Origin: Devosia sp. FJ2-5-3
GTDB lineage: Bacteria > Pseudomonadota > Alphaproteobacteria > Rhizobiales > Devosiaceae
DNA: 64,000 nucleotides
Direction: 5' to 3'
Assembly: GCF_029201545.1 (NCBI RefSeq)
Contig: NZ_CP104007.1
Coordinates: 1-64,000, forward strand
Numbering within the stretch: position 1 is the stretch's first letter; each line of letters starts with the position of its first letter. Position numbers and translations under genes: made by a program. Below, in pieces: positions 1-64,000 of the stretch. Under the pieces are notes generated by a model. That model did not search any database. It was not told the DNA's origin and worked only from the letters and a program-made list of their open reading frames with translations.

Positions 1-1467
1 ATGACCGATTCCAATTCCGAAGCGCAGCGCGAACTCTGGAACAGGGTGCGCGCCCGCCTCAAGACCGCTGTCGGCGAGGACGTCTTTGCGTCCTGGTTCG
101 CGCGTCTTGAACTGGAAGAAATCGTCGACGACCTGGTGCATCTGTCTGCCCCGACGCGCTTTCTATGCTCTTGGGTGCAGTCCAATTATGCCGACCGTAT
201 CGTCGAGGCGTTCCGCCACGACGTGGCGGAAGCCGGACGCCTCCAGGTCACCATGCGGGTCAATGGCCAGGCCCGCCCGCGCCTTTCGGCCGCTCCCGCT
301 CCGGTCGTAGAAGCCCCGATTGCCCAGATTGCCGCGCCGAGCGCAGCCGCAAGCGCTGCCGATCAGGCCGCGCCCGCTCCGATGTCGCCACGCCTGACGC
401 GCGAACCCGCCAAGGGCGACGCGCTTTCGGGCAGCGCCATCGATCCGCGCATGACTTTCGACAGTTTCGTCGCCGGCGATGCCAATGAAATGGCGCTCGG
501 GGTTGCCAAACAGATCGCCAATGCGGCGATCAACAATACCGTGACCTTCAACCCGGTCTATATCCATTCCACTGTGGGCCTGGGCAAGTCGCATCTGCTC
601 AACGCCATCGCCCATGCCGTCAGCCAGGCCGATTCGACCAAGAACATCGTCTATCTGACCGCCGACCATTTCATGTACCATTTCATCACCGCCGTGCAGC
701 GCCAGTCGGCGCTCGGCTTCAAGGAATGGCTGCGCAAGGTCGACCTGCTGCTGATCGACGACATGCAGTTTCTCCAGGGCAAGTCCGCCACCGAGTTCGG
801 CCACACGCTGGGCGCGCTGCTGACCGGCGCCAAGCAGATAGTGGTTGCCGGCGATGCGCCGCCGCGCGATCTCGAAATGCTCGACGAGCGCGTGCGCTCG
901 CGCCTTTCGGGCGGGCTGGTGGTGCCGATCTCCAGTTTCGACATCGATCTGCGCCGCGCCATCGTGCAGCGCCGCGCCGAGCATGCCACGGCGCGCTTCG
1001 GCATGCATTTCCCGATGCCGGTCCTTGACTATGTGGCCCGCGCCGTAACCAGCCACGGCCGCGATCTCGACGGCGCCGTCAACCGGCTCGTCGCTGCCAA
1101 CCAGCTGACCGGCGAATTGATCACCGTGCCGCTGGCCGAGAAGACGCTGGCCGATCTGATCCGCGCCCGCGACGCCAAGCGCGTCCGCATCGAGGACATC
1201 CTCAAGATCGTCTCGCGTCACTACAAGGTGCCGCGCAATGAACTGCTCTCGGCCCGCCGCTCGCGCGACGTGGTGCGTCCGCGCCAGATCGCCATGTATC
1301 TGGCCAAGGCGCTGACTTCACGCTCATTGCCCGAAATCGGCCGGCGTTTCGGTGGTCGGGATCACACCACAGTGTTGCATTCGGTGCGCAAGGTCGAACA
1401 GATGATCAAGGACGACCTCGAACTCGGCCAGGAAATCGAGCTGCTGAAGCGCATGCTCGAAGAATAG
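1..1467 (+). CDS. dnaA: Chromosomal replication initiator DnaA
   Basis: AAA+ initiator that binds DnaA boxes and opens the origin; 488 aa, a normal length. Domain I lies at about 1-85, followed by an Ala/Pro-rich linker to about 145. The AAA+ core has a Walker A GLGKS at 193-197 (Ser where many homologues have Thr) and a Walker B LLLIDD near 250. The C-terminal DNA-binding domain carries the DnaA signature [16 protein letters not shown] from residue 451. The window opens exactly on its ATG, so its promoter is not visible. Two hairpins follow the stop codon. A small secreted-protein gene separates it from dnaN. Confidence 0.98.
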
Positions 1468-1497
1468 GCGAAAAATCCGCCTTCGGCCTTAATTCTT

Positions 1498-1526
1498 GAA
1501 ACGGCAGCGCTGCGCGCCGTTTCTTT
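1498..1526 (+). terminator. Probable dnaA terminator
   Basis: Perfect 8-bp stem GAAACGGC / GCCGTTTC around a 10-nt loop, followed by a short TTT, 30 nt after the dnaA stop. Confidence 0.6.
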
Positions 1527-1550
1527 GCCCCCTGCCCGTACAAACTTCTG

Positions 1551-1580
1551 GCAGCCCCTCATTTTCGGATGAGGGGTTGC
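1551..1580. terminator. Second strong hairpin downstream of dnaA
   Basis: A 12-bp stem (GCAGCCCCTCAT paired with ATGAGGGGTTGC, one G-T pair) closes a 6-nt TTTCGG loop. It has no long T-run, so it may be a back-up terminator, an RNA-stabilising hairpin, or a degenerate member of the intergenic palindromes seen elsewhere in the window. Confidence 0.45.
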
Positions 1581-1690
1581 ACTGTTTTGGCGCGGCGGCG
1601 ATTGTTCTGGGGAAGGCCCGGTAAAAACAAAGCTGGGCAATGTTTGGCAGCGGCCATGTTTCGGCCCGAACAAGGCGGCACCAGCGTGGG

Positions 1691-2071
1691 ATGAATCGCT
1701 CCTTACTCGTCTTCGTCGCCCTCCCCCTCCTGGCCGCCTCAGTGTCCGCCCAGCCTCTCTCCGCCGATGCCTATCTCAAGCAAAGCCAGGCTATTGCCAT
1801 ACGCGTCCAGCGCCAGCTGATTGCCTGCTGGCAGGTGCCGCCCGGCGCCGAGGGGCAGCATATCGCGCTCGACGTGGGATTTTTCGGCAATGGCCAACTC
1901 GATGGCCTGCCCTCGATCGCAGCGGAGAGCGTCAAGCCTGCCAGCAAGGACCAGGCGCTGGCCGAGAGCGTCCTGCAGGCGGTTGCCGATTGCGAACCCT
2001 TCACCGGGCTTGAGGAACTCGGCGCTGGAATGATGGAGCGATTTTCGGTGACCGTACACTTCCAGAGCTGA
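1691..2071 (+). CDS. Small secreted protein with TolA/TonB C-terminal-like domain
   Basis: 126 aa from the ATG at 1691; an in-frame upstream ATG at 1640 is less likely because the product would not begin with a signal peptide. Residues 1-17 form a signal peptide (MNRSLLVF..AASVSA), so the product is probably periplasmic. The rest resembles the C-terminal domain of TolA: a LIACWQVPPGA segment, then strands rich in 'DVGFFGNGQLDG', an Ala-rich helix ending VADCEPF, and a final VTVHF strand, with two Cys in the positions usual for that fold. There is no membrane anchor or long helical domain as in real TolA. Similarity was judged by eye; the function is unknown. It lies between dnaA and dnaN on the same strand. 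Confidence 0.7.
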   Translation: MNRSLLVFVALPLLAASVSAQPLSADAYLKQSQAIAIRVQRQLIACWQVPPGAEGQHIALDVGFFGNGQLDGLPSIAAESVKPASKDQALAESVLQAVADCEPFTGLEELGAGMMERFSVTVHFQS

Positions 2072-2077
2072 TCCACA
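2069..2077 (+). promoter_or_regulatory. Single DnaA-box-like 9-mer upstream of dnaN
   Basis: TGATCCACA, one mismatch from TTATCCACA and the same as the Caulobacter weak G-box. It overlaps the stop codon of the preceding gene and lies 114 bp before dnaN. A lone box is weak evidence; at most it suggests DnaA control of dnaN, not an origin. Confidence 0.25.
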
Positions 2078-2190
2078 GATTGGGGGCCCGCTAAACCCCG
2101 CTGGCCTTGCCAATTCCTTATGAAACTGTAAACGTCCTGCCCCGGCCCGTCGCCGGTTTTGCTGTCGCCTATCGCCAGGAAAGTGCCGTC

Positions 2191-3312
2191 ATGAAAGTCA
2201 CGCTCGAACGCAATCACCTGCTCAAGTCGCTGAGCCATGTGCATCGGGTGGTGGAGCGCCGCAACACCTATCCCATCCTGGCCAACGTGCTGTTCAAGGC
2301 CAGCGAGGATCATGTCGAATTGCGCGCCACCGATCTCGACATCGAGGTCACCGAAAGCGTGCCGGCCATGGTCTCGACCCCCGGCACCACGACGGTTCCG
2401 GCCCACACGCTCTACGAAATCGTGCGCAAGCTCGCCGACGGGGCCGAAGTGCGGCTCGAAACCGATGGCGGCGAGAACATGGTTCTGACCTCCGGCCGCT
2501 CGCGCTTCAACCTTGCCTGCCTGTCGCCGGAGAGTTTCCCCGATCTCAAGTCCGGGGCCTTTGCGCACGAGTTCGACATTTCCGCGTCGCTGCTGCGCGA
2601 ATTGATCGAGCGCACCCAGTTCGCCATCTCCAATGAAGAGACGCGCTACTATCTCAACGGCATCTATTTCCACGCCGTCGACAATTCGGCCACCGGCCCG
2701 CTCTTCCGCGCCGTGGCTACGGATGGTCACCGCATGGCCCGAGCCGAAATCGCGGCCCCCGAGGGCGCACGCGGCATGAGCGGCATCATCGTGCCAAAAA
2801 AGACCGTGGGCGAAGTCCAGAAGCTTCTCGACGGCGTCGACGGCGACATCCATGTCGAAGTGTCCGACACCAAGATTCGCTTTACCGTCGGTCCGGTCGT
2901 GCTGCTCTCAAAGCTCATCGAAGGTACTTTCCCCGATTACGACCGGGTAACGCCCAAGAATAACGACAAGCAGATGATCGTCGACAAGCAGGGCTTTGCC
3001 ATTGCCGTCGACCGCGTCTCGACCATTGCCTCCGATCGCGGCGGCAAGGCGGTCAAGCTCGCCGCTCACAATGGCCTGCTCGAGCTTTCGGTCACCAATC
3101 CCGATCACGGCACGGCCAGCGAAGAGCTGGCGGTCGAGTTCGAGATCGACAATTTCGAGATCGGCTTCAACGCCCGCTACCTGCTCGACATCGTCAGCCA
3201 GATCCGCAGCGAGAGCGCCATTTTCCTGTTCAACGACGCCAATTCCCCGACCCTTGTCCGGGAAGAAGGCGACGCCAACGCCCTCTATGTCCTGATGCCG
3301 ATGCGGGTCTAG
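2191..3312 (+). CDS. dnaN: DNA polymerase III beta sliding clamp
   Basis: Ring-shaped processivity clamp that tethers DNA polymerase III and repair polymerases to DNA. From the ATG at 2191 the product is 373 aa, the family length, and begins MKVTLERNHLLKSLSHV. An AGGA lies about 11 nt upstream. The longer frame from 2107 would add 28 residues with no counterpart in the family. The three clamp domains are recognisable, with landmarks RNTYPILANVL at the N-terminus, a central ATDGHRMA segment, and the C-terminal ALYVLMPMRV. It is followed by recF and gyrB in the usual order. Confidence 0.97.
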   Translation: MKVTLERNHLLKSLSHVHRVVERRNTYPILANVLFKASEDHVELRATDLDIEVTESVPAMVSTPGTTTVPAHTLYEIVRKLADGAEVRLETDGGENMVLTSGRSRFNLACLSPESFPDLKSGAFAHEFDISASLLRELIERTQFAISNEETRYYLNGIYFHAVDNSATGPLFRAVATDGHRMARAEIAAPEGARGMSGIIVPKKTVGEVQKLLDGVDGDIHVEVSDTKIRFTVGPVVLLSKLIEGTFPDYDRVTPKNNDKQMIVDKQGFAIAVDRVSTIASDRGGKAVKLAAHNGLLELSVTNPDHGTASEELAVEFEIDNFEIGFNARYLLDIVSQIRSESAIFLFNDANSPTLVREEGDANALYVLMPMRV

Positions 3313-3329
3313 GCGGCGTCGCGCAGGGG

Positions 3330-3352
3330 AAATCGCTCCAGTGGAGCGATTT
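3330..3352. terminator. Hairpin between dnaN and recF
   Basis: Perfect 10-bp stem AAATCGCTCC / GGAGCGATTT with a 3-nt AGT loop, 18 nt after dnaN. There is no T-run, so it may be an attenuating or processing hairpin or an intergenic palindrome. Confidence 0.45.
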
Positions 3353-3458
3353 GAGCCGACTAGGCCCGGAGAGCTATGCTCGCAGGGCCACGATGTGCCG
3401 CATATACAATCCTCTTGCCCTTCAAAGGGCAGGGGAAAGTGCGGAGCCTGACAAGAAA

Positions 3459-4571
3459 ATGATCCGCCACATCTCCCGCCTGCGGCTCACCGCCTTCCGC
3501 AATTACAGCGCCGCCGCTCTCGACCTCGATGAGCGGCATCTGGTGCTGACCGGCCCCAATGGCTCGGGCAAAACCAATCTGCTCGAGGCCATTTCGGTAC
3601 TCTCGCCCGGCCGTGGGCTGCGCGGGACCAGTTTCGACACGCTGCAATCCCAGGGCTCGGACATGGGCTGGGCAGTCGCTGCCACCATCGAGACCGAGGA
3701 TGGCCCCGCCGATATCGGCACGGGTGCCCTGCCCGAGGGCGGTCGGCGCGTGCGCATCAATGGCGCCAATGCCCGCTCCATCGAGGCGATGAGCGATTAT
3801 ATGCGCCTGCTCTGGCTGACGCCCGCCATGGACGGGCTGTTTTCCGGTCCCGCCGGCGAACGCCGGCGTTTCCTCGATCGGCTGGTGACAACGCTTATCC
3901 CGTCCCACTCCTCCTCGGTGGCTGATTTCGAAAAGGCCATGCGCCAGCGCAACAAACTGCTCGAGGAAGGCGGCGATGCCCACTGGCTGAGCGCCATCGA
4001 GGCGCAGATGGCAGAACTGGGTGCCTCCATCCATCTGGCGCGCACCGACAGCCTGTCCCATCTTCAAACATTGATCGCCGACAGCCTCGAGGATGCGAGT
4101 TTTCCGGCGGCGCTTCTTGCCCTGACCCCGCTTTTCGAGAGTGGGGAGGAACCGCCCACTTCCGCCGCGCTCGAGGCCGAGCTGGCGCAGCGCTGGCATG
4201 CATTGCGCGGCCTTGATCGGGCGGCCGGGCGCACCACATTAGGGCCACACCGCGTCGATCTTGACGTGGTGCATGCCCAAAAGGCCATGCCGGCAGCTCT
4301 GGGCTCCACGGGCGAACAAAAGGCCCTCCTCATCGGGCTGATCCTTGCCCATGCGCGCCTCGTGCGCCTGCGGACCGGGATCGTGCCCTTCCTGCTGCTG
4401 GATGAGATCGCTGCCCATCTCGATCCGGACCGCCGCCGGGCGCTGTTTGCGGCGCTGGATGGGCTGGGGACGCAGTGTTTCCTCACCGGCACCGACCCGC
4501 TGCTGTTCGAGGCTTTGGAAGACCGGGCGCAGCGCATCACGGTGCGCGACGGCCGTCTTACGCACGAGTAA
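3459..4571 (+). CDS. recF: DNA replication and repair protein RecF
   Basis: SMC-like ATPase that loads RecA at single-strand gaps with RecO and RecR. 370 aa from the ATG at 3459, preceded by GGAG at about 3443; the upstream in-frame extension to 3351 does not look like the family. The Walker A is GPNGSGKTN at 32-40, the ABC signature region is STGEQKALL near 285-293, and the Walker B is FLLLDEIAAHLD. A small TGCCCT/AGGGCA hairpin sits just before the ribosome-binding site. It lies third in the dnaA-dnaN-recF-gyrB cluster. Confidence 0.95.
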   Translation: MIRHISRLRLTAFRNYSAAALDLDERHLVLTGPNGSGKTNLLEAISVLSPGRGLRGTSFDTLQSQGSDMGWAVAATIETEDGPADIGTGALPEGGRRVRINGANARSIEAMSDYMRLLWLTPAMDGLFSGPAGERRRFLDRLVTTLIPSHSSSVADFEKAMRQRNKLLEEGGDAHWLSAIEAQMAELGASIHLARTDSLSHLQTLIADSLEDASFPAALLALTPLFESGEEPPTSAALEAELAQRWHALRGLDRAAGRTTLGPHRVDLDVVHAQKAMPAALGSTGEQKALLIGLILAHARLVRLRTGIVPFLLLDEIAAHLDPDRRRALFAALDGLGTQCFLTGTDPLLFEALEDRAQRITVRDGRLTHE

Positions 4572-4704
4572 TTTTTGCTCTTGCCAAGCTCTGGCGCCCT
4601 CTGGGGGACCCAGGCACGCCTTGGGCCTTTAAAACTTGGCCTTATGCCCAGCAAAAGCCTTAAAAACCGGCAATTTTCTTGGGGTTCAGGCCCCTATCCG
4701 CTAG

Positions 4705-7167
<2,463 letters not shown>

Positions 7168-7175
7168 CCAATTCC

Positions 7176-7210
7176 AGGGGCCCGGCTTTCGAGACGGGCC
7201 CTTTCTCTTT
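7176..7210 (+). terminator. gyrB terminator
   Basis: Stem GGGCCCG / CGGGCCC with a loop of about 10 nt, followed by TTTCTCTTT. It lies between gyrB and the convergent GGDEF gene. Confidence 0.8.
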
Positions 7211-7217
7211 CCGAGCC

Positions 7218-8252
7218 TTATTCGCCCAGGACGCAGATCCGGTTCCGACCCGCCTGCTTGGCCCGGTAGAGCTGTGCATCGCTGGCTTCGATCAAGGTCG
7301 CCGGTTCAAGCCCCTCACCCGATATTCCAGCAACGCAGCCACAGCTTATGGTCAGCACGGGCCCGAGCGGCGAGGCCGCATGGGGCAGCGCCAGCCTGCG
7401 CACATTGTCCATGATCCGCTCCAGCACCTGGCGTGGGTTGGAGGACTCTGGCAGCACGAGGCAAAATTCCTCCCCACCATAGCGCGCCGCCGTATCATAG
7501 GGTCGCCAGGCCGCCGAGGCGATGGCCTCGGCGACCGCGGCCAGCGCACGATCGCCCTGGCGATGCCCGTAATGGTCGTTATAGATCTTGAAATAGTCGA
7601 TATCGATCATGGCCACCGACAGCGCGAGGCCGTCGCGCCGGGCAAGGGTACAGGCGCGCTCCAGCTCCTGGTCCAGCGCCCGCCTGTTGCTGATCCCGGT
7701 CACCGGGTCGACCAGCGCCTGCCGCATGAGCAGGCGGTTCTCCGCCCGCAGGAGATCATTGTTCTGCTTGAGTTGCTGCTCGGCCAGCCAACTGTCGGTT
7801 ACGTCAATGACATAGCCAACCGCCCGCGAGGGATTGCCGTCGCGGTCGTCGAAGATCAGCGCCGAAGACCGCACCCAGCGGATTTCCCCATCAGGGCGCA
7901 CGATGCGAAACTCTATGCCGTAATTCTTGCGCTCGGACAGCAATTCGCGCGCCGTGCTCTGCACTTCGGTGGCCCGTTCCCGATCCTCGGGATGAATGAC
8001 GCTCTGGAAGTCGGCTACACTGACGATGGGCTGGCTCAGGTCGCGCCCCATAATGGCATACCAGCGCTGGTCGCACGTCATGCGATCGAGGGCGATATCG
8101 TAGTCCCACACACCCAGCCCGCCCACCTGCGCGGCCAGTTCCAGTCGCTGCAGCTGTTCGATCAGATGGACACCGGCTTCTATGCCTTGGCCCTCCGCCT
8201 CCGGCGCGGGGCTGTCATCGCGCGATACACCTGTCTTGCCGTCGATATGCAT
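7218..8252 (-). CDS. PAS-GGDEF diguanylate cyclase
   Basis: Soluble 344-aa sensor cyclase predicted to make cyclic di-GMP from two GTP. The ATG at 8252 is chosen because GAGGGA lies 3-9 nt upstream; a frame open to 8357 would add 35 residues of low complexity. A PAS fold (LGVWDYDIALDRMTCDQRWY..., with the PAS-associated 'FRIVRPDGEIRWVRSSA') precedes the GGDEF domain, which starts at DPVTGISNRRALDQEL. The active-site motif is GGEEF. RPYD lies exactly five residues before it, so the inhibitory I-site RxxD is intact and product inhibition is expected. There are no membrane segments. It converges on gyrB. Confidence 0.9.
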   Translation of the reverse strand: MHIDGKTGVSRDDSPAPEAEGQGIEAGVHLIEQLQRLELAAQVGGLGVWDYDIALDRMTCDQRWYAIMGRDLSQPIVSVADFQSVIHPEDRERATEVQSTARELLSERKNYGIEFRIVRPDGEIRWVRSSALIFDDRDGNPSRAVGYVIDVTDSWLAEQQLKQNNDLLRAENRLLMRQALVDPVTGISNRRALDQELERACTLARRDGLALSVAMIDIDYFKIYNDHYGHRQGDRALAAVAEAIASAAWRPYDTAARYGGEEFCLVLPESSNPRQVLERIMDNVRRLALPHAASPLGPVLTISCGCVAGISGEGLEPATLIEASDAQLYRAKQAGRNRICVLGE

Positions 8253-8383
8253 GCGTCCCTCGACCCGGTTTGCGACCGCAAGTGTGGACGTCCCCCTTGA
8301 GGACCGCAAACCCTCTCTGGCGCGGAGATAAACAACTCTTTGCCGCACCCCCGACATTGCCGCATAAGCGCCGGGCAGGCGAT

Positions 8384-8412
8384 AAAAAAAAAGCGGGCCG
8401 CAAGGCCCGCTT
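8384..8412 (-). terminator. infC terminator
   Basis: On the reverse strand, AAGCGGGCC - loop - GGCCCGCTT forms a 9-bp stem and is followed by nine consecutive T residues. A textbook intrinsic terminator, 27 nt after the infC stop. Confidence 0.92.
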
Positions 8413-8439
8413 CTCGAATTGTCCGGATGGGGCGTCGCC

Positions 8440-8976
8440 TTACTTGGGCGCCAGCACCATCACCATCTGACGGCCTTCGGAACGCGGCTGGCTTTCCACC
8501 TTGGCCATGGCGTCCATCTGTTCCTTGACCTTGATCAGGAGCTGCATGCCGATGTCCTGGTGCGCCATTTCGCGACCACGGAACCGCATGGTGACCTTGA
8601 CGCGGTCGCCATCTTCCAGGAAGCGCTGCACAGCCTTCATCTTGGTGTTGTAGTCATGGTCGTCGATGTTCGGCCGGAGCTGAACTTCCTTGACCTCGAT
8701 CACCTTCTGCTTCTTGCGCGCTTCTGCTGCCTTCTTCTGGGCAGCATATTTATAGCGGCCGAGGTCGAGCATCTTGGCGACGGGCGGATTCGAATTCGCG
8801 GCGATCAGGACCAGGTCCAGACCAGCTTCCTGCGCTTCGGCCATGGCGTCGCGCGTGCGCACGATGCCGCGGTTCTCGCCCTCGGCGTCGATCAGCTGAA
8901 CGTCGGGGCTGGTGATGTCCTCATTGGCAAGCGGCCCATCTTTCTGGGGCGCCACGGGTCTCATTGGACGGCGAAT
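8440..8976 (-). CDS. infC: Translation initiation factor IF-3, ATT start
   Basis: Binds the 30S subunit and polices start-codon choice. The first ATG in frame is at 8964, but four codons upstream lies ATT (8976-8974), giving (M)[14 protein letters not shown], which matches the usual rhizobial N-terminus MRRP..PQKDGP. AAGGA ends nine bases before the ATT. An AUU start is the classic infC arrangement: IF-3 rejects this codon, so the protein limits its own translation. 178 aa from ATT. The N-domain ([15 protein letters not shown]) and C-domain ([22 protein letters not shown]) are both intact. An AUU start was chosen over ATG at about 0.8 confidence. Confidence 0.93.
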
Positions 8977-9023
8977 GGCAAGCGTTCCTTTTGCTATTAG
9001 TGCAAGGGGGTGAAATCGGCCCT

Positions 9024-9052
9024 AAAATCGTGTTAGCGGGTGGATAAGTCAA
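9024..9052 (-). promoter_or_regulatory. Candidate infC promoter
   Basis: Reverse strand: TTGACT, 17-nt spacer, GATTTT. The -35 is strong and the -10 is mediocre. The spacer contains TTATCCACC, a DnaA-box-like 9-mer with one mismatch. Confidence 0.4.
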
Positions 9053-9128
9053 CTGGCGCAAATGCTGAATTTAGGCCAGTTGCGCCGATTAAGCGCCCTA
9101 ATTAGGTTGCAAAAGCGACAGAGTGCCG

Positions 9129-9896
9129 ATGAGTTCCCTTATACAGCAAAATCTGCGTGTCGGCCAGAGCGTCTCCGGACGCGATATCGCCGTGCTCCAG
9201 CGGCCCGGGCGGCAGCCGGGGATTTTCTGGCTGAATGGTTTCCGATCGGTAATGACCGGCGCAAAAGCCAGCGCCCTTGACCAGTTTGGCGCCGAAAACG
9301 CCCTTGCCGTCACACGCTTCGACTATTCCGGCCACGGCGCCTCGGGTGGCCAGTTCGAAGACGGCACGATCAGCCGCTGGCTGGAGGAGACCGAAGCGGT
9401 TTTCGCCCTCACCCAAGGCCCGCAGATCGTCGTCGGCTCGTCCATGGGGGGGTGGCTCGCCCTGCTGCTCGCCCGCCGGCTCCTCGGCAACAGGGATGGG
9501 CGCCTCAAGGGGCTGGTGCTGATTGCCCCCGCCGTCGACGCCACCGAAACCCTCATCCCCGCGCGACTCGGACCCGGACAGCACCTGGCGCTCGAGCGGG
9601 ATGGCTTTGTCGAACTCGACAGCCGCTATGGCGACGGACCCTACCGGTATAGCCAGGCGCTGCTCGATGACGGCAAATACCATTTGCTGCTGGGCTCGCC
9701 CATCGAAACAGGCTGCCCCGTCACCATCCTCCAGGGCGGCCGGGATCCGGACGTGCCATCCGAGCACGCCCAGAAGCTGCTCATCCATATCCTGCATGAC
9801 CCGGTGACCTTCACATTGATCCCGGATGGCGACCATAGGCTGAGCCGCCCGGAAGACCTCGATCGCCTCAGGGCTGCTGTCCGGGCGATGCTCTAG
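9129..9896 (+). CDS. Alpha/beta hydrolase, ABHD10-like
   Basis: 255 aa from the ATG at 9129; a GTG two codons upstream (9123) is an alternative and neither has a strong ribosome-binding site. The fold is a serine hydrolase: the nucleophile elbow GSSMGGW, an acid in GRDPDVPSEHA and a His in DGDHRLSRPEDL complete the triad. The segments IFWLNGFRSVMTGAKA and RFDYSGHGASGG closely resemble the mitochondrial depalmitoylase ABHD10 as recalled, so a thioesterase or esterase role is plausible. It is divergent from infC. Its stop codon overlaps the stop of the convergent DUF3817 gene in the palindrome CTAG. Confidence 0.82.
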   Translation: MSSLIQQNLRVGQSVSGRDIAVLQRPGRQPGIFWLNGFRSVMTGAKASALDQFGAENALAVTRFDYSGHGASGGQFEDGTISRWLEETEAVFALTQGPQIVVGSSMGGWLALLLARRLLGNRDGRLKGLVLIAPAVDATETLIPARLGPGQHLALERDGFVELDSRYGDGPYRYSQALLDDGKYHLLLGSPIETGCPVTILQGGRDPDVPSEHAQKLLIHILHDPVTFTLIPDGDHRLSRPEDLDRLRAAVRAML

Positions 9897-10201
9897 GCGC
9901 GCGCTCGGGCCGCCGCGCCTGCCAGCTGCTCGCGCTTGAGGAAGGGATCATTGAGGAAAGTGCCGAAGGGAAAGAACGAGGCAAATGTTGTCCGTAGCCA
10001 CTCGAGGGGCGTAAATCCCCGCCCCCAGAGGCAGACGAGCATGGCTACGAGATAGATCACGAAGGCGGCCCCATGCAGGGCGCCAATCGGCGGCACGAGG
10101 TGGGGAATGCCCAGCCAGTATTTTGCGGGCATGGCCACGAGGAAGAGGGCCAGGGTTGTAATTCCTTCGGCGACGCCGATATATCTGAATGCGCGGATCA
10201 T
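9893..10201 (-). CDS. DUF3817 small membrane protein
   Basis: 102 aa integral membrane protein with about three hydrophobic segments (GITTLALFLVAMP, ALHGAAFVIYLVAMLVC and TTFASFFPFGTF). The signatures VAMPAKYWLG, GALHG and FPFGTF are typical of DUF3817, a family of unknown function also found as a domain next to transporters. It converges on the hydrolase upstream with a 4-bp stop-codon overlap and is divergent from the Nfu gene. Confidence 0.8.
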   Translation of the reverse strand: MIRAFRYIGVAEGITTLALFLVAMPAKYWLGIPHLVPPIGALHGAAFVIYLVAMLVCLWGRGFTPLEWLRTTFASFFPFGTFLNDPFLKREQLAGAAARARA

Positions 10202-10320
10202 GATATGTGTCTAGCGCATGGTGCCCATCCGGCGCCACGCGACAAAGCGGCGCAAAATCAACTTGCGCCTCGCGCAAACTCAGCTATTTTAGAAGCGTTC
10301 TAATTTCCGCCGGAGGTACC

Positions 10321-10887
10321 ATGTTCATCCAGACCGAAGCCACTCCCAATCCGGCGACGCTCAAATTCCTGCCGGGCCGCGACGTGGTCGTTGGCGAGCC
10401 GCGCGAGTTTCGCTCCGCCGAGGCTGCCGATATATCTCCGCTGGCCACGAGCCTCTTCTCCATTTCCGGTGTGACCGGCGTTTTCCTTGGTTCCGATTTC
10501 ATCTCGGTCACCAAGGACGATACCAATTGGGCCCATATCAAGCCGGCCATTCTCGGCGTGATCATGGACCATTTCCTCTCTGGCAAGCCCGTCATCGCCG
10601 AACACGGCTTTGCGGTTCCCGCGCTCGATGACGGCGACGAGTTCTACGACGCCGAAGACAAGGAAATGGTGGAGGTGATCAAGGAATTGCTGGCGACGCG
10701 CGTGCGTCCGGCCGTTGCCATGGATGGCGGCGACATCACCTTCAAGGGTTTTAGGGAAGGCACAGTCTTCCTGCACATGCAGGGCGCCTGCTCGGGCTGC
10801 CCGTCCTCGACCGCCACCCTCAAGAACGGCATCGAGAACCTCCTCCGCCATTTCGTGCCGGGCGTGGAAGCCGTCCAGCAGATCTGA
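10321..10887 (+). CDS. Nfu-type iron-sulfur cluster scaffold
   Basis: 188 aa from the ATG at 10321, eight bases after GGAGG; the frame extends upstream to 10207 but without homology. The N-terminal Nfu_N domain begins MFIQTEATPNPATLKFLPG and the C-terminal NifU domain holds the cluster-ligating CSGC motif (Cys157 and Cys160) in GACSGCPSSTATL. Proteins of this mitochondrial NFU1-like architecture bind and transfer 4Fe-4S clusters to client enzymes. It is monocistronic, with a divergent DUF3817 gene upstream and a terminator downstream. Confidence 0.93.
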   Translation: MFIQTEATPNPATLKFLPGRDVVVGEPREFRSAEAADISPLATSLFSISGVTGVFLGSDFISVTKDDTNWAHIKPAILGVIMDHFLSGKPVIAEHGFAVPALDDGDEFYDAEDKEMVEVIKELLATRVRPAVAMDGGDITFKGFREGTVFLHMQGACSGCPSSTATLKNGIENLLRHFVPGVEAVQQI

Positions 10888-10926
10888 CGCCAAAAATTCG
10901 CGTCCGAACAGTTTAGCAGCAAGCCG

Positions 10927-10965
10927 GAGGCCTCGATGTCAATTCATCGGGGCCTCAAGCTTTTT
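10927..10965 (+). terminator. Nfu gene terminator
   Basis: A 12-bp stem (GAGGCCTCGATG paired with CATCGGGGCCTC, one G-T pair) with a 6-nt loop, followed by AAGCTTTTT. Its 3' arm covers the end of the convergent amidase gene. Confidence 0.8.
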
Positions 10966-11870
10966 GGCAGGTATTTTTTGGGCATGTGGCAGACCATGGT
11001 GAAGGCCGGATCGAACACATTGCCCACATCGTAGCGCACGAGCTGGCCCATCAGGTGACTGGCGGCCACGGCCGAGAGGCCATATTCGTCCCCGGTCAGC
11101 CAATCGAACATTTCGGTCGTTGCATGCTGCAGCGCCTGGTCGAGCGGACGGGCATTGCCCAATGTATAGATCGTCTCCGCTGTCTCCCCGCGCGGCCAGG
11201 CTTGATGGCGGTTCTTGAGGACGCTGAGGCGGATCTCTACTTCCATCGCGGTCTCGACGCCCGTCCCGACGATTTCGCCATCCCCCTGGATGGCGTGGCA
11301 ATCGCCGAGGAAGAACAGCGCCCCGGGCTCGAACACCGGAAACCATACCCGGGCCCCCGGGCCAAAGCCGCGATAATCCATATTGCCGCCATTGGATGCG
11401 CTGGTCGCGGTGGAAATAGCCTCCCCGCCGGCCGGCGCCACCCCAAAGCACCCGATCATCGGCTCGAGCGGCAGCACCAGGTGCTCAAGCCCCGGAACAT
11501 CGTCCCTGAGCCTCACCGTTCCGACATCGAGATCGATATTCCACTCGATCCGGTCCCTTGGCGGCAGGTCGCGCACGCGCTCGGGATCGACGACATTGCC
11601 CGCCAGTGCGCCACGGGTCCAGCCATCGGGCCGGATCGGGCTTATGCGGAGGATATCGACCTGCAGCACGTCGCCCGGCATGGCGCCATCGACATGAATA
11701 GGACCATTCATCGGATTGGGACCGTGGGTCCGGCTGATCCCATCCTTGTCGACACCGGCGGCATCGATGGTCTGGGTAATGATCACGTCCCCATCCGCCA
11801 CCTTGAGGGCGGCGGGCAGGGCGGCAAGCACATTGTGCCATTGATCGGGCGAGAAGCGATGGACCGCCAC
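10944..11870 (-). CDS. Acetamidase/formamidase family protein
   Basis: 308-aa soluble amidohydrolase of the FmdA/AmdA family, which releases ammonia from short amides. Family landmarks include SRTHGPNPMNGPIHVDGAMPGDVLQVDIL, LPLEPMIGCFGVAP, and GGNMDYRGFGPG followed by FLGDCHAIQGDGEI, the metal and active-site region. It starts with GTG, whose first base is the last base of the corC stop codon (TAGTG), so it is translationally coupled to corC. The natural substrate cannot be told from sequence. In related bacteria lnt usually occupies this slot. Confidence 0.88.
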   Translation of the reverse strand: MAVHRFSPDQWHNVLAALPAALKVADGDVIITQTIDAAGVDKDGISRTHGPNPMNGPIHVDGAMPGDVLQVDILRISPIRPDGWTRGALAGNVVDPERVRDLPPRDRIEWNIDLDVGTVRLRDDVPGLEHLVLPLEPMIGCFGVAPAGGEAISTATSASNGGNMDYRGFGPGARVWFPVFEPGALFFLGDCHAIQGDGEIVGTGVETAMEVEIRLSVLKNRHQAWPRGETAETIYTLGNARPLDQALQHATTEMFDWLTGDEYGLSAVAASHLMGQLVRYDVGNVFDPAFTMVCHMPKKYLPKSLRPR

Positions 11871-12904
11871 TATTCGGCGGCCAATCTTTGCTGGTCGGTG
11901 CGCTGGTCGGTTATGGCCAGCAATTCGTCGGTCTCGCCTTCCCGCTTGCGGCGGATACGCAGACGCTTGATGCGCCTGGGGTCGGCGGCGAGAATCTCGA
12001 ATTCAAAGCCTTCGAGTCCGTTCACCTTTTCGCCGCGCTTGGGCACATGGCCTGCGAGGTCGAAGACCAGTCCGCCGATCGTATCGACGTCGTCGGCATG
12101 GTCGCCCGGGTCGAAATCGGGACCGACCACGGCCTGCACTTCCTCGAGTTCGGCGCGGGCATTTGCGATATAGGTATCGTCGCTGATCTTGCGGACCATG
12201 GCGCGCACGGCTTCGTCGTGCTCGTCCTCGATCTGGCCGACAATGGCTTCGAGCAGGTCCTCGATGGTCACGAGGCCATCGGTGCCACCATATTCGTCGA
12301 CCACGATGGCCATATGGGTGCGGCTGGCGCGCATCGACTGCAAGAGGTCGCCGGCCGGCATGAAGCTCGGGACGAACATGGCCGTGCGGGTGATGCCGAG
12401 CTTGCCGACCTTCTGCCGCAAGGCGGCGGTCAGCAATTTCACCGGGACTTCCTTGTCAGGATCGCTGAGTGGCGCGGTGATTTTGGCCAGGGCGTCCTTG
12501 ATGTGGATGAAGCCCACAATATTGTCGAGGTCGTTCTCATAGACGGGCAGGCGCGAATGGCCCACTTGCCGGAACCGGGCGATCAGCGCGCCCAGATTGA
12601 TGTCGGCGCTTACCGCCTGGATGTCGGAACGCTCCACCATGATGTCGTCGATGGAGACTGCAGAGAGCTTGAGCACATTCTGCAATATGGCGCGCTCGCT
12701 CTCGGAGAAGTCCGAACTATCGGAGCGGTCCTTGTCGTCGAGCGCAACTTGGAGATCGTCGCGCAGCGATACCGTCCTGAGGGTCAGGAGGGATTTGATG
12801 CGATTGATCAGGCTCGGCCCCCGCGCCGCAGGTGCGAGGGCGGGACTAGAAGGAGGGTCGGGATTATCGGGCACCCGCTTGCCCCTGTTGTCGCTGTCGG
12901 TCAT
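11870..12904 (-). CDS. corC: CorC/TlyC-type CBS-domain protein
   Basis: 344 aa from the ATG at 12904; a TTG at 12919 is an alternative start. It has no transmembrane segment, so it is the short soluble CorC form. A helical N-terminus is followed by a CBS pair from about residue 95 ([38 protein letters not shown], then [25 protein letters not shown]). The C-terminal transporter-associated domain starts at about 245. CorC-family proteins are linked to Mg/Co efflux. It lies directly after ybeY in the conserved phoH-ybeY-corC run; the acetamidase gene follows with a 1-nt overlap. Confidence 0.9.
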
Positions 12905-12970
12905 CGTCTCTGGCCGCAATATGCGGCGTATCTATCCTCGGTTGTGCTCAAAGATGGTGTCGGCCAGCGG

Positions 12971-13468
12971 CTAGCCGCCGGCTTCGTCTGCATAGGGATC
13001 TGCGATCCCAAGCCCGCCCAATATCTGGGTCTCCAGGCCCTCCATTTGAAGGGCTTCGGCCTCTTGGAGATGATCATACCCTAAAATGTGCAAAAAACCA
13101 TGCACCACAAGGTGAGTGAAATGGTCTTCGAGGCTCTTGTCCAGCTCCGCGGCCTCGCGAACCAGGGTTTCATGGGCCAGCGTGATGTCGCCGAGCAAGC
13201 CGACAACCGGCCCGAAGGGCTCGATCTGGGGAAAGCTCAGCACATTGGTCGCACTGTCCTTGCCGCGCCACTGGGCGTTGAGGTCGCGCTGTTCTTCGTC
13301 ATCGGTCAGCAGCACCGAAATCTCTGCGGCGCCCTTGATACGGGCACCGGAGCCGGCCAGAGCGGCCAGAACGGCGCGCTCGGCAAGGGCATCGAAATGA
13401 TCGGGCCAGCCCTCCGAATTATGGATGACGGCGATTTCAAGCGGCGGGGTCGGCGGCATTGCACTCAT
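12971..13468 (-). CDS. ybeY: Endoribonuclease YbeY
   Basis: 165-aa metal-dependent RNase required for 16S rRNA 3'-end maturation and ribosome quality control. The zinc motif H-x3-H-x5-H is seen as HGFLHILGYDH near residues 119-129, preceded by the conserved NVLSFPQ and LGDITLAHE. It sits 32 bp after phoH and 66 bp before the corC start, all on the same strand, as in most Proteobacteria. Confidence 0.95.
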   Translation of the reverse strand: MSAMPPTPPLEIAVIHNSEGWPDHFDALAERAVLAALAGSGARIKGAAEISVLLTDDEEQRDLNAQWRGKDSATNVLSFPQIEPFGPVVGLLGDITLAHETLVREAAELDKSLEDHFTHLVVHGFLHILGYDHLQEAEALQMEGLETQILGGLGIADPYADEAGG

Positions 13469-13500
13469 TCATGGGTCGAAGGGACGGAACGGCACCCGCC

Positions 13501-14601
13501 TCACGCGCGAGGAAGAGTGCCCAATGTTCGCGCCAGGCCTGTGGTGTCGCCATCCTTTTCGGCGAGCCGGCGCGCGGTATCCGCCTCATAGGCCCGCACG
13601 ATGCGGCCGACAAGCGCATGGCGCACCACATCCTTGTCGTTGAAGCGCGAAATATGCACGCCCTCGACCCCGTCAAGCAGATTGACGGCCTCCACCAGCC
13701 CCGATCTTTCCCCGCGCGGCAGATCGACCTGGGTCGGGTCGCCGGTGACGATCATCTTGGAGTTTTCACCAAGGCGGGTGAGAAACATCTTCATCTGCAT
13801 CGAGGTGGTGTTCTGCGCCTCGTCGAGGATGACCACGGCATTGGCCAGGGTCCGGCCGCGCATGAAGGCGAGTGGCGCGACCTCGATGATCCCCGAGGTG
13901 ATGCAGCGCTCGACATTTTCGGGCTTCATCATGTCATAGAGGGCGTCATAGAGCGGACGCAGATAGGGATCGACCTTGTCCTTCATGTCGCCGGGCAGGA
14001 AGCCGAGCCGTTCGCCCGCTTCCACCGCCGGGCGCGACAGGATGATGCGGTTGATATCGCCGCGTTCGAGCAGCGAGGCGGCGTGTGCCACCGCCACATA
14101 GGTCTTGCCGGTACCAGCGGGCCCGATGCCGAACACCAGTTCGCTCCGGTCCATGGCGCGCATATAGGCGTCCTGGGCTGGGGTGCGGGCGACGATAGTG
14201 GATTTTCGCGTGGCGATCTGGGCCATGCGTACCTTACCCCTCCGCTCCAGCGTCGGCAGCGTCAGCTGGCTGTCCTCGGTCTCGACCATGCGGATCACCG
14301 CATCGACATCGCCGATATCGACGGTTCGCCCCTCTTCGAGGCCGGTATAAAGCGATTCAAGGACCCGACGGGCCTGATCAACCTTGGACGCCGCGCCCTT
14401 GAGCAGCACATGATTGCCCCGCGGCGTGGCGGAGACGAAGAGGCGCTGTTCGACGAGGGCGAGGTTCTGGTCGAAATCGCCGTAGAGCTGTGCAGCCAGG
14501 CGATTATCTTCAAAGGCGAGTTCGAGTTGCGATGCGAGGGCGTTATCTGCTGTGGGTGGCAAGTGCCTGCTCAAACCTTTTTGGCTCCCGGGAGGCGGCA
14601 C
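13501..14601 (-). CDS. phoH: PhoH-like ATPase
   Basis: 366-aa P-loop ATPase of the PhoH/YbeZ family, which acts with YbeY in RNA metabolism. A KH-like N-terminal half (LFVSATPRGNHVLLKG) precedes the ATPase with Walker A GPAGTGKTYVA at about 157 and Walker B VVILDEAQNT at about 257; the family motifs GDPTQVDLP and SRFNDKDVVRH follow. The first codon is GTG and no good ribosome-binding site is visible, so the start could be a few codons downstream. First gene of the phoH-ybeY-corC-amidase operon. Confidence 0.92.
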   Translation of the reverse strand: MPPPGSQKGLSRHLPPTADNALASQLELAFEDNRLAAQLYGDFDQNLALVEQRLFVSATPRGNHVLLKGAASKVDQARRVLESLYTGLEEGRTVDIGDVDAVIRMVETEDSQLTLPTLERRGKVRMAQIATRKSTIVARTPAQDAYMRAMDRSELVFGIGPAGTGKTYVAVAHAASLLERGDINRIILSRPAVEAGERLGFLPGDMKDKVDPYLRPLYDALYDMMKPENVERCITSGIIEVAPLAFMRGRTLANAVVILDEAQNTTSMQMKMFLTRLGENSKMIVTGDPTQVDLPRGERSGLVEAVNLLDGVEGVHISRFNDKDVVRHALVGRIVRAYEADTARRLAEKDGDTTGLARTLGTLPRA

Positions 14602-14692
14602 CCATGCGCCGCCAATGCATTAACGAGGCTAGGACGATTTCGGTGCCATGTCTGCACATTTTTTCCGTGCAGCAGCGGCTCCCCAGCCGGTG

Positions 14693-15919
14693 TCAGATCG
14701 GCAGGCCCGACAAGAGCTTCGGCCCGCCATGAGATATTCCCGAAGCCGCGCGGATCAGCACATTCTTGACCGGCGCCGCCCGATCGACCAGGCCCAGCCC
14801 GAAATCGCGAAACGCCCGCACAGGGGCGATATCATTTGAAAACAGCCGGTTGAGCCCGTCCGTCATCATCGCCATGGCGGTGGTATCGAGCCGCCGCCAG
14901 GCCTGGTAGCGCTCCAGCACGTCGGCGCCGCCATGGTCGAGCCCGAGCCGCATCGCCTCGACGATCACCTCAGCCAGCGCAGCGACATCCTTCAAACCCA
15001 GATTGAGCCCCTGCCCGGCGATCGGGTGCACCACATGGGCCGCGTCGCCAATCAGGGCCAGCCGTGGCCCGACGAAGTCGCGCGCAATCTGCAGGCGCAG
15101 CGGAAAGCCCATCAGCTTGTCCTCGAGCGTCACCGCGCCAAGGCTCGAGCCCATCACCGCCTCGATCTCGCCGGCCAATTGCTCCGGTATCATGGCCAGG
15201 AATTCCGGCGCCCGCTCGGCGCTTTCCGTCCACACCAGCGAGGAGCGATTACCTGGCAGGGGCAGGCTGGCAAAGGGGCCTGAGGGTCTGAAATGTTCAT
15301 AGGCGACGCCGTCATGGGGCAGTTCATGAGCGATGGTCGCGACCAAACCGGTCTGGCGATAATCGTGGTGAATGACGCCAATTCCGGCCCGCTGGCGCAG
15401 CGCCGATTGCGCGCCGTCGGCCGCGACGACCAGCGCGGTCTCGAGCACGCGTCCATCAGCCAGCACCAGCCGGGCCCTGGCGCCCTCGCCCCGCCAATCG
15501 GCAATCTCGGCCGGCGCGATCACCTCGACCATATCGCCCAGCGCGGCAAGCAGCGCGCCGGAGCTGGCCTGGTTGGGCACCATATGGGCAAAGGCCTCAC
15601 CGGGCGCCACTTCGCCATCAAATTGCAGGAACAACGGCCGGGCTATGTCGCCAAGCCCCGAATCGGTGATGCGCATGGCGCTGATGGGCTGAGCCTTGGC
15701 CGCCATGGCGTCCCAGACGCCCAGCGCCTCGAAAATACGCCGCACGCCGGCGGCAATGGCAGAGGCGCGATTGTCCCGCGGCACGCTGAGCGGGCGGCGA
15801 TCGACGAGGGCCACGCGGATACCGCGCGCCGACTGCGCCAGCGCCAGCGCCAGCGTCATGCCCACCGGGCCACCGCCCACAATGACCACGTCGAATTGCT
15901 CTGCCCTAGGCTCGGTCAT
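14693..15919 (-). CDS. UbiH/UbiF-family FAD monooxygenase
   Basis: 408 aa from the ATG at 15919, seven bases after GGGAGA; an ATG two codons earlier is too close to that site. The frame stays open to 16360, but that part is shadow sequence of glnK. The FAD dinucleotide motif is GGGPVG at 15-20, and the second FAD motif is LIGDAAHVVHPIAGQGLNLG at about 288-307. This is the class A flavin hydroxylase family acting on the ubiquinone ring; which position it hydroxylates cannot be decided from sequence. It is divergent from glnK and followed by phoH after 91 bp. Confidence 0.88.
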   Translation of the reverse strand: MTEPRAEQFDVVIVGGGPVGMTLALALAQSARGIRVALVDRRPLSVPRDNRASAIAAGVRRIFEALGVWDAMAAKAQPISAMRITDSGLGDIARPLFLQFDGEVAPGEAFAHMVPNQASSGALLAALGDMVEVIAPAEIADWRGEGARARLVLADGRVLETALVVAADGAQSALRQRAGIGVIHHDYRQTGLVATIAHELPHDGVAYEHFRPSGPFASLPLPGNRSSLVWTESAERAPEFLAMIPEQLAGEIEAVMGSSLGAVTLEDKLMGFPLRLQIARDFVGPRLALIGDAAHVVHPIAGQGLNLGLKDVAALAEVIVEAMRLGLDHGGADVLERYQAWRRLDTTAMAMMTDGLNRLFSNDIAPVRAFRDFGLGLVDRAAPVKNVLIRAASGISHGGPKLLSGLPI

Positions 15920-16137
15920 CCGCATTCTCCCTTTGTCGCCATTGTCCCAATTGCCCGCGCTGCGAGCAAGCGCGCGATTGCCGCAAGGGTCGCTGCCTTT
16001 ATTTTCACCTTCACCCCGGCAACTGCCCATTTGTTGGCCATTCGCTTGGCGTGATGACGACCTCGAAACAGACTGCAGCCAGACACCCAAAGCCGAAACT
16101 CCCGGAAAACCAGCCATTTCTGCGGCTGAGCCTCCGT

Positions 16138-16154
16138 TTGGCACGGCTCTTGAG
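16138..16154 (+). promoter_or_regulatory. Sigma-54-like promoter of first glnK-amtB module
   Basis: TTGGCACGGCTCTTGAG: the -24 half TTGGCACG is perfect and the spacing is exact, but the -12 half reads TTGAG instead of TTGC. The same variant occurs before the second module (18183). It lies 45 bp upstream of the glnK start. Confidence 0.65.
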
Positions 16155-16198
16155 TGAGGTGTGCTGCGAAGTGCGCAGAAGCATCGAAAGGGGATGTT

Positions 16199-16537
16199 AT
16201 GAAGCTGGTGGTTGCCATCATCAAGCCGTCGCGTCTGGAAGAGGTGAGACAATCTCTCAACTCCCTCGACGTCCACGGCATGACGGTCACGGAAGTGAGG
16301 GGCTATGGAAGGCAGAAGGGCCATTCCGAGATTTATCGCGGCACTGAATATGCGGTGCATTTCCTGCCCAAGCTCAAGCTGGAGATTGCCGTCGATGACG
16401 CCCTTGTCGACGCGGTGAGCAACGCCATTCGCGACGCCGCCCAGACCGGACGTATCGGCGACGGCAAGATCTTCGTGCTCGATCTTCTGGCCGTCACCCG
16501 CATTCGCACCGGCGAAACCGGCGCGTCCGCTCTCTAG
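16199..16537 (+). CDS. glnK: PII nitrogen-regulatory protein, first copy
   Basis: 112-aa trimeric PII signal protein that senses 2-oxoglutarate and ATP/ADP and plugs the ammonium channel. The ATG at 16199 starts the canonical MKLVVAIIKPSRLEEV. The T-loop GRQKGHSEIYRGTEY has the uridylylation site Tyr51, and the B-loop/C-terminal TGRIGDGKIFV is intact. It differs from the second copy (18246) at only 8 of 112 residues, counted by eye. It is followed 23 bp downstream by an ammonium transporter, the classic glnK-amtB pair. Confidence 0.96.
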   Translation: MKLVVAIIKPSRLEEVRQSLNSLDVHGMTVTEVRGYGRQKGHSEIYRGTEYAVHFLPKLKLEIAVDDALVDAVSNAIRDAAQTGRIGDGKIFVLDLLAVTRIRTGETGASAL

Positions 16538-16560
16538 TCCCGCCTCAAGGAGAACAGATA

Positions 16561-17925
16561 ATGACAGGGTTCAAATTCCCCCTCCCCCTCCTGGGCGGCG
16601 CTGCCCTTGGCGCCCTCCTCATGACTCTTCCCGCGCTCGGCCAGGACGCCGCCGCGACCGAAATCGTGGAAGCCGCGGTCGGCGGTGAAACACCGCTCCA
16701 GACCCAGTTTATCCTCAACAGCTTCCTGATGCTGGTTGGCGGGTTCCTGGTGTTCTGGATGGCGGCCGGCTTTGCCATGCTCGAAGCGGGCATGGTGCGC
16801 ACCAAGAACGTTTCCATGCAGCTTCTGAAGAACATCACCATGTATTCGGTGGCGTGCCTGGCCTACTACATCATCGGCTACAAGCTCATGTATCCCGGCG
16901 ACGGCTGGATGATCCCCAATATCCTGGGCGCTCTGGGCATTGCCGTGCTCGAGCCGGTCGGGCTCACCCCGGACGCCGCCGATCTCAGCTATGCAACGGT
17001 CAGCTCGGACTTCTTTTTCCAGGTGATGTTCTGCGCCACGGCTGCGTCCATTGTCTCGGGCACCGTCGCCGAGCGCATCAAGCTGTGGCCATTCTTGATC
17101 TTCGTGGCCGTGCTGACGGCGCTGATCTATCCGATCCAGGCCTCCTGGAAATGGGGTGGCGGCTTCCTCGATGCCGATTTCGGCTTCCTCGATTTTGCCG
17201 GCTCCACCGTCGTTCACTCCGTGGGTGGCTGGGCGGCCCTCGCCGGGGCCATCGTGCTCGGCGCCCGCAAGGGCAAGTACAATGCCGATGGCTCGGTCAA
17301 TGTGATCCCCGGCTCCAACATGCCGCTGGTCGTCCTCGGCATGTTCATCCTCTGGTTCGGCTGGTACGGTTTTAACGGCGCTTCCCAGCTCGCCATGGGC
17401 ACTGTCGGGGATATCGCCGATGTCGGCCGCGTCATGGCCAATACCAATGCCGGCGCCATTGGCGGCGCCCTGGCCGCGGCGGCGCTTGCTGCGATCATGT
17501 ACAAGAAGGTGGACCTGACCTTCGTCGTCAACGGCGCACTGGCCGGCCTCGTCTCAATCACCGCCGAACCCCTTACGCCCGGCCTAGGCACCGCCTCGCT
17601 GATCGGCGCCGTCGGCGGCATCATCGTCGTCCTCACCGTGCCGCTGCTCGATCGCTTCAAGATCGACGACGTCGTTGGCGCCATCCCGGTTCACCTCTTT
17701 GCCGGCATCTGGGGCACGATCGCCGTGGTGTTCACCAATCCCGACGCCAGCCTTGGCGGCCAGCTCATCTCCATCTTCACCGTCGGGGCCTTCGTCTTCT
17801 CGGTCAGCATGATCCTCTGGACCATCCTCAAGGCGGTCATGGGCCTGCGCCCGAGCGCCGAAGACGAAGACCTTGGCCTCGACGTGGCCGAAGTTGGCGT
17901 CGAAGCCTACCCGGCCTTCAAATGA
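16561..17925 (+). CDS. amtB: Ammonium transporter, first copy
   Basis: 454-aa Amt channel conducting ammonia across the inner membrane. An N-terminal signal-like segment (to about residue 24, ALGQ) precedes eleven expected membrane helices. The pore histidine pair is visible in GSTVVHSVGGW and AIPVHLFAGIWG. Its second helix reads GFAMLEAGMVRTKN rather than VALFYGGLVRGKN as in the downstream paralogue, so the two belong to different Amt subgroups. A C-terminal acidic tail (SAEDEDLGLDVAEVG) is short. AAGGAG lies 8 nt upstream. Confidence 0.94.
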   Translation: MTGFKFPLPLLGGAALGALLMTLPALGQDAAATEIVEAAVGGETPLQTQFILNSFLMLVGGFLVFWMAAGFAMLEAGMVRTKNVSMQLLKNITMYSVACLAYYIIGYKLMYPGDGWMIPNILGALGIAVLEPVGLTPDAADLSYATVSSDFFFQVMFCATAASIVSGTVAERIKLWPFLIFVAVLTALIYPIQASWKWGGGFLDADFGFLDFAGSTVVHSVGGWAALAGAIVLGARKGKYNADGSVNVIPGSNMPLVVLGMFILWFGWYGFNGASQLAMGTVGDIADVGRVMANTNAGAIGGALAAAALAAIMYKKVDLTFVVNGALAGLVSITAEPLTPGLGTASLIGAVGGIIVVLTVPLLDRFKIDDVVGAIPVHLFAGIWGTIAVVFTNPDASLGGQLISIFTVGAFVFSVSMILWTILKAVMGLRPSAEDEDLGLDVAEVGVEAYPAFK

Positions 17926-18182
17926 TCAAATCCGGGGTGGCCGTTCGCGGCCACCTCCACCTGCTTGCCGGCAGCGTGCAGTTCGCGCCCTCTTGGCCCG
18001 CCACAGAGGCTTCCCACTCGCAAACCGCGCGGACTGCACACTCCCGGCAATCATGCACAAAAAATACGCGAAGACCGGCGCCTCTGCACATTTTCGAGGC
18101 ACTTTCCTGCCTCATCGGCGACGGGCGGTTTAACCCTATGCGTAACCCACTGACATCATGAGACAATCTGCCTTGGCAGCAC
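17926..18182 (+). other. Intergenic region between the two glnK-amtB modules
   Basis: About 260 bp with no credible gene. It begins with a hairpin at 17936-17955 (GGTGGCCG - TTCG - CGGCCACC, 8-bp stem with a UUCG tetraloop and no T-run), a likely end to the first transcript. An imperfect NtrC-like dyad (TGCACA, 5 nt, GAGGCA) lies at 18084-18100, about 100 bp before the next -24/-12 site, a fitting distance for an enhancer. The dyad matches only four of six bases in its right half. Confidence 0.5.
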
Positions 18183-18199
18183 TTGGCACGGCACTTGAG
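18183..18199 (+). promoter_or_regulatory. Sigma-54-like promoter of second glnK-amtB module
   Basis: TTGGCACGGCACTTGAG, identical to the site at 16138 except one spacer base: perfect -24 half, -12 half TTGAG. It lies 47 bp upstream of the second glnK. Conservation of the unusual -12 in both copies suggests it is functional or recently duplicated. Confidence 0.65.
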
Positions 18200-18245
18200 T
18201 CATCATCTCCGTCCAGCACGCGCCCGATGGCGCCAAGGGGGTTCT

Positions 18246-18584
18246 ATGAAACTGGTGGTTGCTATCATTAAGCCGTCGCGGCTCGAGGAAGTGCGACAGG
18301 CTCTGACTACCCTCGATGTCCACGGCATGACCGTCACCGAGGTGAGGGGCTATGGCCGGCAGAAAGGCCATTCCGAGATCTATCGCGGCACCGAATATGC
18401 CGTGCACTTCCTCCCCAAGCTCAAGCTCGAAATCGCCGTCGATGACGCGCTCGCCGATCAGGTGAGCACGGTAATCCGCGACGCCGCCCAGACCGGCCGC
18501 ATCGGCGACGGCAAGATCTTTGTGCTCGACCTTCTCGCTGTCACCCGCATCCGCACCGGCGAAACCGGCCCATCCGCGCTCTGA
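18246..18584 (+). CDS. PII nitrogen-regulatory protein, second copy
   Basis: 112-aa PII protein, about 93% identical to the first copy, with the same T-loop including Tyr51. The differences cluster in two patches, residues 19-22 (QALTTLD against QSLNSLD) and about 70-77 (ALADQVSTVIRD), plus one near the C-terminus. Both copies should therefore be uridylylated and bind effectors alike. It begins at the ATG at 18246 with AAGGGG upstream and is followed by its own ammonium transporter 29 bp downstream. Symbol left empty because glnK and glnB cannot be told apart for the two paralogues. Confidence 0.95.
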   Translation: MKLVVAIIKPSRLEEVRQALTTLDVHGMTVTEVRGYGRQKGHSEIYRGTEYAVHFLPKLKLEIAVDDALADQVSTVIRDAAQTGRIGDGKIFVLDLLAVTRIRTGETGPSAL

Positions 18585-18612
18585 GCGTCATCCCTTCCGG
18601 AGGCAATTTTTG

Positions 18613-19953
18613 ATGAAAATGTCCAAACTCTTGGGGAGCGCTACACTGGCCTCCCTCCTTCTGGCCCTACCGGCCCTGGCGCAGGACGCCGCCCCTGAGG
18701 CCGCCGCTGCCGTCGAGGAAATCGCTGCCATCGATACCGGCGACACCGCCTGGATGATCGTTTCGACCTTGCTCGTCATTCTCATGACCATTCCCGGCGT
18801 TGCCCTCTTCTATGGTGGCCTCGTGCGCGGCAAGAACGTGCTCTCGGTCGTGACCCAGGTCTTCGGCGCCTTCTCCATGATCGCGCTGCTCTGGGTGGCC
18901 TATGGCTATTCGCTGGCCTTCTCGGGCCCCACCGAGGGGGGCCTTTCGGCCTATATCGGCGATTTCTCCAATTTCTTCCTCGCCAATGTGAACCCGGACT
19001 CCGTTTCGGGGACCATTCCCGAGCTGGTCTTCGTCGTCTTCCAGCTGACCTTTGCCTGCATCACCGCCACGCTGGTCGTCGGCGGCATTGCCGAGCGCAT
19101 GAAGTTCGGCGCGGTGATGGCGTTCCTGGCCATCTGGTTCACCTTCTCCTACCTGCCGATCGCCCACATGGTGTGGTCGGGCGCCGGCCTCTTCTTCAAC
19201 ATGGGCGCCCTCGACTTTGCCGGCGGCACCGTTGTCCATATCAATTCCGGTGTTGCCGCCCTGGTCGCCGCAATCGTGCTTGGCCCGCGCCTGAGCTACA
19301 TGAAGGAGCCGATTGCGCCGCATAACCTCGTCTTCGCCTATATCGGCGCGTGCCTGCTCTGGGTCGGCTGGTTCGGCTTCAACGCCGGTTCTGCCCTCGG
19401 CGCCAACGGGCTTGCCGCCCAGGCCTTCCTCAACACCATCACCGCGCCTGCCGCTGCGGCCATCGCCTGGGCCGTGGGCGAAAAGATCATGCGTGGCCAT
19501 GCCTCTGCCCTGGGCTTCATCTCGGGTGCCGTCGCCGGTCTCGTCGCCATCACGCCCGCTGCCGGCTTTGCCGGCACTTTCGGCTCGATCATTCTCGGCG
19601 CCGTCACCGGTTTCGTCTGCCTCTGGGCCGTCGTCACCCTCAAGCCGATGCTGAAATATGACGACAGCCTCGACGTCTTCGGCATCCACGGCGTGGGCGG
19701 CATTGTAGGCGCCATCGGCACCGCCATCGTCGCCGATCCGGCGCTCGGCGGCTTTGGCGCCGAGGGCTATGCCATGGGCGGGCAGCTGGTCACCCAGATC
19801 CTGGCCGTGCTGGTCGCGATCATCTGGTCCGGTGTCGTGGCCTTCATCGCCATGCTCATCGTCAAGGCGATCTTTGGCGGCGCCCGCGTCACCGAAGGGG
19901 GCGAGAGCGATGGCCTCGACCTCACCACGCATGGCGAACGCGCCTACAACTGA
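18613..19953 (+). CDS. amtB: Ammonium transporter, second copy
   Basis: 446-aa Amt/MEP channel with a cleavable signal peptide ending PALAQD at about residue 24. It has the signature of the classical AmtB group: GVALFYGGLVRGKNVLS, the pore His pair in GGTVVHINSG and FGIHGVGGIVGA, and the C-terminal GEAR-like tail. CGGAGG lies 9 nt before the ATG; the longer frame from 18520 runs back into glnK and is rejected. It should be closed by the PII protein encoded immediately upstream. Confidence 0.95.
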   Translation: MKMSKLLGSATLASLLLALPALAQDAAPEAAAAVEEIAAIDTGDTAWMIVSTLLVILMTIPGVALFYGGLVRGKNVLSVVTQVFGAFSMIALLWVAYGYSLAFSGPTEGGLSAYIGDFSNFFLANVNPDSVSGTIPELVFVVFQLTFACITATLVVGGIAERMKFGAVMAFLAIWFTFSYLPIAHMVWSGAGLFFNMGALDFAGGTVVHINSGVAALVAAIVLGPRLSYMKEPIAPHNLVFAYIGACLLWVGWFGFNAGSALGANGLAAQAFLNTITAPAAAAIAWAVGEKIMRGHASALGFISGAVAGLVAITPAAGFAGTFGSIILGAVTGFVCLWAVVTLKPMLKYDDSLDVFGIHGVGGIVGAIGTAIVADPALGGFGAEGYAMGGQLVTQILAVLVAIIWSGVVAFIAMLIVKAIFGGARVTEGGESDGLDLTTHGERAYN

Positions 19954-19962
19954 CCTCTTCAC

Positions 19963-19984
19963 GGGTGGCGCTTCGGCGCCACCC
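19963..19984 (+). terminator. Hairpin after second amtB
   Basis: GGGTGGCGC - TTCG - GCGCCACCC, a perfect 9-bp stem with a UUCG tetraloop 10 nt after the stop and no T-run. It is very like the hairpin after the first amtB. Confidence 0.55.
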
Positions 19985-20080
19985 GCTCCTGCCGCCAATG
20001 GCCGGCCGATTCTACTCCCCCCACAGCTGCATTGCCGAAAAATTCCGCTCCGCCGGGCGCTTACGGACAATTTCCGATGG

Positions 20081-20096
20081 TTAGCACGCGATTAAC
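20081..20096 (+). promoter_or_regulatory. CtrA-box-like site upstream of ftsK
   Basis: TTAG-N7-TTAAC, one mismatch from the alphaproteobacterial CtrA full site TTAA-N7-TTAAC, 37-52 bp upstream of the first ftsK start codon. Cell-cycle control of ftsK by CtrA would make biological sense, but a single site found by eye is modest evidence. Confidence 0.4.
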
Positions 20097-20132
20097 CACA
20101 GCCCGCTAGCATGGGAGCACTCGGGTCTGCGA

Positions 20133-22898
20133 ATGGTCGCTGCCCGGCAAAAGTATTGCGTGACCATGCCCAGCTCCCCCGTACCAACGCTCGATGACGT
20201 CCGTCCTGTGCCGCCCCGCGGCGCACGTGGCAAGGCCCGGCCCAGTGCCGCCATGCCCAAGCCGGCCCCCATCATCTCCATCCGTATTCCCCTGCGCATT
20301 GCAGGCCTGATGCTGCTGGCGCTTTGTGCGGTATTGCTGGTGTCAATGGCCACATGGTCGGTCGATGACCCGTCCCTGTCCTATGGCACGGCCAAGTCGC
20401 CGGAGAACTGGCTGGGCTATCCGGGAGCCGCCATCGCCGACATCCTGTTCCAGTTCCTGGGCATGGCCGCGCTGGTCATGGTCGTGCCGCTGGCGCTCTG
20501 GGGTTGGGCCATGACGCGGCGCATGCAGCCGACCAAGCTCGGCCTTCGCGTGCTCTCCTGGCTGGGCGCCACCCTGCTCGCCACCGGCGTTCTTGCCTTC
20601 ATTCCCCTGCCCGAAACCTGGCCCCTGCCAACCGGGCTCGGCGGCCTTTCGGGCATGCTGTTTTCCAATCTGGCTGCGAGCGTCGCCGGTGCAGAGCCGC
20701 AGCCGATCACCTCGGCGCTGTTTGCCGTCATCATCGCCGCACCCGCCCTGGCCCTGTTCTGGATCGCCATGGGTCTTGGCACCGCCATTCCCACCGCCCC
20801 GCGCAAGAACCGCAAGGGCGTCGTCGAGGACGATATCGCCGACGAGCGCGAGCCCAATCCGCTGGTCGAGGTGGCCATCGGCGCGATCGTCCATATGGGC
20901 TATTCGCTGCGCACCGCCTTCCGTCGCGCCCGGGCCGATCACGCCGCCCGCCAGGCCGAGGAACAGGAATGGCGCGACCATACCGCCGAGCCTGGCCTCA
21001 CCCCGCACGAACCCGAACCCGATCTGCGCGAACCGGGCTTTGTCGCGCCGCAGCGCCGCATCCATGCGCCTGCCGTCCATGCCCAGGCAGCCCATGCCGC
21101 CCCGGTCGAGCCCGCATTCGAGCAGATATCGCCGCGCGTCAATGCCCGCCCGGCCTATGACGAAACCGAGATCGACTATCCCGACGAGGTCGAGGACGCG
21201 GACATCCCCTTTGTGCCCGACAATTCGGTGCCCGTGGTCAGCCACACCCAGCGCGGCGATTCGCGCTTTACCCCGGTCGATCCCGCAGCGCCCCGCGTCG
21301 CCGCACCCGCACCGCGCCCGGTCCAGGGCCAGCGCGTCTTCCGCGAGGCCCAGCCGAGCCTGCTCGACGAACCCAGTGGGTTCGAACTGCCCGCGCTCAG
21401 CCTTCTCGCCGAACCCCGCCTTGGCGGCCCCTCGCCCGAGCACGCGCCTGAGCGTCTCGAGGCAATGGCCCGCAAGCTCGAAGAAGTGCTGCAGGATTTC
21501 GGCGTCAAGGGCGACATCATCAATGTCCGTCCCGGGCCGGTCGTCACGCTGTTCGAACTCGAGCCGGCTCCCGGCATCAAGTCGAGCCGCGTCATCTCGC
21601 TGGCCGACGACATTGCCCGCTCCATGTCGGCGATCTCGGCCCGCGTCGCCGTGGTGCCGGGCCGCAATGCCATCGGCATCGAACTGCCCAATCAGAACCG
21701 GGAAACCGTCTTCTTCCGCGAAATGCTGGCCTCGTCCGATTTCGAGAAGATGAAGGGCAAGCTGCCGATCTGCCTCGGCAAGACCATTGGCGGCGAACCC
21801 ATCATCGCCGATCTCGCCCGCATGCCGCATCTGCTCATCGCCGGCACCACCGGCTCGGGCAAGTCGGTCGGCATCAACACGTTCATTCTCTCGCTGCTCT
21901 TCCAGATGACGCCCGAGCAGTGCCGCATGATCATGATCGACCCCAAGATGCTCGAACTCAGCATCTATGACGGCATCCCGCATCTGCTGACGCCGGTTGT
22001 CACCGACCCGCAAAAGGCCGTCGTGGCGCTCAAATGGGCCGTCCGCGAGATGGAAGACCGCTATCGCAAGATGAGCAAGATCGGTGTGCGCAACATCGAC
22101 GGCTTCAACCAGCGCGTCTCGGAAGCCGCCAAGGAAGGCCGCACAATCTCCCGCACCGTCCAGACCGGCTTTGACCGCGAAACCGGCGAGGCGATCTATG
22201 AGAGCGAAGAGTTCGATCTCGAGCCCTTGCCCTATATCGTCGTCATCGTCGACGAAATGGCCGATCTCATGATGGTGGCCGGCAAGGACATTGAAGGCGC
22301 CATCCAGCGCCTCGCCCAGATGGCCCGTGCCGCCGGTATCCATATCGTCACCGCGACCCAGCGTCCGTCGGTGGACGTCATCACCGGCACGATCAAGGCC
22401 AACTTCCCGACCCGTATCTCGTTCATGGTGACCTCCAAGATCGACAGCCGCACCATTCTGGGCGAACAGGGCGCCGAACAGCTCCTGGGCAATGGCGACA
22501 TGCTCTACATGGCCTCGGGCGGCCGCACCAAGCGCCTGCATGGCGCCTTCGTCTCCGATGCGGAGGTCGAAGCCGTCGTCAAACATCTCAAGAGCCAGGG
22601 CGCGCCGGATTATCTCGATTCCGTCACCGCCGATGACGAAGAGGGTGGCATGGATGGCGGCGCTGCCGGCGGCGGCGACGATTATGCCGGCTCGGGCGAC
22701 GAGCTCTACGACAAGGCCGTCCATATCGTGCTCACCGACAAGAAGGCCTCCACCTCCTATGTCCAGCGGCGCCTCGCCATTGGCTACAACAAGGCGGCGA
22801 CCCTGATCGAGCGCATGGAACGCGAGGGCGTCATCAGCCCTGCCAACCACGCCGGCAAGCGCGAGATCCTCGTCGGCAACAATTCCGACGGCTATTGA
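20133..22898 (+). CDS. ftsK: DNA translocase FtsK
   Basis: Septal DNA pump that clears chromosomes and activates XerCD at dif. 921 aa from the ATG at 20133; a GTG at 20160 and an ATG at 20166 are possible later starts. Four hydrophobic segments lie between about residues 50 and 215, followed by a Pro/Glu/Ala-rich linker to about 430 and the RecA-like motor with Walker [14 protein letters not shown] (571-578) and Walker [15 protein letters not shown]. The C-terminal gamma domain ([26 protein letters not shown]) reads KOPS. It is shorter than E. coli FtsK because of the short linker. It ends at a terminator. Confidence 0.96.
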
Positions 22899-22920
22899 GG
22901 CGACACAAGGCTGAATTGGT

Positions 22921-22948
22921 AAGGGCGCTCCTCTGGGGGGCGCCCTTT
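22921..22948 (+). terminator. ftsK terminator
   Basis: AAGGGCGC / GCGCCCTT stem, 8 bp, loop of about 11 nt, followed by TTTGCATTT, 23 nt after the ftsK stop. Confidence 0.7.
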
Positions 22949-22970
22949 GCATTTACCGCAACAAAAACGC

Positions 22971-23282
22971 TCAGGGCACGGGCGGGCAGCGCGGCGCTTC
23001 GGGCATGGCCGAAAACTGGCGCGGCCCGGCCAAGGCCTCGCCCCGCTTGTTCGGCAGGTCGATGATGCGCACCATCATGGTGCACTCCCCAAACCGGACC
23101 TCATAGCGGTCGGGTGCAACCAGGTTCACCCCATCCACGAGCTTTTCGACACCCAATATGTCCACCGCCGCCTTCAGCACCGCCTCGATTTCCGCCTGCC
23201 GCTGATATTGGGGCGGCAGCGCCGCCAGGCTTGGCATCGTTCCCGCGAGCACCAATATGAGAATAGAGGCAAGGCGCTTCAT
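22971..23282 (-). CDS. Small secreted hypothetical protein
   Basis: 103 aa from the ATG at 23282, which begins a clear signal peptide (MKRLASILILVLAGTMPSLA); the frame is open to 23315 but those residues precede the signal. The mature part of about 80 residues has two Cys (ECTMMV and EAPRCPP), which could form a disulfide, and no family I recognise. It lies alone between ftsK (convergent) and lolA (divergent). Confidence 0.65.
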   Translation of the reverse strand: MKRLASILILVLAGTMPSLAALPPQYQRQAEIEAVLKAAVDILGVEKLVDGVNLVAPDRYEVRFGECTMMVRIIDLPNKRGEALAGPRQFSAMPEAPRCPPVP

Positions 23283-23399
23283 CTTGTCCGTGATCTCCGT
23301 CACAATGGATGGCACCGGCGGGTGGAACCTTCCACCTCTTGCCGCAATTGCTGCCTAGCCTAGTCTGACCTGAAAAAGCCCGCGAGGAAATCCCAGACG

Positions 23400-24032
23400 A
23401 TGATTCGCCGTCACGCTCTCCTGCTTGGTGCCGCCATGGCGCTGGCCCCCATTTTCCCCGCTCTGGCACAGGGGCGCACCCTCTCCCCCGAGGAGCAGCA
23501 ACTCATCGGCGAAATCAACGCCCACAACACCGCCATCCGCACCATGGCGGGCCGGTTCCTGCAGATCGACACCAATGGCGGGCGCACCGAGGGCACGTTC
23601 TTCCTCGAGCGGCCCGACAAGGTCCGCTTCCGCTACAATCCGCCCTCGCGCGAGGAAATCGTCTCGGTCGGTCGCGGCTTCTACATCCTCAATCGCCAGG
23701 ACGAGACCTATTACGCCTATCCGCAGGACTCGATCCCGCTCCGGCAGTTCCTCGGCGACCAGATCAATCTGCTCAACGCCAATGTGGTGGATGTCTCCAC
23801 CTCGGATGGTTACATGGCCATCACCGTGGTCGACCAGACCGTCGCCGGCACGGTGCAGGTGTCGCTGATTTTCGACGTCGAAACCAAGGATCTGGCGCAG
23901 TGGAGCCTTGTCGAGCCAAGCGGCGCCGAGCTCACCTTTTCGCTCTACGACGTCCAGACCGGCGTCGAGATCCCGCGCTCCTATTTCTCCATCCCGGCCA
24001 ACTACAAGGGTCTTGATCCCTCGACTCGCTAG
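23400..24032 (+). CDS. lolA: LolA-like outer-membrane lipoprotein carrier
   Basis: 210-aa periplasmic protein with a signal peptide cut at about residue 23 (FPALA-QG). The mature part matches LolA: an early helix with IRTMAGRFLQIDTNGGRTEGTFFLERPDKVRFRYNPP, then NRQDETYYAYP and PLRQFLGD, and the closing VEIPRSYFSIP. LolA shuttles lipoproteins from LolCDE to the outer membrane. The family is diverse, and alphaproteobacteria have LolA-like relatives in other roles, so the name is by family. It ends near a repeat element and converges on uppP. Confidence 0.88.
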   Translation: MIRRHALLLGAAMALAPIFPALAQGRTLSPEEQQLIGEINAHNTAIRTMAGRFLQIDTNGGRTEGTFFLERPDKVRFRYNPPSREEIVSVGRGFYILNRQDETYYAYPQDSIPLRQFLGDQINLLNANVVDVSTSDGYMAITVVDQTVAGTVQVSLIFDVETKDLAQWSLVEPSGAELTFSLYDVQTGVEIPRSYFSIPANYKGLDPSTR

Positions 24033-24055
24033 CGTTCGGCTTCACCGTGAAGCAC

Positions 24056-24175
24056 TCCCTCCTGGCCTCCCCCTGAAAAAGGGGGGAGGGACAGATCGAG
24101 TATGCGGTGACGCTTGGGCGCCCCTGAAAACCCCTCCCCCTACCAGGGGGGAGGTTGGGTGGGGATCTTGCTTCC
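24056..24175. repeat. GC-rich palindromic intergenic repeat, copy A
   Basis: Two hairpins built on CCTCCCCC...GGGGGAGG arms (24066-24089 with a TGAAAAA loop, 24131-24154 with a TACCA loop) fill the gap between the convergent lolA and uppP genes. It shares its core with the clusters at about 33.5, 37.2, 38.7, 40.8 and 60.2 kb. Confidence 0.7.
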
Positions 24176-24187
24176 CCAAAGAAAATC

Positions 24188-25000
24188 TCAGCCGCCCATC
24201 ACCAGCAGCGCAATCAGCCCCGCGCCACCCACGACAATCCGCCACCAGGCGAACGGCGCAAAGCCGTGACGCGACACGAAATCGAGCAGATAGCGCACCA
24301 CCAGCGCCCCCACCACGAAGGACGCGGCAAAGCCGATGGCGATATTGAGCCCCAGGCTCATATCGATGAGATCGCGGCTCTTGTAGAGATCATAGCCGAA
24401 GGCGCCGACCATGATCGGCAGGGCGATGAAGAAGGTGAATTCGGCTGCCGACCGCTTGGTCGCGCCAAAGAGCATGGCACCCACCACCGTCGCCCCGGAC
24501 CGCGATACGCCCGGGATAAGGGCGATCATCTGGAAAAAGCCGACGATCAGCGCCAGATGCCAAGGGAATTGGTAGATGTCGTCATAGGCATTGCGCTTGG
24601 GCATGCGGTCGACCAGAAGCAGGACCACACCGCCGACGAGCAGCGAAATACAGATGACGATCGGCGTCTCGTAGATGACCTGCTGGACATAGTCGCGGAA
24701 CAGCACGCCCGCCAGCGCGCCGGGGACACTCGCGAGGATGACTGCCACCGCAAAGTGCCAGGCATAGGCCTTGCCCATCAGCGCATCGCGAATGAGAAGG
24801 CCCAGCTTGGCGAAATAGACGGTTATCACCGCCAGGATCGCCCCGAGCTGGATGAGGACGATGAAGGTCGCCGGCTGGCTCAATCCGAAAAAATGGCCGG
24901 CCAGAAGAAGATGTCCGGTCGAGCTCACCGGAAGGAATTCGGTAAGCCCTTCGATAATTCCCAGTACCAAAGGCACAAAAAGACCTTGATCCCCGTTCAT
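24188..25000 (-). CDS. uppP: Undecaprenyl-diphosphatase UppP (BacA)
   Basis: Integral membrane phosphatase that recycles the lipid carrier C55-PP to C55-P for peptidoglycan and O-antigen synthesis. 270 aa from the ATG at 25000; the frame open to 25114 overlaps the divergent fzlA and is rejected. The two catalytic motifs are seen: EFLPVSSTGHLLLA near the N-terminus and IPGVSRSGAT in the middle, within about eight hydrophobic helices. GGGGA lies about 6 nt before the start. Confidence 0.96.
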   Translation of the reverse strand: MNGDQGLFVPLVLGIIEGLTEFLPVSSTGHLLLAGHFFGLSQPATFIVLIQLGAILAVITVYFAKLGLLIRDALMGKAYAWHFAVAVILASVPGALAGVLFRDYVQQVIYETPIVICISLLVGGVVLLLVDRMPKRNAYDDIYQFPWHLALIVGFFQMIALIPGVSRSGATVVGAMLFGATKRSAAEFTFFIALPIMVGAFGYDLYKSRDLIDMSLGLNIAIGFAASFVVGALVVRYLLDFVSRHGFAPFAWWRIVVGGAGLIALLVMGG

Positions 25001-25106
25001 TCCATCCCCTAACTCGTTTCTTGGGTCGCGCGCCCTCTTAGCCTTGTTCGAATTTTTCGCCAAGCAGAGGAGAAGCGCCGGCCGTGTTCCCAGACAGAGC
25101 CCGTTC

Positions 25107-25784
25107 ATGCCCACGCTTGTGCACTACCCCCTCGATCCAGCTTCGCGTCTCATTCGGCTCATGTGCGCCGAATATGGCGTGCCGCTCGACGTCGAAGAGG
25201 TAAAGCCCTGGCTGCGCGAGGATTATCTGCTCGATCTCAATCCGGCCGCGACGCTGCCTATCCTCGTCACCGAGGCGGAAATTCCCATTATCGGCATTTT
25301 TGCCGCCATCCATGCGGTGGAGGATTTCTACGCGCCCCAGGCCGTGGCGGGTCTGCTGCCGGCCGAGCCGCTCGCCCGCGCCGAAATGTGGCGGCTGGTG
25401 GAATGGATGCTGGTCAAGTTCAACGACGAGGTCACCCGCTATCTCTTCGAAGAAAAGATCGCAAAGCGCGACCTCAAAGGGGCGACGCCCGAGCCATCCG
25501 TGTTGCGCGCTGCAAAAACCAATCTTGCCGAGCACATCCTCTATTTCAACTGGCTCCTGGCCAGCCGCAACTGGTTGGCCGGCGACGAAATGAGCCTCGC
25601 CGATTTCGCGCTCGCCGCCCATCTATCCACCCTCGACTATCTGGGTGATATGGACTGGGCCAAGGCCGCCGAAATGCGCGACTGGTATTCGCGCATCAAA
25701 TCCCGCCCGGCCTTCCGGACCCTGCTCAATGATCGCGTCGTCGCCATGCCCCCCTCGAAAGGCTATGCCGACCTCGATTTTTGA
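25107..25784 (+). CDS. fzlA: FtsZ-associated GST-fold protein FzlA
   Basis: 225-aa glutathione S-transferase-like protein. It has the thioredoxin-fold N-terminal domain (MPTLVHYPLDPASRLIRLMCAEYG) and helical GST C-domain (WLAGDEMSLADFALAAHLSTLDYLGD). Its end, MPPSKGYADLDF, matches the C-terminal tail that I recall in Caulobacter FzlA and its alphaproteobacterial relatives, where it is needed for binding FtsZ and for cell division. If so, it acts on curved FtsZ filaments and not as a detoxifying enzyme. Start at the ATG at 25107; the frame begins at 25044. A generic GST is the alternative. Confidence 0.8.
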   Translation: MPTLVHYPLDPASRLIRLMCAEYGVPLDVEEVKPWLREDYLLDLNPAATLPILVTEAEIPIIGIFAAIHAVEDFYAPQAVAGLLPAEPLARAEMWRLVEWMLVKFNDEVTRYLFEEKIAKRDLKGATPEPSVLRAAKTNLAEHILYFNWLLASRNWLAGDEMSLADFALAAHLSTLDYLGDMDWAKAAEMRDWYSRIKSRPAFRTLLNDRVVAMPPSKGYADLDF

Positions 25785-25902
25785 TGGCCGGATTTCCACA
25801 CGCCGCCCCACCGCGCCAGATTGCCTTGTCCAGCGACAAGCCCCTGAGCGGGCGGAGAATGCCGGCCTCTTCGTGATCTTGCGCTCCGCCCCTCCCCGGC
25901 AA

Positions 25903-25918
25903 TTGGCACGATAATTGC
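25903..25918 (+). promoter_or_regulatory. Sigma-54 (-24/-12) promoter of rpoN
   Basis: TTGGCACGATAATTGC matches the consensus YTGGCACG-N4-TTGC at every fixed position. Transcription would start near 25930, giving a leader of about 80 nt before rpoN. It implies autoregulation by sigma-54; no clear enhancer dyad is visible in the 120 bp upstream. Confidence 0.8.
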
Positions 25919-26010
25919 CCTGATGCTTGCCCTCCGCCGCGAATTGCGCCATCTTGCGCCCGAAATGCCGAAAAATACGGCATGGCGTCTCATGCAAGGG
26001 GTTGTAAAAT

Positions 26011-27516
26011 ATGGCACTTTCGCCGCGGCTCGAATTCCGCCAGGCGCAGAGCCTCACCCTGACGCCGCAATTGATGCAGTCGATAAAACTGCTGCAATTG
26101 AGTCATCTCGAGCTCAGCACCTTTGTCGACGAGGAATTGCTCCGGAACCCCCTGCTCGAACGCGAGGACAGCGCGGCCGAAGCTTCCGAGCCGACCGAGC
26201 CCGTCGAAACAAGTCTTTCCGGCGACGCCTTCGACGGCATGATCGCCCAGGGCGGCGAACAGATCCCGCAAGCCAGTGAGATCGCCGATGGTCTCGATAC
26301 TTCGGTCGACAATGTCTTTCCCGACGAAAGCCCGGGGGATCTGGGGCAGTCTTCCGGTCCCGACCGCAATGGCAGTTTCGAGGGTGGGGACGCCCCCGAT
26401 ATCGACCAGTACGTCGCCAGCCGCCCGCGGCTGTCCGATCATCTCGAAACCCAGGCGCAGATGCTGCTGCGCACCCAGACCGATCGCCTCATTGCGCTGC
26501 ATCTGATCAATGGGCTCAACGAGGCCGGCTATCTCGCTGTCGAGCTGACCTCCATCGCCGAATTGCTCGGCACCGACCTTGCCGATGTCGAGGCCGTTCT
26601 CGGCGCCCTCCAGGGCTGCGATCCCGTCGGCGTGTTCGCCCGCACTGTCGCAGAATGCCTCGCCCTGCAATTGGCCGATCGCGACCGGCTCGATCCGATG
26701 ATGCAACGCCTGCTCGACAATCTTGATCTCTTGGCCGAGCACAATATGCCGGGGCTTCTCAAGGCGGTCGGCTGCGATCGCGAAGACCTCATGGACATGC
26801 TGGGCGAATTGCGCCGGCTCGATCCGCGACCCGGCCTTGCCTTCGAAAGCACCCCGGTCGAGACGGTCGTGCCCGATGTCTTCGTTCGTTCCGGGAATGA
26901 TGGCGGCTGGCAGATCGAGCTCAATTCCGATGTACTGCCGCGCGTCCTCGTCAATCGGGTCTATTATGCAATTGTCAGCAAGAAGACCCGCGGTGAAGAA
27001 AAGACTTTCCTCTCCGACTGCCTCGCCACCGCCAATTGGCTGACCAAAAGCCTCGACCAGCGCGCCCAGACGATTACCAAGGTTGCCGCCGAGATTGTGC
27101 GCCAGCAGGATGGTTTTCTCACCCATGGCGTCGCGCATTTGAAGCCGATGACGCTCAAGATGGTGGCCGAGGAAATCGAAATGCACGAATCCACGGTCAG
27201 CCGCGTCACCGCCAATAAATACATGGCCACGCCGCGCGGCCTTTACGAGATGAAATATTTCTTCACCACCGCCATCGCCTCGAGCGACGGGGGTGGCGAC
27301 CATTCGGCCGAGGCGGTGCGCCATCGCATCCGCCAATTGATCGACGCCGAATCGATCAAGGACATCCTCTCCGACGACACGATCGCCGAAATCCTGCGCA
27401 AGGAGCAGGGCATCGACGTCGCCCGCCGCACCGTGGCGAAATATCGTGAGGGCATGAACATCCCCTCCTCCGTCATCCGCCGGCGCCAGAAGAAGAATCT
27501 CGAAAACATGGCCTGA
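26011..27516 (+). CDS. rpoN: RNA polymerase sigma-54 factor
   Basis: 501-aa sigma factor for enhancer-dependent promoters, including nitrogen genes. Region I is Gln/Leu-rich (RQAQSLTLTPQLMQSIKLLQLSHLEL), followed by an acidic region II to about residue 120. The core-binding part comes next. The RpoN box ARRTVAKYRE begins at residue 471 and contacts the -24 element. It is preceded by a matching sigma-54 promoter (25903). It is followed by hpf and ptsN as usual, but lptA/lptB, which usually precede it in alphaproteobacteria, are at 60-62 kb. Confidence 0.97.
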   Translation: MALSPRLEFRQAQSLTLTPQLMQSIKLLQLSHLELSTFVDEELLRNPLLEREDSAAEASEPTEPVETSLSGDAFDGMIAQGGEQIPQASEIADGLDTSVDNVFPDESPGDLGQSSGPDRNGSFEGGDAPDIDQYVASRPRLSDHLETQAQMLLRTQTDRLIALHLINGLNEAGYLAVELTSIAELLGTDLADVEAVLGALQGCDPVGVFARTVAECLALQLADRDRLDPMMQRLLDNLDLLAEHNMPGLLKAVGCDREDLMDMLGELRRLDPRPGLAFESTPVETVVPDVFVRSGNDGGWQIELNSDVLPRVLVNRVYYAIVSKKTRGEEKTFLSDCLATANWLTKSLDQRAQTITKVAAEIVRQQDGFLTHGVAHLKPMTLKMVAEEIEMHESTVSRVTANKYMATPRGLYEMKYFFTTAIASSDGGGDHSAEAVRHRIRQLIDAESIKDILSDDTIAEILRKEQGIDVARRTVAKYREGMNIPSSVIRRRQKKNLENMA

Positions 27517-27774
27517 GGCGACCACGCGCCTCTGCGCCAATGGTTTTTCTCCTCGAGAGGGGAAACCCCAGCCCGTCGCGCGGCGTTGCCTCTTCGACGC
27601 TTTCCCGCAATCGGGGCGGGTGCGCCTTTGCGCATTGCCCCCGGCGCGGGGTGGGGCTAGCATCACCTCTACCGGCACCTCATATCTAGGGTGCTGGCAG
27701 GCGTGATCCCGAAAACCGGGAACGGCTTTCGGGACCCAATCGCGTCGCCCAACGACCGAAAGGAAGAACAAGCC
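27517..27774. other. rpoN-hpf intergenic region with two palindromes
   Basis: 258 bp without a gene. A near-perfect stem-loop (GGTTT..CTCCTC / GAGGGG..AAACC) at 27542-27567 follows rpoN by 25 bp and may reduce read-through. A second palindrome TCCCGAAA / TTTCGGGA lies at 27707-27734; its arms resemble part of the repeat at 28945. hpf may therefore have its own promoter here, though none is obvious. Confidence 0.5.
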
Positions 27775-28350
27775 ATGACGTTGCGCGTTTCGGGAAAGAA
27801 TATGGATGTCGGTGATGCCCTGCGTGGGAAGGCGCAGGATCATCTTGACGGCGTTGTCGGGAAGTATTTCGCCGGCGGCTATGACGGGCATCTGACCCTC
27901 ACCCCGGATGGGATCGGCTTCCGTGCCGATTGTGTCGTCCACCTCGATTCAGGTGCCACCCTGCAGGCGAGCGCCGCGGGAGGCGATGCAACCAGCGCCT
28001 ATGAGGTGATGGCTCTCAATATCGAAAAACGCCTGCGCCGATACAATCGCAAGCTCAAGCAGCACCCGCGCGGCGCCAATGGCACTGGCGAGGACATTCC
28101 CGCCCAATACACAGTTTTCGGATCCTCCGAGGCCATGGACGAGCTGGACGAGGATTATGCCCCGCCCGTCATTGCCGAGACCACGCAGAACCTGCGTTCC
28201 ATGAGCGTTGAGGAGGCCGTTATGGAGCTCGATCTCTCCGGTACCCAGGTTGTGATGTTCCGGCACGCTGGACATGGCGGGCTGAATGTGGTCTACCGCC
28301 GCTCCGACGGCAATATAGGCTGGATCGACCCCGCCCTCGGCGCCAATTGA
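27775..28350 (+). CDS. hpf: Ribosome hibernation promoting factor, long form
   Basis: 191 aa from the ATG at 27775, preceded by AAGGAAG at about 10 nt; the frame extends back to 27691 without homology. The N-terminal RaiA/YfiA fold (MTLRVSGKNMDVGDALRGKAQDHLDGVVGKYF) binds the 30S decoding centre. The C-terminal dimerisation domain (SVEEAVMELDLSGTQVVMFRHAGHGGLNVVYRRSDGNIG) makes this the long form that pairs ribosomes as 100S dimers. The rpoN-hpf-ptsN order is conserved across Proteobacteria. Confidence 0.95.
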   Translation: MTLRVSGKNMDVGDALRGKAQDHLDGVVGKYFAGGYDGHLTLTPDGIGFRADCVVHLDSGATLQASAAGGDATSAYEVMALNIEKRLRRYNRKLKQHPRGANGTGEDIPAQYTVFGSSEAMDELDEDYAPPVIAETTQNLRSMSVEEAVMELDLSGTQVVMFRHAGHGGLNVVYRRSDGNIGWIDPALGAN

Positions 28351-28397
28351 GCGATCCGGTCGCCGCACTCTAGTTCAATAGAGATCAAGGCAGATTA

Positions 28398-28865
28398 ATG
28401 GAATTGGCCGATATCCTGGCAAAGCACGCCGTGCTGACTTGCACGGGCATGACTTCAAAGCGCCAGCTCTTCGAATTGCTTGCCGACAAGGCAGCGGAAT
28501 TGACCGGCCTTGATCGGACCGACATCCTTGCGGCCATTGTTGGCCGCGAGGAACTTGGCTCGACTGGACTGGGCAATGGCATTGCTATCCCGCATGGCAA
28601 GCTGGCTGGCCTCAAGGGCGTCGTTGCCGCGTTCGCGCGGCTCGACCATCCAATCGATTTCGATGCTGTCGATGACCAGCCGGTGGATCTGGTCATGATG
28701 TTGCTGGCGCCTGTTGGCGCCGGGGCCGATCACCTCAAGGCGCTGTCCAGTGTCGCGCGCATGCTGCGCACCGAGGATATCGTCGATCAACTGCGCCACG
28801 AGCCGGACACGGAGCGGCTCTATGCCATCCTGACTCAACCGCTCGAAGGCAATTACGCCGCCTGA
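28398..28865 (+). CDS. ptsN: Nitrogen PTS enzyme IIA (PtsN)
   Basis: 155-aa EIIA-Ntr, the end of the regulatory nitrogen phosphotransferase relay; it controls potassium uptake, carbon/nitrogen balance and other targets by its phosphorylation state. The phospho-acceptor is His66 in GNGIAIPHGK. Full family length and fold (DLVMMLLAP, LKALSSVARMLR). It lies 47 bp after hpf and ends at a strong terminator. Confidence 0.96.
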   Translation: MELADILAKHAVLTCTGMTSKRQLFELLADKAAELTGLDRTDILAAIVGREELGSTGLGNGIAIPHGKLAGLKGVVAAFARLDHPIDFDAVDDQPVDLVMMLLAPVGAGADHLKALSSVARMLRTEDIVDQLRHEPDTERLYAILTQPLEGNYAA

Positions 28866-28886
28866 TCCTGTGATGGCGCCAGAATG

Positions 28887-28917
28887 AAAAGCCCCGGGGC
28901 GATGCCGCGGGGCTTTT
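28887..28917 (+). terminator. rpoN-hpf-ptsN terminator
   Basis: AAAAGCCCCG / CGGGGCTTTT, a perfect 10-bp stem with an 11-nt loop whose 3' arm ends in TTTT, 21 nt after ptsN. Confidence 0.85.
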
Positions 28918-28944
28918 GTATTTCTGGGCATGGCCGTTAGGCTT

Positions 28945-29049
28945 AAAGCATGTCTCCCGAAAGTGGCACCGGTTTCGGGATAAAGACATGCGTAAAAACA
29001 AAGAGCTAAAGCGCAAAGAGCGAATCCTAGAGATCGCGACGCGCTTTAG
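28945..29049. repeat. Rhizobial-type intergenic palindromic repeat
   Basis: Two tandem stem-loops: GCATGTCT (28948-28955) pairs with AGACATGC (28984-28991) outside CCCGAAA / TTTCGGG, and CTAAAGCGC (29006-29014) pairs with GCGCTTTAG (29041-29049). The core 'ACATGCGTAAAAACAAAGAG' closely resembles an abundant non-coding repeat I recall from many Hyphomicrobiales genomes. Its right arm overlaps the last codons of the DUF1150 gene, so it may also terminate both neighbours. Confidence 0.65.
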
Positions 29050-29336
29050 TGGAGCGTTGCGAGCCCCAGGCTCTTGTCCCCCAACCATTCGGTCACCGCA
29101 TCGGCGGTGTCGGCGACCATCAGGGGCGTGCCGTCGGCGGACATGACGAGCTGATATTCTTCTGCCGCGTCGAACTCGGCGTCGCTGATCATGCTTGAGA
29201 GGACGTGGCCCGAGACCGGCTTGACATAGGCGACCGCGCTGCCACCCAGGGCGGCGAACTGGGCCGGGGTCAGAAGCTTGAGCGGATGCACATGCTCTGC
29301 GGTGCTGTCGGAAGTGCGTTTATCCATCATCGTCAT
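29046..29336 (-). CDS. DUF1150 family protein
   Basis: 96 aa; start at the ATG at 29336 with AGGAAAGG just upstream. The conserved DUF1150 core is visible (LTPAQFAALGGSAVAYVKPVSGHVLSS, then the C-terminal LVMSADGTPLMVADTADAVTEWL). The family is small and largely alphaproteobacterial; its role is unknown. It is encoded directly after an Hsp20 gene, so it may belong to the heat-shock response. Its 3' end runs into an intergenic repeat. Confidence 0.85.
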   Translation of the reverse strand: MTMMDKRTSDSTAEHVHPLKLLTPAQFAALGGSAVAYVKPVSGHVLSSMISDAEFDAAEEYQLVMSADGTPLMVADTADAVTEWLGDKSLGLATLH

Positions 29337-29393
29337 GGCCCTTTCCTGAACTTGTTGTTGGGCTCGCTGCCGGGGCCACCGGCAAAAATCAAA

Positions 29394-29813
29394 CTACAGC
29401 GAGCGTATCTCTATGCGGCGGGCGGTCTTGGGCGCTTGGGGGCGCTCGAGAGTAATAACGAGCATGCCATGGCCTAAAGTTGCATCCTTCACGATCATTC
29501 CATCGGCAAGCAGAAAACTGCGCTGGAATTGTCGGGCTGCAATGCCACGGTGGAGGAACTCACGTCCCGGCTCGTCCTTCTGCCTTCCCCTGACACTGAG
29601 CTGGTTGTCTTCGCTGACAATTTCCAGCTCTGCCTGGGAAAAGCCGGCTACGGCGATGGAGATCAGAAATGTCTCGGCTCCATCCGCACCCGGACTGCGC
29701 TCGATATTGTAGGGCGGATAGCCATCCGCGGACCGGGCCAAGCGGTCGATCCGCTCTTCGAAGCTGTCGAACCCGAGCAGAAAGGGTGCAGAAAACACCG
29801 AGATACGCGACAT
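29394..29813 (-). CDS. Small heat-shock protein Hsp20 (IbpA-like)
   Basis: 139-aa alpha-crystallin-domain holdase that keeps unfolding proteins soluble under heat. The N-terminus PFLLGFDSFEERIDRL and the core YPPYNIERSPGADGAETFLISIAVAGFSQAELEI are typical of rhizobial HspA/IbpA; the crystallin signature GMLVITLERP is near the C-terminus, which ends IEIRSL and lacks a full IXI tail. Its leader carries an RpoH-like promoter and a ROSE-type thermometer hairpin (separate entries). The DUF1150 gene follows after 57 bp. Confidence 0.93.
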   Translation of the reverse strand: MSRISVFSAPFLLGFDSFEERIDRLARSADGYPPYNIERSPGADGAETFLISIAVAGFSQAELEIVSEDNQLSVRGRQKDEPGREFLHRGIAARQFQRSFLLADGMIVKDATLGHGMLVITLERPQAPKTARRIEIRSL

Positions 29814-29880
29814 AAAGCCGTCCTTGTTGATCCAAGCAACGTCCGCGGCCCCCGACCCGATTGCAGTGGCATCGGCGACC
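29814..29880 (-). ncRNA. Probable ROSE-type RNA thermometer in the hsp20 leader
   Basis: In the leader the ribosome-binding site AAGGA (29825-29821, seven bases before the ATG) can pair with UGCUU (29838-29834), giving U-A, G.G, C-G, U-A, U-A. The G.G mismatch within UUGCU opposite the Shine-Dalgarno is the defining feature of ROSE elements, which block translation of small heat-shock genes at low temperature. An upstream hairpin CCGAT / ATCGG is also possible. Pairing was done by eye. Confidence 0.6.
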
Positions 29881-29888
29881 TGCCAGAG

Positions 29889-29917
29889 ATATGGGACAGC
29901 CTGCCGCGCGGTTCAAG
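29889..29917 (-). promoter_or_regulatory. RpoH (sigma-32)-type promoter of hsp20
   Basis: Reverse strand CTTGAA, 16-nt spacer, CCCATAT, close to the sigma-32 consensus (CTTGAA / CCCCATNT). It places the start of transcription about 65-70 nt before the hsp20 ATG, a fitting length for a ROSE leader. Confidence 0.65.
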
Positions 29918-29957
29918 TCACCTCACCCCTTATGCCCTGCACGAAGGATCGGCCCCC

Positions 29958-30806
29958 ATGAGCACGACCATCGCCATCGTCACTCCGGCCTACAAGGCCC
30001 AGGATACGCTTCCCACCACGGTGCGGAGCGTGCTCGACCAGACCCACGCGGACTGGCAGCACTGGATCGTGGCCGACGATGGCTTTAATTATGAAGAGTT
30101 TCTGTCCCAGGCCGGGCTCTCCGATCCCCGCCAGCGGTTCCTCACCAGCGGGGGCATCGGCCGCGGCGCCTCAATCACCCGCAATGTCGCGCTTGAGGCG
30201 CTCGACGCGCCTTACGCGGCCATCCTCGATGCCGACGACCGGATGAAGCCGCAAAAGCTGGCCCTGGCCCTCACGGGCCTTGCCGAGCACGCCATTATCT
30301 CGAGCGCGCTCGACGTCATGACCATGGATTTCAGCCATCTCCGCCATGTCGGGGCCGGGCCCGACCGCGTCCTGACGCCGGGGGAACACAAATGGGTGAA
30401 CCTCTCCATGGACGCCCAGATCGTCTGGGACCGTCGTCGCTGCGAAGGGCGGTTCGATGCCACCATGAGCAATATGACGGACCTCGAATTCCTGCTCCAG
30501 CTCTATCGCACCGTGCCGAGCTCGCTGCATCTGGGTACGCCGCTGCATGACTATATCAAGCGCGAGGGCTCGATGAGCAACAAGACCGACGTCACCTCCG
30601 GCATGATTGCGTCCAAGCACGAAATCCTGGCTCGCCTCGAAGCCGGCCATTACGGGCTCGGCACCGAAGATGTCGAGGGCCTCGCCGGTTTTCTCAGGAT
30701 TTCCCTTGAGGCCGAGGCGCTCTATGGCGCAGCGCTCGCCGCACAGCCGGGTCTCCTTTTCGAAGATCATATCGAGCCCATGCTGGCTGCCGCCCGCCCG
30801 CAATAA
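29958..30806 (+). CDS. GT-A fold glycosyltransferase, family 2-like
   Basis: 282 aa from the ATG at 29958; the frame is open from 29529 but that part is the antisense of hsp20. The N-terminal GT-A fold is typical of family 2: IAIVTPAYKAQDTLPTTVRSVLDQTHADWQHWIVADDG, then the metal-binding DADD in AAILDADDRMKP. The C-terminal half (SNMTDLEFLLQLYRTVPSS..., KREGSMSNKTDVTSGM) is less typical, and the sugar and acceptor cannot be told. No membrane helices. No surface-polysaccharide genes are nearby. Confidence 0.82.
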   Translation: MSTTIAIVTPAYKAQDTLPTTVRSVLDQTHADWQHWIVADDGFNYEEFLSQAGLSDPRQRFLTSGGIGRGASITRNVALEALDAPYAAILDADDRMKPQKLALALTGLAEHAIISSALDVMTMDFSHLRHVGAGPDRVLTPGEHKWVNLSMDAQIVWDRRRCEGRFDATMSNMTDLEFLLQLYRTVPSSLHLGTPLHDYIKREGSMSNKTDVTSGMIASKHEILARLEAGHYGLGTEDVEGLAGFLRISLEAEALYGAALAAQPGLLFEDHIEPMLAAARPQ

Positions 30807-30831
30807 AAAAAGGGCGGCCCGAAGGCCGCCC
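30805..30831 (-). terminator. Terminator of the small secreted gene
   Basis: Reverse strand: GGGCGGCC - TTCG - GGCCGCCC, a perfect 8-bp stem with a UUCG loop and a T7 run. It overlaps the last base pairs of the convergent glycosyltransferase gene. Confidence 0.9.
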
Positions 30832-30852
30832 GTCCTGATCGCGCCGGTTCGA

Positions 30853-31167
30853 TTACAGCGCGTAAAGGGTCACGGCGGCGCCATTGGCGTCGCTGTCGAT
30901 GCCGACGATCTGGTCAAGCGTGAAACCCTGGTCGGTGATGGTGCGGGCGAGGAAAGGGTTGTTCTTGATCTGGTTCTGCAGCGAGGAGACGTCCACATCC
31001 ACGGCCAGCGAGCGGGCCTCGGACGGATTGACCTTCAGAACGGTGGCAAAATAGGCGTCGTTCAGCGCGTCGAACGAGACATTGGCATCGAACGGGCTGG
31101 CCTGGGCAATGCCGGCGGCACTGGTGGCGAGGACGGCGGCGAGGGCGATCGACTTGATAAAGCGCAT
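30853..31167 (-). CDS. Small secreted hypothetical protein
   Basis: 104 aa from the ATG at 31167, eight bases after GGAG. A signal peptide of about 22 residues (MRFIKSIALAAVLATSAAGIAQA) leads to a mature domain of about 80 residues without Cys. The sequence (SPFDANVSFDALNDAYFATVLKVNP..., IDSDANGAAVTLYAL) belongs to no family I recognise. Its strong terminator and clear ribosome-binding site suggest it is expressed. Confidence 0.7.
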   Translation of the reverse strand: MRFIKSIALAAVLATSAAGIAQASPFDANVSFDALNDAYFATVLKVNPSEARSLAVDVDVSSLQNQIKNNPFLARTITDQGFTLDQIVGIDSDANGAAVTLYAL

Positions 31168-31502
31168 TTTGGTTACTCCATGAGGGAAAAGAGAAATTTC
31201 GCGGCCCGACATCGTCAGGCATGGAGAAGAGACGCTCAGGGGCGGGACAAAGTTTCATTAATGTTCGGAAAGACAGAACACTCATTTTTGAGCGGGCTGC
31301 AGAAAACCGATAATGGTGCGCCTGCGTAGCGCGACGGATTTACCGCCTGGTGGCCCGGGCCGTCCTCACGCCCCTTGCCACCTTGCCCAATTGGTCCTAT
31401 AGAGCCCACTTCTCCGGATCGCCCGGCCAAAAGGCATGCCGTGGCGGTCTTTGAAAGCGATGGGTTCCAAAAGACCCGTCCAGACCAATAAGGACCCGCA
31501 AA
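31168..31502. other. Divergent regulatory region before rpmI
   Basis: 335 bp between the small secreted gene (reverse) and rpmI (forward). It contains the rpmI promoter described separately; the part before about 31370 shows no gene or other structure that I can support. Confidence 0.5.
31375..31403 (+). promoter_or_regulatory. Promoter of rpmI-rplT
   Basis: TTGCCA, exactly 17 nt, TATAGA: a good sigma-70 promoter. It would give a leader of about 90 nt before rpmI, long enough for the autoregulatory L20 site found in other bacteria, although no such fold was identified here. Confidence 0.65.
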
Positions 31503-31703
31503 ATGCCCAAGATGAAGACCAAGTCCGGTGCCAAGAAGCGTTTCAGCTTCACCGCAACCGGCAAGGTGAAGGCCGGCGTCGCCGGCAAGCGCCACCGCCT
31601 GATCAGCCACAATGCAAAGTACATCCGCACCAACCGCGGCACCAAGATCCTGTCCAAGGGCGACGAGGGTCTGGTGAAGTGGTACATGCCGTACAACCGC
31701 TAA
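31503..31703 (+). CDS. rpmI: Ribosomal protein bL35
   Basis: 66-aa basic protein of the large subunit, full length ([24 protein letters not shown]...VKWYMPYNR). AAGGA lies about 9 nt upstream. It is followed 19 bp later by rplT. Confidence 0.97.
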
Positions 31704-31722
31704 GCTGGAAGGACACGAATAA

Positions 31723-32124
31723 ATGTCACGCGTAAAAAGAGGCGTAACCGCCCACGCCCGTCATAAGAAGGTCTTGAAGGCTGCAGAGGGCTATTATGGC
31801 CGCCGCAAGTCTACGATCCGCATTGCCAAGCAGGCTGTGGAAAAGGCCGGTCAGTACGCCTATCGCGACCGTCGTAACAAGAAGCGTAATTTCCGCGCCC
31901 TGTGGATCCAGCGCATCAACGCCGCCGTGCGTGAATATGGCCTGACCTATGGCCGATTTATCGACGGCCTCACCAAGGCTGAGATTGCCGTTGACCGTAA
32001 GGTGCTGTCCGATCTCGCGATCACCCAGCCCGAAGCGTTCGGCGCTCTGGTCGCCAAGGCCAAGGCATCGCTGGCTTACCTCGAAAGCTTCGAGGCCACC
32101 ACCCACGCCCGCGCGACTGCCTAA
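31723..32124 (+). CDS. rplT: Ribosomal protein bL20
   Basis: 133-aa protein of the large subunit needed for early 50S assembly and, in other bacteria, the repressor of its own operon. N-terminus [30 protein letters not shown] is canonical; the C-terminal globular domain ends [16 protein letters not shown]. It is co-transcribed with rpmI and followed by an intrinsic terminator or attenuator before pheS. Confidence 0.97.
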
Positions 32125-32191
32125 AGCCTGGTAGCGCTCCGCACGGGGCGCCTACTGGACCATTCCTCCGCTTTGCTGAGGTCAAAAATTG

Positions 32192-32231
32192 CGCCTTGCG
32201 CCGCCCGACAGGGCTGGTGCGGGGCGTTTTT
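32192..32231 (+). terminator. Strong terminator/attenuator between rplT and pheS
   Basis: A stem of about 15 bp (CGCCTT-GCGCC-GCCC paired with GGGC-GGTGC-GGGGCG, one bulged T, GACA loop) is followed directly by TTTTTG and preceded by an AAAAA tract. It is 67 nt after rplT and 43 nt before pheS. It either ends the rpmI-rplT transcript or attenuates pheS; no Phe-rich leader peptide was found. Confidence 0.75.
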
Positions 32232-32273
32232 GTTTGCTCTAACCGCGCCAGCCCGTCCGAGTTGAAGAAGATC

Positions 32274-33404
32274 ATGTCCCTGCAAGCTGAGATCGACACC
32301 CTGCGCACCGATTTGTCGGTTGCCATTGCCGCCGCCGAAAACGAAGCCGCGCTGGATAGCGTCCGCGTCGCCGCCCTGGGCAAGAAGGGCTCCGTCTCGG
32401 CATTGCTGGGCACGCTCGGCACCATGGCTCCCGAAGAGCGCAAATCGGCCGGTCCCGCCATCAACGGCCTCAAGGTCGAGATCGCCGGGCTGATCGAAGC
32501 GCGCAGCGCCGAACTCAAGGCCGCAGCGCTCGAAGCCCGCCTCAAGGCCGAGACCGTCGATATCACCCTGCCGCTGCAGCCTGCGCCCACTGCGCGCGGC
32601 CGCATCCACCCGATTTCCCAGACGATCGACGAAATCACCGCCATTTTCTCGGACATGGGTTTTTCCATCTCCGAAGGGCCCGATATCGAAACCGACTATT
32701 ACAATTTCACCGCGCTGAACTTCCCCGAAGGTCACCCGGCGCGCGAAATGCATGACACCTTCTTCATGAAGCCGGGCCCGGACGGGGTGAAAAAGGTCCT
32801 GCGCACCCACACCTCCCCGGTGCAGGTGCGCGTCATGAAAAAGACCAATGAAAAGCCGGCCGCCTCCTACCTCACCCCGCCGCAGGATCCGCCGATCCGC
32901 GTCGTCGTGCCCGGCCGCACCTATCGCAATGACAGCGACCAGACCCACACCCCGATGTTCCATCAGGTCGAAGGTCTCGTCATCGACAAGTCGAGCCACA
33001 TCGGCCAGCTGCGCTGGGTCCTTGAAGAGTTCCTCAAGGCATTCTTCGAGGTGCCCAACGTTACCCTGCGTTTCCGCCCCAGCTTCTTCCCCTTCACCGA
33101 GCCCTCCATGGAAGTCGACGTCCAGTGCGACCGCTCCGGCTCGGAAGTGAAGATCGGCGAGGGCAATGACTGGCTCGAAATTTTGGGCTGCGGCATGGTT
33201 CACCCCAATGTCCTGCGCGAAGCCGGCCTCGACCCCGACGTCTACCAGGGCTTTGCCTTCGGCGCCGGCATCGACCGCCTCGCCATGCTCAAATACGGCA
33301 TGCCTGATCTCCGCGCCTTCTTCGACGCCGACCAGCGCTGGATCGAGCACTACGGTTTCAGGCCCCTCGATCTCCCCACCCTTTTTGGCGGCCTGTCGAG
33401 CTAA
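32274..33404 (+). CDS. pheS: Phenylalanyl-tRNA synthetase alpha subunit
   Basis: 376 aa from the ATG at 32274 (the frame opens at 32196). Catalytic subunit of the alpha2-beta2 class II synthetase that charges tRNA-Phe. The N-terminal coiled coil ([17 protein letters not shown]) binds tRNA. Class II motif 2 is seen around [26 protein letters not shown] and motif 3 around [17 protein letters not shown]. Unusually, pheT does not follow directly: a repeat pair and an ASCH-exonuclease gene intervene. Confidence 0.97.
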
Positions 33405-33449
33405 CTGAGCAAGCGATGCTGTCCGCGCACCCAAACCCATCGGCTCCTG

Positions 33450-33580
33450 CGTCTCCCTCCCCCTTGTGGGGAGGGACGTCGCGCAGCGCCAAGGGTGGGG
33501 GTGTGGCTCCGCAGACTCTATCCGTGGGGCGCACCCCCACCCTCAATCCCTCCCCACAAGGGGAAGGGAGGCCGCGCAGT
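33450..33580. repeat. Large inverted repeat between pheS and the ASCH gene, copy B
   Basis: The left arm (from 33450) and the reverse complement of the right arm (to 33580) match closely: both read CTCCCT-CCCCTTGTGGGGAGGGA followed by GGGTGGGGGTG. Each arm is itself a hairpin. The structure would fold into a cruciform-like RNA in the pheS-pheT transcript. Same GC-rich family as the clusters near 24.1, 37.2, 38.7, 40.8 and 60.2 kb. Confidence 0.75.
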
Positions 33581-33603
33581 GTTCGTGAAGAGAGTGTCGC
33601 CCA

Positions 33604-34638
33604 ATGACGGCGTCGTCAGACACAAAAGTCCGCTTCGCCTTCGGTGACTCTCCCGAGCTCGCCGATCGCCTGCTCGCGCTCGTCCTTGCTGGCAAGAAGA
33701 CCGCCACCTGCGGCGCGCTTCGCGATTTTGGTTCCGGCAAGGAGCCCATGCCCCAAGTCGGCCGACAGGACATCGTCCTCAATGGCGCTGGCGAAGAGGC
33801 CTGCATCATCGAAACCGTCTCGGTCGAAACCCGCAAATTCAGCGAGATCACCCCCGCCTTCACCGATCTTGAAGGCGAAGGCCCCTATGCGGAATGGCGC
33901 GCAGGTCACGAAGACTATTTCGCCCGCAATGGCGGCTTCTCACCCGACATGGACATCGTCTGCGAAATTTTTCGCCTCGTCTCGGTCCTGCCGGCCGGGC
34001 GCGAAACCTATAATCGCGTCGCTACCCCGATCTTCATCGTCACCGATATCGAATCGGACGGCCCCACCCCGCTGCACAATTCCATGCTGAGCTTTGCTTC
34101 GGTGGCCATCACTGCCGATGGCACGCGCCATGGCGAGTTCGAGGCGGTCTTAAAACCCCGGCCGGATCGCACCACCAATGAAACCACCATGGCCTGGTGG
34201 GCCACTCAGCCCGAAGCCTGGAAGGCGGCCACCGAAGGCGCCGAAGACCCGGCTGTCGTCATGCCGCGCTTTGCCGACTGGGTCGAAAGCCTGCCCGGCC
34301 CAAAAGTCTTCGCGGCCGCGCCCATGATCTTTGATGGTCTCTGGATGGACCATTATCTCGATGAATATGCCGGCACCCGCGTCCTCTCCGGGCCCTTCAA
34401 GAGCCGGCAGATTTTTCGCGGCGGCGGCGTCTGCCTTTACACCATGGCCGGAACCCTGCGCGGTGCGCCCTATCTCGATTGGGGCATGAGCAAGCTGCCG
34501 GCCGAGTTCTACGGCCATATCCCCCACACGCACCGAGCCATCGACGATGCCCGCGGCTTCGCCAATGTGCTCGTTGAACTTTTTCAACTTTCGTCCGCGC
34601 TGCCGCCTGTTACCGGCAGCAAAAGTGACTTCCGTTAA
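33604..34638 (+). CDS. ASCH domain fused to DEDDh 3'-5' exonuclease
   Basis: 344 aa in one uninterrupted frame. Residues about 9-128 form an ASCH domain: FGDSPELADRLLALVLAGKKTAT, PQVGRQDIVL, IIETVSVE, YFARNGGFSPDMDIVCEIFRLV. Lys32, Thr35 and Glu70 align with the catalytic Lys-Thr-Glu set of the E. coli ASCH amidohydrolase YqfB. Residues about 142-330 are a DnaQ-fold nuclease with all five expected residues: Asp148 and Glu150 (TDIESDG), Asp244 (MIFDGLWMD), His310 and Asp315 (HRAIDDA). The segment TMAWWATQPEAW recalls the Rv2179c/DexA-like branch. ASCH domains bind RNA or nucleotides. The substrate is unknown; an RNA-processing or tRNA-related job is inference from its place, 199 bp after pheS and 11 bp before pheT. 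Confidence 0.85.
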   Translation: MTASSDTKVRFAFGDSPELADRLLALVLAGKKTATCGALRDFGSGKEPMPQVGRQDIVLNGAGEEACIIETVSVETRKFSEITPAFTDLEGEGPYAEWRAGHEDYFARNGGFSPDMDIVCEIFRLVSVLPAGRETYNRVATPIFIVTDIESDGPTPLHNSMLSFASVAITADGTRHGEFEAVLKPRPDRTTNETTMAWWATQPEAWKAATEGAEDPAVVMPRFADWVESLPGPKVFAAAPMIFDGLWMDHYLDEYAGTRVLSGPFKSRQIFRGGGVCLYTMAGTLRGAPYLDWGMSKLPAEFYGHIPHTHRAIDDARGFANVLVELFQLSSALPPVTGSKSDFR

Positions 34639-34649
34639 GGTCCAGAAAC

Positions 34650-37073
34650 ATGAAATTCACGCTTGATTGGCTCCATGAGCATCTCGATACCCAGGCTTCG
34701 CCAGAGGAAATCGGCAAGGCGCTGACCATGATCGGCCTGGAAGTCGAAGGCATTGAAAGCCAGGGCAAGGCGCTCGAAAAATTCGTGGTCGCCCATGTCG
34801 TCTCGGCGACGCCGCACCCCAATTCCGACCACCTCAATATCTGCAAGGTCGATGCCGGCACCGGCGAATTGATCGACGTGGTCTGCGGCGCGCCCAATGC
34901 CCGCACTGGCCTCAAGTCGGTCTTCGCCTTCCCCGGCACCTATATTCCGGGCAAGGATTTTGAATTGAAGGGTGGCGTTGTCATTCGTGGCGCGCCGTCC
35001 AATGGCATGCTCTGCTCGGCCGCCGAGCTGGAACTCTCCAATGACCACGATGGTATCATCGAGCTGCCCGAAGACGCCCCGATCGGCGCAAAATATGTCG
35101 ACTACGCGGGCATCAATGGCGTCGTCTTCGACATCTCCATCACCCCCAACCGGGGTGACGCGACCGGCGTCTATGGCGTCGCGCGCGATCTCGCCGCCTT
35201 CGGCCTCGGCACGCTGAAAAAAACCGATTTCTCACCCGTGCCCTCCACCGGGCCGAGCCCGATCCCGGCCCTGCCGCATCAGTTCGCCGAAGGCGCGCCC
35301 AAGGCGATCCGCAAGTTCGCCGGCCGCTACATCGCCAATGTGAAAAACGGCCCCTCGCCTGAGTGGCTGCAGGCGCGCCTGCGTGCTGTGGGCCTGCGCC
35401 CCATCAACACCATCGTCGACATCACCAATCTGGTCTCGCTCGGCTGGGGTCGTCCGCTCCACGCCTATGATGCCGACAAGGTCGAAGGCACCATGGTGCT
35501 GCGCAATGCGCGGGGCGAAGAGTTCGACGCGCTCGACAACAAGATCTATACGCTCGACGAGACCATGACCGTCATCGCCGACGACAAGGGCCCGCTCTGC
35601 CTCGGTGGCATCATGGGCGGCATCCGCTCGGGCGTCACCGAAGAGACCGTCAATGTCGTGATGGAATGCGCGTCCTGGGATCCCGATCTCATCGCCCAGT
35701 CCGGCCGCAAGACCGGCATTGTCTCGGATGCCCGCTATCGCCTCGAGCGCAATGTCGATCCGGCCCTGACCGAACCTGGTCTTGAGCTGGCCACCCGTCT
35801 CGTCCTTGAGCTCTGCGGCGGCGAGCCGAAGGAACCGGCGATTTCAGGCGAAGACGTGTTCCCGAACACAATCGTTGAATTCCCGCTCTCCGAAGTGAAG
35901 CGCCTCACCGGCATCACCTCCGCTCCGGAAGAGGTTGAGGCCATCCTCACCCGCCTCGGCTTTGCCGTCGAAGGCTCGGGCGATACCCGTCAGGTAAAGG
36001 TGCCGTCCTGGCGTCCGGACGTGACGCAGAAGGCTGACCTCGTTGAGGAAGTCATGCGCATGGTCGGCGTCGACAACGTCCCGGTTGAGCCGCTGCCGCG
36101 TCTCAACCACGTTGCCCCGCGCATCCTCACCACCATCCAGAACCGCCGCCGCATCGCCCGCCGGGCGTTGGCGACGCGCGGTCTCGATGAGGTCGTCACC
36201 TGGAGCTTCATCTCCAATGCCGATGCCACCCGATTTGGCGGCGGCACCGAGGACCGGCAGCTGGCGAACGCCATTGCTGCCGACATGACCGACATGCGCC
36301 CGTCCCTGCTCCCCGGCATCATTGCCGGCGCGCGCCGCAACGCCAATCGCGGCTTTGCCGATGTGGCCCTGTTCGAGGTTGGCCAGGTCTTTCTCTCCGA
36401 CAAGCCCGAAGGCCAGCACACCTATGCCTCGGGCGTGCGCACCGGCACGTCCACGCTCAACGGTTCTGGTCGCCACTGGTCCGGCAAGCCGCAGACCGTT
36501 TCCGTCTGGGATGCCAAGGCCGATCTCTCCGCCGTGCTCGATTCCCTTGGCGTCGACATCGAAAAGGTCCAGATCCTGCCCGAGCCTGCCGCCTGGAGCC
36601 ATCCGGGTCGCGGCGGCCGCATCGCGCTCGGCCCAAAGGTCACGCTCGGCTGGTTCGGTGAACTGCACCCGGCTCTGGCCGCCGAACTCGACATCGAAGG
36701 CCCCATCGCCGCCTTCGAAATCGACCTCGACGCACTCCCCGAGCCGCGCAAGAAGGCGACCAAGACCAAGCCGGCCCTGGCCCTCAGCCAGTTCCAGCCT
36801 TTGAGCCGCGACTTTGCCTTCGTGATGGACCGCGCGGTCACCGCCGCCACCATCCTCAAGGCCGCCAAGGGCGCCGAAAAGACGCTGATCAAGGATGTCG
36901 GGATTTTCGATGTTTTCGAAGGTGTCCATGTCGGCGAGGGCAAGAAGTCCGTCGCCATCGAGGTGACCCTGCAGCCCCGCGACAAGACGCTGACCGACGA
37001 AGACATCGAAAAAGTTTCCGCCGCCATCGTCGCCGCCGTCACCAAGGCCACAGGCGGCGAACTGCGCAAGTAA
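34650..37073 (+). CDS. pheT: Phenylalanyl-tRNA synthetase beta subunit
   Basis: 807 aa, full length. The N-terminal EMAP-like tRNA-binding domain (MKFTLDWLHEHLDT..., VVAHVVSATPHPNSDHLNICKVDAG) is followed by the B3/B4 editing domain, B5, and the C-terminal anticodon-binding fold (SRDFAFVMDRAVTAATILKAAKG). The beta subunit recognises the tRNA and hydrolyses mischarged Tyr-tRNA-Phe. It starts 11 bp after the ASCH-exonuclease gene with AAGG overlapping that gene's stop, so translation is probably coupled. Confidence 0.97.
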   Translation: MKFTLDWLHEHLDTQASPEEIGKALTMIGLEVEGIESQGKALEKFVVAHVVSATPHPNSDHLNICKVDAGTGELIDVVCGAPNARTGLKSVFAFPGTYIPGKDFELKGGVVIRGAPSNGMLCSAAELELSNDHDGIIELPEDAPIGAKYVDYAGINGVVFDISITPNRGDATGVYGVARDLAAFGLGTLKKTDFSPVPSTGPSPIPALPHQFAEGAPKAIRKFAGRYIANVKNGPSPEWLQARLRAVGLRPINTIVDITNLVSLGWGRPLHAYDADKVEGTMVLRNARGEEFDALDNKIYTLDETMTVIADDKGPLCLGGIMGGIRSGVTEETVNVVMECASWDPDLIAQSGRKTGIVSDARYRLERNVDPALTEPGLELATRLVLELCGGEPKEPAISGEDVFPNTIVEFPLSEVKRLTGITSAPEEVEAILTRLGFAVEGSGDTRQVKVPSWRPDVTQKADLVEEVMRMVGVDNVPVEPLPRLNHVAPRILTTIQNRRRIARRALATRGLDEVVTWSFISNADATRFGGGTEDRQLANAIAADMTDMRPSLLPGIIAGARRNANRGFADVALFEVGQVFLSDKPEGQHTYASGVRTGTSTLNGSGRHWSGKPQTVSVWDAKADLSAVLDSLGVDIEKVQILPEPAAWSHPGRGGRIALGPKVTLGWFGELHPALAAELDIEGPIAAFEIDLDALPEPRKKATKTKPALALSQFQPLSRDFAFVMDRAVTAATILKAAKGAEKTLIKDVGIFDVFEGVHVGEGKKSVAIEVTLQPRDKTLTDEDIEKVSAAIVAAVTKATGGELRK

Positions 37074-37085
37074 GTTCAGACCCAT

Positions 37086-37285
37086 CTCCACCCTCCCCCT
37101 TGAGGGGAGGGCAGCGCAGCTTGCCCCGCAGGGGCTTAGCGAAGCTGGGAGGGGAATGCTACCAGACACACCCCCACCCACCCTCCCCTTCGAGGGGGAG
37201 GTTTCAGGCCGGTGTGTGCCGCAACTATCTGCCCGCCCCCTCCCAACCTCCCCCTTCCAGGGGGAGGTTGGGAGGGGGTATTCAG
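37086..37285. repeat. GC-rich palindromic repeat cluster, copy C
   Basis: Three hairpin units (CCACCCTCCCCCTTGAGGGG from 37088, CCTCCCCTTCGAGGGGGAGG near 37182, CCTCCCCCTTCCAGGGGGAGG near 37250) between pheT and folC. The first unit (37088-37155), with its GGCAGC..AGCTT and GCTGGGAGGGG tail, matches the unit at 40823 and, inverted, the one at 60215. Confidence 0.75.
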
Positions 37286-37323
37286 GCGTGCACGATCATG
37301 CCGCCGGATTTCGGAGCCCAAAA

Positions 37324-38619
37324 ATGTCCCGCACTGACGCCATATTGAAGCGCCTCAGCCAGCTCCATCCCAGGCTGATCGACCTCAGCCTCGATCGCAT
37401 GTTGCCGCTGCTCGAAAAACTCGGCAATCCGCAGGACCATCTGCCTCCGGTGATCCATGTCGCCGGCACCAATGCCAAGGGCTCGACCATCGCCCATCTC
37501 CGCGCCTTTCTCGAGGCCGCGGGCAAATCGGTGCACGTCTATAATTCCCCCCACCTCGTGCGCTTCAACGAGCGCATCCGCCTCGCCGGCAAGCTGGTCG
37601 AGACCGATCGCCTCAATTCCGCGCTCGAAGAGGTGGAAGCCATCAATGCCGGCGAAGGCATCACCTTTTTCGAGGTGACGACGGTCACCGCCTTCAAGCT
37701 CTTTGCCGAAACTCCGGCCGATTATCTCCTGCTCGAAACCGGCATGGGCGGCACGTTCGACACCACCAATGTGGTCAAGCACCCGCTGGGCACCATCATC
37801 ACCCCGGTCGATTTCGACCATCAGGGTTTCCTCGGCAATACGCTGACCGAAATCGCCAACAACAAGGCCGGCATTCTCAAACGCGGCGCCCTCTCGGTCA
37901 TGGGCATCCAGCGCCCCGAAGCGCGAAAAGTGCTCGAACGCGCCGCCCATCGCCTCGGCATCACCCCCATCTGGCAGGGCGAGGATTTCCACGGCTCAGC
38001 CCAGGATGGACGCTTGGTCTATTCCGACGAGCAGGGGCTGCTCGACCTGCCGCCCTCGGCCCTTCTCGGCCCGCACCAATTCGACAATGCCACTCTCGCC
38101 ATTGCCGCAACGCGCCATTTCGGCCTGCCGGTCGATGAGAAAGCCATTGCCGAGGGCCTCCGCCGCGTTACCTGGCCGGCCCGCATGCAGCCCATCCGCC
38201 ATGGCGATCTGCGCGACCTCCTGCCCCCCGGGCACGAGCTCTGGCTCGATGGTGGACACAATCCCCATGGTGCCGCCGCCCTCGCCCGCGCCATTGCCGA
38301 GCTCGACGCCCACAACAAGCGGCCGCTGGTAATGATCATGGGCATGATGAGCAATCGTGACCCCGCCGAGTTCCTCGCCGCCTTCACCGATTTCGCCCCC
38401 GAAGTGCTGACCCTCGCTATCCCCGGCGAGGAAAACGCCCATCCGGCCGATCACATCGCCGCCCGCGCCAAAACCCTCGGCCTTGCCGCCCAGCCCATAG
38501 CCTCGATCGAAGCCGCCCTGGCCGAGGCCGCCAAAACCCCCGACGCCCGCGTCCTCATCTGCGGCTCGCTCTACCTCGCCGGCGATGTCCTGGCGAAGAA
38601 CAACACCCCCCCGGACTGA
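37324..38619 (+). CDS. folC: Folylpolyglutamate/dihydrofolate synthase
   Basis: 431 aa from the ATG at 37324; the open frame back to 37156 runs through the repeat cluster. ATP-dependent Mur-ligase-like enzyme that makes dihydrofolate from dihydropteroate and adds glutamates. The P-loop is HVAGTNAKGST (in VIHVAGTNAKGSTIAHLRA), followed by YNSPHLVRFNERIRL, and LLETGMGGTFDTTNV, and the C-terminal DGGHNPHGAAALA. In many relatives folC lies between trxA and accD on their strand; here it is inverted and flanked on both sides by repeat clusters. Confidence 0.95.
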   Translation: MSRTDAILKRLSQLHPRLIDLSLDRMLPLLEKLGNPQDHLPPVIHVAGTNAKGSTIAHLRAFLEAAGKSVHVYNSPHLVRFNERIRLAGKLVETDRLNSALEEVEAINAGEGITFFEVTTVTAFKLFAETPADYLLLETGMGGTFDTTNVVKHPLGTIITPVDFDHQGFLGNTLTEIANNKAGILKRGALSVMGIQRPEARKVLERAAHRLGITPIWQGEDFHGSAQDGRLVYSDEQGLLDLPPSALLGPHQFDNATLAIAATRHFGLPVDEKAIAEGLRRVTWPARMQPIRHGDLRDLLPPGHELWLDGGHNPHGAAALARAIAELDAHNKRPLVMIMGMMSNRDPAEFLAAFTDFAPEVLTLAIPGEENAHPADHIAARAKTLGLAAQPIASIEAALAEAAKTPDARVLICGSLYLAGDVLAKNNTPPD

Positions 38620-38647
38620 TTTTCTGGTGTCCAAGGCTCGGCTCTAT

Positions 38648-38771
38648 CGCCCCCTCGCCCCTCAGGGGAGAGGGTTGGGGTGAGGGGTGAAGGGCTCTCG
38701 TCGTAAGCCGCGCCGCTGAACCCTCATCCGGCCCTTCGGGCCACCTTCTCCCCTCAGGGGAGAAGGGAAGG
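38648..38771. repeat. GC-rich palindromic repeat cluster, copy D
   Basis: Two palindromes CCCCTCAGGGGAGAGGG and CTTCTCCCCTCAGGGGAGAAGG flank a GGCCCTTCGGGCC hairpin between folC and the convergent GH3 gene. It may terminate both. Confidence 0.7.
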
Positions 38772-38811
38772 AAGAGTCGAGCCTGTGGTTACAGTCCAAG
38801 CCCCCAAAAAC

Positions 38812-40482
38812 CTAATACCGCCCCTGCTCACTCCCGCAGAACGGATCCAGCGGGCTCTTGCCCACAAAGGGCTTCCGCCCCAGCAGCGTTTCCAGCACGG
38901 CCGCCTGGAATTCATCGCTCGAGCCATAGGCGTTGACATAGGTGCCCACGCGCGGCGCGTCGTGGAGGTAATAGGGAAAGCCCAGCGACACCATCAGCGT
39001 CGGCACATCGTGCCAGTGCCGGCGCATGGCGCCATACACCGTCCCCGTCAGCCGCTTCCAGTCCAAAAATATCCGTCCCCTCGTCAGCAATGTCTCCTCG
39101 GCGAGGAGATAGAGCACAAGGTCATAATCCGCCGGGTTCACCGCCAGATCCGGCGTAAAAACCGTCACCGCAAACCCCTCCGTCTCCAGCATTTCCGGCA
39201 GCGACAGCGGAATGGGCTCGGGCGCAAAGGGCTGGACCGAACCGGTCGAATAGACCAGCACCCGCTGGTGCTTTTCCTTGGACAGCGGCAACAGGCCCGG
39301 CACATCCTTGACCAGCGTTACCGCCCGCTCGGTAACATCCCGCGCCAGCGCCCGGCTGTCCGCCGTGGCCACCTTTGCCCGTGCCCCTTCAAAATTCAGC
39401 GCCTCCCGCGCCTTGTGCAGCCCCAGCGCCGCCTTGAGCGCGAGGATCCGCGTCACCGCCTCGTCCACCCGCTCCTGCGTCAGCCGCCCATCGGCCACCG
39501 CCTTCACCAGCCGCATCAGATCGGCATTGGGATCATCGGAAAACAGGATGACATCGCACCCGGCAATGATCAGCTCGGGCAGGGTTTCGTCGCGATGCCC
39601 CCAATCGCCCAGTCCGGCCATCGGCGTGGCGTCGGACACGATCAGCCCGTTAAAGCCCAATTGCTCGCGCAGCAGCGTTTCGTTCAGCACCCGGCTCAGC
39701 GATGCCGGCCGGAAGGCTTCGCCCTTGGCCTCGGGGTCGAGCGAGCGCACAAAGGCCGGAAAGGCGATATGGGCGGACATTACGCTCATCACCCCGGCCT
39801 TGATCGCCGCGCGATAGAGCCGCCCGAATTTCTGCTCCCAGTCCTCCAGCGTCAGCGGATTGACCGTCGTCACCAGATGCTGGTCGCGGTCGTCAAAACC
39901 CTCGCCCGGCCAGTGCTTTACCGTCGCCGCAACGCCCTTCTTCTGAAACGCCTCAATCTGGGCCAATGCGTGCCGTTCGATGCGGTCGACATCATCGCCA
40001 TAGGATCGCGTGCCGACAATGGCACTACGCCAGGCGGCATTGATGTCGATGACAGGCGTAAAGCTCCAATTGAGCCCGACGGCCCGCGCTTCCTCGGCCA
40101 TGATGGTCGAGATCGCCGTGGTCGCCTCCACATCGTCCACGGCTGCCAGCGCCAGCGGGTTGGGCACGGAGGTGCCAAAGGGCAGGCTCATGCGGCTGCC
40201 TTCGAGATCGGCGCTCACCAGCATCGGCGCGGGCCCGAGCGTATCAAAATTCTGCGCCAGCGCGATCTCGGCCGCGAGGTCGCCACTATAGATCCGCGTC
40301 ACCCCGCCCGGCCGAAACGAGCGCAATTGCTCGAGCGCCTCCTCGGTCGAGCCCCGCGCCAAAAGCACGAACAGCTGGGCCAGCTTGTCGCGCGGCGTCA
40401 ACCCGTCGCGCGTCGACTGAACCCAGGCAATGGCCTCGTCATCGAGATTGAACGGGGCGGCAGAAAGCTCGATTGCGGCCAA
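38812..40482 (-). CDS. Glycoside hydrolase family 3, NagZ-like
   Basis: 556 aa. The start is TTG (40482) with GGAG seven bases upstream; no ATG occurs near. The N-terminal TIM barrel has the NagZ-type motif KHWPGEGFDDRDQH, in which the Asp-His pair acts as acid/base in bacterial beta-N-acetylglucosaminidases, and the nucleophile Asp in FNGLIVSDATPMAGL. Unlike short NagZ it carries a GH3 C-terminal domain (about 380-540). No signal peptide, so probably cytoplasmic. A role in peptidoglycan recycling is plausible given the MurU-like gene at 48 kb, but other hexosamine glycosides are possible. Confidence 0.85.
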   Translation of the reverse strand: MAAIELSAAPFNLDDEAIAWVQSTRDGLTPRDKLAQLFVLLARGSTEEALEQLRSFRPGGVTRIYSGDLAAEIALAQNFDTLGPAPMLVSADLEGSRMSLPFGTSVPNPLALAAVDDVEATTAISTIMAEEARAVGLNWSFTPVIDINAAWRSAIVGTRSYGDDVDRIERHALAQIEAFQKKGVAATVKHWPGEGFDDRDQHLVTTVNPLTLEDWEQKFGRLYRAAIKAGVMSVMSAHIAFPAFVRSLDPEAKGEAFRPASLSRVLNETLLREQLGFNGLIVSDATPMAGLGDWGHRDETLPELIIAGCDVILFSDDPNADLMRLVKAVADGRLTQERVDEAVTRILALKAALGLHKAREALNFEGARAKVATADSRALARDVTERAVTLVKDVPGLLPLSKEKHQRVLVYSTGSVQPFAPEPIPLSLPEMLETEGFAVTVFTPDLAVNPADYDLVLYLLAEETLLTRGRIFLDWKRLTGTVYGAMRRHWHDVPTLMVSLGFPYYLHDAPRVGTYVNAYGSSDEFQAAVLETLLGRKPFVGKSPLDPFCGSEQGRY

Positions 40483-41016
40483 GGCAAAGCTCCGAAAAAA
40501 CAGGTCAGATCAAATGGGTAGGGCGACGCGGCGGCCCAGTTCAGGCAATCACTTATTTGTGTGGCTTTACCGCGCCCGAAAACAAGGAAAATTGTGCTGA
40601 CTTCGCGCCCGCAATGAGAAAGCCCCCCTGCTCCGCGCTCTCCGGCACGGGCGCGTTGGAGCGTCTGCACTAGTGCCCGATTGCTCAGCACACCGCCGGC
40701 TTCCCTCGGGCCTGACCCGAGGGCCACTCCGAGAGCCCCAATATTGGCAATGTGCGCTGGGACAGCGGCCCTCGGGTCGAGCCCGAGGGCAGTACCGTGC
40801 GGAGGGAAAAGCACCAGTCGCCCCACCCTCCCCCCTTGAGGGGAGGGCAGCAAAGCTTGGCCGCAGGCCCTAGCGGCGCTGGGAGGGGGTGTTCCATTCC
40901 CGCGGCCCTCATTGCTTCCCACGACGTCATCCCCGCGAAAGCGGGGACCCCCGTTGAAACAGCGGTTCCCGCTTCCGCGGGAATGGCACCGAGATAGAAA
41001 AACCGCTCCCGCTCCC
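40483..41016. repeat. Repeat-filled intergenic region, copy E
   Basis: Over 500 bp with no supportable gene, holding three repeat families: a CCCTCGGGCC..GGCCCGAGGG type palindrome (40697-40793), the CCTCCCCCCTTGAGGGGAGG unit with its GGCAGCAAAGCTTGG tail (40823-40890), and a palindrome GTCATCCCCGCGAAAGCGGG continuing to 40955, followed by an inverted relative to 40990. The 30 bp at 40926-40955 occur exactly, inverted, at 60311-60340. Confidence 0.75.
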
Positions 41017-41051
41017 AAAAACAAAAAACGCCGCCGGAAAACCGGCGGCGT
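41017..41051 (-). terminator. trxA terminator
   Basis: Reverse strand: ACGCCGCCGG - TTTT - CCGGCGGCGT, a perfect 10-bp stem followed by TTTTTGTTTTT. Confidence 0.92.
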
Positions 41052-41079
41052 CTTAAAATTCTCGCTGAAGGAAAAATCC

Positions 41080-41403
41080 TTAAGCTGCGTGGCCTTCGAG
41101 CCATTTGGCGAGGCCTGCCTTGGGGGTGCCGGCGCCGATCTTCATGTCGGCGGCTTCGCCGTTCTTGAACAGGATCATGGTCGGGATCGAGCGCACGCCA
41201 TATTGCGCTGTTGTCGAGGGGTTCTGGTCGACGTTGAGCTTGACGATCTTCACCTTGCCCTGGAGCTCGGTGGACAATTCGTCGAGAACCGGCGCGATTG
41301 CCAGGCACGGTCCGCACCATTCTGCCCAAAAATCCACAAGGACCGGCACATTGGAGTTGAGGACTTCCTGGCCGAAATTGGCGTCGGAAACATGGTCAGT
41401 CAT
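41080..41403 (-). CDS. trxA: Thioredoxin
   Basis: 107-aa cytosolic disulfide reductase with active site WCGPC (Cys30 and Cys33) and the cis-Pro loop RSIPTMILF. The residue after the active site is Leu where most have Lys (CGPCLAIAP); otherwise standard. It lies 91 bp after addA on the same strand and ends at a strong terminator. Confidence 0.97.
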
Positions 41404-41494
41404 GGAGTTCGCCTTTGGTTTGCTTTTGGTTCGTAAAGCGGTCGCCTAATTGCTCTCAAAGCTGGTGAGAGTCCAGTCGCAACGCAAGGGGTGT

Positions 41495-44400
41495 TCACCG
41501 CAGGGTGAAATTCTTGCCCGCTGCGCCGAGCAGGTCCTGGGGTAAATTCATCAGTGATTCCAACTCGGTCCACAGAATCGCGGCGCGCACGATCCTGCCG
41601 GGGAAAAGCTGACCTGCAACCAGTGCATATAGCCCCAGTTGGGTCAGATAGCGGGCCGGTATGGCCTCGGGCCGATCCGGCACATGCGCGTCGGATTTGT
41701 AGTCGATCACCAACACCCCCTCGTCGTCAACCACCAGGCGGTCGATGCGCCCGGAGAGTTGCACGGCTTCGCCGTCCCGGTCCGCATTGACCAAAAAGGG
41801 CACTTCGGCCCGGCTTTGTGGTCCGAAAATATGGGCAAGATCTATCCGCTCGAGAATGCTCCGCGCCCTGTCCATGACCGCTCCATGCGCCTCGCCATAT
41901 TCGGGTAGAAGCGCTTCCATGGCGCGCGGCATCACCTTGTCCCAGGCGCTTCGTTCGATGCCGCTCATGTGCTGCAGCAGCGCATGCAGCGCCAGCCCGC
42001 TTTTTCTGGCAAGTTCGGCGTCCCGCACCTTTTCGGCGGCGCTCTGCAGGATCGGCGCATTCTCTCCCTCCGACGACGGAGACAGAATCGGCACCGGCAC
42101 AAACTCGGGCAGCGGCGCCAGCACCAGCGGCGTGAACGCAGCGTTGATCCCGGGCAGCGGCACGCTTAGCGGCGCGATGGCGGGGCGCTCGGCCGGATAG
42201 ACCAGCGCCGCTTCCTGCCCGGTCACATCTCCAACGCTCTGCCCATGCGGGCGCAGCGCCCCTTCGATCGCCTCATACCAGGTGCCGTCCGTCTTGCCGG
42301 TCACCGTCAGCGCCCCGGTCACATAGAGCTCGTCCTCGGCGCGGGTCATGCCGACATAGAGTTTGCGCCAATATTCCTCCAGCCGCACGGCGTCGATCCG
42401 GTCCTTGATGCCCTGGATTTCCGTCGTCCGCTGGCCCTTGCTGCCGGCATGAAAGAAGATCGGACCCTCTGGCCGCTCGTCGAGATAAACCGGCGTGCTG
42501 GTCTGGCTGCCGCTGGGCTTGGCCGTGGCATCGGCGAGAATCACGACCGGGGCTTCCAGCCCCTTGGCGCCATGCACGGTCATCACCCGCACCCCGCTAC
42601 CGCCCTCGGCCAGCTCGCGCTTGATCGACACGCTGCGCCGCCGCATCTCGGCGGCAAAGCCCTGCAGCGATGGCTGCTCGGTCTGCTCATGGGCAATGGC
42701 CAGCTCGAGGAATTCGGACAGCACCTCGTCCACTTCCGTTCCCAACCGCGCATGGAAGCGCTTGAGGCCCTCTTCGGCATAGAGAACGCGGGCCAAAAAT
42801 TCATAGGGCCGCTCGAAATCGAGCTCGGCGCGCCACCGCGCCAGCCGCTCGGCGGCCTCCCGCGCCGAAGCAATAGTGGTGGCCAAGAGCGCCGACCACA
42901 GCCTTTGCCCGCCCGAGCGGGGGCTGGCGAGCTGGAACAGATCCTCCTCGCTCACATCGAACAGCGGCGAGCGCAGCAGCGCCGCCAATTGCAGATCATC
43001 GGCCGGGTTGAGCAGCACATCGATCAGCGCCAAGAGGTCCAGCACGGCGATATGGCCGGTCACGCCCAGCCGGTCCGCACCGGGCGTCGGCAGGTTTTGC
43101 AGCCGCAGCGCCCGGATGATCTCCTGGAACAATATGTTTCGCGACTGGACGAGAACCAGCACGTCGTCCGGGGTGACCGCCCTGCCCCGATGCCCCAGCG
43201 GCCTGTGGCTGTCGACCCAGAAGCGGATTTCGGCGGCAATGCGCATCGCCACCTGGCGCGGCGCGCTCTGCTCGGCCTCCACCGGCTCGCGCGGCCATTC
43301 GCCATCACCCGCCTCGGCCTCGCTTGTCCGCAATGGAGGCCACAGCGTCACCGTGCCGCCGGGCTGGGTGCGGGCGGCATTGTGCCCAACCTTGTCTTCA
43401 GAGAGCAGAGCCGCCTGGATATCGGAGCGCGCGCAGACGAGGTCCACCGCATTCAATATCCCCGAGAGGGTGCGAAAACTGGTATGCAGCGGCAGCCGCG
43501 CAAATTGCTTTTCCGCCGCCTGCGCCCTGCGATGAAATTCGCCCCCGGTCAGCCCGAACAGCGCCGGTTGCGCCCCCTGGAAGGAATAAATCGACTGCTT
43601 CTGGTCGCCCACGGCGAACACCGAGCGCGGCCGCTCGACAGCGCCTGCGCCGGCAAAGAATTCTTCGGCAATGGCCTTAACCACCCGCCATTGCCGCTCA
43701 TTGGTGTCTTGGCTCTCGTCGACCAGAATATGGTCGATCCCGGCATCGAGCTTGTACTGCACCCAGGGACCGATGGCGGGATTGGCAAAGAGGTCGCCGA
43801 GTTTTTCAACAAGATCGTCAAAGTCGAGCAGCGAGTGGCGCCGCTTGTCGCGCTCATAGCGCCGGGCGATGGCCACCAGCACGTCCAGCACCGCCTCGCT
43901 GCGCTCGATCAGCCGCGCCGCGATGATCTCCTGGTCGAGTTGGAGAACGCGTTCCTGCTCGGCGGCCATCATCTCGCCGATGCCCGGCAGCGCCTTCTCT
44001 TGCGTCTTGGTCACGAGACGCGCGCGCGGGCTTCCATCCTTGGTCAAAACGAGGCCCCGGAGCGTTGCCGCATCCGGATTGTCCGATCCGTCACCGATTA
44101 GCAGTTTGAGGGCGCCTGATGTTAACGATGTGTTAGCAACAAGCGCACTTTCGAGACTTTCCGCCGTTGCCCCGCAGTAGCCCACTACGCGCCGCAGTCG
44201 TGCCTTGGCGCCCTCGGGATCAGCGAGCACGACATCGAGCCGCGCGCCCAGTGCGAGGCCGGAATTGATAGCTTCGCCAATGGCATAGTCGCTCATCAGC
44301 CCAAACAGGGTCTCGACCGCCGCCCGGTTCTCCCCGCCCCGCAATCCGTCGGCCAGAACCGACTCGCGGGCCGCCATAATCATTTGATTTTGCTGGTCTT

Positions 44401-44866
44401 CTTCGATCACCGAGAAGTCGAACGGCACCCCGGCCTCGATCGGAAACCGGTGCAAAACGGCTTCGCAGAAGGCATGGATGGTCAAGATCCTCAGCCCGCC
44501 CGGCGTTTCCAGCGCCCGCGCAAACAGGGTTCGCGCCCGACCGACTATGACATCAGTCACCGGAGCGCCTGTAAGCCCCTGCAAATCCTTGTATAATTTG
44601 TCCCTTGGCATGACGGCCCAGGCCGCCAGTTCGGCCGAAATACGCCCCCGCATCTCCGCCGCCGCGGCCTTGGTATAGGTGAGGCAAAGGATCGATTCGG
44701 GAAACACCCCGGCCAGCAAGAGCCGCAGCACCCGTCGAGTCAGAACGAAGGTTTTCCCTGATCCTGCATTGGCTTCCACCCAGATCGAGCGACTGGGATC
44801 GGTCGCCTCGCCCTGGGCCCGCGTGGTGTCAAAAGGAATGGAAAGCTCGCCCCGCTCCGCGCTCAT
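41495..44866 (-). CDS. addA: Double-strand-break repair helicase-nuclease AddA
   Basis: 1123-aa UvrD-type helicase with C-terminal nuclease, the AddA subunit of the AddAB complex that resects DNA ends for RecA. Walker A ANAGSGKTF at 32-40; Walker B/DEXX LVDESQDTNERQ; helicase motif VMTVHGAKGLEAPVVIL; nuclease motif IDRLVVDDEGVLVIDYKSD near the C-terminus. It overlaps the end of addB by four bases (ATGA), so the two are translationally coupled. Confidence 0.95.
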   Translation of the reverse strand: MSAERGELSIPFDTTRAQGEATDPSRSIWVEANAGSGKTFVLTRRVLRLLLAGVFPESILCLTYTKAAAAEMRGRISAELAAWAVMPRDKLYKDLQGLTGAPVTDVIVGRARTLFARALETPGGLRILTIHAFCEAVLHRFPIEAGVPFDFSVIEEDQQNQMIMAARESVLADGLRGGENRAAVETLFGLMSDYAIGEAINSGLALGARLDVVLADPEGAKARLRRVVGYCGATAESLESALVANTSLTSGALKLLIGDGSDNPDAATLRGLVLTKDGSPRARLVTKTQEKALPGIGEMMAAEQERVLQLDQEIIAARLIERSEAVLDVLVAIARRYERDKRRHSLLDFDDLVEKLGDLFANPAIGPWVQYKLDAGIDHILVDESQDTNERQWRVVKAIAEEFFAGAGAVERPRSVFAVGDQKQSIYSFQGAQPALFGLTGGEFHRRAQAAEKQFARLPLHTSFRTLSGILNAVDLVCARSDIQAALLSEDKVGHNAARTQPGGTVTLWPPLRTSEAEAGDGEWPREPVEAEQSAPRQVAMRIAAEIRFWVDSHRPLGHRGRAVTPDDVLVLVQSRNILFQEIIRALRLQNLPTPGADRLGVTGHIAVLDLLALIDVLLNPADDLQLAALLRSPLFDVSEEDLFQLASPRSGGQRLWSALLATTIASAREAAERLARWRAELDFERPYEFLARVLYAEEGLKRFHARLGTEVDEVLSEFLELAIAHEQTEQPSLQGFAAEMRRRSVSIKRELAEGGSGVRVMTVHGAKGLEAPVVILADATAKPSGSQTSTPVYLDERPEGPIFFHAGSKGQRTTEIQGIKDRIDAVRLEEYWRKLYVGMTRAEDELYVTGALTVTGKTDGTWYEAIEGALRPHGQSVGDVTGQEAALVYPAERPAIAPLSVPLPGINAAFTPLVLAPLPEFVPVPILSPSSEGENAPILQSAAEKVRDAELARKSGLALHALLQHMSGIERSAWDKVMPRAMEALLPEYGEAHGAVMDRARSILERIDLAHIFGPQSRAEVPFLVNADRDGEAVQLSGRIDRLVVDDEGVLVIDYKSDAHVPDRPEAIPARYLTQLGLYALVAGQLFPGRIVRAAILWTELESLMNLPQDLLGAAGKNFTLR

Positions 44867-47800
44867 TCGCTATCCTCCCCGCCATCGACGGAAGTCCATT
44901 CGGCCAAGCGCGACAGATGATCATAGGCCCCGGCAAAGCGCTGGCTCAGCAAGGGTAACAGCCGCGCGGGCATAGGCCTCTGATTGAACAGGAAAAAATC
45001 GATATGCCCCTGCATGCGCCGTCCGATCTCCTCGGCGGCCTCCATCAGATCCATACCCTCGGCCGGCGCAAAATCGCTGGGTATGAAAGCCTCGGGCCCC
45101 AGCCCGATCTTGACGTAAATCAGCCCGCTCGTGTCCGCCGATGGGATGTCCTTCATCGCCCCGGCCTTGGCCATCATTGCTTCGACCAGCAGTTGCGGCG
45201 CCTCAAAAGCCTTCATCATGCCCTTGGTCGGCGGCGTTCCGGTTTTGAAATCAAGGATTTCGACGCTGCCATCCATCATCTGGTCGACGCGGTCAGCCTG
45301 CCCCGTCACGAGGAAGGGCTCGACCATGGGCAGTGTCATCTCGCCCCGGATTTCGGCATGGCGTTTTCGCACGCGCGGGGCTCTAAGCCGTTCAAAATCA
45401 AGGAATTGCCGCGCCGCCGTCTCGAAGCGTCGCAGCCAGATATCCCGGCGTTCTCCAATTGCTTCGAGCCCCGAAAAAGAGTCGGCAGCGATCGTCATCA
45501 GTGTGTCGAACGCCTCCGGCGCGTTGGGATCATGCCCCTCCATGACAAACCGCCCCAGTGCATCATGGATGATCGTGCCGCGCTCCCGCGCATCCGGCAC
45601 ATCCCCCAGAGGATCGAGCCGTCGCAACCCCAGCACATGGCGGGCATAGAGGTCATAGGGCGAGCGCATCAGCGTCTCGATCTCGGTCACCGACAGCCGT
45701 CGTGGCCGCAGATGGACCGGTGGATTGGGCAGGGGTCGTGCGGCTGGTTTCGTCTCTGGCACGGCGTCGAGCGCCCGGGCCTGCTCGAGCCAGAGCCTGC
45801 CCTTTTCCTGCAATCCATCCGCAGCATCCGCGCCGATAAAGGCATCAAGCCGTTGCAGAAATCGAGATGGGCTGGCCGGGCTCGCGCCGATCCGCCTGGC
45901 ATAGGCGACGATGACATCACGATTGCCGATGGCCTGGGCAAAGTCGTGAGCAGCAAGCCCCTGCAGCCGCTCGGGAGGCTCCAGCCCCGCTGCCAGCCGC
46001 ATGCCGCGGCTGAGCCACGGCCCCGGATCGGCCGGTTCGGGCCATTTGTCTTCATTGACGGCGCCGAGAATGACGAGGTCCGGGCTCATCAGCCGCGCTT
46101 CCAGCTGTCCCCAGATGGCAATGTCACTGCGCCGCTCGACATGGTTACGCACCTGGAACCCGGTCATCAACGCCGACAGCACGCGATCAAGCGCAATCGG
46201 CGGGAAGGGGTGCCCCTCCCCCCGGTGCCCGATCATCTGGTCGGCCCAGCCCTCGAATTCGTCCCGCCCGCGCAATGACGCGCCGTCGGCCGTGGCGACC
46301 AGAGCCAGCCGTAGCGCCTGCGCCAGGTCGGCGGCATCCATGCTCTGGCCGTCGACCAGCGCAATAAGCGGCGCGATGGCCGCCTCCACCCGGTCGAGCA
46401 GCGCCGAAATAGCGCCCCCGTCATCTGCCGAAAGACGTCGCGCCGCGTGCTTCGGCGGCTCTACAACATGGGCCGCCAGCGCCGCACGCAGCCCGCCAAG
46501 GCCGGGTGCAATTCTCTGCCCCCGCAGCAGGCCAAGCTCGATGGCATCGGTCAGCGCACCAAGCTCGGAACGCGAATAGCCAAACATGGCCCAGCGGCTG
46601 CGCAACAGGGCGATCAGGTCGACTGCCGCGCAGCGCGACACTGCAAGGTTGAGAATCTGTCGGGCCAACCGCCCCACCGGGGCATGGAACAGTGGCGCAC
46701 CGGCCGCGTCGTCGACATAGATGTCAAATCTCGCCAGTTCCGCTGCAATCCGCCGCGCCAGATTGCGATCCGGGGTGATGATCCCGACAGTCTTTTTCTC
46801 AGCCAGCGCAGAGCGCGCTGCCAGCGCAATGGCCCGCGCCTCTTCGTCTTCATGACGGGCGGCGATCACAGCCATACCGTCGAGGGCCATCTGCAGTTGC
46901 GCGCCGCCCAGCCGGGCTTCATACCAGCCGGCCGTTTCCTCCGTCAGAGCCAGTGCCTTGGTGACGAGGTGGGTGCGCGGATGTGGCCCCTCGACCAGCG
47001 CCTCCACCTGCCCCGGCCCTGCCCCAAGCGTCCGCAGCAGCCGCGCCAGATTATACTGCGGATGGCCATGCGGGCTCTTGAGCGGATCAAGCAGCGCCGC
47101 ATGGGTTTCCGCGCTCATGTCGGTGTCGAGCCCCGGGAGCACAAGCGCGCCGCGGGGGAGCCGCGAAATGGCCCGGAGCAAGCGCGCAGTCGCCGGGATC
47201 GAGCCGGTCGAGCCTGCCGCGATCACGGGCCGATCGCCATAAACCAGCGGCGCGGCATCCGCCTGCCGGTCGAGCCGCGCGCCGCGCAGAAACGCTGGAT
47301 CGGCCATTCCCAAGGTCGCGAGAATTTGCGGCCAGACCGTCAGCGCAATATCGAGAAAGGTCAGCGTTTGCTGCCAATAGGCGCCCAGTGTCGGCGAAAG
47401 TTGCTCGGTTATGATTTTCAGCGCGCTGGCATCACGTTCCTCGATGGCGAGGTCGTCAAAGACCAGTCCGAGCGAATCGGCCATGGAAAAAATTTCGGCG
47501 GCGGTCGGGGGCGTCGAAAAGGCCTCGCTGCCTGCGGGGGTTCGCGCCCATGCCGCGACCAGTCGCGACAGCACCAGCCGGCGGTGCAGCACTGACGCAG
47601 GCCGCGGCAAGGCCTCCGCCTCGAAGGGCGGCAGGAAGGGCTCTTCGTCTTCCACCTCTCCGCCAAAGGTGCGGATGTCTGGCAACAGGCCATTAAAATC
47701 AGGGTGTTCCAAAAACGCCTGCGCCAGAACGCGTTTGGCGCGCTGTGTCGGCAGGACGATGGTGACATCGCTGAGCCAGAACGGCCCTGTCCGCGGCCAG

Positions 47801-47883
47801 TCGCCGAGGAGACGCCCATCCATCACCGCAGCCGCCAGGGTCGGCAGGAAAGGTGTATGCGGCGGAATGGAAAAAAGGCTCAT
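44863..47883 (-). CDS. addB: Double-strand-break repair protein AddB
   Basis: 1006-aa partner of AddA, which carries the second nuclease and recognises Chi-like sequences. The N-terminal inactive helicase-like part (TIVLPTQRAKRVLAQAFLEHP) lacks a canonical Walker A, as usual in alphaproteobacterial AddB. The C-terminal RecB-like nuclease has LSVTEIETLMRSPYDLYARHVLGL and VEILDFKTGTPP. It overlaps both addA and the MurU-like gene by four bases. Confidence 0.94.
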   Translation of the reverse strand: MSLFSIPPHTPFLPTLAAAVMDGRLLGDWPRTGPFWLSDVTIVLPTQRAKRVLAQAFLEHPDFNGLLPDIRTFGGEVEDEEPFLPPFEAEALPRPASVLHRRLVLSRLVAAWARTPAGSEAFSTPPTAAEIFSMADSLGLVFDDLAIEERDASALKIITEQLSPTLGAYWQQTLTFLDIALTVWPQILATLGMADPAFLRGARLDRQADAAPLVYGDRPVIAAGSTGSIPATARLLRAISRLPRGALVLPGLDTDMSAETHAALLDPLKSPHGHPQYNLARLLRTLGAGPGQVEALVEGPHPRTHLVTKALALTEETAGWYEARLGGAQLQMALDGMAVIAARHEDEEARAIALAARSALAEKKTVGIITPDRNLARRIAAELARFDIYVDDAAGAPLFHAPVGRLARQILNLAVSRCAAVDLIALLRSRWAMFGYSRSELGALTDAIELGLLRGQRIAPGLGGLRAALAAHVVEPPKHAARRLSADDGGAISALLDRVEAAIAPLIALVDGQSMDAADLAQALRLALVATADGASLRGRDEFEGWADQMIGHRGEGHPFPPIALDRVLSALMTGFQVRNHVERRSDIAIWGQLEARLMSPDLVILGAVNEDKWPEPADPGPWLSRGMRLAAGLEPPERLQGLAAHDFAQAIGNRDVIVAYARRIGASPASPSRFLQRLDAFIGADAADGLQEKGRLWLEQARALDAVPETKPAARPLPNPPVHLRPRRLSVTEIETLMRSPYDLYARHVLGLRRLDPLGDVPDARERGTIIHDALGRFVMEGHDPNAPEAFDTLMTIAADSFSGLEAIGERRDIWLRRFETAARQFLDFERLRAPRVRKRHAEIRGEMTLPMVEPFLVTGQADRVDQMMDGSVEILDFKTGTPPTKGMMKAFEAPQLLVEAMMAKAGAMKDIPSADTSGLIYVKIGLGPEAFIPSDFAPAEGMDLMEAAEEIGRRMQGHIDFFLFNQRPMPARLLPLLSQRFAGAYDHLSRLAEWTSVDGGEDSE

Positions 47884-48572
47884 GGCGCCAGCAGCGCAGC
47901 GGTTGCGGCCAGGGCCTGCGGATCCCCCACATGATACCAGGGGGCATCGAGCACGATGCCGTAAAGCGTCTCGCGCTCCATTGCCGCGTCGAAGATGTCA
48001 GTGATCGAAAAGGCGCCATCCGGGGTATCACGGAACAGCTTTTTCCCCATCAGCGCCACCCCGCCATAGATGACAGGCGCTCCATAGTCCCGGGTCACCC
48101 TTCCGGCGGGATCCAGGCAAAAATCATGGCTGCGGCCAAAGCCGGTGGCGCGCGAGGGCTGGATGCAGAGGAGGACGATGTCGTCTTCTCCGGCGTAGCG
48201 CGCCCGCATCCGCCCCAGCGGCCTGTCGCTCCCCGCCGACCAGAAGGCATCGGTGTTCATGACGAAAAAGGGGTCGGTGGCGAGCATGGGCAGCGCCGCC
48301 TTGACGCCCCCACCGGTCCCCAGCAGCGTCGCCTCCCGGTTTACCTTCAAGAGCCCGCCAAAATGAGCCAGGACCTGATCGGCGCGATAATGGGCATTGG
48401 CCGCAAAGCGCTTGGCGCCTTCGGCCCGCGCAGTGGCCATGACGCGCTCGATCAGCGGCACGCCGGCCACCGGAATGAGAGGCTTGGGCAGGGTTTCGGT
48501 CAGCGGCCGCATGCGCATGCCGAGGCCGGCGGCAAGCAGCATCACATCAGGGAATCGGTCAGGCTTTTCCAT
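47880..48572 (-). CDS. MurU-like nucleotidyltransferase
   Basis: 230-aa sugar-1-phosphate nucleotidyltransferase. The N-terminal motif LAAGLGMRMRPLTETLPKPLIPV has the G-x-G-x-R and Lys of the NTP-transferase family. Gene order next to addB and overall length fit MurU, which makes UDP-MurNAc from MurNAc-1-phosphate in peptidoglycan recycling. The kinase AmgK, usually encoded just upstream of murU, is missing here; accD is upstream instead. MurU is the best guess; a hexose-phosphate uridylyl- or guanylyltransferase is possible. Confidence 0.82.
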   Translation of the reverse strand: MEKPDRFPDVMLLAAGLGMRMRPLTETLPKPLIPVAGVPLIERVMATARAEGAKRFAANAHYRADQVLAHFGGLLKVNREATLLGTGGGVKAALPMLATDPFFVMNTDAFWSAGSDRPLGRMRARYAGEDDIVLLCIQPSRATGFGRSHDFCLDPAGRVTRDYGAPVIYGGVALMGKKLFRDTPDGAFSITDIFDAAMERETLYGIVLDAPWYHVGDPQALAATAALLAP

Positions 48573-48645
48573 GGCCGGATAAGACCGGGGCGGCCCGGTC
48601 TTGTCCAGTATGGCCAGGGACAGGCGCCCTTAGCCTGTGGTCAAA
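48573..48645 (-). other. Two hairpins between accD and the MurU-like gene
   Basis: A perfect 9-bp stem AAGACCGGG / CCCGGTCTT at 48581-48602 and a 6-bp stem ACAGGC / GCCTGT at 48620-48638, neither with a clear T-run. They probably separate the trp-accD unit from the murU-addB-addA unit. Confidence 0.5.
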
Positions 48646-49620
48646 TTATTCGGCGTGGGCTGCTGGCGGAGCGAGATCGTCGTCGCCTTCTGCGGCCACA
48701 GCTACCTCGCGCATGCTCGCCTGTGCGGTCTGGGCACGCTCGTTCGTCCCAGCCAGCTCGGGGTGTTCTGGGCCGCGGGTCAGGATGCTCGCCAGCGAGC
48801 CGATGGTGGAGCGCAGATTGTGCCGGTGCACCACCATGTCGACCATGCCGTGCTCATAGAGATATTCGGAGCGCTGGAAGCCCTTTGGCAGCTTTTCGCG
48901 GATCGTCTGTTCGATCACACGCTGGCCGGCAAAGCCGATGAGAGCGCCCGGCTCGGCGAGATGCACGTCGCCGAGCATGGCATAGGAAGCGGTAACGCCG
49001 CCCGTGGTCGGATTGGTCAACACCACGAAGAAGGGCAGGCCAGCTTCGCGCAGGCGCAGCACCGCAACCGTGGTGCGCGGCATCTGCATCAGGCTGAGTA
49101 CGCCTTCCTGCATGCGCGCGCCGCCGGACGACACGAAGAGCACGAAAGGCGTCTTGCGCTCAACGGCGGTTTCCAGCCCGGTGATGATCCCCTGCCCGGC
49201 TGCCATGCCGAGCGATCCACCCATGAAGTCGAAATCCTGGATCGCGACTGTGATGTCGCGCTCATAGAGTCTGCCGACAGCCACGATGACGCTGTCCTCA
49301 AAGCCGGTCTTGGCGCGGTTTTCCTTCAACCGGTCGGTATAGCGCTTCTGGTCGCGGAATTTGAGCGGATCGACCGGTACGGACGCAACCGGGATCAAAT
49401 CATAGGCGCCGTCATCGAGGAAGGTCTTCAGCCGATCCGTCGGCTTGATCTTCATGTGATAGCCGGAATTCGGCACCACCCACTGATTGGCCTCGAGGTC
49501 CCGATAAAAGACCATCTCGCCCGATTCCGGGTCCTTCACCCACAAATTTTCGGGCGTATCCCGCTTGTTGGACAGGAAGGAGCGGATTTTGGGGCGGACG
49601 AAATTGTCGATCCAGTTCAT
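48646..49620 (-). CDS. accD: Acetyl-CoA carboxylase carboxyltransferase beta subunit
   Basis: 324 aa from the ATG at 49620, [15 protein letters not shown]; the frame back to 49677 is not supported. With AccA it transfers carboxyl from biotin to acetyl-CoA, the first step of fatty-acid synthesis. The crotonase-like core is intact ([24 protein letters not shown]). The N-terminal region that is a four-Cys zinc ribbon in E. coli has no Cys at all ([35 protein letters not shown]), so the RNA/DNA-binding zinc finger is lost. It follows trpA after 148 bp. Confidence 0.95.
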
Positions 49621-49768
49621 GGCGCGGCCTTTCGTGGTGATTTCGACAGCGTTTTTTTTCGAAACGCTCGGGGTCACCTACTCGTCAATTGTGGCAATTC
49701 TTATCAGGGCGGAGCGGCCAGGGCAAAGCCCGCCTGGCCAATCCACAAGCCATGACTGTTTGGTTTGG

Positions 49769-50593
49769 TTAAGAGCGGGCGCGTTTGACGCCGCTGGCGA
49801 GGTCGGCAACGATAGTGCGCACCGCTTCCACAGTCCTGTCGGTGGCCTTGCCGTCGATTAGCGAATTACGCACGGCATCGACCAGGACCGAGCCGATAAC
49901 GATGCCGTCGGCATGCTGGCCGATTTCGGCAGCGTCTTCGGCTGTCTTGATGCCAAAACCAACCGCCACCGGCAAATCGGTGTGGCCCTTGATGCGCGCC
50001 ACGGCTTCGCCGACGGCGCCGCGCGACTTGATCGCCGCGCCGGTTACGCCCGTCATCGACACATAGTAGACAAAGCCCGATGTGTTGGCGAGCACGGCCG
50101 GCAGACGCTTGTCGTCGGTCGTCGGGGTGGTGAGGCGAATGAAATTGATCCCCGCCTTGAGCGCTGGAAGGCAGAGTTCGTCGTCTTCCTCTGGCGGCAG
50201 ATCGACCACGATCAGCCCGTCGACCCCGGCTTCCTTGGCGGCCGCCAGAAACGCGTCGACGCCGAAGATATAGATGGGGTTGTAATAGCCCATCAGCACG
50301 ATCGGCGTAGTCTCGTCCTTGCGGCGGAACTCTTCGACCATGCCGAGCACGCCGCGCAGGGTCTGGCCACTGGCCAGGGCACGTTGCCCCCCGAGCTGGA
50401 TGGCGACGCCATCGGCCATCGGATCGGAAAAGGGCATGCCCAGCTCGATGATATCGGCGCCGGCCTGGGGCAGGGCGTTGAGAATGGCCTGCCCCGTCGC
50501 CAGATCCGGATCGCCGGCCATGATGAAGGTCACGAGCGCCGGGCGGTTGGCGGCCTTGAGATCGGCAAATCTGGTGTCAATACGAGTGGTCAT
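49769..50593 (-). CDS. trpA: Tryptophan synthase alpha chain
   Basis: 274-aa TIM barrel that cleaves indole-3-glycerol phosphate to indole, which passes through a tunnel to TrpB. Catalytic Glu and Asp are in [17 protein letters not shown] and the phosphate loop is in [11 protein letters not shown]. Its ATG shares one base with the trpB stop (TAATG), so synthesis is coupled one to one. Confidence 0.97.
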
Positions 50594-51807
50594 TACTTCA
50601 GCAGCCCCAGATATTTACCGACGCTTTCCACGTCCTTGTCGCCGCGCCCGGAAAGGCAGAGCACGATCGACTTGTCCTTGCCCATGGTCGGGGCGAGCTT
50701 GATCACCTGGGCCAGGCCATGGGCGCTTTCCAGCGCCGGGATGATGCCTTCGAGCTTGGTGCAGAGCTGGAACGCTTCCAGCGCCTCATTGTCGGTAACA
50801 GGCGCATAGGTGACGCGCTTGGTATCGTGCAGATAGGAATGTTCCGGGCCGACGCCGGGGTAGTCGAGGCCCGCCGAAATGGAATGGCCTTCGAGAATCT
50901 GGCCATCGGCGTCCTGCAGCAGATAGGTGCGATTGCCATGTAGCACGCCGGGGCGTCCGCCGGTCATCGAGGCGGCGTGGCCGTTCTCGACCTGGATGCC
51001 ATGGCCGCCTGCTTCGGCGCCATAAATGGCGACTTCCGGATCGTCGAGGAAGGCGTGGAAGGTGCCGATGGCGTTAGAGCCACCGCCAACACAGGCAACC
51101 ACTGCGTCGGGCAGCTTGCCTTCGATTTCACGGAATTGTTCCTTGAGCTCGGTGCCGATGACGGACTGGAAGTCGCGCACCATCTCCGGATAGGGATGGG
51201 GGCCTGCGGCAGTGCCGATGAGGTAATAGGTCGAGTCCACATTGGTGACCCAGTCGCGCAGCGCCTCGTTCATGGCGTCCTTGAGCGTGCCAGCACCGGC
51301 GGTGACAGGACGCACTTCGGCGCCCAGCATCTTCATGCGCAGTACATTGGGCATTTGCCGTTCCACGTCGGTGGCGCCCATGAAGATCGTGCAGGGCAGG
51401 TCGAACTTGGCGCAGACCGTGGCCGTCGCCACGCCATGCTGGCCGGCGCCTGTTTCGGCGATCACGCGGGTCTTGCCCATACGCTTGGCGAGCAGGATCT
51501 GCCCCAGGCAATTGTTGATCTTGTGGCTGCCGGTGTGGTTGAGCTCTTCGCGCTTGAGATAGACCTTTGCGCCACCAAGGTGCTCGGTGATGCGCTGGGC
51601 AAAGTAGAGCGGGCTCGGCCGGCCGGTATAGTGAATTGCCAGGTCCTTGAGCTCGTCTAGATAGGCGGGGTCGGCTTTGGCCTCGCGATAATGCCGTTCG
51701 AGATCGAGGATCAGCGGCATCAGCGTTTCCGCGACGAACCGCCCGCCATAGATGCCGAAACGACCATGTTCGTCCGGGCCGTTGCGCAGGGAATTGATAC
51801 CATCCAT
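50593..51807 (-). CDS. trpB: Tryptophan synthase beta chain
   Basis: 404 aa from the ATG at 51807 with AGGA ten bases upstream; the frame is open to 51870. PLP enzyme joining indole and serine. The PLP lysine is Lys96 in [12 protein letters not shown] and the phosphate-binding Gly-rich loop is [11 protein letters not shown]. The C-terminus has the expected [10 protein letters not shown]. It lies between trpF and trpA in the conserved trpFBA order. Confidence 0.97.
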
Positions 51808-51887
51808 TGGCGGAAGTCCTAACTTGCTCGGCCTCTCCAGCGTCGTCAGGCCGACGGACGGAAAAGCCAATGTTTCAGCGATGTCGA

Positions 51888-51907
51888 CCCCTCTTCCAAA
51901 AGAGGGG
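51888..51907. terminator. Hairpin between trpF and trpB
   Basis: CCCCTCTT / AAGAGGGG, a perfect 8-bp stem with a 4-nt loop in the 113-bp trpF-trpB gap. No T-run; it may be a processing or attenuating hairpin. Confidence 0.4.
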
Positions 51908-51920
51908 CGCCGCCCGATCC

Positions 51921-52571
51921 TTATACTGCCGCGCGCGCGTTTCGGATGAACGCCTCGATCAGCCTCTTGTCCTTGACGCCGGGTGCCTTCTCGACGCCCG
52001 AGGACACATCCACTCCGAAGGGTGGCCGCACGGTGCGGATGGCCTCGGCGACATTCTCTGGCGTCAGGCCTCCCGAAAGCATGAAGGGTACGGAGGGGTC
52101 AAGCGCTTCGAGCAGCTTCCAGTCAAACGTGTCGCCCAGTCCGCCGGGACGGTCGGCGCCCTTGGGTGGCTTGGCGTCGAGCAGGATGCGGTCGGCAACG
52201 TCGACGAAGTTGGCCACCTGGGCAACGTCGTCGGCCGAGCCGATCGGCAACGCCTTCATGATCTCGACGCCGGTTTCAGCTCGAATGGTTTCAACGCGGT
52301 GGGGCGATTCCGGCCCGTGCAGCTGGATCCAGTCAGGCCCCAGCGCGGCCACTTCGGCCACGCCGCTATTGTCTGGATTGACCAGAAGCACACAGGTCTG
52401 CACGCGGCCACGCGCTGCCGAAATCAGGTCGGCGAGCTCTTCGATGGAGACGTGGCGCGGGGAACGCACGAAATGCACGAAGCCGACCATGTCGGCTCCT
52501 GCATCGATCGTGGCATCCAGCAGGTCGAGTGTCTTGATGCCGCAGATTTTGACGATCAGGGGATCGGCCAT
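51921..52571 (-). CDS. trpF: Phosphoribosylanthranilate isomerase
   Basis: 216-aa TIM barrel catalysing the Amadori rearrangement in tryptophan synthesis. The N-terminus IVKICGIKT carries the catalytic Cys, and [23 protein letters not shown] near the end binds phosphate and holds the conserved GVE..PG motif. First of the trpFBA group; lapA lies 57 bp upstream. Confidence 0.96.
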
Positions 52572-52628
52572 TTTTAAGGTCGGACTCGAGGGGTCAGAGA
52601 GGGAAAGGAATTTTATGGGCTGCGGACA

Positions 52629-52991
52629 TTACCGCATTTCCAGGAGGTCATCGACCTCCGAGACCGAGCTGGCGCCGGCAAGACCCTGGCGCCGCCGCTG
52701 GGCTTCCAGTTCCTGGTTCAGATGCTGTGCTTCGCGCCGCCAGTGCTTTTCGCGGCGCCGGTGATGGCCCTGGGCAAACCAGGTAGCCACCCCACCGAGC
52801 ATCACGCCGATCAGAAGCACGACATAGAGAATTATGAAAAGCGGAATACCCGCAGAGCCGGGCTCAAGCGGCAGTGGCGTCGCAAAAGGATTGAAATAGA
52901 CCGGCACGAGCTGGCGATTGGCAAGGGCAAAGGCGACCAGACCCAGACAGAGCGGCACCAGAACCAACCAGCCGACGATCTTGTTGAGCAT
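52629..52991 (-). CDS. LapA-domain membrane protein
   Basis: 120 aa with two N-terminal transmembrane helices (GWLVLVPLCLGLVAFALANRQ and IPLFIILYVVLLIGVMLGGVATW), then a basic, coiled-coil-like cytoplasmic tail (RRREKHWRREAQHLNQELEAQRRR). This is the LapA/DUF1049 family, linked in E. coli to control of LPS synthesis with LapB and FtsH. It lies between ihfB and trpF, the usual place in alphaproteobacteria. Confidence 0.88.
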   Translation of the reverse strand: MLNKIVGWLVLVPLCLGLVAFALANRQLVPVYFNPFATPLPLEPGSAGIPLFIILYVVLLIGVMLGGVATWFAQGHHRRREKHWRREAQHLNQELEAQRRRQGLAGASSVSEVDDLLEMR

Positions 52992-53023
52992 ATAGTTTCC
53001 TAGAATTCGCCGTCCGACGCTCC

Positions 53024-53305
53024 TCAGGAGCGGTTCAGACGCTCGCGAATCTCCTTGCCGGCCTTGAATTGCGGCACGTATTTCTCGCCCACATCGACCT
53101 GCTCGCCCGTGCGCGGATTGCGTCCGACGCGAGCGGGCCGGTTCTTCACCGAGAAGGCTCCAAACCCGCGCAGCTCGACGCGATCGCCGCGTGCCATGGC
53201 ATCGCCGATCTCGTCCAGTATCGCATTGACGATGTTCTCGATATCACGCTGGAAAAGATGCGGGTTTTCCGCAGCGAGCTTCTCGACAAGTTCCGACTTG
53301 ATCAT
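53024..53305 (-). CDS. ihfB: Integration host factor subunit beta
   Basis: 93 aa from the ATG at 53305. DNA-bending nucleoid protein that pairs with IhfA and assists sigma-54 promoters, replication and recombination. The start [17 protein letters not shown] is canonical, and the beta-arm signature [21 protein letters not shown] intercalates DNA. The frame runs back to 53377 without homology. It is next to sppA upstream and lapA downstream. Confidence 0.96.
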
Positions 53306-53333
53306 GAAAAACTCCGTTCCCACGCTGCCCCGC

Positions 53334-54290
53334 TCAGGGGATGGGCTCAACCTGCCAAAGGGAAACCAAACCGTCAAGCACTACGGGTCCCCGCCCTTCG
53401 AGACCAAGTATAGTGCGAGCCGAACCGGAAACGAAATCCGCCAGCCATCCGTAGTTTCCGCTAGGGAGGGGCCAGGCCTGCGCAATGTTCAAATCCTTAT
53501 CGATGCCATGTTCGCTTTCGAGCCAGAGAAGGGCTTCCCGCTCGCCGCCAATGGCGTCGATAAGCCCGACTTCAACGCCGACACGACCGGTCACGATCCG
53601 TCCATCGGCCAGCGTTCGAGCGCGGCTCGGCTCCATATTCCGACGCTCGGCGACAATGTCGACGAACCAGTCGAAACTGTCGCCAACCAGCGCCCCGATC
53701 GAGGACCGCACTTCGGGGCTCATCGGCTCATTGAAATCGGGTTCGGCCTTGAGCGGACCGGAGGCGACCTTGTCGAGATCGATGCCGATGGTGTCGAGCA
53801 GCTTGCCGGCATTGATGTGCTGGTAGAGCACCCCAATCGAGCCAACGATGGACAGGCGCCGCGCAAAGATGTGATCGGTGCCCAGCGCGGTCATATAGGC
53901 CGCAGAAGCGCCGAGTTCCCGGATCACCGCCACTGTCGGCTTGACTTCGGACAGACGGCGCAAATCCTCATAGAGTTCCTCACCGCCCGCAGTGGTCCCT
54001 CCGGGCGAGTTGATGGCGACGATGACGGCTTTCACCTTGTCGTCATCACCGAGTTCCTCGAGCAGTTTCACGCGCTGAGCGTCCGTGCCGATCGTGCCGC
54101 TGATGGTCACCCGGGCAATTCGTTCGCCGCTCGCTTCGCCAGGCAGCAGGAAGCGCCCGGCGATCGCGAGGATGGCGATGGCGGCAGCCAGAAAGGCAAT
54201 CAGGCGCCAGCGCCCGCGGGAACGGCGGAAGCGGTCCGCGGCCAGGGCCTCGTGAGCGGAGGAATGGATTTGAGGAGCAGGATCGGTCAC
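53334..54290 (-). CDS. sppA: Signal peptide peptidase SppA (S49)
   Basis: 318-aa single-domain SppA, half the size of the E. coli enzyme and of the archaeal/Bacillus type. GTG start. One N-terminal membrane anchor ([20 protein letters not shown]), then the S49 domain with the nucleophile Ser in [14 protein letters not shown]; the general-base Lys is expected in the segment [14 protein letters not shown]. It degrades signal peptides after cleavage. Confidence 0.93.
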
Positions 54291-54350
54291 GCGCAGTCTC
54301 CGGGTCGCTGAGCTTTCGACCTAAGCGCCCTGGCTCTTTGCCGCAAGAGG

Positions 54351-54869
54351 TCACGCGCTGGTTTGATCGAGGTCCTTGATCATGTAGCGGGCGGCTCCTT
54401 CATAGGTCGCAAGCTTTTCGGCGAGCCCGGGTTGGTCGCTGACAGAAAACCCCTGACGCTCCCAGAAGCCGAGGGATCCGTTGACCGCAACCAGGCTCAT
54501 GCTGGCGAGCCCCATGACCTTTGCATGCTTGGTCAGGGCGGCGACAATCTGGCCGGCCGCACCCAATCCGCGCGTCAGCGGCAGCAGCGCCAGGTCATGG
54601 ATATAATAGCTGTCGGCGCCTTCGGGCAGGGCGCCGAGGGGAGCATTGAGCTCCGGCAGGCTGCCCAGGCGCCAGGGATGGCTCAGCACATAGCCGGCCG
54701 GTTTTTCCGAGACTTCCAGGAGATAGCAGCCATTGCGGTAAAGTTCCTGGCGCTCCGCCAGTATCGCGCGGGCTTCGAAGAAATCGGGGTGGACGCGGTT
54801 TGCGATGTCGAACACCGCATCGATGTCGTAGCCGGTCATGGCGCGCCAGGCGATGTCCCTGTGCAGCAT
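54351..54869 (-). CDS. GNAT-family acetyltransferase
   Basis: 172 aa from the ATG at 54869, eight bases after AAAGGAA; an in-frame TTG six codons upstream overlaps that site. The GNAT fold is seen: acetyl-CoA-binding strand YYIHDLALLPLTRGLGAAGQIVAALTKHAK, and the C-terminal SLVAVNGSLGFWERQGF. The substrate is unknown. It stands between rpsA and sppA, an addition to the usual order. Confidence 0.85.
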   Translation of the reverse strand: MLHRDIAWRAMTGYDIDAVFDIANRVHPDFFEARAILAERQELYRNGCYLLEVSEKPAGYVLSHPWRLGSLPELNAPLGALPEGADSYYIHDLALLPLTRGLGAAGQIVAALTKHAKVMGLASMSLVAVNGSLGFWERQGFSVSDQPGLAEKLATYEGAARYMIKDLDQTSA

Positions 54870-54884
54870 GAATGTTCCTTTCAA

Positions 54885-54916
54885 CAAAAACGGCCCGCAC
54901 CGTGAGGCGCGGGCCG
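54885..54916 (-). terminator. rpsA terminator
   Basis: Reverse strand: CGGCCCGC / GCGGGCCG with a loop of about 10 nt, followed by TTTTTGTT, 23 nt after the rpsA stop and just before the GNAT ribosome-binding site. Confidence 0.85.
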
Positions 54917-54938
54917 AATAGTCAGTTCTCAGAGAAGC

Positions 54939-56651
54939 TTACTTCTCGTCGCGACCCTTGAGGGCAGCGCCCAGGATGTCGCCGAGCGATGCGCCCGAAT
55001 CGGACGAACCGAAATTGGCCACGGCTTCACGCTCTTCGGCGATTTCGAGCGCCTTGATCGAGAGCTGGATGCGGCCGGTCTTGCGATCGTACTGGGTGAC
55101 GCGTGCGTCGACCTTTTCGCCCTTGCTGAAACGCTCGGGACGCTGGTCGTTGCGGTCGCGGGAGAGATCGGCGCGACGGATGAACGCAGTCACTTCACTG
55201 TCGGCGATACGGACTTCAATGCCCCCATCGTTGACTTCGATGACTTCGGTGGTCACGACGGCGTTCTTGCGCAGACCGCCGGTTTCGCCGCTGGCAGCGG
55301 AGGTTTCTGCCAGGTCGTCAGCAGCGAGCTGCTTGATACCGAGCGAGATACGTTCCTTTTCGACGTCGACGTCGAGAACCTTGGCCTTGACGATATCGCC
55401 ACGGTTGTAGTCGTCGAGTGCGACTTCACCGGACTTCTGCCAGTCGAGGTCGGAGAGGTGAACCATGCCGTCCACATCGCCTTCGAGGCCGATGAACAGG
55501 CCGAATTCGGTCTTGTTCTTGACTTCGCCTTCGATGGTGGCGCCAACCGGGTTCTTCTCGGCGAAGGCTTCCCACGGGTTCTGCAGGGTCTGCTTGAGAC
55601 CGAGCGAGATGCGGCGCTTGTCCGGATCGACTTCGAGCACGACCACGTCGACTTCCTGGGAGGTCGACACGATCTTGCCCGGATGGACGTTCTTCTTGGT
55701 CCAGCTCATCTCGGAGACGTGGATCAGGCCTTCGATGCCCGGCTCGAGCTCAACGAATGCACCGTAGTCGGTGATGTTGGTCACGCGGCCAGTGAACTTG
55801 GCGTTGATCGGGTACTTGGCCTCGATGCCTTCCCACGGATCGGCCTGAAGCTGCTTCATGCCCAGCGAGATACGGTGGCTCTCGTGGTTGATGCGAACGA
55901 TCTGGACCTTGATGGTCTCGCCGATCGTGAGCACTTCGGACGGGTGGTTGACGCGACGCCATGCGATGTCGGTGACGTGCAGCAGGCCGTCAATGCCGCC
56001 GAGGTCAACGAACGCACCGTAATCGGTGATGTTCTTGACGACGCCGTCAACAACCTGGCCTTCTTCGAGCTGCTGGACGATTTCCGAACGCTGCTCGGCG
56101 CGCGACTCTTCGAGGATGGCACGACGCGAAACGACGATATTGCCGCGACGCTTGTCCATCTTGAGGATCTGGAAGGGCTGGGAAACGTTCATCAGCGGCG
56201 CAATGTCGCGGATTGGACGGATGTCGACCTGCGAACGCGGCAGGAAGGCCACGGCACCTTCGAGATCGACGGTGAAACCACCCTTGACCTGGTTGAAGAT
56301 GACGCCTTCGACGCGCTCATTGGCGTTGTACTTCTCTTCGAGCTTGACCCAGCTCTCTTCGCGGCGAGCCTTCTCGCGCGACAGGACGGCTTCGCCCATG
56401 GCGTTCTCGACGCGGTCAACATAGACCTCGACTTCCGAACCCACGGTGATGGTGCCGTCACGGCCGGCCTGGCCGAATTCCTTCAGCGGCACGCGGCCTT
56501 CAGTCTTCAGACCAACGTCGATGATCGCGAGGTCTTTTTCGATGGCGACGACCTTGCCACGAACAACGGTGCCTTCAGCGGCATCATTGTCGACAAAGCT
56601 GTCGAGCAGCATCGATTCAAAATCTTCTTTCGTCACAGTTTGCTGTGCCAA
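54939..56651 (-). CDS. rpsA: Ribosomal protein bS1, TTG start
   Basis: 570 aa. The best start is TTG at 56651 (TTGGCACAGCAA), eleven bases after GGAGAAGAAG; a GTG five codons later is an alternative. The frame upstream to 56735 gives Arg-rich residues without family match, and the first ATG (MLLDSF) would cut a conserved segment. Six S1 repeats, recognisable by motifs such as VVKNITDYGAFVDLGGIDGLLHVTDIAW, recruit mRNA to the 30S subunit. The weak start may relate to S1 autoregulation. It follows cmk, as in most Proteobacteria. Confidence 0.96.
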   Translation of the reverse strand: MAQQTVTKEDFESMLLDSFVDNDAAEGTVVRGKVVAIEKDLAIIDVGLKTEGRVPLKEFGQAGRDGTITVGSEVEVYVDRVENAMGEAVLSREKARREESWVKLEEKYNANERVEGVIFNQVKGGFTVDLEGAVAFLPRSQVDIRPIRDIAPLMNVSQPFQILKMDKRRGNIVVSRRAILEESRAEQRSEIVQQLEEGQVVDGVVKNITDYGAFVDLGGIDGLLHVTDIAWRRVNHPSEVLTIGETIKVQIVRINHESHRISLGMKQLQADPWEGIEAKYPINAKFTGRVTNITDYGAFVELEPGIEGLIHVSEMSWTKKNVHPGKIVSTSQEVDVVVLEVDPDKRRISLGLKQTLQNPWEAFAEKNPVGATIEGEVKNKTEFGLFIGLEGDVDGMVHLSDLDWQKSGEVALDDYNRGDIVKAKVLDVDVEKERISLGIKQLAADDLAETSAASGETGGLRKNAVVTTEVIEVNDGGIEVRIADSEVTAFIRRADLSRDRNDQRPERFSKGEKVDARVTQYDRKTGRIQLSIKALEIAEEREAVANFGSSDSGASLGDILGAALKGRDEK

Positions 56652-56836
56652 ACTTCTTCTCCATGCGCCGGTCGTTGGGGGTTGCAATCCTGTCTGAGCA
56701 CGGGTCCGCTTCGGCGAATGCCAAAGCCGGCGCACGGAGCACCGTCTCCTCGATCAGGACGATCTGGTAGTCTGAAGTTCCGGGCCATGGTCTTTGCGAA
56801 GTCGCGGACAGAGGCCCAAGGAGGAAATTAGGAGGG

Positions 56837-57481
56837 CTATTGCCCCCCTGCCTTGAGCGCCATGGTCCGATCGACGATCGCGATGGCAGCACGGAGTGAC
56901 GCCTCTATACTCAGTTGCGTCGTGTCGAGCAAGTGTGCGTCGGCCGCTTTGTAGAAACCGCCATGGGGATTGAGCATGTCGCGGGCGTCGCGCTCTTCTA
57001 TCTGGTGATAGAGGGCATAGCGGTCAACCACTTGACCGCGACCTTCGAGCTGCCTGGCGCGGCGCTCCATGCGCGCCTTGCTGTCGGCCTGAATGAAGAG
57101 TTTCACATCGGCATCGGGACAGATCTTGGTGCCGATGTCGCGTCCGTCGAGAACGGCCCCGCCGGGCCGGGTGGCGAAGTCCCGCTGAAACGCAAAGAGC
57201 GCCTCGCGCACTTCGGCGATGACGGCCACTTTCGAGGCCATGGCGCCGGCCTCCGCCGTGGTCAGGGCGTCCCGGTCCCCCAGGGTCCCAGCGTCGAGGG
57301 TGCGGGCTGCGGCAATGGCGCGCGCCACGAAATCCTGGCCCTCTTCAAGGCCTTGGACAGCCAGACCGACAGCGCGATAGAGCAGGCCGGTATCGAGGTG
57401 GGGCAGGCCATAATGGGCCGCCAGACCGGCAGCAAGGGTGCCCTTGCCCGAGGCGGCTGGGCCGTCGACCGCGATAATCAT
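56837..57481 (-). CDS. cmk: Cytidylate kinase
   Basis: 214-aa kinase that phosphorylates CMP and dCMP. P-loop GPAASGKGT at 7-15, then the NMP-binding segment LDTGLLYRAVGLA and the lid region VLDGRDIGTKICPDADVKLFI. It is upstream of rpsA as usual. aroA, which precedes cmk in many alphaproteobacteria, is absent. Confidence 0.96.
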   Translation of the reverse strand: MIIAVDGPAASGKGTLAAGLAAHYGLPHLDTGLLYRAVGLAVQGLEEGQDFVARAIAAARTLDAGTLGDRDALTTAEAGAMASKVAVIAEVREALFAFQRDFATRPGGAVLDGRDIGTKICPDADVKLFIQADSKARMERRARQLEGRGQVVDRYALYHQIEERDARDMLNPHGGFYKAADAHLLDTTQLSIEASLRAAIAIVDRTMALKAGGQ

Positions 57482-57498
57482 GGCACCCCCAGGACAAA

Positions 57499-57536
57499 TT
57501 CCAGCGAAAGGGTCCGCTTCCAGCGAACGGGTCCGC
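57499..57536. repeat. 19-bp tandem duplication upstream of cmk
   Basis: TTCCAGCGAAAGGGTCCGC at 57499-57517 is followed immediately by TTCCAGCGAACGGGTCCGC at 57518-57536 (one mismatch), where aroA would be expected between cmk and the FYDLN gene. Confidence 0.8.
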
Positions 57537-57689
57537 CTTTAACACGGCTTGGCGGGCCCGGGCCACCGGCATGTTGCGCGCATTTTGGATTTGACAGGAC
57601 CCGGCTTTGCACCTAACCGGACTGGCCGACTATATGGCGCGACCGCGGCGGTCGAAGCCCTGAGCAATCCCCTACGACGAGGCATGAGA

Positions 57690-58085
57690 ATGGCCAACTC
57701 CGAACGCGGTACCAAGCGTACCGACCCCGATACCGGCAAAAAGTTCTACGACCTCAACATGGACCCGATCGTCTCGCCCTATACCGGCAAGTCCTATCCG
57801 CGGTCCTTTTTCGATCAGCTGACGAGCGGCAAGGCCGTTGCGGCGCGCAAGATCGATGATGAGGATGAGGTCGAGGAGGATGAGGTCGAGGACGCAGCAG
57901 CGCCCGAGCTGGTCAGCCTCGAGGATGCCGACGCCGAGGAAGCCGGCGGCGAAGAGATCCCCGATGTCGAGGATGTCGTGGTCGACGAAGAGCTCGGCGA
58001 CGACGAGGAAGACGTGTTCCTCGAGGAAGACGAAGACGAGGACGACGGCCTTGGCTTCAACGTCGGCGACGACGAAGACCGCTGA
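57690..58085 (+). CDS. FYDLN acid-domain protein (TIGR02300)
   Basis: 131 aa from the ATG at 57690, seven bases after GAGG; another ATG two codons upstream is possible. The conserved N-terminal third (TKRTDPDTGKKFYDLNMDPIVSPYTGKSYP) resembles a zinc-ribbon remnant without Cys. The rest is a very acidic tail of Asp and Glu to the C-terminus, probably disordered. The family is common in alphaproteobacteria; its function is unknown. It is next to the tRNA-Ala gene, as in related genomes. Confidence 0.88.
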   Translation: MANSERGTKRTDPDTGKKFYDLNMDPIVSPYTGKSYPRSFFDQLTSGKAVAARKIDDEDEVEEDEVEDAAAPELVSLEDADAEEAGGEEIPDVEDVVVDEELGDDEEDVFLEEDEDEDDGLGFNVGDDEDR

Positions 58086-58098
58086 TTTCATTTGATTT

Positions 58099-58130
58099 TT
58101 TCCGCCGGAGAAGTTTTTCCCCGGCGGAAA
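58099..58130. terminator. Hairpin after the FYDLN gene
   Basis: TTTCCGCCGG / CCGGCGGAAA, a perfect 10-bp stem with a 12-nt loop, 13 nt after the stop. No T-run follows, but it is the likely transcript end. Confidence 0.55.
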
Positions 58131-58151
58131 CAAAAAGTGTCATTTAGGCAC

Positions 58152-58179
58152 TTGCATGGTTCGGAATCATCATCTAGGT
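58152..58179 (+). promoter_or_regulatory. Candidate tRNA-Ala promoter
   Basis: TTGCAT, 16-nt spacer, CTAGGT, about 46 bp upstream of the tRNA. The match is moderate. Confidence 0.4.
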
Positions 58180-58224
58180 TCCGCCTCGTTCGAACGGGAT
58201 CCCACCCCGGCGACACGAAAAAAT

Positions 58225-58300
<76 letters not shown>

Positions 58301-58445
58301 TTTCCCCCTTATCGGTTAGCAGAATGTTAGCATTGAGCGCTGCAAGGTGCGAATGCGTCATGCCTCTGCTGCTTGCCCGTTGTCTCCTCCGGTACGGTCC
58401 CTATAGTGGGCATCCGAACATTTGGGGACGCGCTCCTTGTCGTCC

Positions 58446-60179
58446 ATGACCGAGACAGATGTGCGTGCGGCCGCACCGCCGCCGACCCGCTTGCGCAGGC
58501 TGCGCCGATTCGCCGGACGGCGACTCGATGCGGTCTCGACTGGCGGCTGGCTGTTCGGCCTCCTCTTTGCCGCTCTCTCGCTCACCCCTTCGCTGATCCC
58601 CCGCGCCTATATCGTCCAGGGCGTATTGTGCGGCTGCGCCTTTGCGGCGGGCTATGGCATCGGGGTGTTCCTCGAATGGCTGTGGAATTTTCTCGAACTG
58701 AGATGGCCCAATCGAAAAGTCGCCCGCTGGGTCGGGCGACTCTGCGCGGCATTGTGCCTCGTGCTGGTCGTTTCTTTTCTCTGGTTCTGGACCGGCTGGC
58801 AGAATTCGATCCGCGTGCTGATGGGGGAGGCCCCGCTCGAAGCAACCCAGCCGGTGCTGGTGGCGCTGCTGGCCGTGCCGCCCGCCCTGGTGCTGATCGG
58901 GCTGGGGACGCTGATCGTGCATGGGGTGCGCCTCGTTTCCCGCTGGCTGGCCCGGCTGATCCCGCCCCGCGTAGCGCTGGTGGGCGCGATGATGCTCATT
59001 GGCCTCCTGACGGCGGCGATCGGCGACGGCGTCATCGTGCGCGGCGTGCTTTATGCGGCGGACCGATTCTATGGCGATTTCGACAGGCTTTCCGGTATCA
59101 CCACCCCGCCGCCCATTGACCCGCTCAAATCGGGCAGCGCCGGTTCGGTGATCGATTGGGACACGATCGGCATGGATGCGCGCGTCTATGTGCAAAGCGG
59201 CCCCAACGCGGCCGATATCGCCGCCCTGACCGGCAAGCCGGCCCAGGACCCCCTGCGCGTCTATGTGGGCCTGCGCTCAGCCGACACGCCGCAGGCACGG
59301 GCAGAAATGGCGCTGGCCGAGATGGACCGCATCGGCGCGTTCGAGCGGTCCGTGCTGGTGCTGATCATGCCGGTGGGCACGGGCTGGGTGGAGCCGGCGG
59401 CCATCGACACGCTCGAGATTCTCCATGGCGGGGACGTCGCCAGCGTCGCGGTGCAATATTCCTACCTCACGAGCTGGCTGTCGCTGGTGTCCGAGCCCGA
59501 TGTGGGCGTCGAAACCGCCCGGGCGCTCTTCAGAAGCGTCTATGACCGCTGGCGAGACATGCCCGAGACGGCGCGGCCCCGGCTCTATCTGCATGGCCTG
59601 AGCCTTGGCGCCTACAGCTCGGCAGCCTCAAGCACACTCTACGATATTCTCGATGACCCCTTCGATGGCGCGCTCTGGGTGGGGCCACCCTTTGCGAGCG
59701 CGACCTGGCGGTCGACCACGGCCAATCGCGATGCCGACTCCCCGATCTGGCGGCCGGTAATCGGCGATGGTTCGGCCGTGCGCTTTGCCAATCGCGGCGC
59801 CGACCTTGCCGATGCCAATAATTGGGGGCCGCTGCGCATCGTCTATCTGCAATATCCCACCGACCCGATCGTGTTCTTCGAGCCAAGCCTGCTTTATCGG
59901 GAGCCGGCATGGCTCTCGGGAGAGCGCGCGCCTTCGGTGTCGCCGCTGCTCAACTGGTATCCCGTGGTCACCTTCCTGCAGCTGGCGCTCGACATGGCCC
60001 TGGCGCAGACGACGCCAACCGGATTCGGGCATGTCTACGCCCCGCAGGACTATCTCGATGGCTGGATTGCGGTGACAGGGTCCGAGGACTGGAGTGCGGC
60101 GGAACTCGATAATTTGCGCACCAGACTGACACGGCATGGAGACCGCACGCATATCGAGGGTGGCTGGTTTCGGAAGTGA
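58446..60179 (+). CDS. Membrane-anchored alpha/beta hydrolase (PF10081-like)
   Basis: 577 aa from the ATG at 58446 (a TTG at 58422 is possible). The N-terminal part (about residues 35-205) holds four or five hydrophobic segments, for example LFGLLFAALSLTPSLIPRAY, and then a Ser-hydrolase domain with the nucleophile elbow LHGLSLGAYSS. The layout matches the alpha/beta-hydrolase 9 family (formerly DUF2319) with its N-terminal membrane domain. The substrate is unknown; lipid esters are a guess. It stands alone between the tRNA and a repeat cluster. Confidence 0.85.
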   Translation: MTETDVRAAAPPPTRLRRLRRFAGRRLDAVSTGGWLFGLLFAALSLTPSLIPRAYIVQGVLCGCAFAAGYGIGVFLEWLWNFLELRWPNRKVARWVGRLCAALCLVLVVSFLWFWTGWQNSIRVLMGEAPLEATQPVLVALLAVPPALVLIGLGTLIVHGVRLVSRWLARLIPPRVALVGAMMLIGLLTAAIGDGVIVRGVLYAADRFYGDFDRLSGITTPPPIDPLKSGSAGSVIDWDTIGMDARVYVQSGPNAADIAALTGKPAQDPLRVYVGLRSADTPQARAEMALAEMDRIGAFERSVLVLIMPVGTGWVEPAAIDTLEILHGGDVASVAVQYSYLTSWLSLVSEPDVGVETARALFRSVYDRWRDMPETARPRLYLHGLSLGAYSSAASSTLYDILDDPFDGALWVGPPFASATWRSTTANRDADSPIWRPVIGDGSAVRFANRGADLADANNWGPLRIVYLQYPTDPIVFFEPSLLYREPAWLSGERAPSVSPLLNWYPVVTFLQLALDMALAQTTPTGFGHVYAPQDYLDGWIAVTGSEDWSAAELDNLRTRLTRHGDRTHIEGGWFRK

Positions 60180-60204
60180 TTCTCTTGGGGTTTTGGGGGA
60201 GAGG

Positions 60205-60345
60205 GAGAAGGTGACCCTCACCTCAGCGGCGCCAGGGCCTTAGGGCCCAGCTTTGCTATCCTCCCCCTGGGTAGGGGGAGGAGGCGATAGCGCTCATGGA
60301 CCTGTTTTTAAACGGGGGTCCCCGCTTTCGCGGGGATGACATTGG
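60205..60345. repeat. GC-rich repeat cluster, copy F
   Basis: About 60215-60283 is the reverse complement of the unit at 40823/37088 (GCTTTGCTATCCTCCCCC with its partner arm). The 30-bp palindrome at 60311-60340 is an exact inverted copy of 40926-40955. The cluster fills the gap between the hydrolase and the convergent lptB. Confidence 0.8.
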
Positions 60346-60410
60346 GGTGGGGGTGACAGCAGTGGTGATTACACGACCCTATGGGCTGCCCCCCAAAAAA
60401 ATACAAAAAC

Positions 60411-61172
60411 CTAAAATTCGAAATTTTCGCCGAGATAGACGCGGCGGGCGTCGGGGTCGTTGGAAATGGTTTCGGGCTTGCCCTGGATCATCACCTTGCC
60501 ACCATGGATGACATAGGCGCGATCGACGAGGCCGAGGGTTTCGCGCACGGCGTGGTCGGTGATGAGCACGCCAATGCCGCGCTGGGTCAACTGGCGGACC
60601 AGAGCCTTGACTTCGGCCACCGCAATGGGATCGACGCCGGCAAAGGGCTCGTCGAGCAGCATGAAGATGGGATCGGCGGCCAGGGCCCGGGCGATCTCGA
60701 CGCGGCGGCGCTCGCCACCCGAGAGCGCCAGCGCGTTGGATTTTGCCAGATGGGTGATGGAAAATTCTTCGAGCAGCGACTGCAGGCGCTCCTTGCGCTG
60801 CGCCTTGTTGCGCACCGTGTTTTCAAGGATGGCCATGATATTGTCGCTGACTGACATGCCGCGAAAAATCGATGGCTCCTGGGGCAGATAACCGACGCCG
60901 AGCTTGCCGCGCTGGAACAGGGGCAGGCGGGTGATGTCATTGCCATCGAGCTGAATCTGGCCGGCATCGGGCCGCACAAGCCCCATGATCATGGTGAAAA
61001 CCGTGGTCTTGCCCGCACCATTGGGCCCGAGCAGGCCCACCGCCTCGCCGCGGCGGACGGCGAGGGAGACTTCGCGCACGACTTCGCGCTTGCCGAAGCG
61101 CTTGGCAAGGCCATGGGCGACGAGCCAGCCTCTCTGGTCGATGCGGGGACGGGACGCGGTGTCTTCGCTCAT
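60411..61172 (-). CDS. lptB: LPS export ABC transporter ATPase LptB
   Basis: 253-aa ATPase that drives LPS extraction from the inner membrane with LptFG. Walker A GPNGAGKTT at 49-57, signature LSGGERRRVEIARAL, Walker B FMLLDEPFAGVDP, H-loop ITDHAVRE. ATG overlaps the lptA stop by four bases. In most alphaproteobacteria rpoN follows directly; here a repeat cluster and the hydrolase gene follow instead. Confidence 0.96.
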   Translation of the reverse strand: MSEDTASRPRIDQRGWLVAHGLAKRFGKREVVREVSLAVRRGEAVGLLGPNGAGKTTVFTMIMGLVRPDAGQIQLDGNDITRLPLFQRGKLGVGYLPQEPSIFRGMSVSDNIMAILENTVRNKAQRKERLQSLLEEFSITHLAKSNALALSGGERRRVEIARALAADPIFMLLDEPFAGVDPIAVAEVKALVRQLTQRGIGVLITDHAVRETLGLVDRAYVIHGGKVMIQGKPETISNDPDARRVYLGENFEF

Positions 61173-61621
61173 TGGGCGGAAAATACCCCGGTGACGCGCC
61201 CGCCCGAGGCGGCCGTGAAGGTGGAGACGCCGGTGGCCAGGTTGACGAGCAATTCGCCGGCCTTGATGCGGCCGCTGGTATTGACCACCTCGACATTGCC
61301 GGTGAGGCGCAGGGTCTGGGAGCCGGGGGTGAAGACGGCGCGCTCGCCGGTGGCTTCCTGGTCCGATGTCTTGAGGCGCACGGCGCCGCTGGCCTCGAAG
61401 GAGCGGATATCGCTGGTGCCGCCCTCGCCATAGGTGGCGACGACTTTCGGCGCCCAGACGGTGACGCTGGGATGGGTGACGACGACCGAGCCGGTAAAGA
61501 CCGCCTCGCGGCTGTCCTCCTCGACGGTGAAGAGATCGGCGGAGATTTCAACCTGCTGCTGGGCCATGGCGGGCGCGGCGAAGGCGAGCAGGGCAAGGGC
61601 AAGCAGAACGGGCCGCATCAT
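61169..61621 (-). CDS. lptA: LPS periplasmic bridge protein LptA
   Basis: 150-aa periplasmic OstA-like protein that forms the LPS bridge across the periplasm. Signal peptide to about residue 20 (ALALLAFAAPAMAQQ). The beta-jellyroll is seen in EISADLFTVEEDSREAVFTGSVVVTHPSVTVWAPKV and LRLTGNVEVVNTSGRIKAGELLVNLATG. It overlaps lptC and lptB by four bases each, so the three are translationally coupled. Confidence 0.92.
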   Translation of the reverse strand: MMRPVLLALALLAFAAPAMAQQQVEISADLFTVEEDSREAVFTGSVVVTHPSVTVWAPKVVATYGEGGTSDIRSFEASGAVRLKTSDQEATGERAVFTPGSQTLRLTGNVEVVNTSGRIKAGELLVNLATGVSTFTAASGGRVTGVFSAQ

Positions 61622-62253
61622 GGCGTTTTCTCTCCAGGGGTGGCGGGCAGGGTGACTTTGGCCCGGGCGAAAGTCCAGACCCGGCTCTCGGCATTGAACA
61701 CCAGCGTTTCGGCGCGGATGGCGGTGCCATCGGCATAGTCTATGGCAACCGGCCCGGTTGTGGTCAGGGTCTGGGATTGCCAGTCGAACAGGGCATCCTC
61801 GAGCGTGCCCGTGGTGCCGGTGGAATCGGCGATTTCGGTAATGCCGGCGGCGATCACCTGCTGGCGGAGGGCATCGAGTTCGGCGCTGGTGGCGCTGGCC
61901 TGCATCTGCACGCCATCGGGGCGATTGAGCACGACGCTGGCATTGCCCAGGCCAATAAGGTCGGTATTGGTGGTGGCGGCGCTGGCGAGGTCGGCCGAGA
62001 CCCGGTATTGCGAGCCATCCTCGAGGATGCCGGCATATTCGGGCGCTTCGACGGTAATGGCGTCAGGGGTGACGGTGACCTGGCCGATGCCGTAGCGGCT
62101 GCCGACGCTGGAAAGATAGAGCTGGGCGAGCAGGCCCAAGAGGGTAACTGCGCCCAGCACCGGCACGCCCAGCCGCAAAGCCGCCACCACCCGATTGCGG
62201 CGGCGGAGGCGGCCATAGAGGCTGTCGCGATCATATGTGCCGGTGGCAGTCAT
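61618..62253 (-). CDS. lptC: LPS export protein LptC
   Basis: 211-aa bitopic inner-membrane protein that passes LPS from LptB2FG to LptA. One membrane helix (VVAALRLGVPVLGAVTLLGLLAQLYL) near the N-terminus, then a periplasmic jellyroll. It lies 9 bp after rnd and overlaps lptA by four bases. Confidence 0.9.
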   Translation of the reverse strand: MTATGTYDRDSLYGRLRRRNRVVAALRLGVPVLGAVTLLGLLAQLYLSSVGSRYGIGQVTVTPDAITVEAPEYAGILEDGSQYRVSADLASAATTNTDLIGLGNASVVLNRPDGVQMQASATSAELDALRQQVIAAGITEIADSTGTTGTLEDALFDWQSQTLTTTGPVAIDYADGTAIRAETLVFNAESRVWTFARAKVTLPATPGEKTP

Positions 62254-62262
62254 CGCATCCGA

Positions 62263-62877
62263 TCAGCTATGGGCGAAGATGTCGGTCTCGTCCCAGCCCA
62301 GAAGGTCGAGCGCACAGCGCGTCTTGAGGAAATCAAAACAGGACTGGGCCAGTTCCATCCGATCCTCGCGCTTGAGCATGCGATCGAGATGGCGCTTGAG
62401 GTCGTGCAGGTAAAGAACGTCCGAGGCGGCATAGTCGAGCTGGGCGTCGGAGAGCTTTTCAGCGCCCCAATCGGAGCTCTGCTGCTGCTTGGACAGATCG
62501 ACATTGAGCAGTTCGCGGACGAGGTCCTTGAGACCGTGCCGGTCGGTATAGGTGCGCACGAGGCGCGAGGCGATCTTGGTGCAGTAGACCGGGCCGGTGA
62601 CGACGCCAAACCGATTCTGCAGGGCGGCCACGTCGAAGCGGGCATAGTGGAAGATCTTGGTGACGCCCGGATCGGTCAGGAGCTTGACCAGATTGGGCGC
62701 TTCGGTCGCATCCTTGGGGATCAGGACCACGTCGGCGCTGCCATCGCCGGGCGAGAGCTGGACCACGCAGAGGCGGTCGCGATGTGGATCGAGCCCCATG
62801 GTTTCGGTGTCGATCGCGACCTCGCGGCCATAATTGTCGAGATTTGGCAAATCGCCGCGATGCAGTCTGATGGCCAT
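62263..62877 (-). CDS. rnd: Ribonuclease D-like 3'-5' exonuclease
   Basis: 204 aa from the ATG at 62877 with GGAG seven bases upstream; the frame is open to 62964. DEDDy exonuclease core: Asp23 and Glu25 (AIDTETMG), Asp in HYARFDVAALQ, and Tyr/Asp in DYAASDVLYLHDL. The short form lacks the HRDC domains of E. coli RNase D, as is usual in this group. It acts on tRNA or other RNA 3' ends. First gene of the rnd-lptC-lptA-lptB run. Confidence 0.92.
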   Translation of the reverse strand: MAIRLHRGDLPNLDNYGREVAIDTETMGLDPHRDRLCVVQLSPGDGSADVVLIPKDATEAPNLVKLLTDPGVTKIFHYARFDVAALQNRFGVVTGPVYCTKIASRLVRTYTDRHGLKDLVRELLNVDLSKQQQSSDWGAEKLSDAQLDYAASDVLYLHDLKRHLDRMLKREDRMELAQSCFDFLKTRCALDLLGWDETDIFAHS

Positions 62878-63086
62878 AATTACTCCGGGTATCGGCTCTG
62901 CAACCTCCTTGGCACAGCAAAGGGGCGATGGGAAGGCGGCGCGGCTCCAGCAAGATTTGCTCAACCTTGCGGCCCGGTCATATCAAGCTTTCTTTATATC
63001 CGCCTTGACCCGACCGCCCTTGAGTGCCACAAACCCCCATTATGGAGCCCTTTTGGGCCTTTTTTGACAGTCTGAGGAATTCTGGC

Positions 63087-64000
63087 GTGGCGCGCTCTTC
63101 CTATCTCTTTACGTCCGAATCTGTTTCCGAAGGCCATCCGGACAAGGTCTGCGACCGGATTTCGGACGAGATCGTCGACCTGATTTTCCGCGAAGCCAAG
63201 AAGGTCGGCATGGATCCGGGCCAGGTGCGCATCGCCTGCGAAACCCTGGCGACGACCAATCGCGTGATCATTGCCGGAGAAGTGCGCGTGCCCGACACGC
63301 TGCTCAAGCGCGGCAAGGATGGTGAGATCGTGCACGATGCCGCTGGCGCGCCGGTGGTCAATCCTTCCAAGTTCAAGTCTGCCGCCCGCAAGGCGATCCG
63401 CGCCATCGGCTATGAGCAGCTGGGCTTCCACTGGAAGAACTGCAAGATCGACGTGCTGCTGCACGGCCAGTCGGCCGATATCGCCCAGGGCGTGGACGAG
63501 GCCGGAAACAAGGATGTCGGCGCCGGCGACCAGGGCATCATGTTCGGCTATGCCAGCCGGGAAACCCCCGAATTGCTGCCCGCGCCGATTTATTATGCCC
63601 ACAAGATCCTCGAAACGCTGACCGAGGCCCGCAAGGCCAATAATGGCCCCGCCGGCAAGCTCGGCCCCGACGCCAAGAGCCAGGTGACGGTGCGCTACGA
63701 GAACGGCAAGCCGGTGGGCGTGACCCAGATCGTGCTCTCGACCCAGCATCTCGATGAAAACCTGACCTCAGCCGATGTGCGCGAAATCGTCGAGCCCTAT
63801 GTGCGGGCGGCGCTGCCGGAAAGCTGGATCACCAAGGATACGGTCTGGCACGTCAATCCGACCGGCAAATTCGTCGTCGGCGGGCCGGATGGGGATGCGG
63901 GCCTGACCGGCCGCAAGATCATCGTGGACACTTATGGCGGTGCGGCCCCGCATGGCGGCGGCGCCTTTTCGGGCAAGGACCCGACCAAGGTCGACCGCTC
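63087..64000 (+). CDS. metK: S-adenosylmethionine synthetase, 5' part
   Basis: Starts with GTG at 63087, eight bases after GAGGAA, and runs open to the window end (304 codons seen of about 400). Makes SAM from methionine and ATP. Motifs: [21 protein letters not shown] at the N-terminus, [12 protein letters not shown], the ATP-binding [12 protein letters not shown], and [22 protein letters not shown] and [22 protein letters not shown] near the cut. It is divergent from rnd. No SAM riboswitch was recognised in the upstream 120 bp. Confidence 0.96.

Follow-up and report, generated by a model that had tools for sequence, protein, structure and literature searches.

In Devosia sp. FJ2-5-3, a single open reading frame joins an ASCH domain to a DEDDh 3'-5' exonuclease domain (EXO) and lies between pheS and pheT. 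The ASCH-EXO fusion is real, recurrent and well conserved in Devosia, and the pairing is a new architecture of known families. We read it, at a probability of about 45%, as an accessory 3'-5' RNA exonuclease in which the ASCH half selects the substrate. Titles and abstracts of the open-access literature yielded nothing on an ASCH-exonuclease fusion or on an ASCH gene between pheS and pheT, and no biochemistry was found for any close relative of the fusion protein.

The window, meaning the whole stretch of DNA analysed, is 64,000 nucleotides long, and the features discussed here are collected in Table 1. The fusion gene, of 344 codons, ends 11 bases before pheT and begins 199 bases after pheS; the initial annotation, made from the letters alone, had described a single frame set 11 bp ahead of pheT. 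The listed frame of pheS begins at TTG, and the ATG at 32274 is likely its true start. The gap between pheS and the fusion gene contains a palindromic intergenic element with CCCTCCCCACAAGGGG half-sites, and further sites lie at 37096-37111 and 40832-40847; allowing up to 3 mismatches, the half-site has 4 matches in the 64-kb window, compared with 0.98 expected, and 2 of 100 shuffles reach 4. The genome is a single contig of 4.19 Mb and contains one match to the fusion protein.

Table 1. Features at and around the fusion gene, in window positions
Feature	Position	Strand	Remarks
rpmI-like short ORF	31503..31703	+	presumed identity; upstream of pheS
rplT-like short ORF	31723..32124	+	presumed identity; upstream of pheS
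pheS	32196..33404	+	Pfam-confirmed; ORF as listed begins at TTG
Palindromic element, pheS-fusion gap	33453..33570	.	24-nt arms 33453-33476 and 33547-33570, 96% complementary
ASCH-DEDDh fusion gene, 344 aa	33604..34638	+	single ORF, ATG start
YhfF-type ASCH domain, query residues 1-135	33604..34008	+	Pfam core 21-126
Linker helix, residues 130-139	33991..34020	+	predicted model
DEDDh 3'-5' exonuclease domain (EXO), query residues 138-344	34015..34635	+	Asp148, Glu150, Asp244, His310, Asp315
pheT	34650..37073	+	Pfam-confirmed
folC-like ORF		+	presumed identity; after pheT

The nuclease half is a member of the DEDDh 3'-5' exonucleases with its site intact, and it would be expected to have divalent-metal-dependent 3'-5' exonuclease activity. 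The five residues of the three DEDDh motifs (Asp148, Glu150, Asp244, His310 and Asp315) are where the initial annotation had placed them and are unchanged in all 111 distinct exonuclease sequences. Conservation was counted over distinct sequences, and only hits covering more than 75% of the query entered the count, except that ASCH hits of more than 100 residues were retained. The intact residues rule out a dead nuclease in the Devosia sp. FJ2-5-3 protein, and the refuting condition named with the initial annotation, that this half might be inactive or align to no DEDDh family, does not hold. Broken exonuclease copies, with changes of frame or stop codons, occur in two relatives (L113 in G062 and L140 in G081) and are signs of recent loss. 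Another relative (L105 in G002) has tandem exonuclease genes between pheS and pheT, the second of which is 46% identical to the EXO half of Devosia sp. FJ2-5-3.

Assignment of the nuclease half to a narrower family is less direct. Pfam matches are weak, with PF16473 at E 3.8e-5 and PF00929 at E 0.0054, both below cut-off. PF16473, the family of the Rv2179c-like exoribonucleases, reaches 23.9 bits over residues 146-253 against a gathering cut-off of 27, such that the fusion protein is not assigned to it; several close relatives do carry a precomputed assignment. Only two NCBIfam models match at E<=1, both for other DEDD exonucleases and both far below cut-off, and the protein was not placed in the RNase T family. 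The EXO profile reaches RNase T chains at just E 0.004-0.009, and it matches Cap18 at E 9.1e-29. The EXO half also has clear matches to PHROG 255 (E 1.8e-7) and the PADLOC exonuclease effector model (E 5.5e-9).

The AlphaFold model of the fusion protein has a pLDDT of 93.6 and a pTM of 0.86. The fold of the EXO half is that of an RNase H-like exonuclease, matched by Foldseek and VIA-align to Cap18, RNase T, Orn and DnaQ, and the nearest solved folds are Cap18 and RNase T for the EXO half and EF3133 for the ASCH half. RNA and DNA substrates are indistinguishable by fold, because DNA exonucleases (DnaQ, DinG, DexA and a TREX1 homologue) share the same list of structure matches. Cap18, from the CBASS system of E. 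coli upec-117 (7t2s), is a 187-residue chain without an ASCH domain, whereas the fusion gene is flanked by pheS and pheT; the accessible text of its own paper terms Cap18 uncharacterized (PMC9122588). RNase T is 12-16% identical to the EXO half and likewise lacks an ASCH domain.

The amino-terminal half belongs to the ASCH superfamily, with PF04266 matched over residues 21-126 at E 7e-19 and 68.9 bits against a cut-off of 21.2. The GxKxx[ETS] motif is present as Gly30, Lys32 and Thr35, and Gly37 takes the place of the final arginine of the published motif. Among the 95 ASCH sequences compared, Gly14, Asp15, Cys36, Glu90, Trp98 and His102 are unchanged, Lys32 and Glu92 are each present in 94, and residue 35 is threonine in 87 and serine in 7. 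These nine positions presumably share one pocket.

The initial annotation compared Lys32, Thr35 and Glu70 to the catalytic set of YqfB, the N4-acetylcytidine amidohydrolase of E. coli, which is also of the ASCH superfamily and is 103 residues long. The comparison holds for Lys32 and Thr35, which are placed as Lys21 and Thr24 of YqfB, and fails for Glu70, given that hhalign and two MAFFT settings align YqfB Glu74 with Glu90 and YqfB Glu54 with Glu70. Read with Glu90, the Lys-Thr-Glu triad of YqfB is found in nearly every sequence (lysine in 94 of 95, threonine or serine in 94, glutamate in all 95). The alignment between the families is weak: hhalign gives a probability of only 5% for YqfB against the ASCH half. 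The residue roles in YqfB, including those of Lys21, Thr24 and Glu74, are those given in the accessible text of PMC6972931. A counterpart of YqfB His70 is lacking, as hhalign and MAFFT align it with Phe86, a position with 89 Phe, 4 Met, 1 Ile, 1 Leu and no His in the 95 sequences. Arg26, without which YqfB is inactive according to the same text, has an uncertain counterpart, either Gly37 in the ungapped hhalign alignment or Arg40, which is present in 68 of 95 sequences, in the gapped MAFFT alignment.

Other members of the superfamily differ from the fusion in further ways. The YhfF-type ASCH proteins 1t62 (EF3133) and 3s9x are chains of 159-166 residues without a nuclease, whereas the fusion sits between pheS and pheT; no function was found for either protein. 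ZmASCH from Zymomonas mobilis is reported to be an ASCH superfamily ribonuclease with Mg2+-dependent cleavage of single-stranded RNA, in the accessible text of PMC5615036; its cleft residues are Tyr47, Lys53 and Ser128, and a sequence search of solved structures did not find it at E<=0.1. Nucleic-acid binding was not seen for YqfB-like proteins, as far as the accessible text of PMC9599836 goes, and therefore RNA binding should not be assumed for an ASCH domain.

The fusion recurs widely. The protein search returned 831 proteins, and among the 120 listed, 80 are 338-348 residues long and align over 97-100% of the query. Among named genomes, a Devosia MAG has the best full-length match, at 97% identity. 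Matches to the fusion protein were found in 102 of 136 Devosiaceae genomes and not, at E<=0.001, in the other 34 (25 of 119 when only genomes with completeness of 90% or more and contamination of 5% or less are counted). Of 101 classified genomes, 46 have the ASCH-EXO fusion, all from the genus group of Devosia sp. FJ2-5-3; 6, all of genus group g13, have a reversed EXO-ASCH fusion in the same slot between pheS and pheT; 11 have two separate ASCH and EXO genes there; 31 have EXO only and 7 have ASCH only. One further matched genome (G050), with a distant exonuclease elsewhere and an empty slot, is outside the 101. The genus group of Devosia sp. FJ2-5-3 itself includes 15 EXO-only genomes, one of which (G065) breaks off at a contig end and could be a fusion, and 2 ASCH-only genomes. 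At 100 of 101 loci the matched gene or genes follow pheS and precede pheT, all on one strand, and the remaining locus is a contig end. The domain pair recurs between pheS and pheT, and the possibility raised with the initial annotation, that the fusion is unique to this sequence through an error, is contradicted by the same fusion in 46 of 136 Devosiaceae genomes. Recurrence, selection and structure rule out a sequencing error or chance frame.

The reversed fusion is a single 338-residue frame in the two loci that were read and is unbroken between both matches in all six; a search with the reversed fusion of Maritalea mobilis listed 14 clusters covering 98-100% of it. In a quick LG+G4 tree of the EXO half, built from 90 of 94 rows (a row was left out if it contained a stop or did not exceed 150 residues), the reversed fusions form one branch with an SH-aLRT of 100, and EXO-only genomes are interspersed among fused ones. 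The simplest reading of this scatter is that the ASCH half was lost repeatedly; gain and loss are not surely separable in this tree, since forks are often weak (43 of the 87 inner branches are open) and the root was not inferred.

Both halves are under purifying selection, the nuclease more strictly and about as strongly as pheT. For Devosia sp. FJ2-5-3 against ten chosen relatives, dN/dS is 0.014-0.088 for the nuclease half and 0.056-0.093 for pheS. It is 0.130-0.179 for the ASCH half, in the 7 of 10 comparisons free of gaps, five of which have dS >1, and 0.013-0.118 for pheT, also in 7 of 10; the three ASCH and three pheT comparisons that needed gaps were dropped.

Beyond Devosiaceae, the same neighbourhood was surveyed in the order Rhizobiales. 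ASCH matches occur in 41 of 297 genomes, and 30 loci were read: all 7 from Devosiaceae are in the slot, and of the 23 others 9 are in the slot, 6 are just 3' of pheT and 8 have neither gene in their flanks. The ASCH gene of family f44 (L160-L163, L166, L167) is just 3' of pheT and not between pheS and pheT. EXO matches occur in 25 of 297 genomes, with all loci read; 7 of 8 from Devosiaceae are in the slot, as are 2 of 17 from elsewhere, which come from two families. No general coupling of ASCH and EXO was found outside Devosiaceae, where five genomes have EXO at an identity of at least 40% and only one of these has an ASCH match, on another contig. In the wider class, 24 of 385 genomes have a YhfF-type ASCH domain of the fusion's kind. 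Among the 23 of these other than that of the fusion, only G655 has pheS or pheT within 1.5 kb flanks, at a locus of two contig-end pieces in a genome with 8% contamination.

The slot itself is an insertion site in the order. A PheT search of 199 genomes of the order gave matches in 191, and 90 of these loci, a non-random set of the 30 best matches (with 1.5 kb flanks) and 60 hand-picked across families, served as a control. With pheS found at 83 of them, the slot is empty (fewer than 300 bases between pheS and pheT) in 52 genomes, has other genes in 26 and has ASCH and/or EXO in 5, namely 4 Devosiaceae and one genome of another family (G301). The 7 Devosiaceae in this control comprise the 4 with ASCH or EXO, 2 with an empty slot and 1 with another gene. 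Ten of 27 cargo frames were compared to Pfam; 3 had no match and 7 matched YetF/DUF421, DUF559, DUF2442, cytochrome c', DUF922, a protoglobin chemoreceptor and LysE. In loci L206-L295, six cargo-bearing slots contain mutually similar frames, one of which matches DUF559. Some of the cargo without a Pfam hit may be HEPN-like. Because the slot takes unrelated genes, the presence of the fusion there is weak evidence of a role in translation, and position was set aside as proof of such a role. The cargo explanation has most difficulty with the fact that ASCH is found next to pheST again and again, at times on the 3' side of pheT.

In the rest of the genome there is one strong PF00929 hit besides the fusion gene, at 191109-191585, which is probably DnaQ-like, and no second ASCH domain. 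PF01612 has three hits above cut-off, one of them in the window, at 62266-62877 on the minus strand. It is a short RNase D-like protein of 204 aa, with the NCBIfam model for RNase D as its best match, below cut-off. This protein is probably the dinucleotide nuclease NrnC, known from Alphaproteobacteria. A search for TmcA_N had no match in the genome and was positive in the E. coli control; therefore the genome shows no sign of the TmcA route to ac4C.

The chief rival to an accessory RNA exonuclease, and a rather unlikely one, is that adjacent slot genes were joined by loss of a stop codon, with each half keeping its own job and the link itself functionless; it does not exclude the other readings. 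It fits the separate ASCH and EXO genes of other genera (11 of 136 genomes), which are on the same strand and often a few dozen bases apart, the halves found alone within the genus group, and the lack of co-occurrence outside Devosiaceae. However, 46 genomes keep the fusion and another genus has the opposite order on one well-supported branch, and therefore more than one accident is called for; the pTM of the model also fits a fixed arrangement of the domains, without proving it. An enzyme that trims or surveys the 3' ends of tRNA (or of tmRNA or rRNA) in the fashion of RNase T, with the ASCH half as its guide and under common regulation with PheRS, is less probable still. The EXO fold near RNase T, the single strong PF00929 hit elsewhere in the genome and the ASCH and EXO genes beside pheS and pheT in other families speak for it, and on this last account a link to translation may exist. 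Against it, other genes fill 26 of 83 sampled slots, the contaminated G655 is the only other case in the wider class, and the 34 Devosiaceae genomes without a match would be odd for a core tRNA-maturation enzyme. The initial annotation had tied the gene to translation, and these results weaken that tie while leaving the recurrence of ASCH beside pheS and pheT in its favour.

Salvage of modified nucleotides, in which the exonuclease would release mononucleotides from RNA for the ASCH half to hydrolyse a modified base, as YqfB does N4-acylcytosines, is a doubtful proposal. The conserved Lys32, Thr/Ser35 and Glu90 agree with it; yet GxKxx[ETS]xR is described in the accessible text of PMC9599836 as a signature common to the whole ASCH superfamily rather than a mark of hydrolases, Phe86 replaces His70, the essential Arg26 lands on Gly37 or Arg40, and the genome has no TmcA_N match. 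The fusion has also been considered as a module for defence or surveillance, whose ASCH half would read a modified base in foreign nucleic acid, DNA or RNA, which the Cap18-like exonuclease would then degrade. Its best solved match is Cap18 from a CBASS operon, the PADLOC effector model matches, viruses including phages carry exonucleases of like fold, some slot cargo elsewhere (DUF2442 and the putatively HEPN-like cargo) resembles parts of toxin-antitoxin systems, and the presence of the fusion is patchy. We hold this to be improbable, as catalytic-dead Cap18 left phage protection unchanged in the accessible text of PMC9122588, the immediate neighbours are pheS and pheT, the nuclease half and pheT are under purifying selection of similar strength, and the constant place contrasts with fast-turning defence cargo.

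In the preferred reading, an accessory RNA exonuclease, the YhfF-type ASCH domain would hold either a nucleotide or a single-stranded RNA by its 3' region; the Mg2+-dependent DEDDh half would remove nucleotides 3' to 5'. The substrate is presumably RNA rather than DNA, and the ASCH half would supply the specificity. The gene would occupy the pheST slot mainly because additional genes are tolerated there and are expressed along with a translation operon. Against this reading, some Devosia retain one half without the other, and ASCH and EXO are not generally coupled outside Devosiaceae. Because the halves are also found apart, alone or as slot neighbours, each presumably functions without the other. 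Two-step processing of RNA or modified nucleotides, as the initial annotation proposed, is conceivable; that annotation was right on the object and its integrity and went beyond the evidence on function and place. A bolder and distinctly less likely idea is an undescribed class of reader-nucleases, in which the ASCH domain would read a specific nucleotide, modified or damaged, at the 3' end of an RNA or close to it and pass the RNA to the nuclease, providing a 3'-end quality control that bacteria of the order would have repeatedly attached to the PheRS operon, with the pair fused in both orders.

The slot survey cautions that, in this order, a location between pheS and pheT is weak evidence for a role in translation. 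The fusion, its natural counterpart in reversed order and its single-domain relatives together offer a compact way to ask what an ASCH domain recognises.
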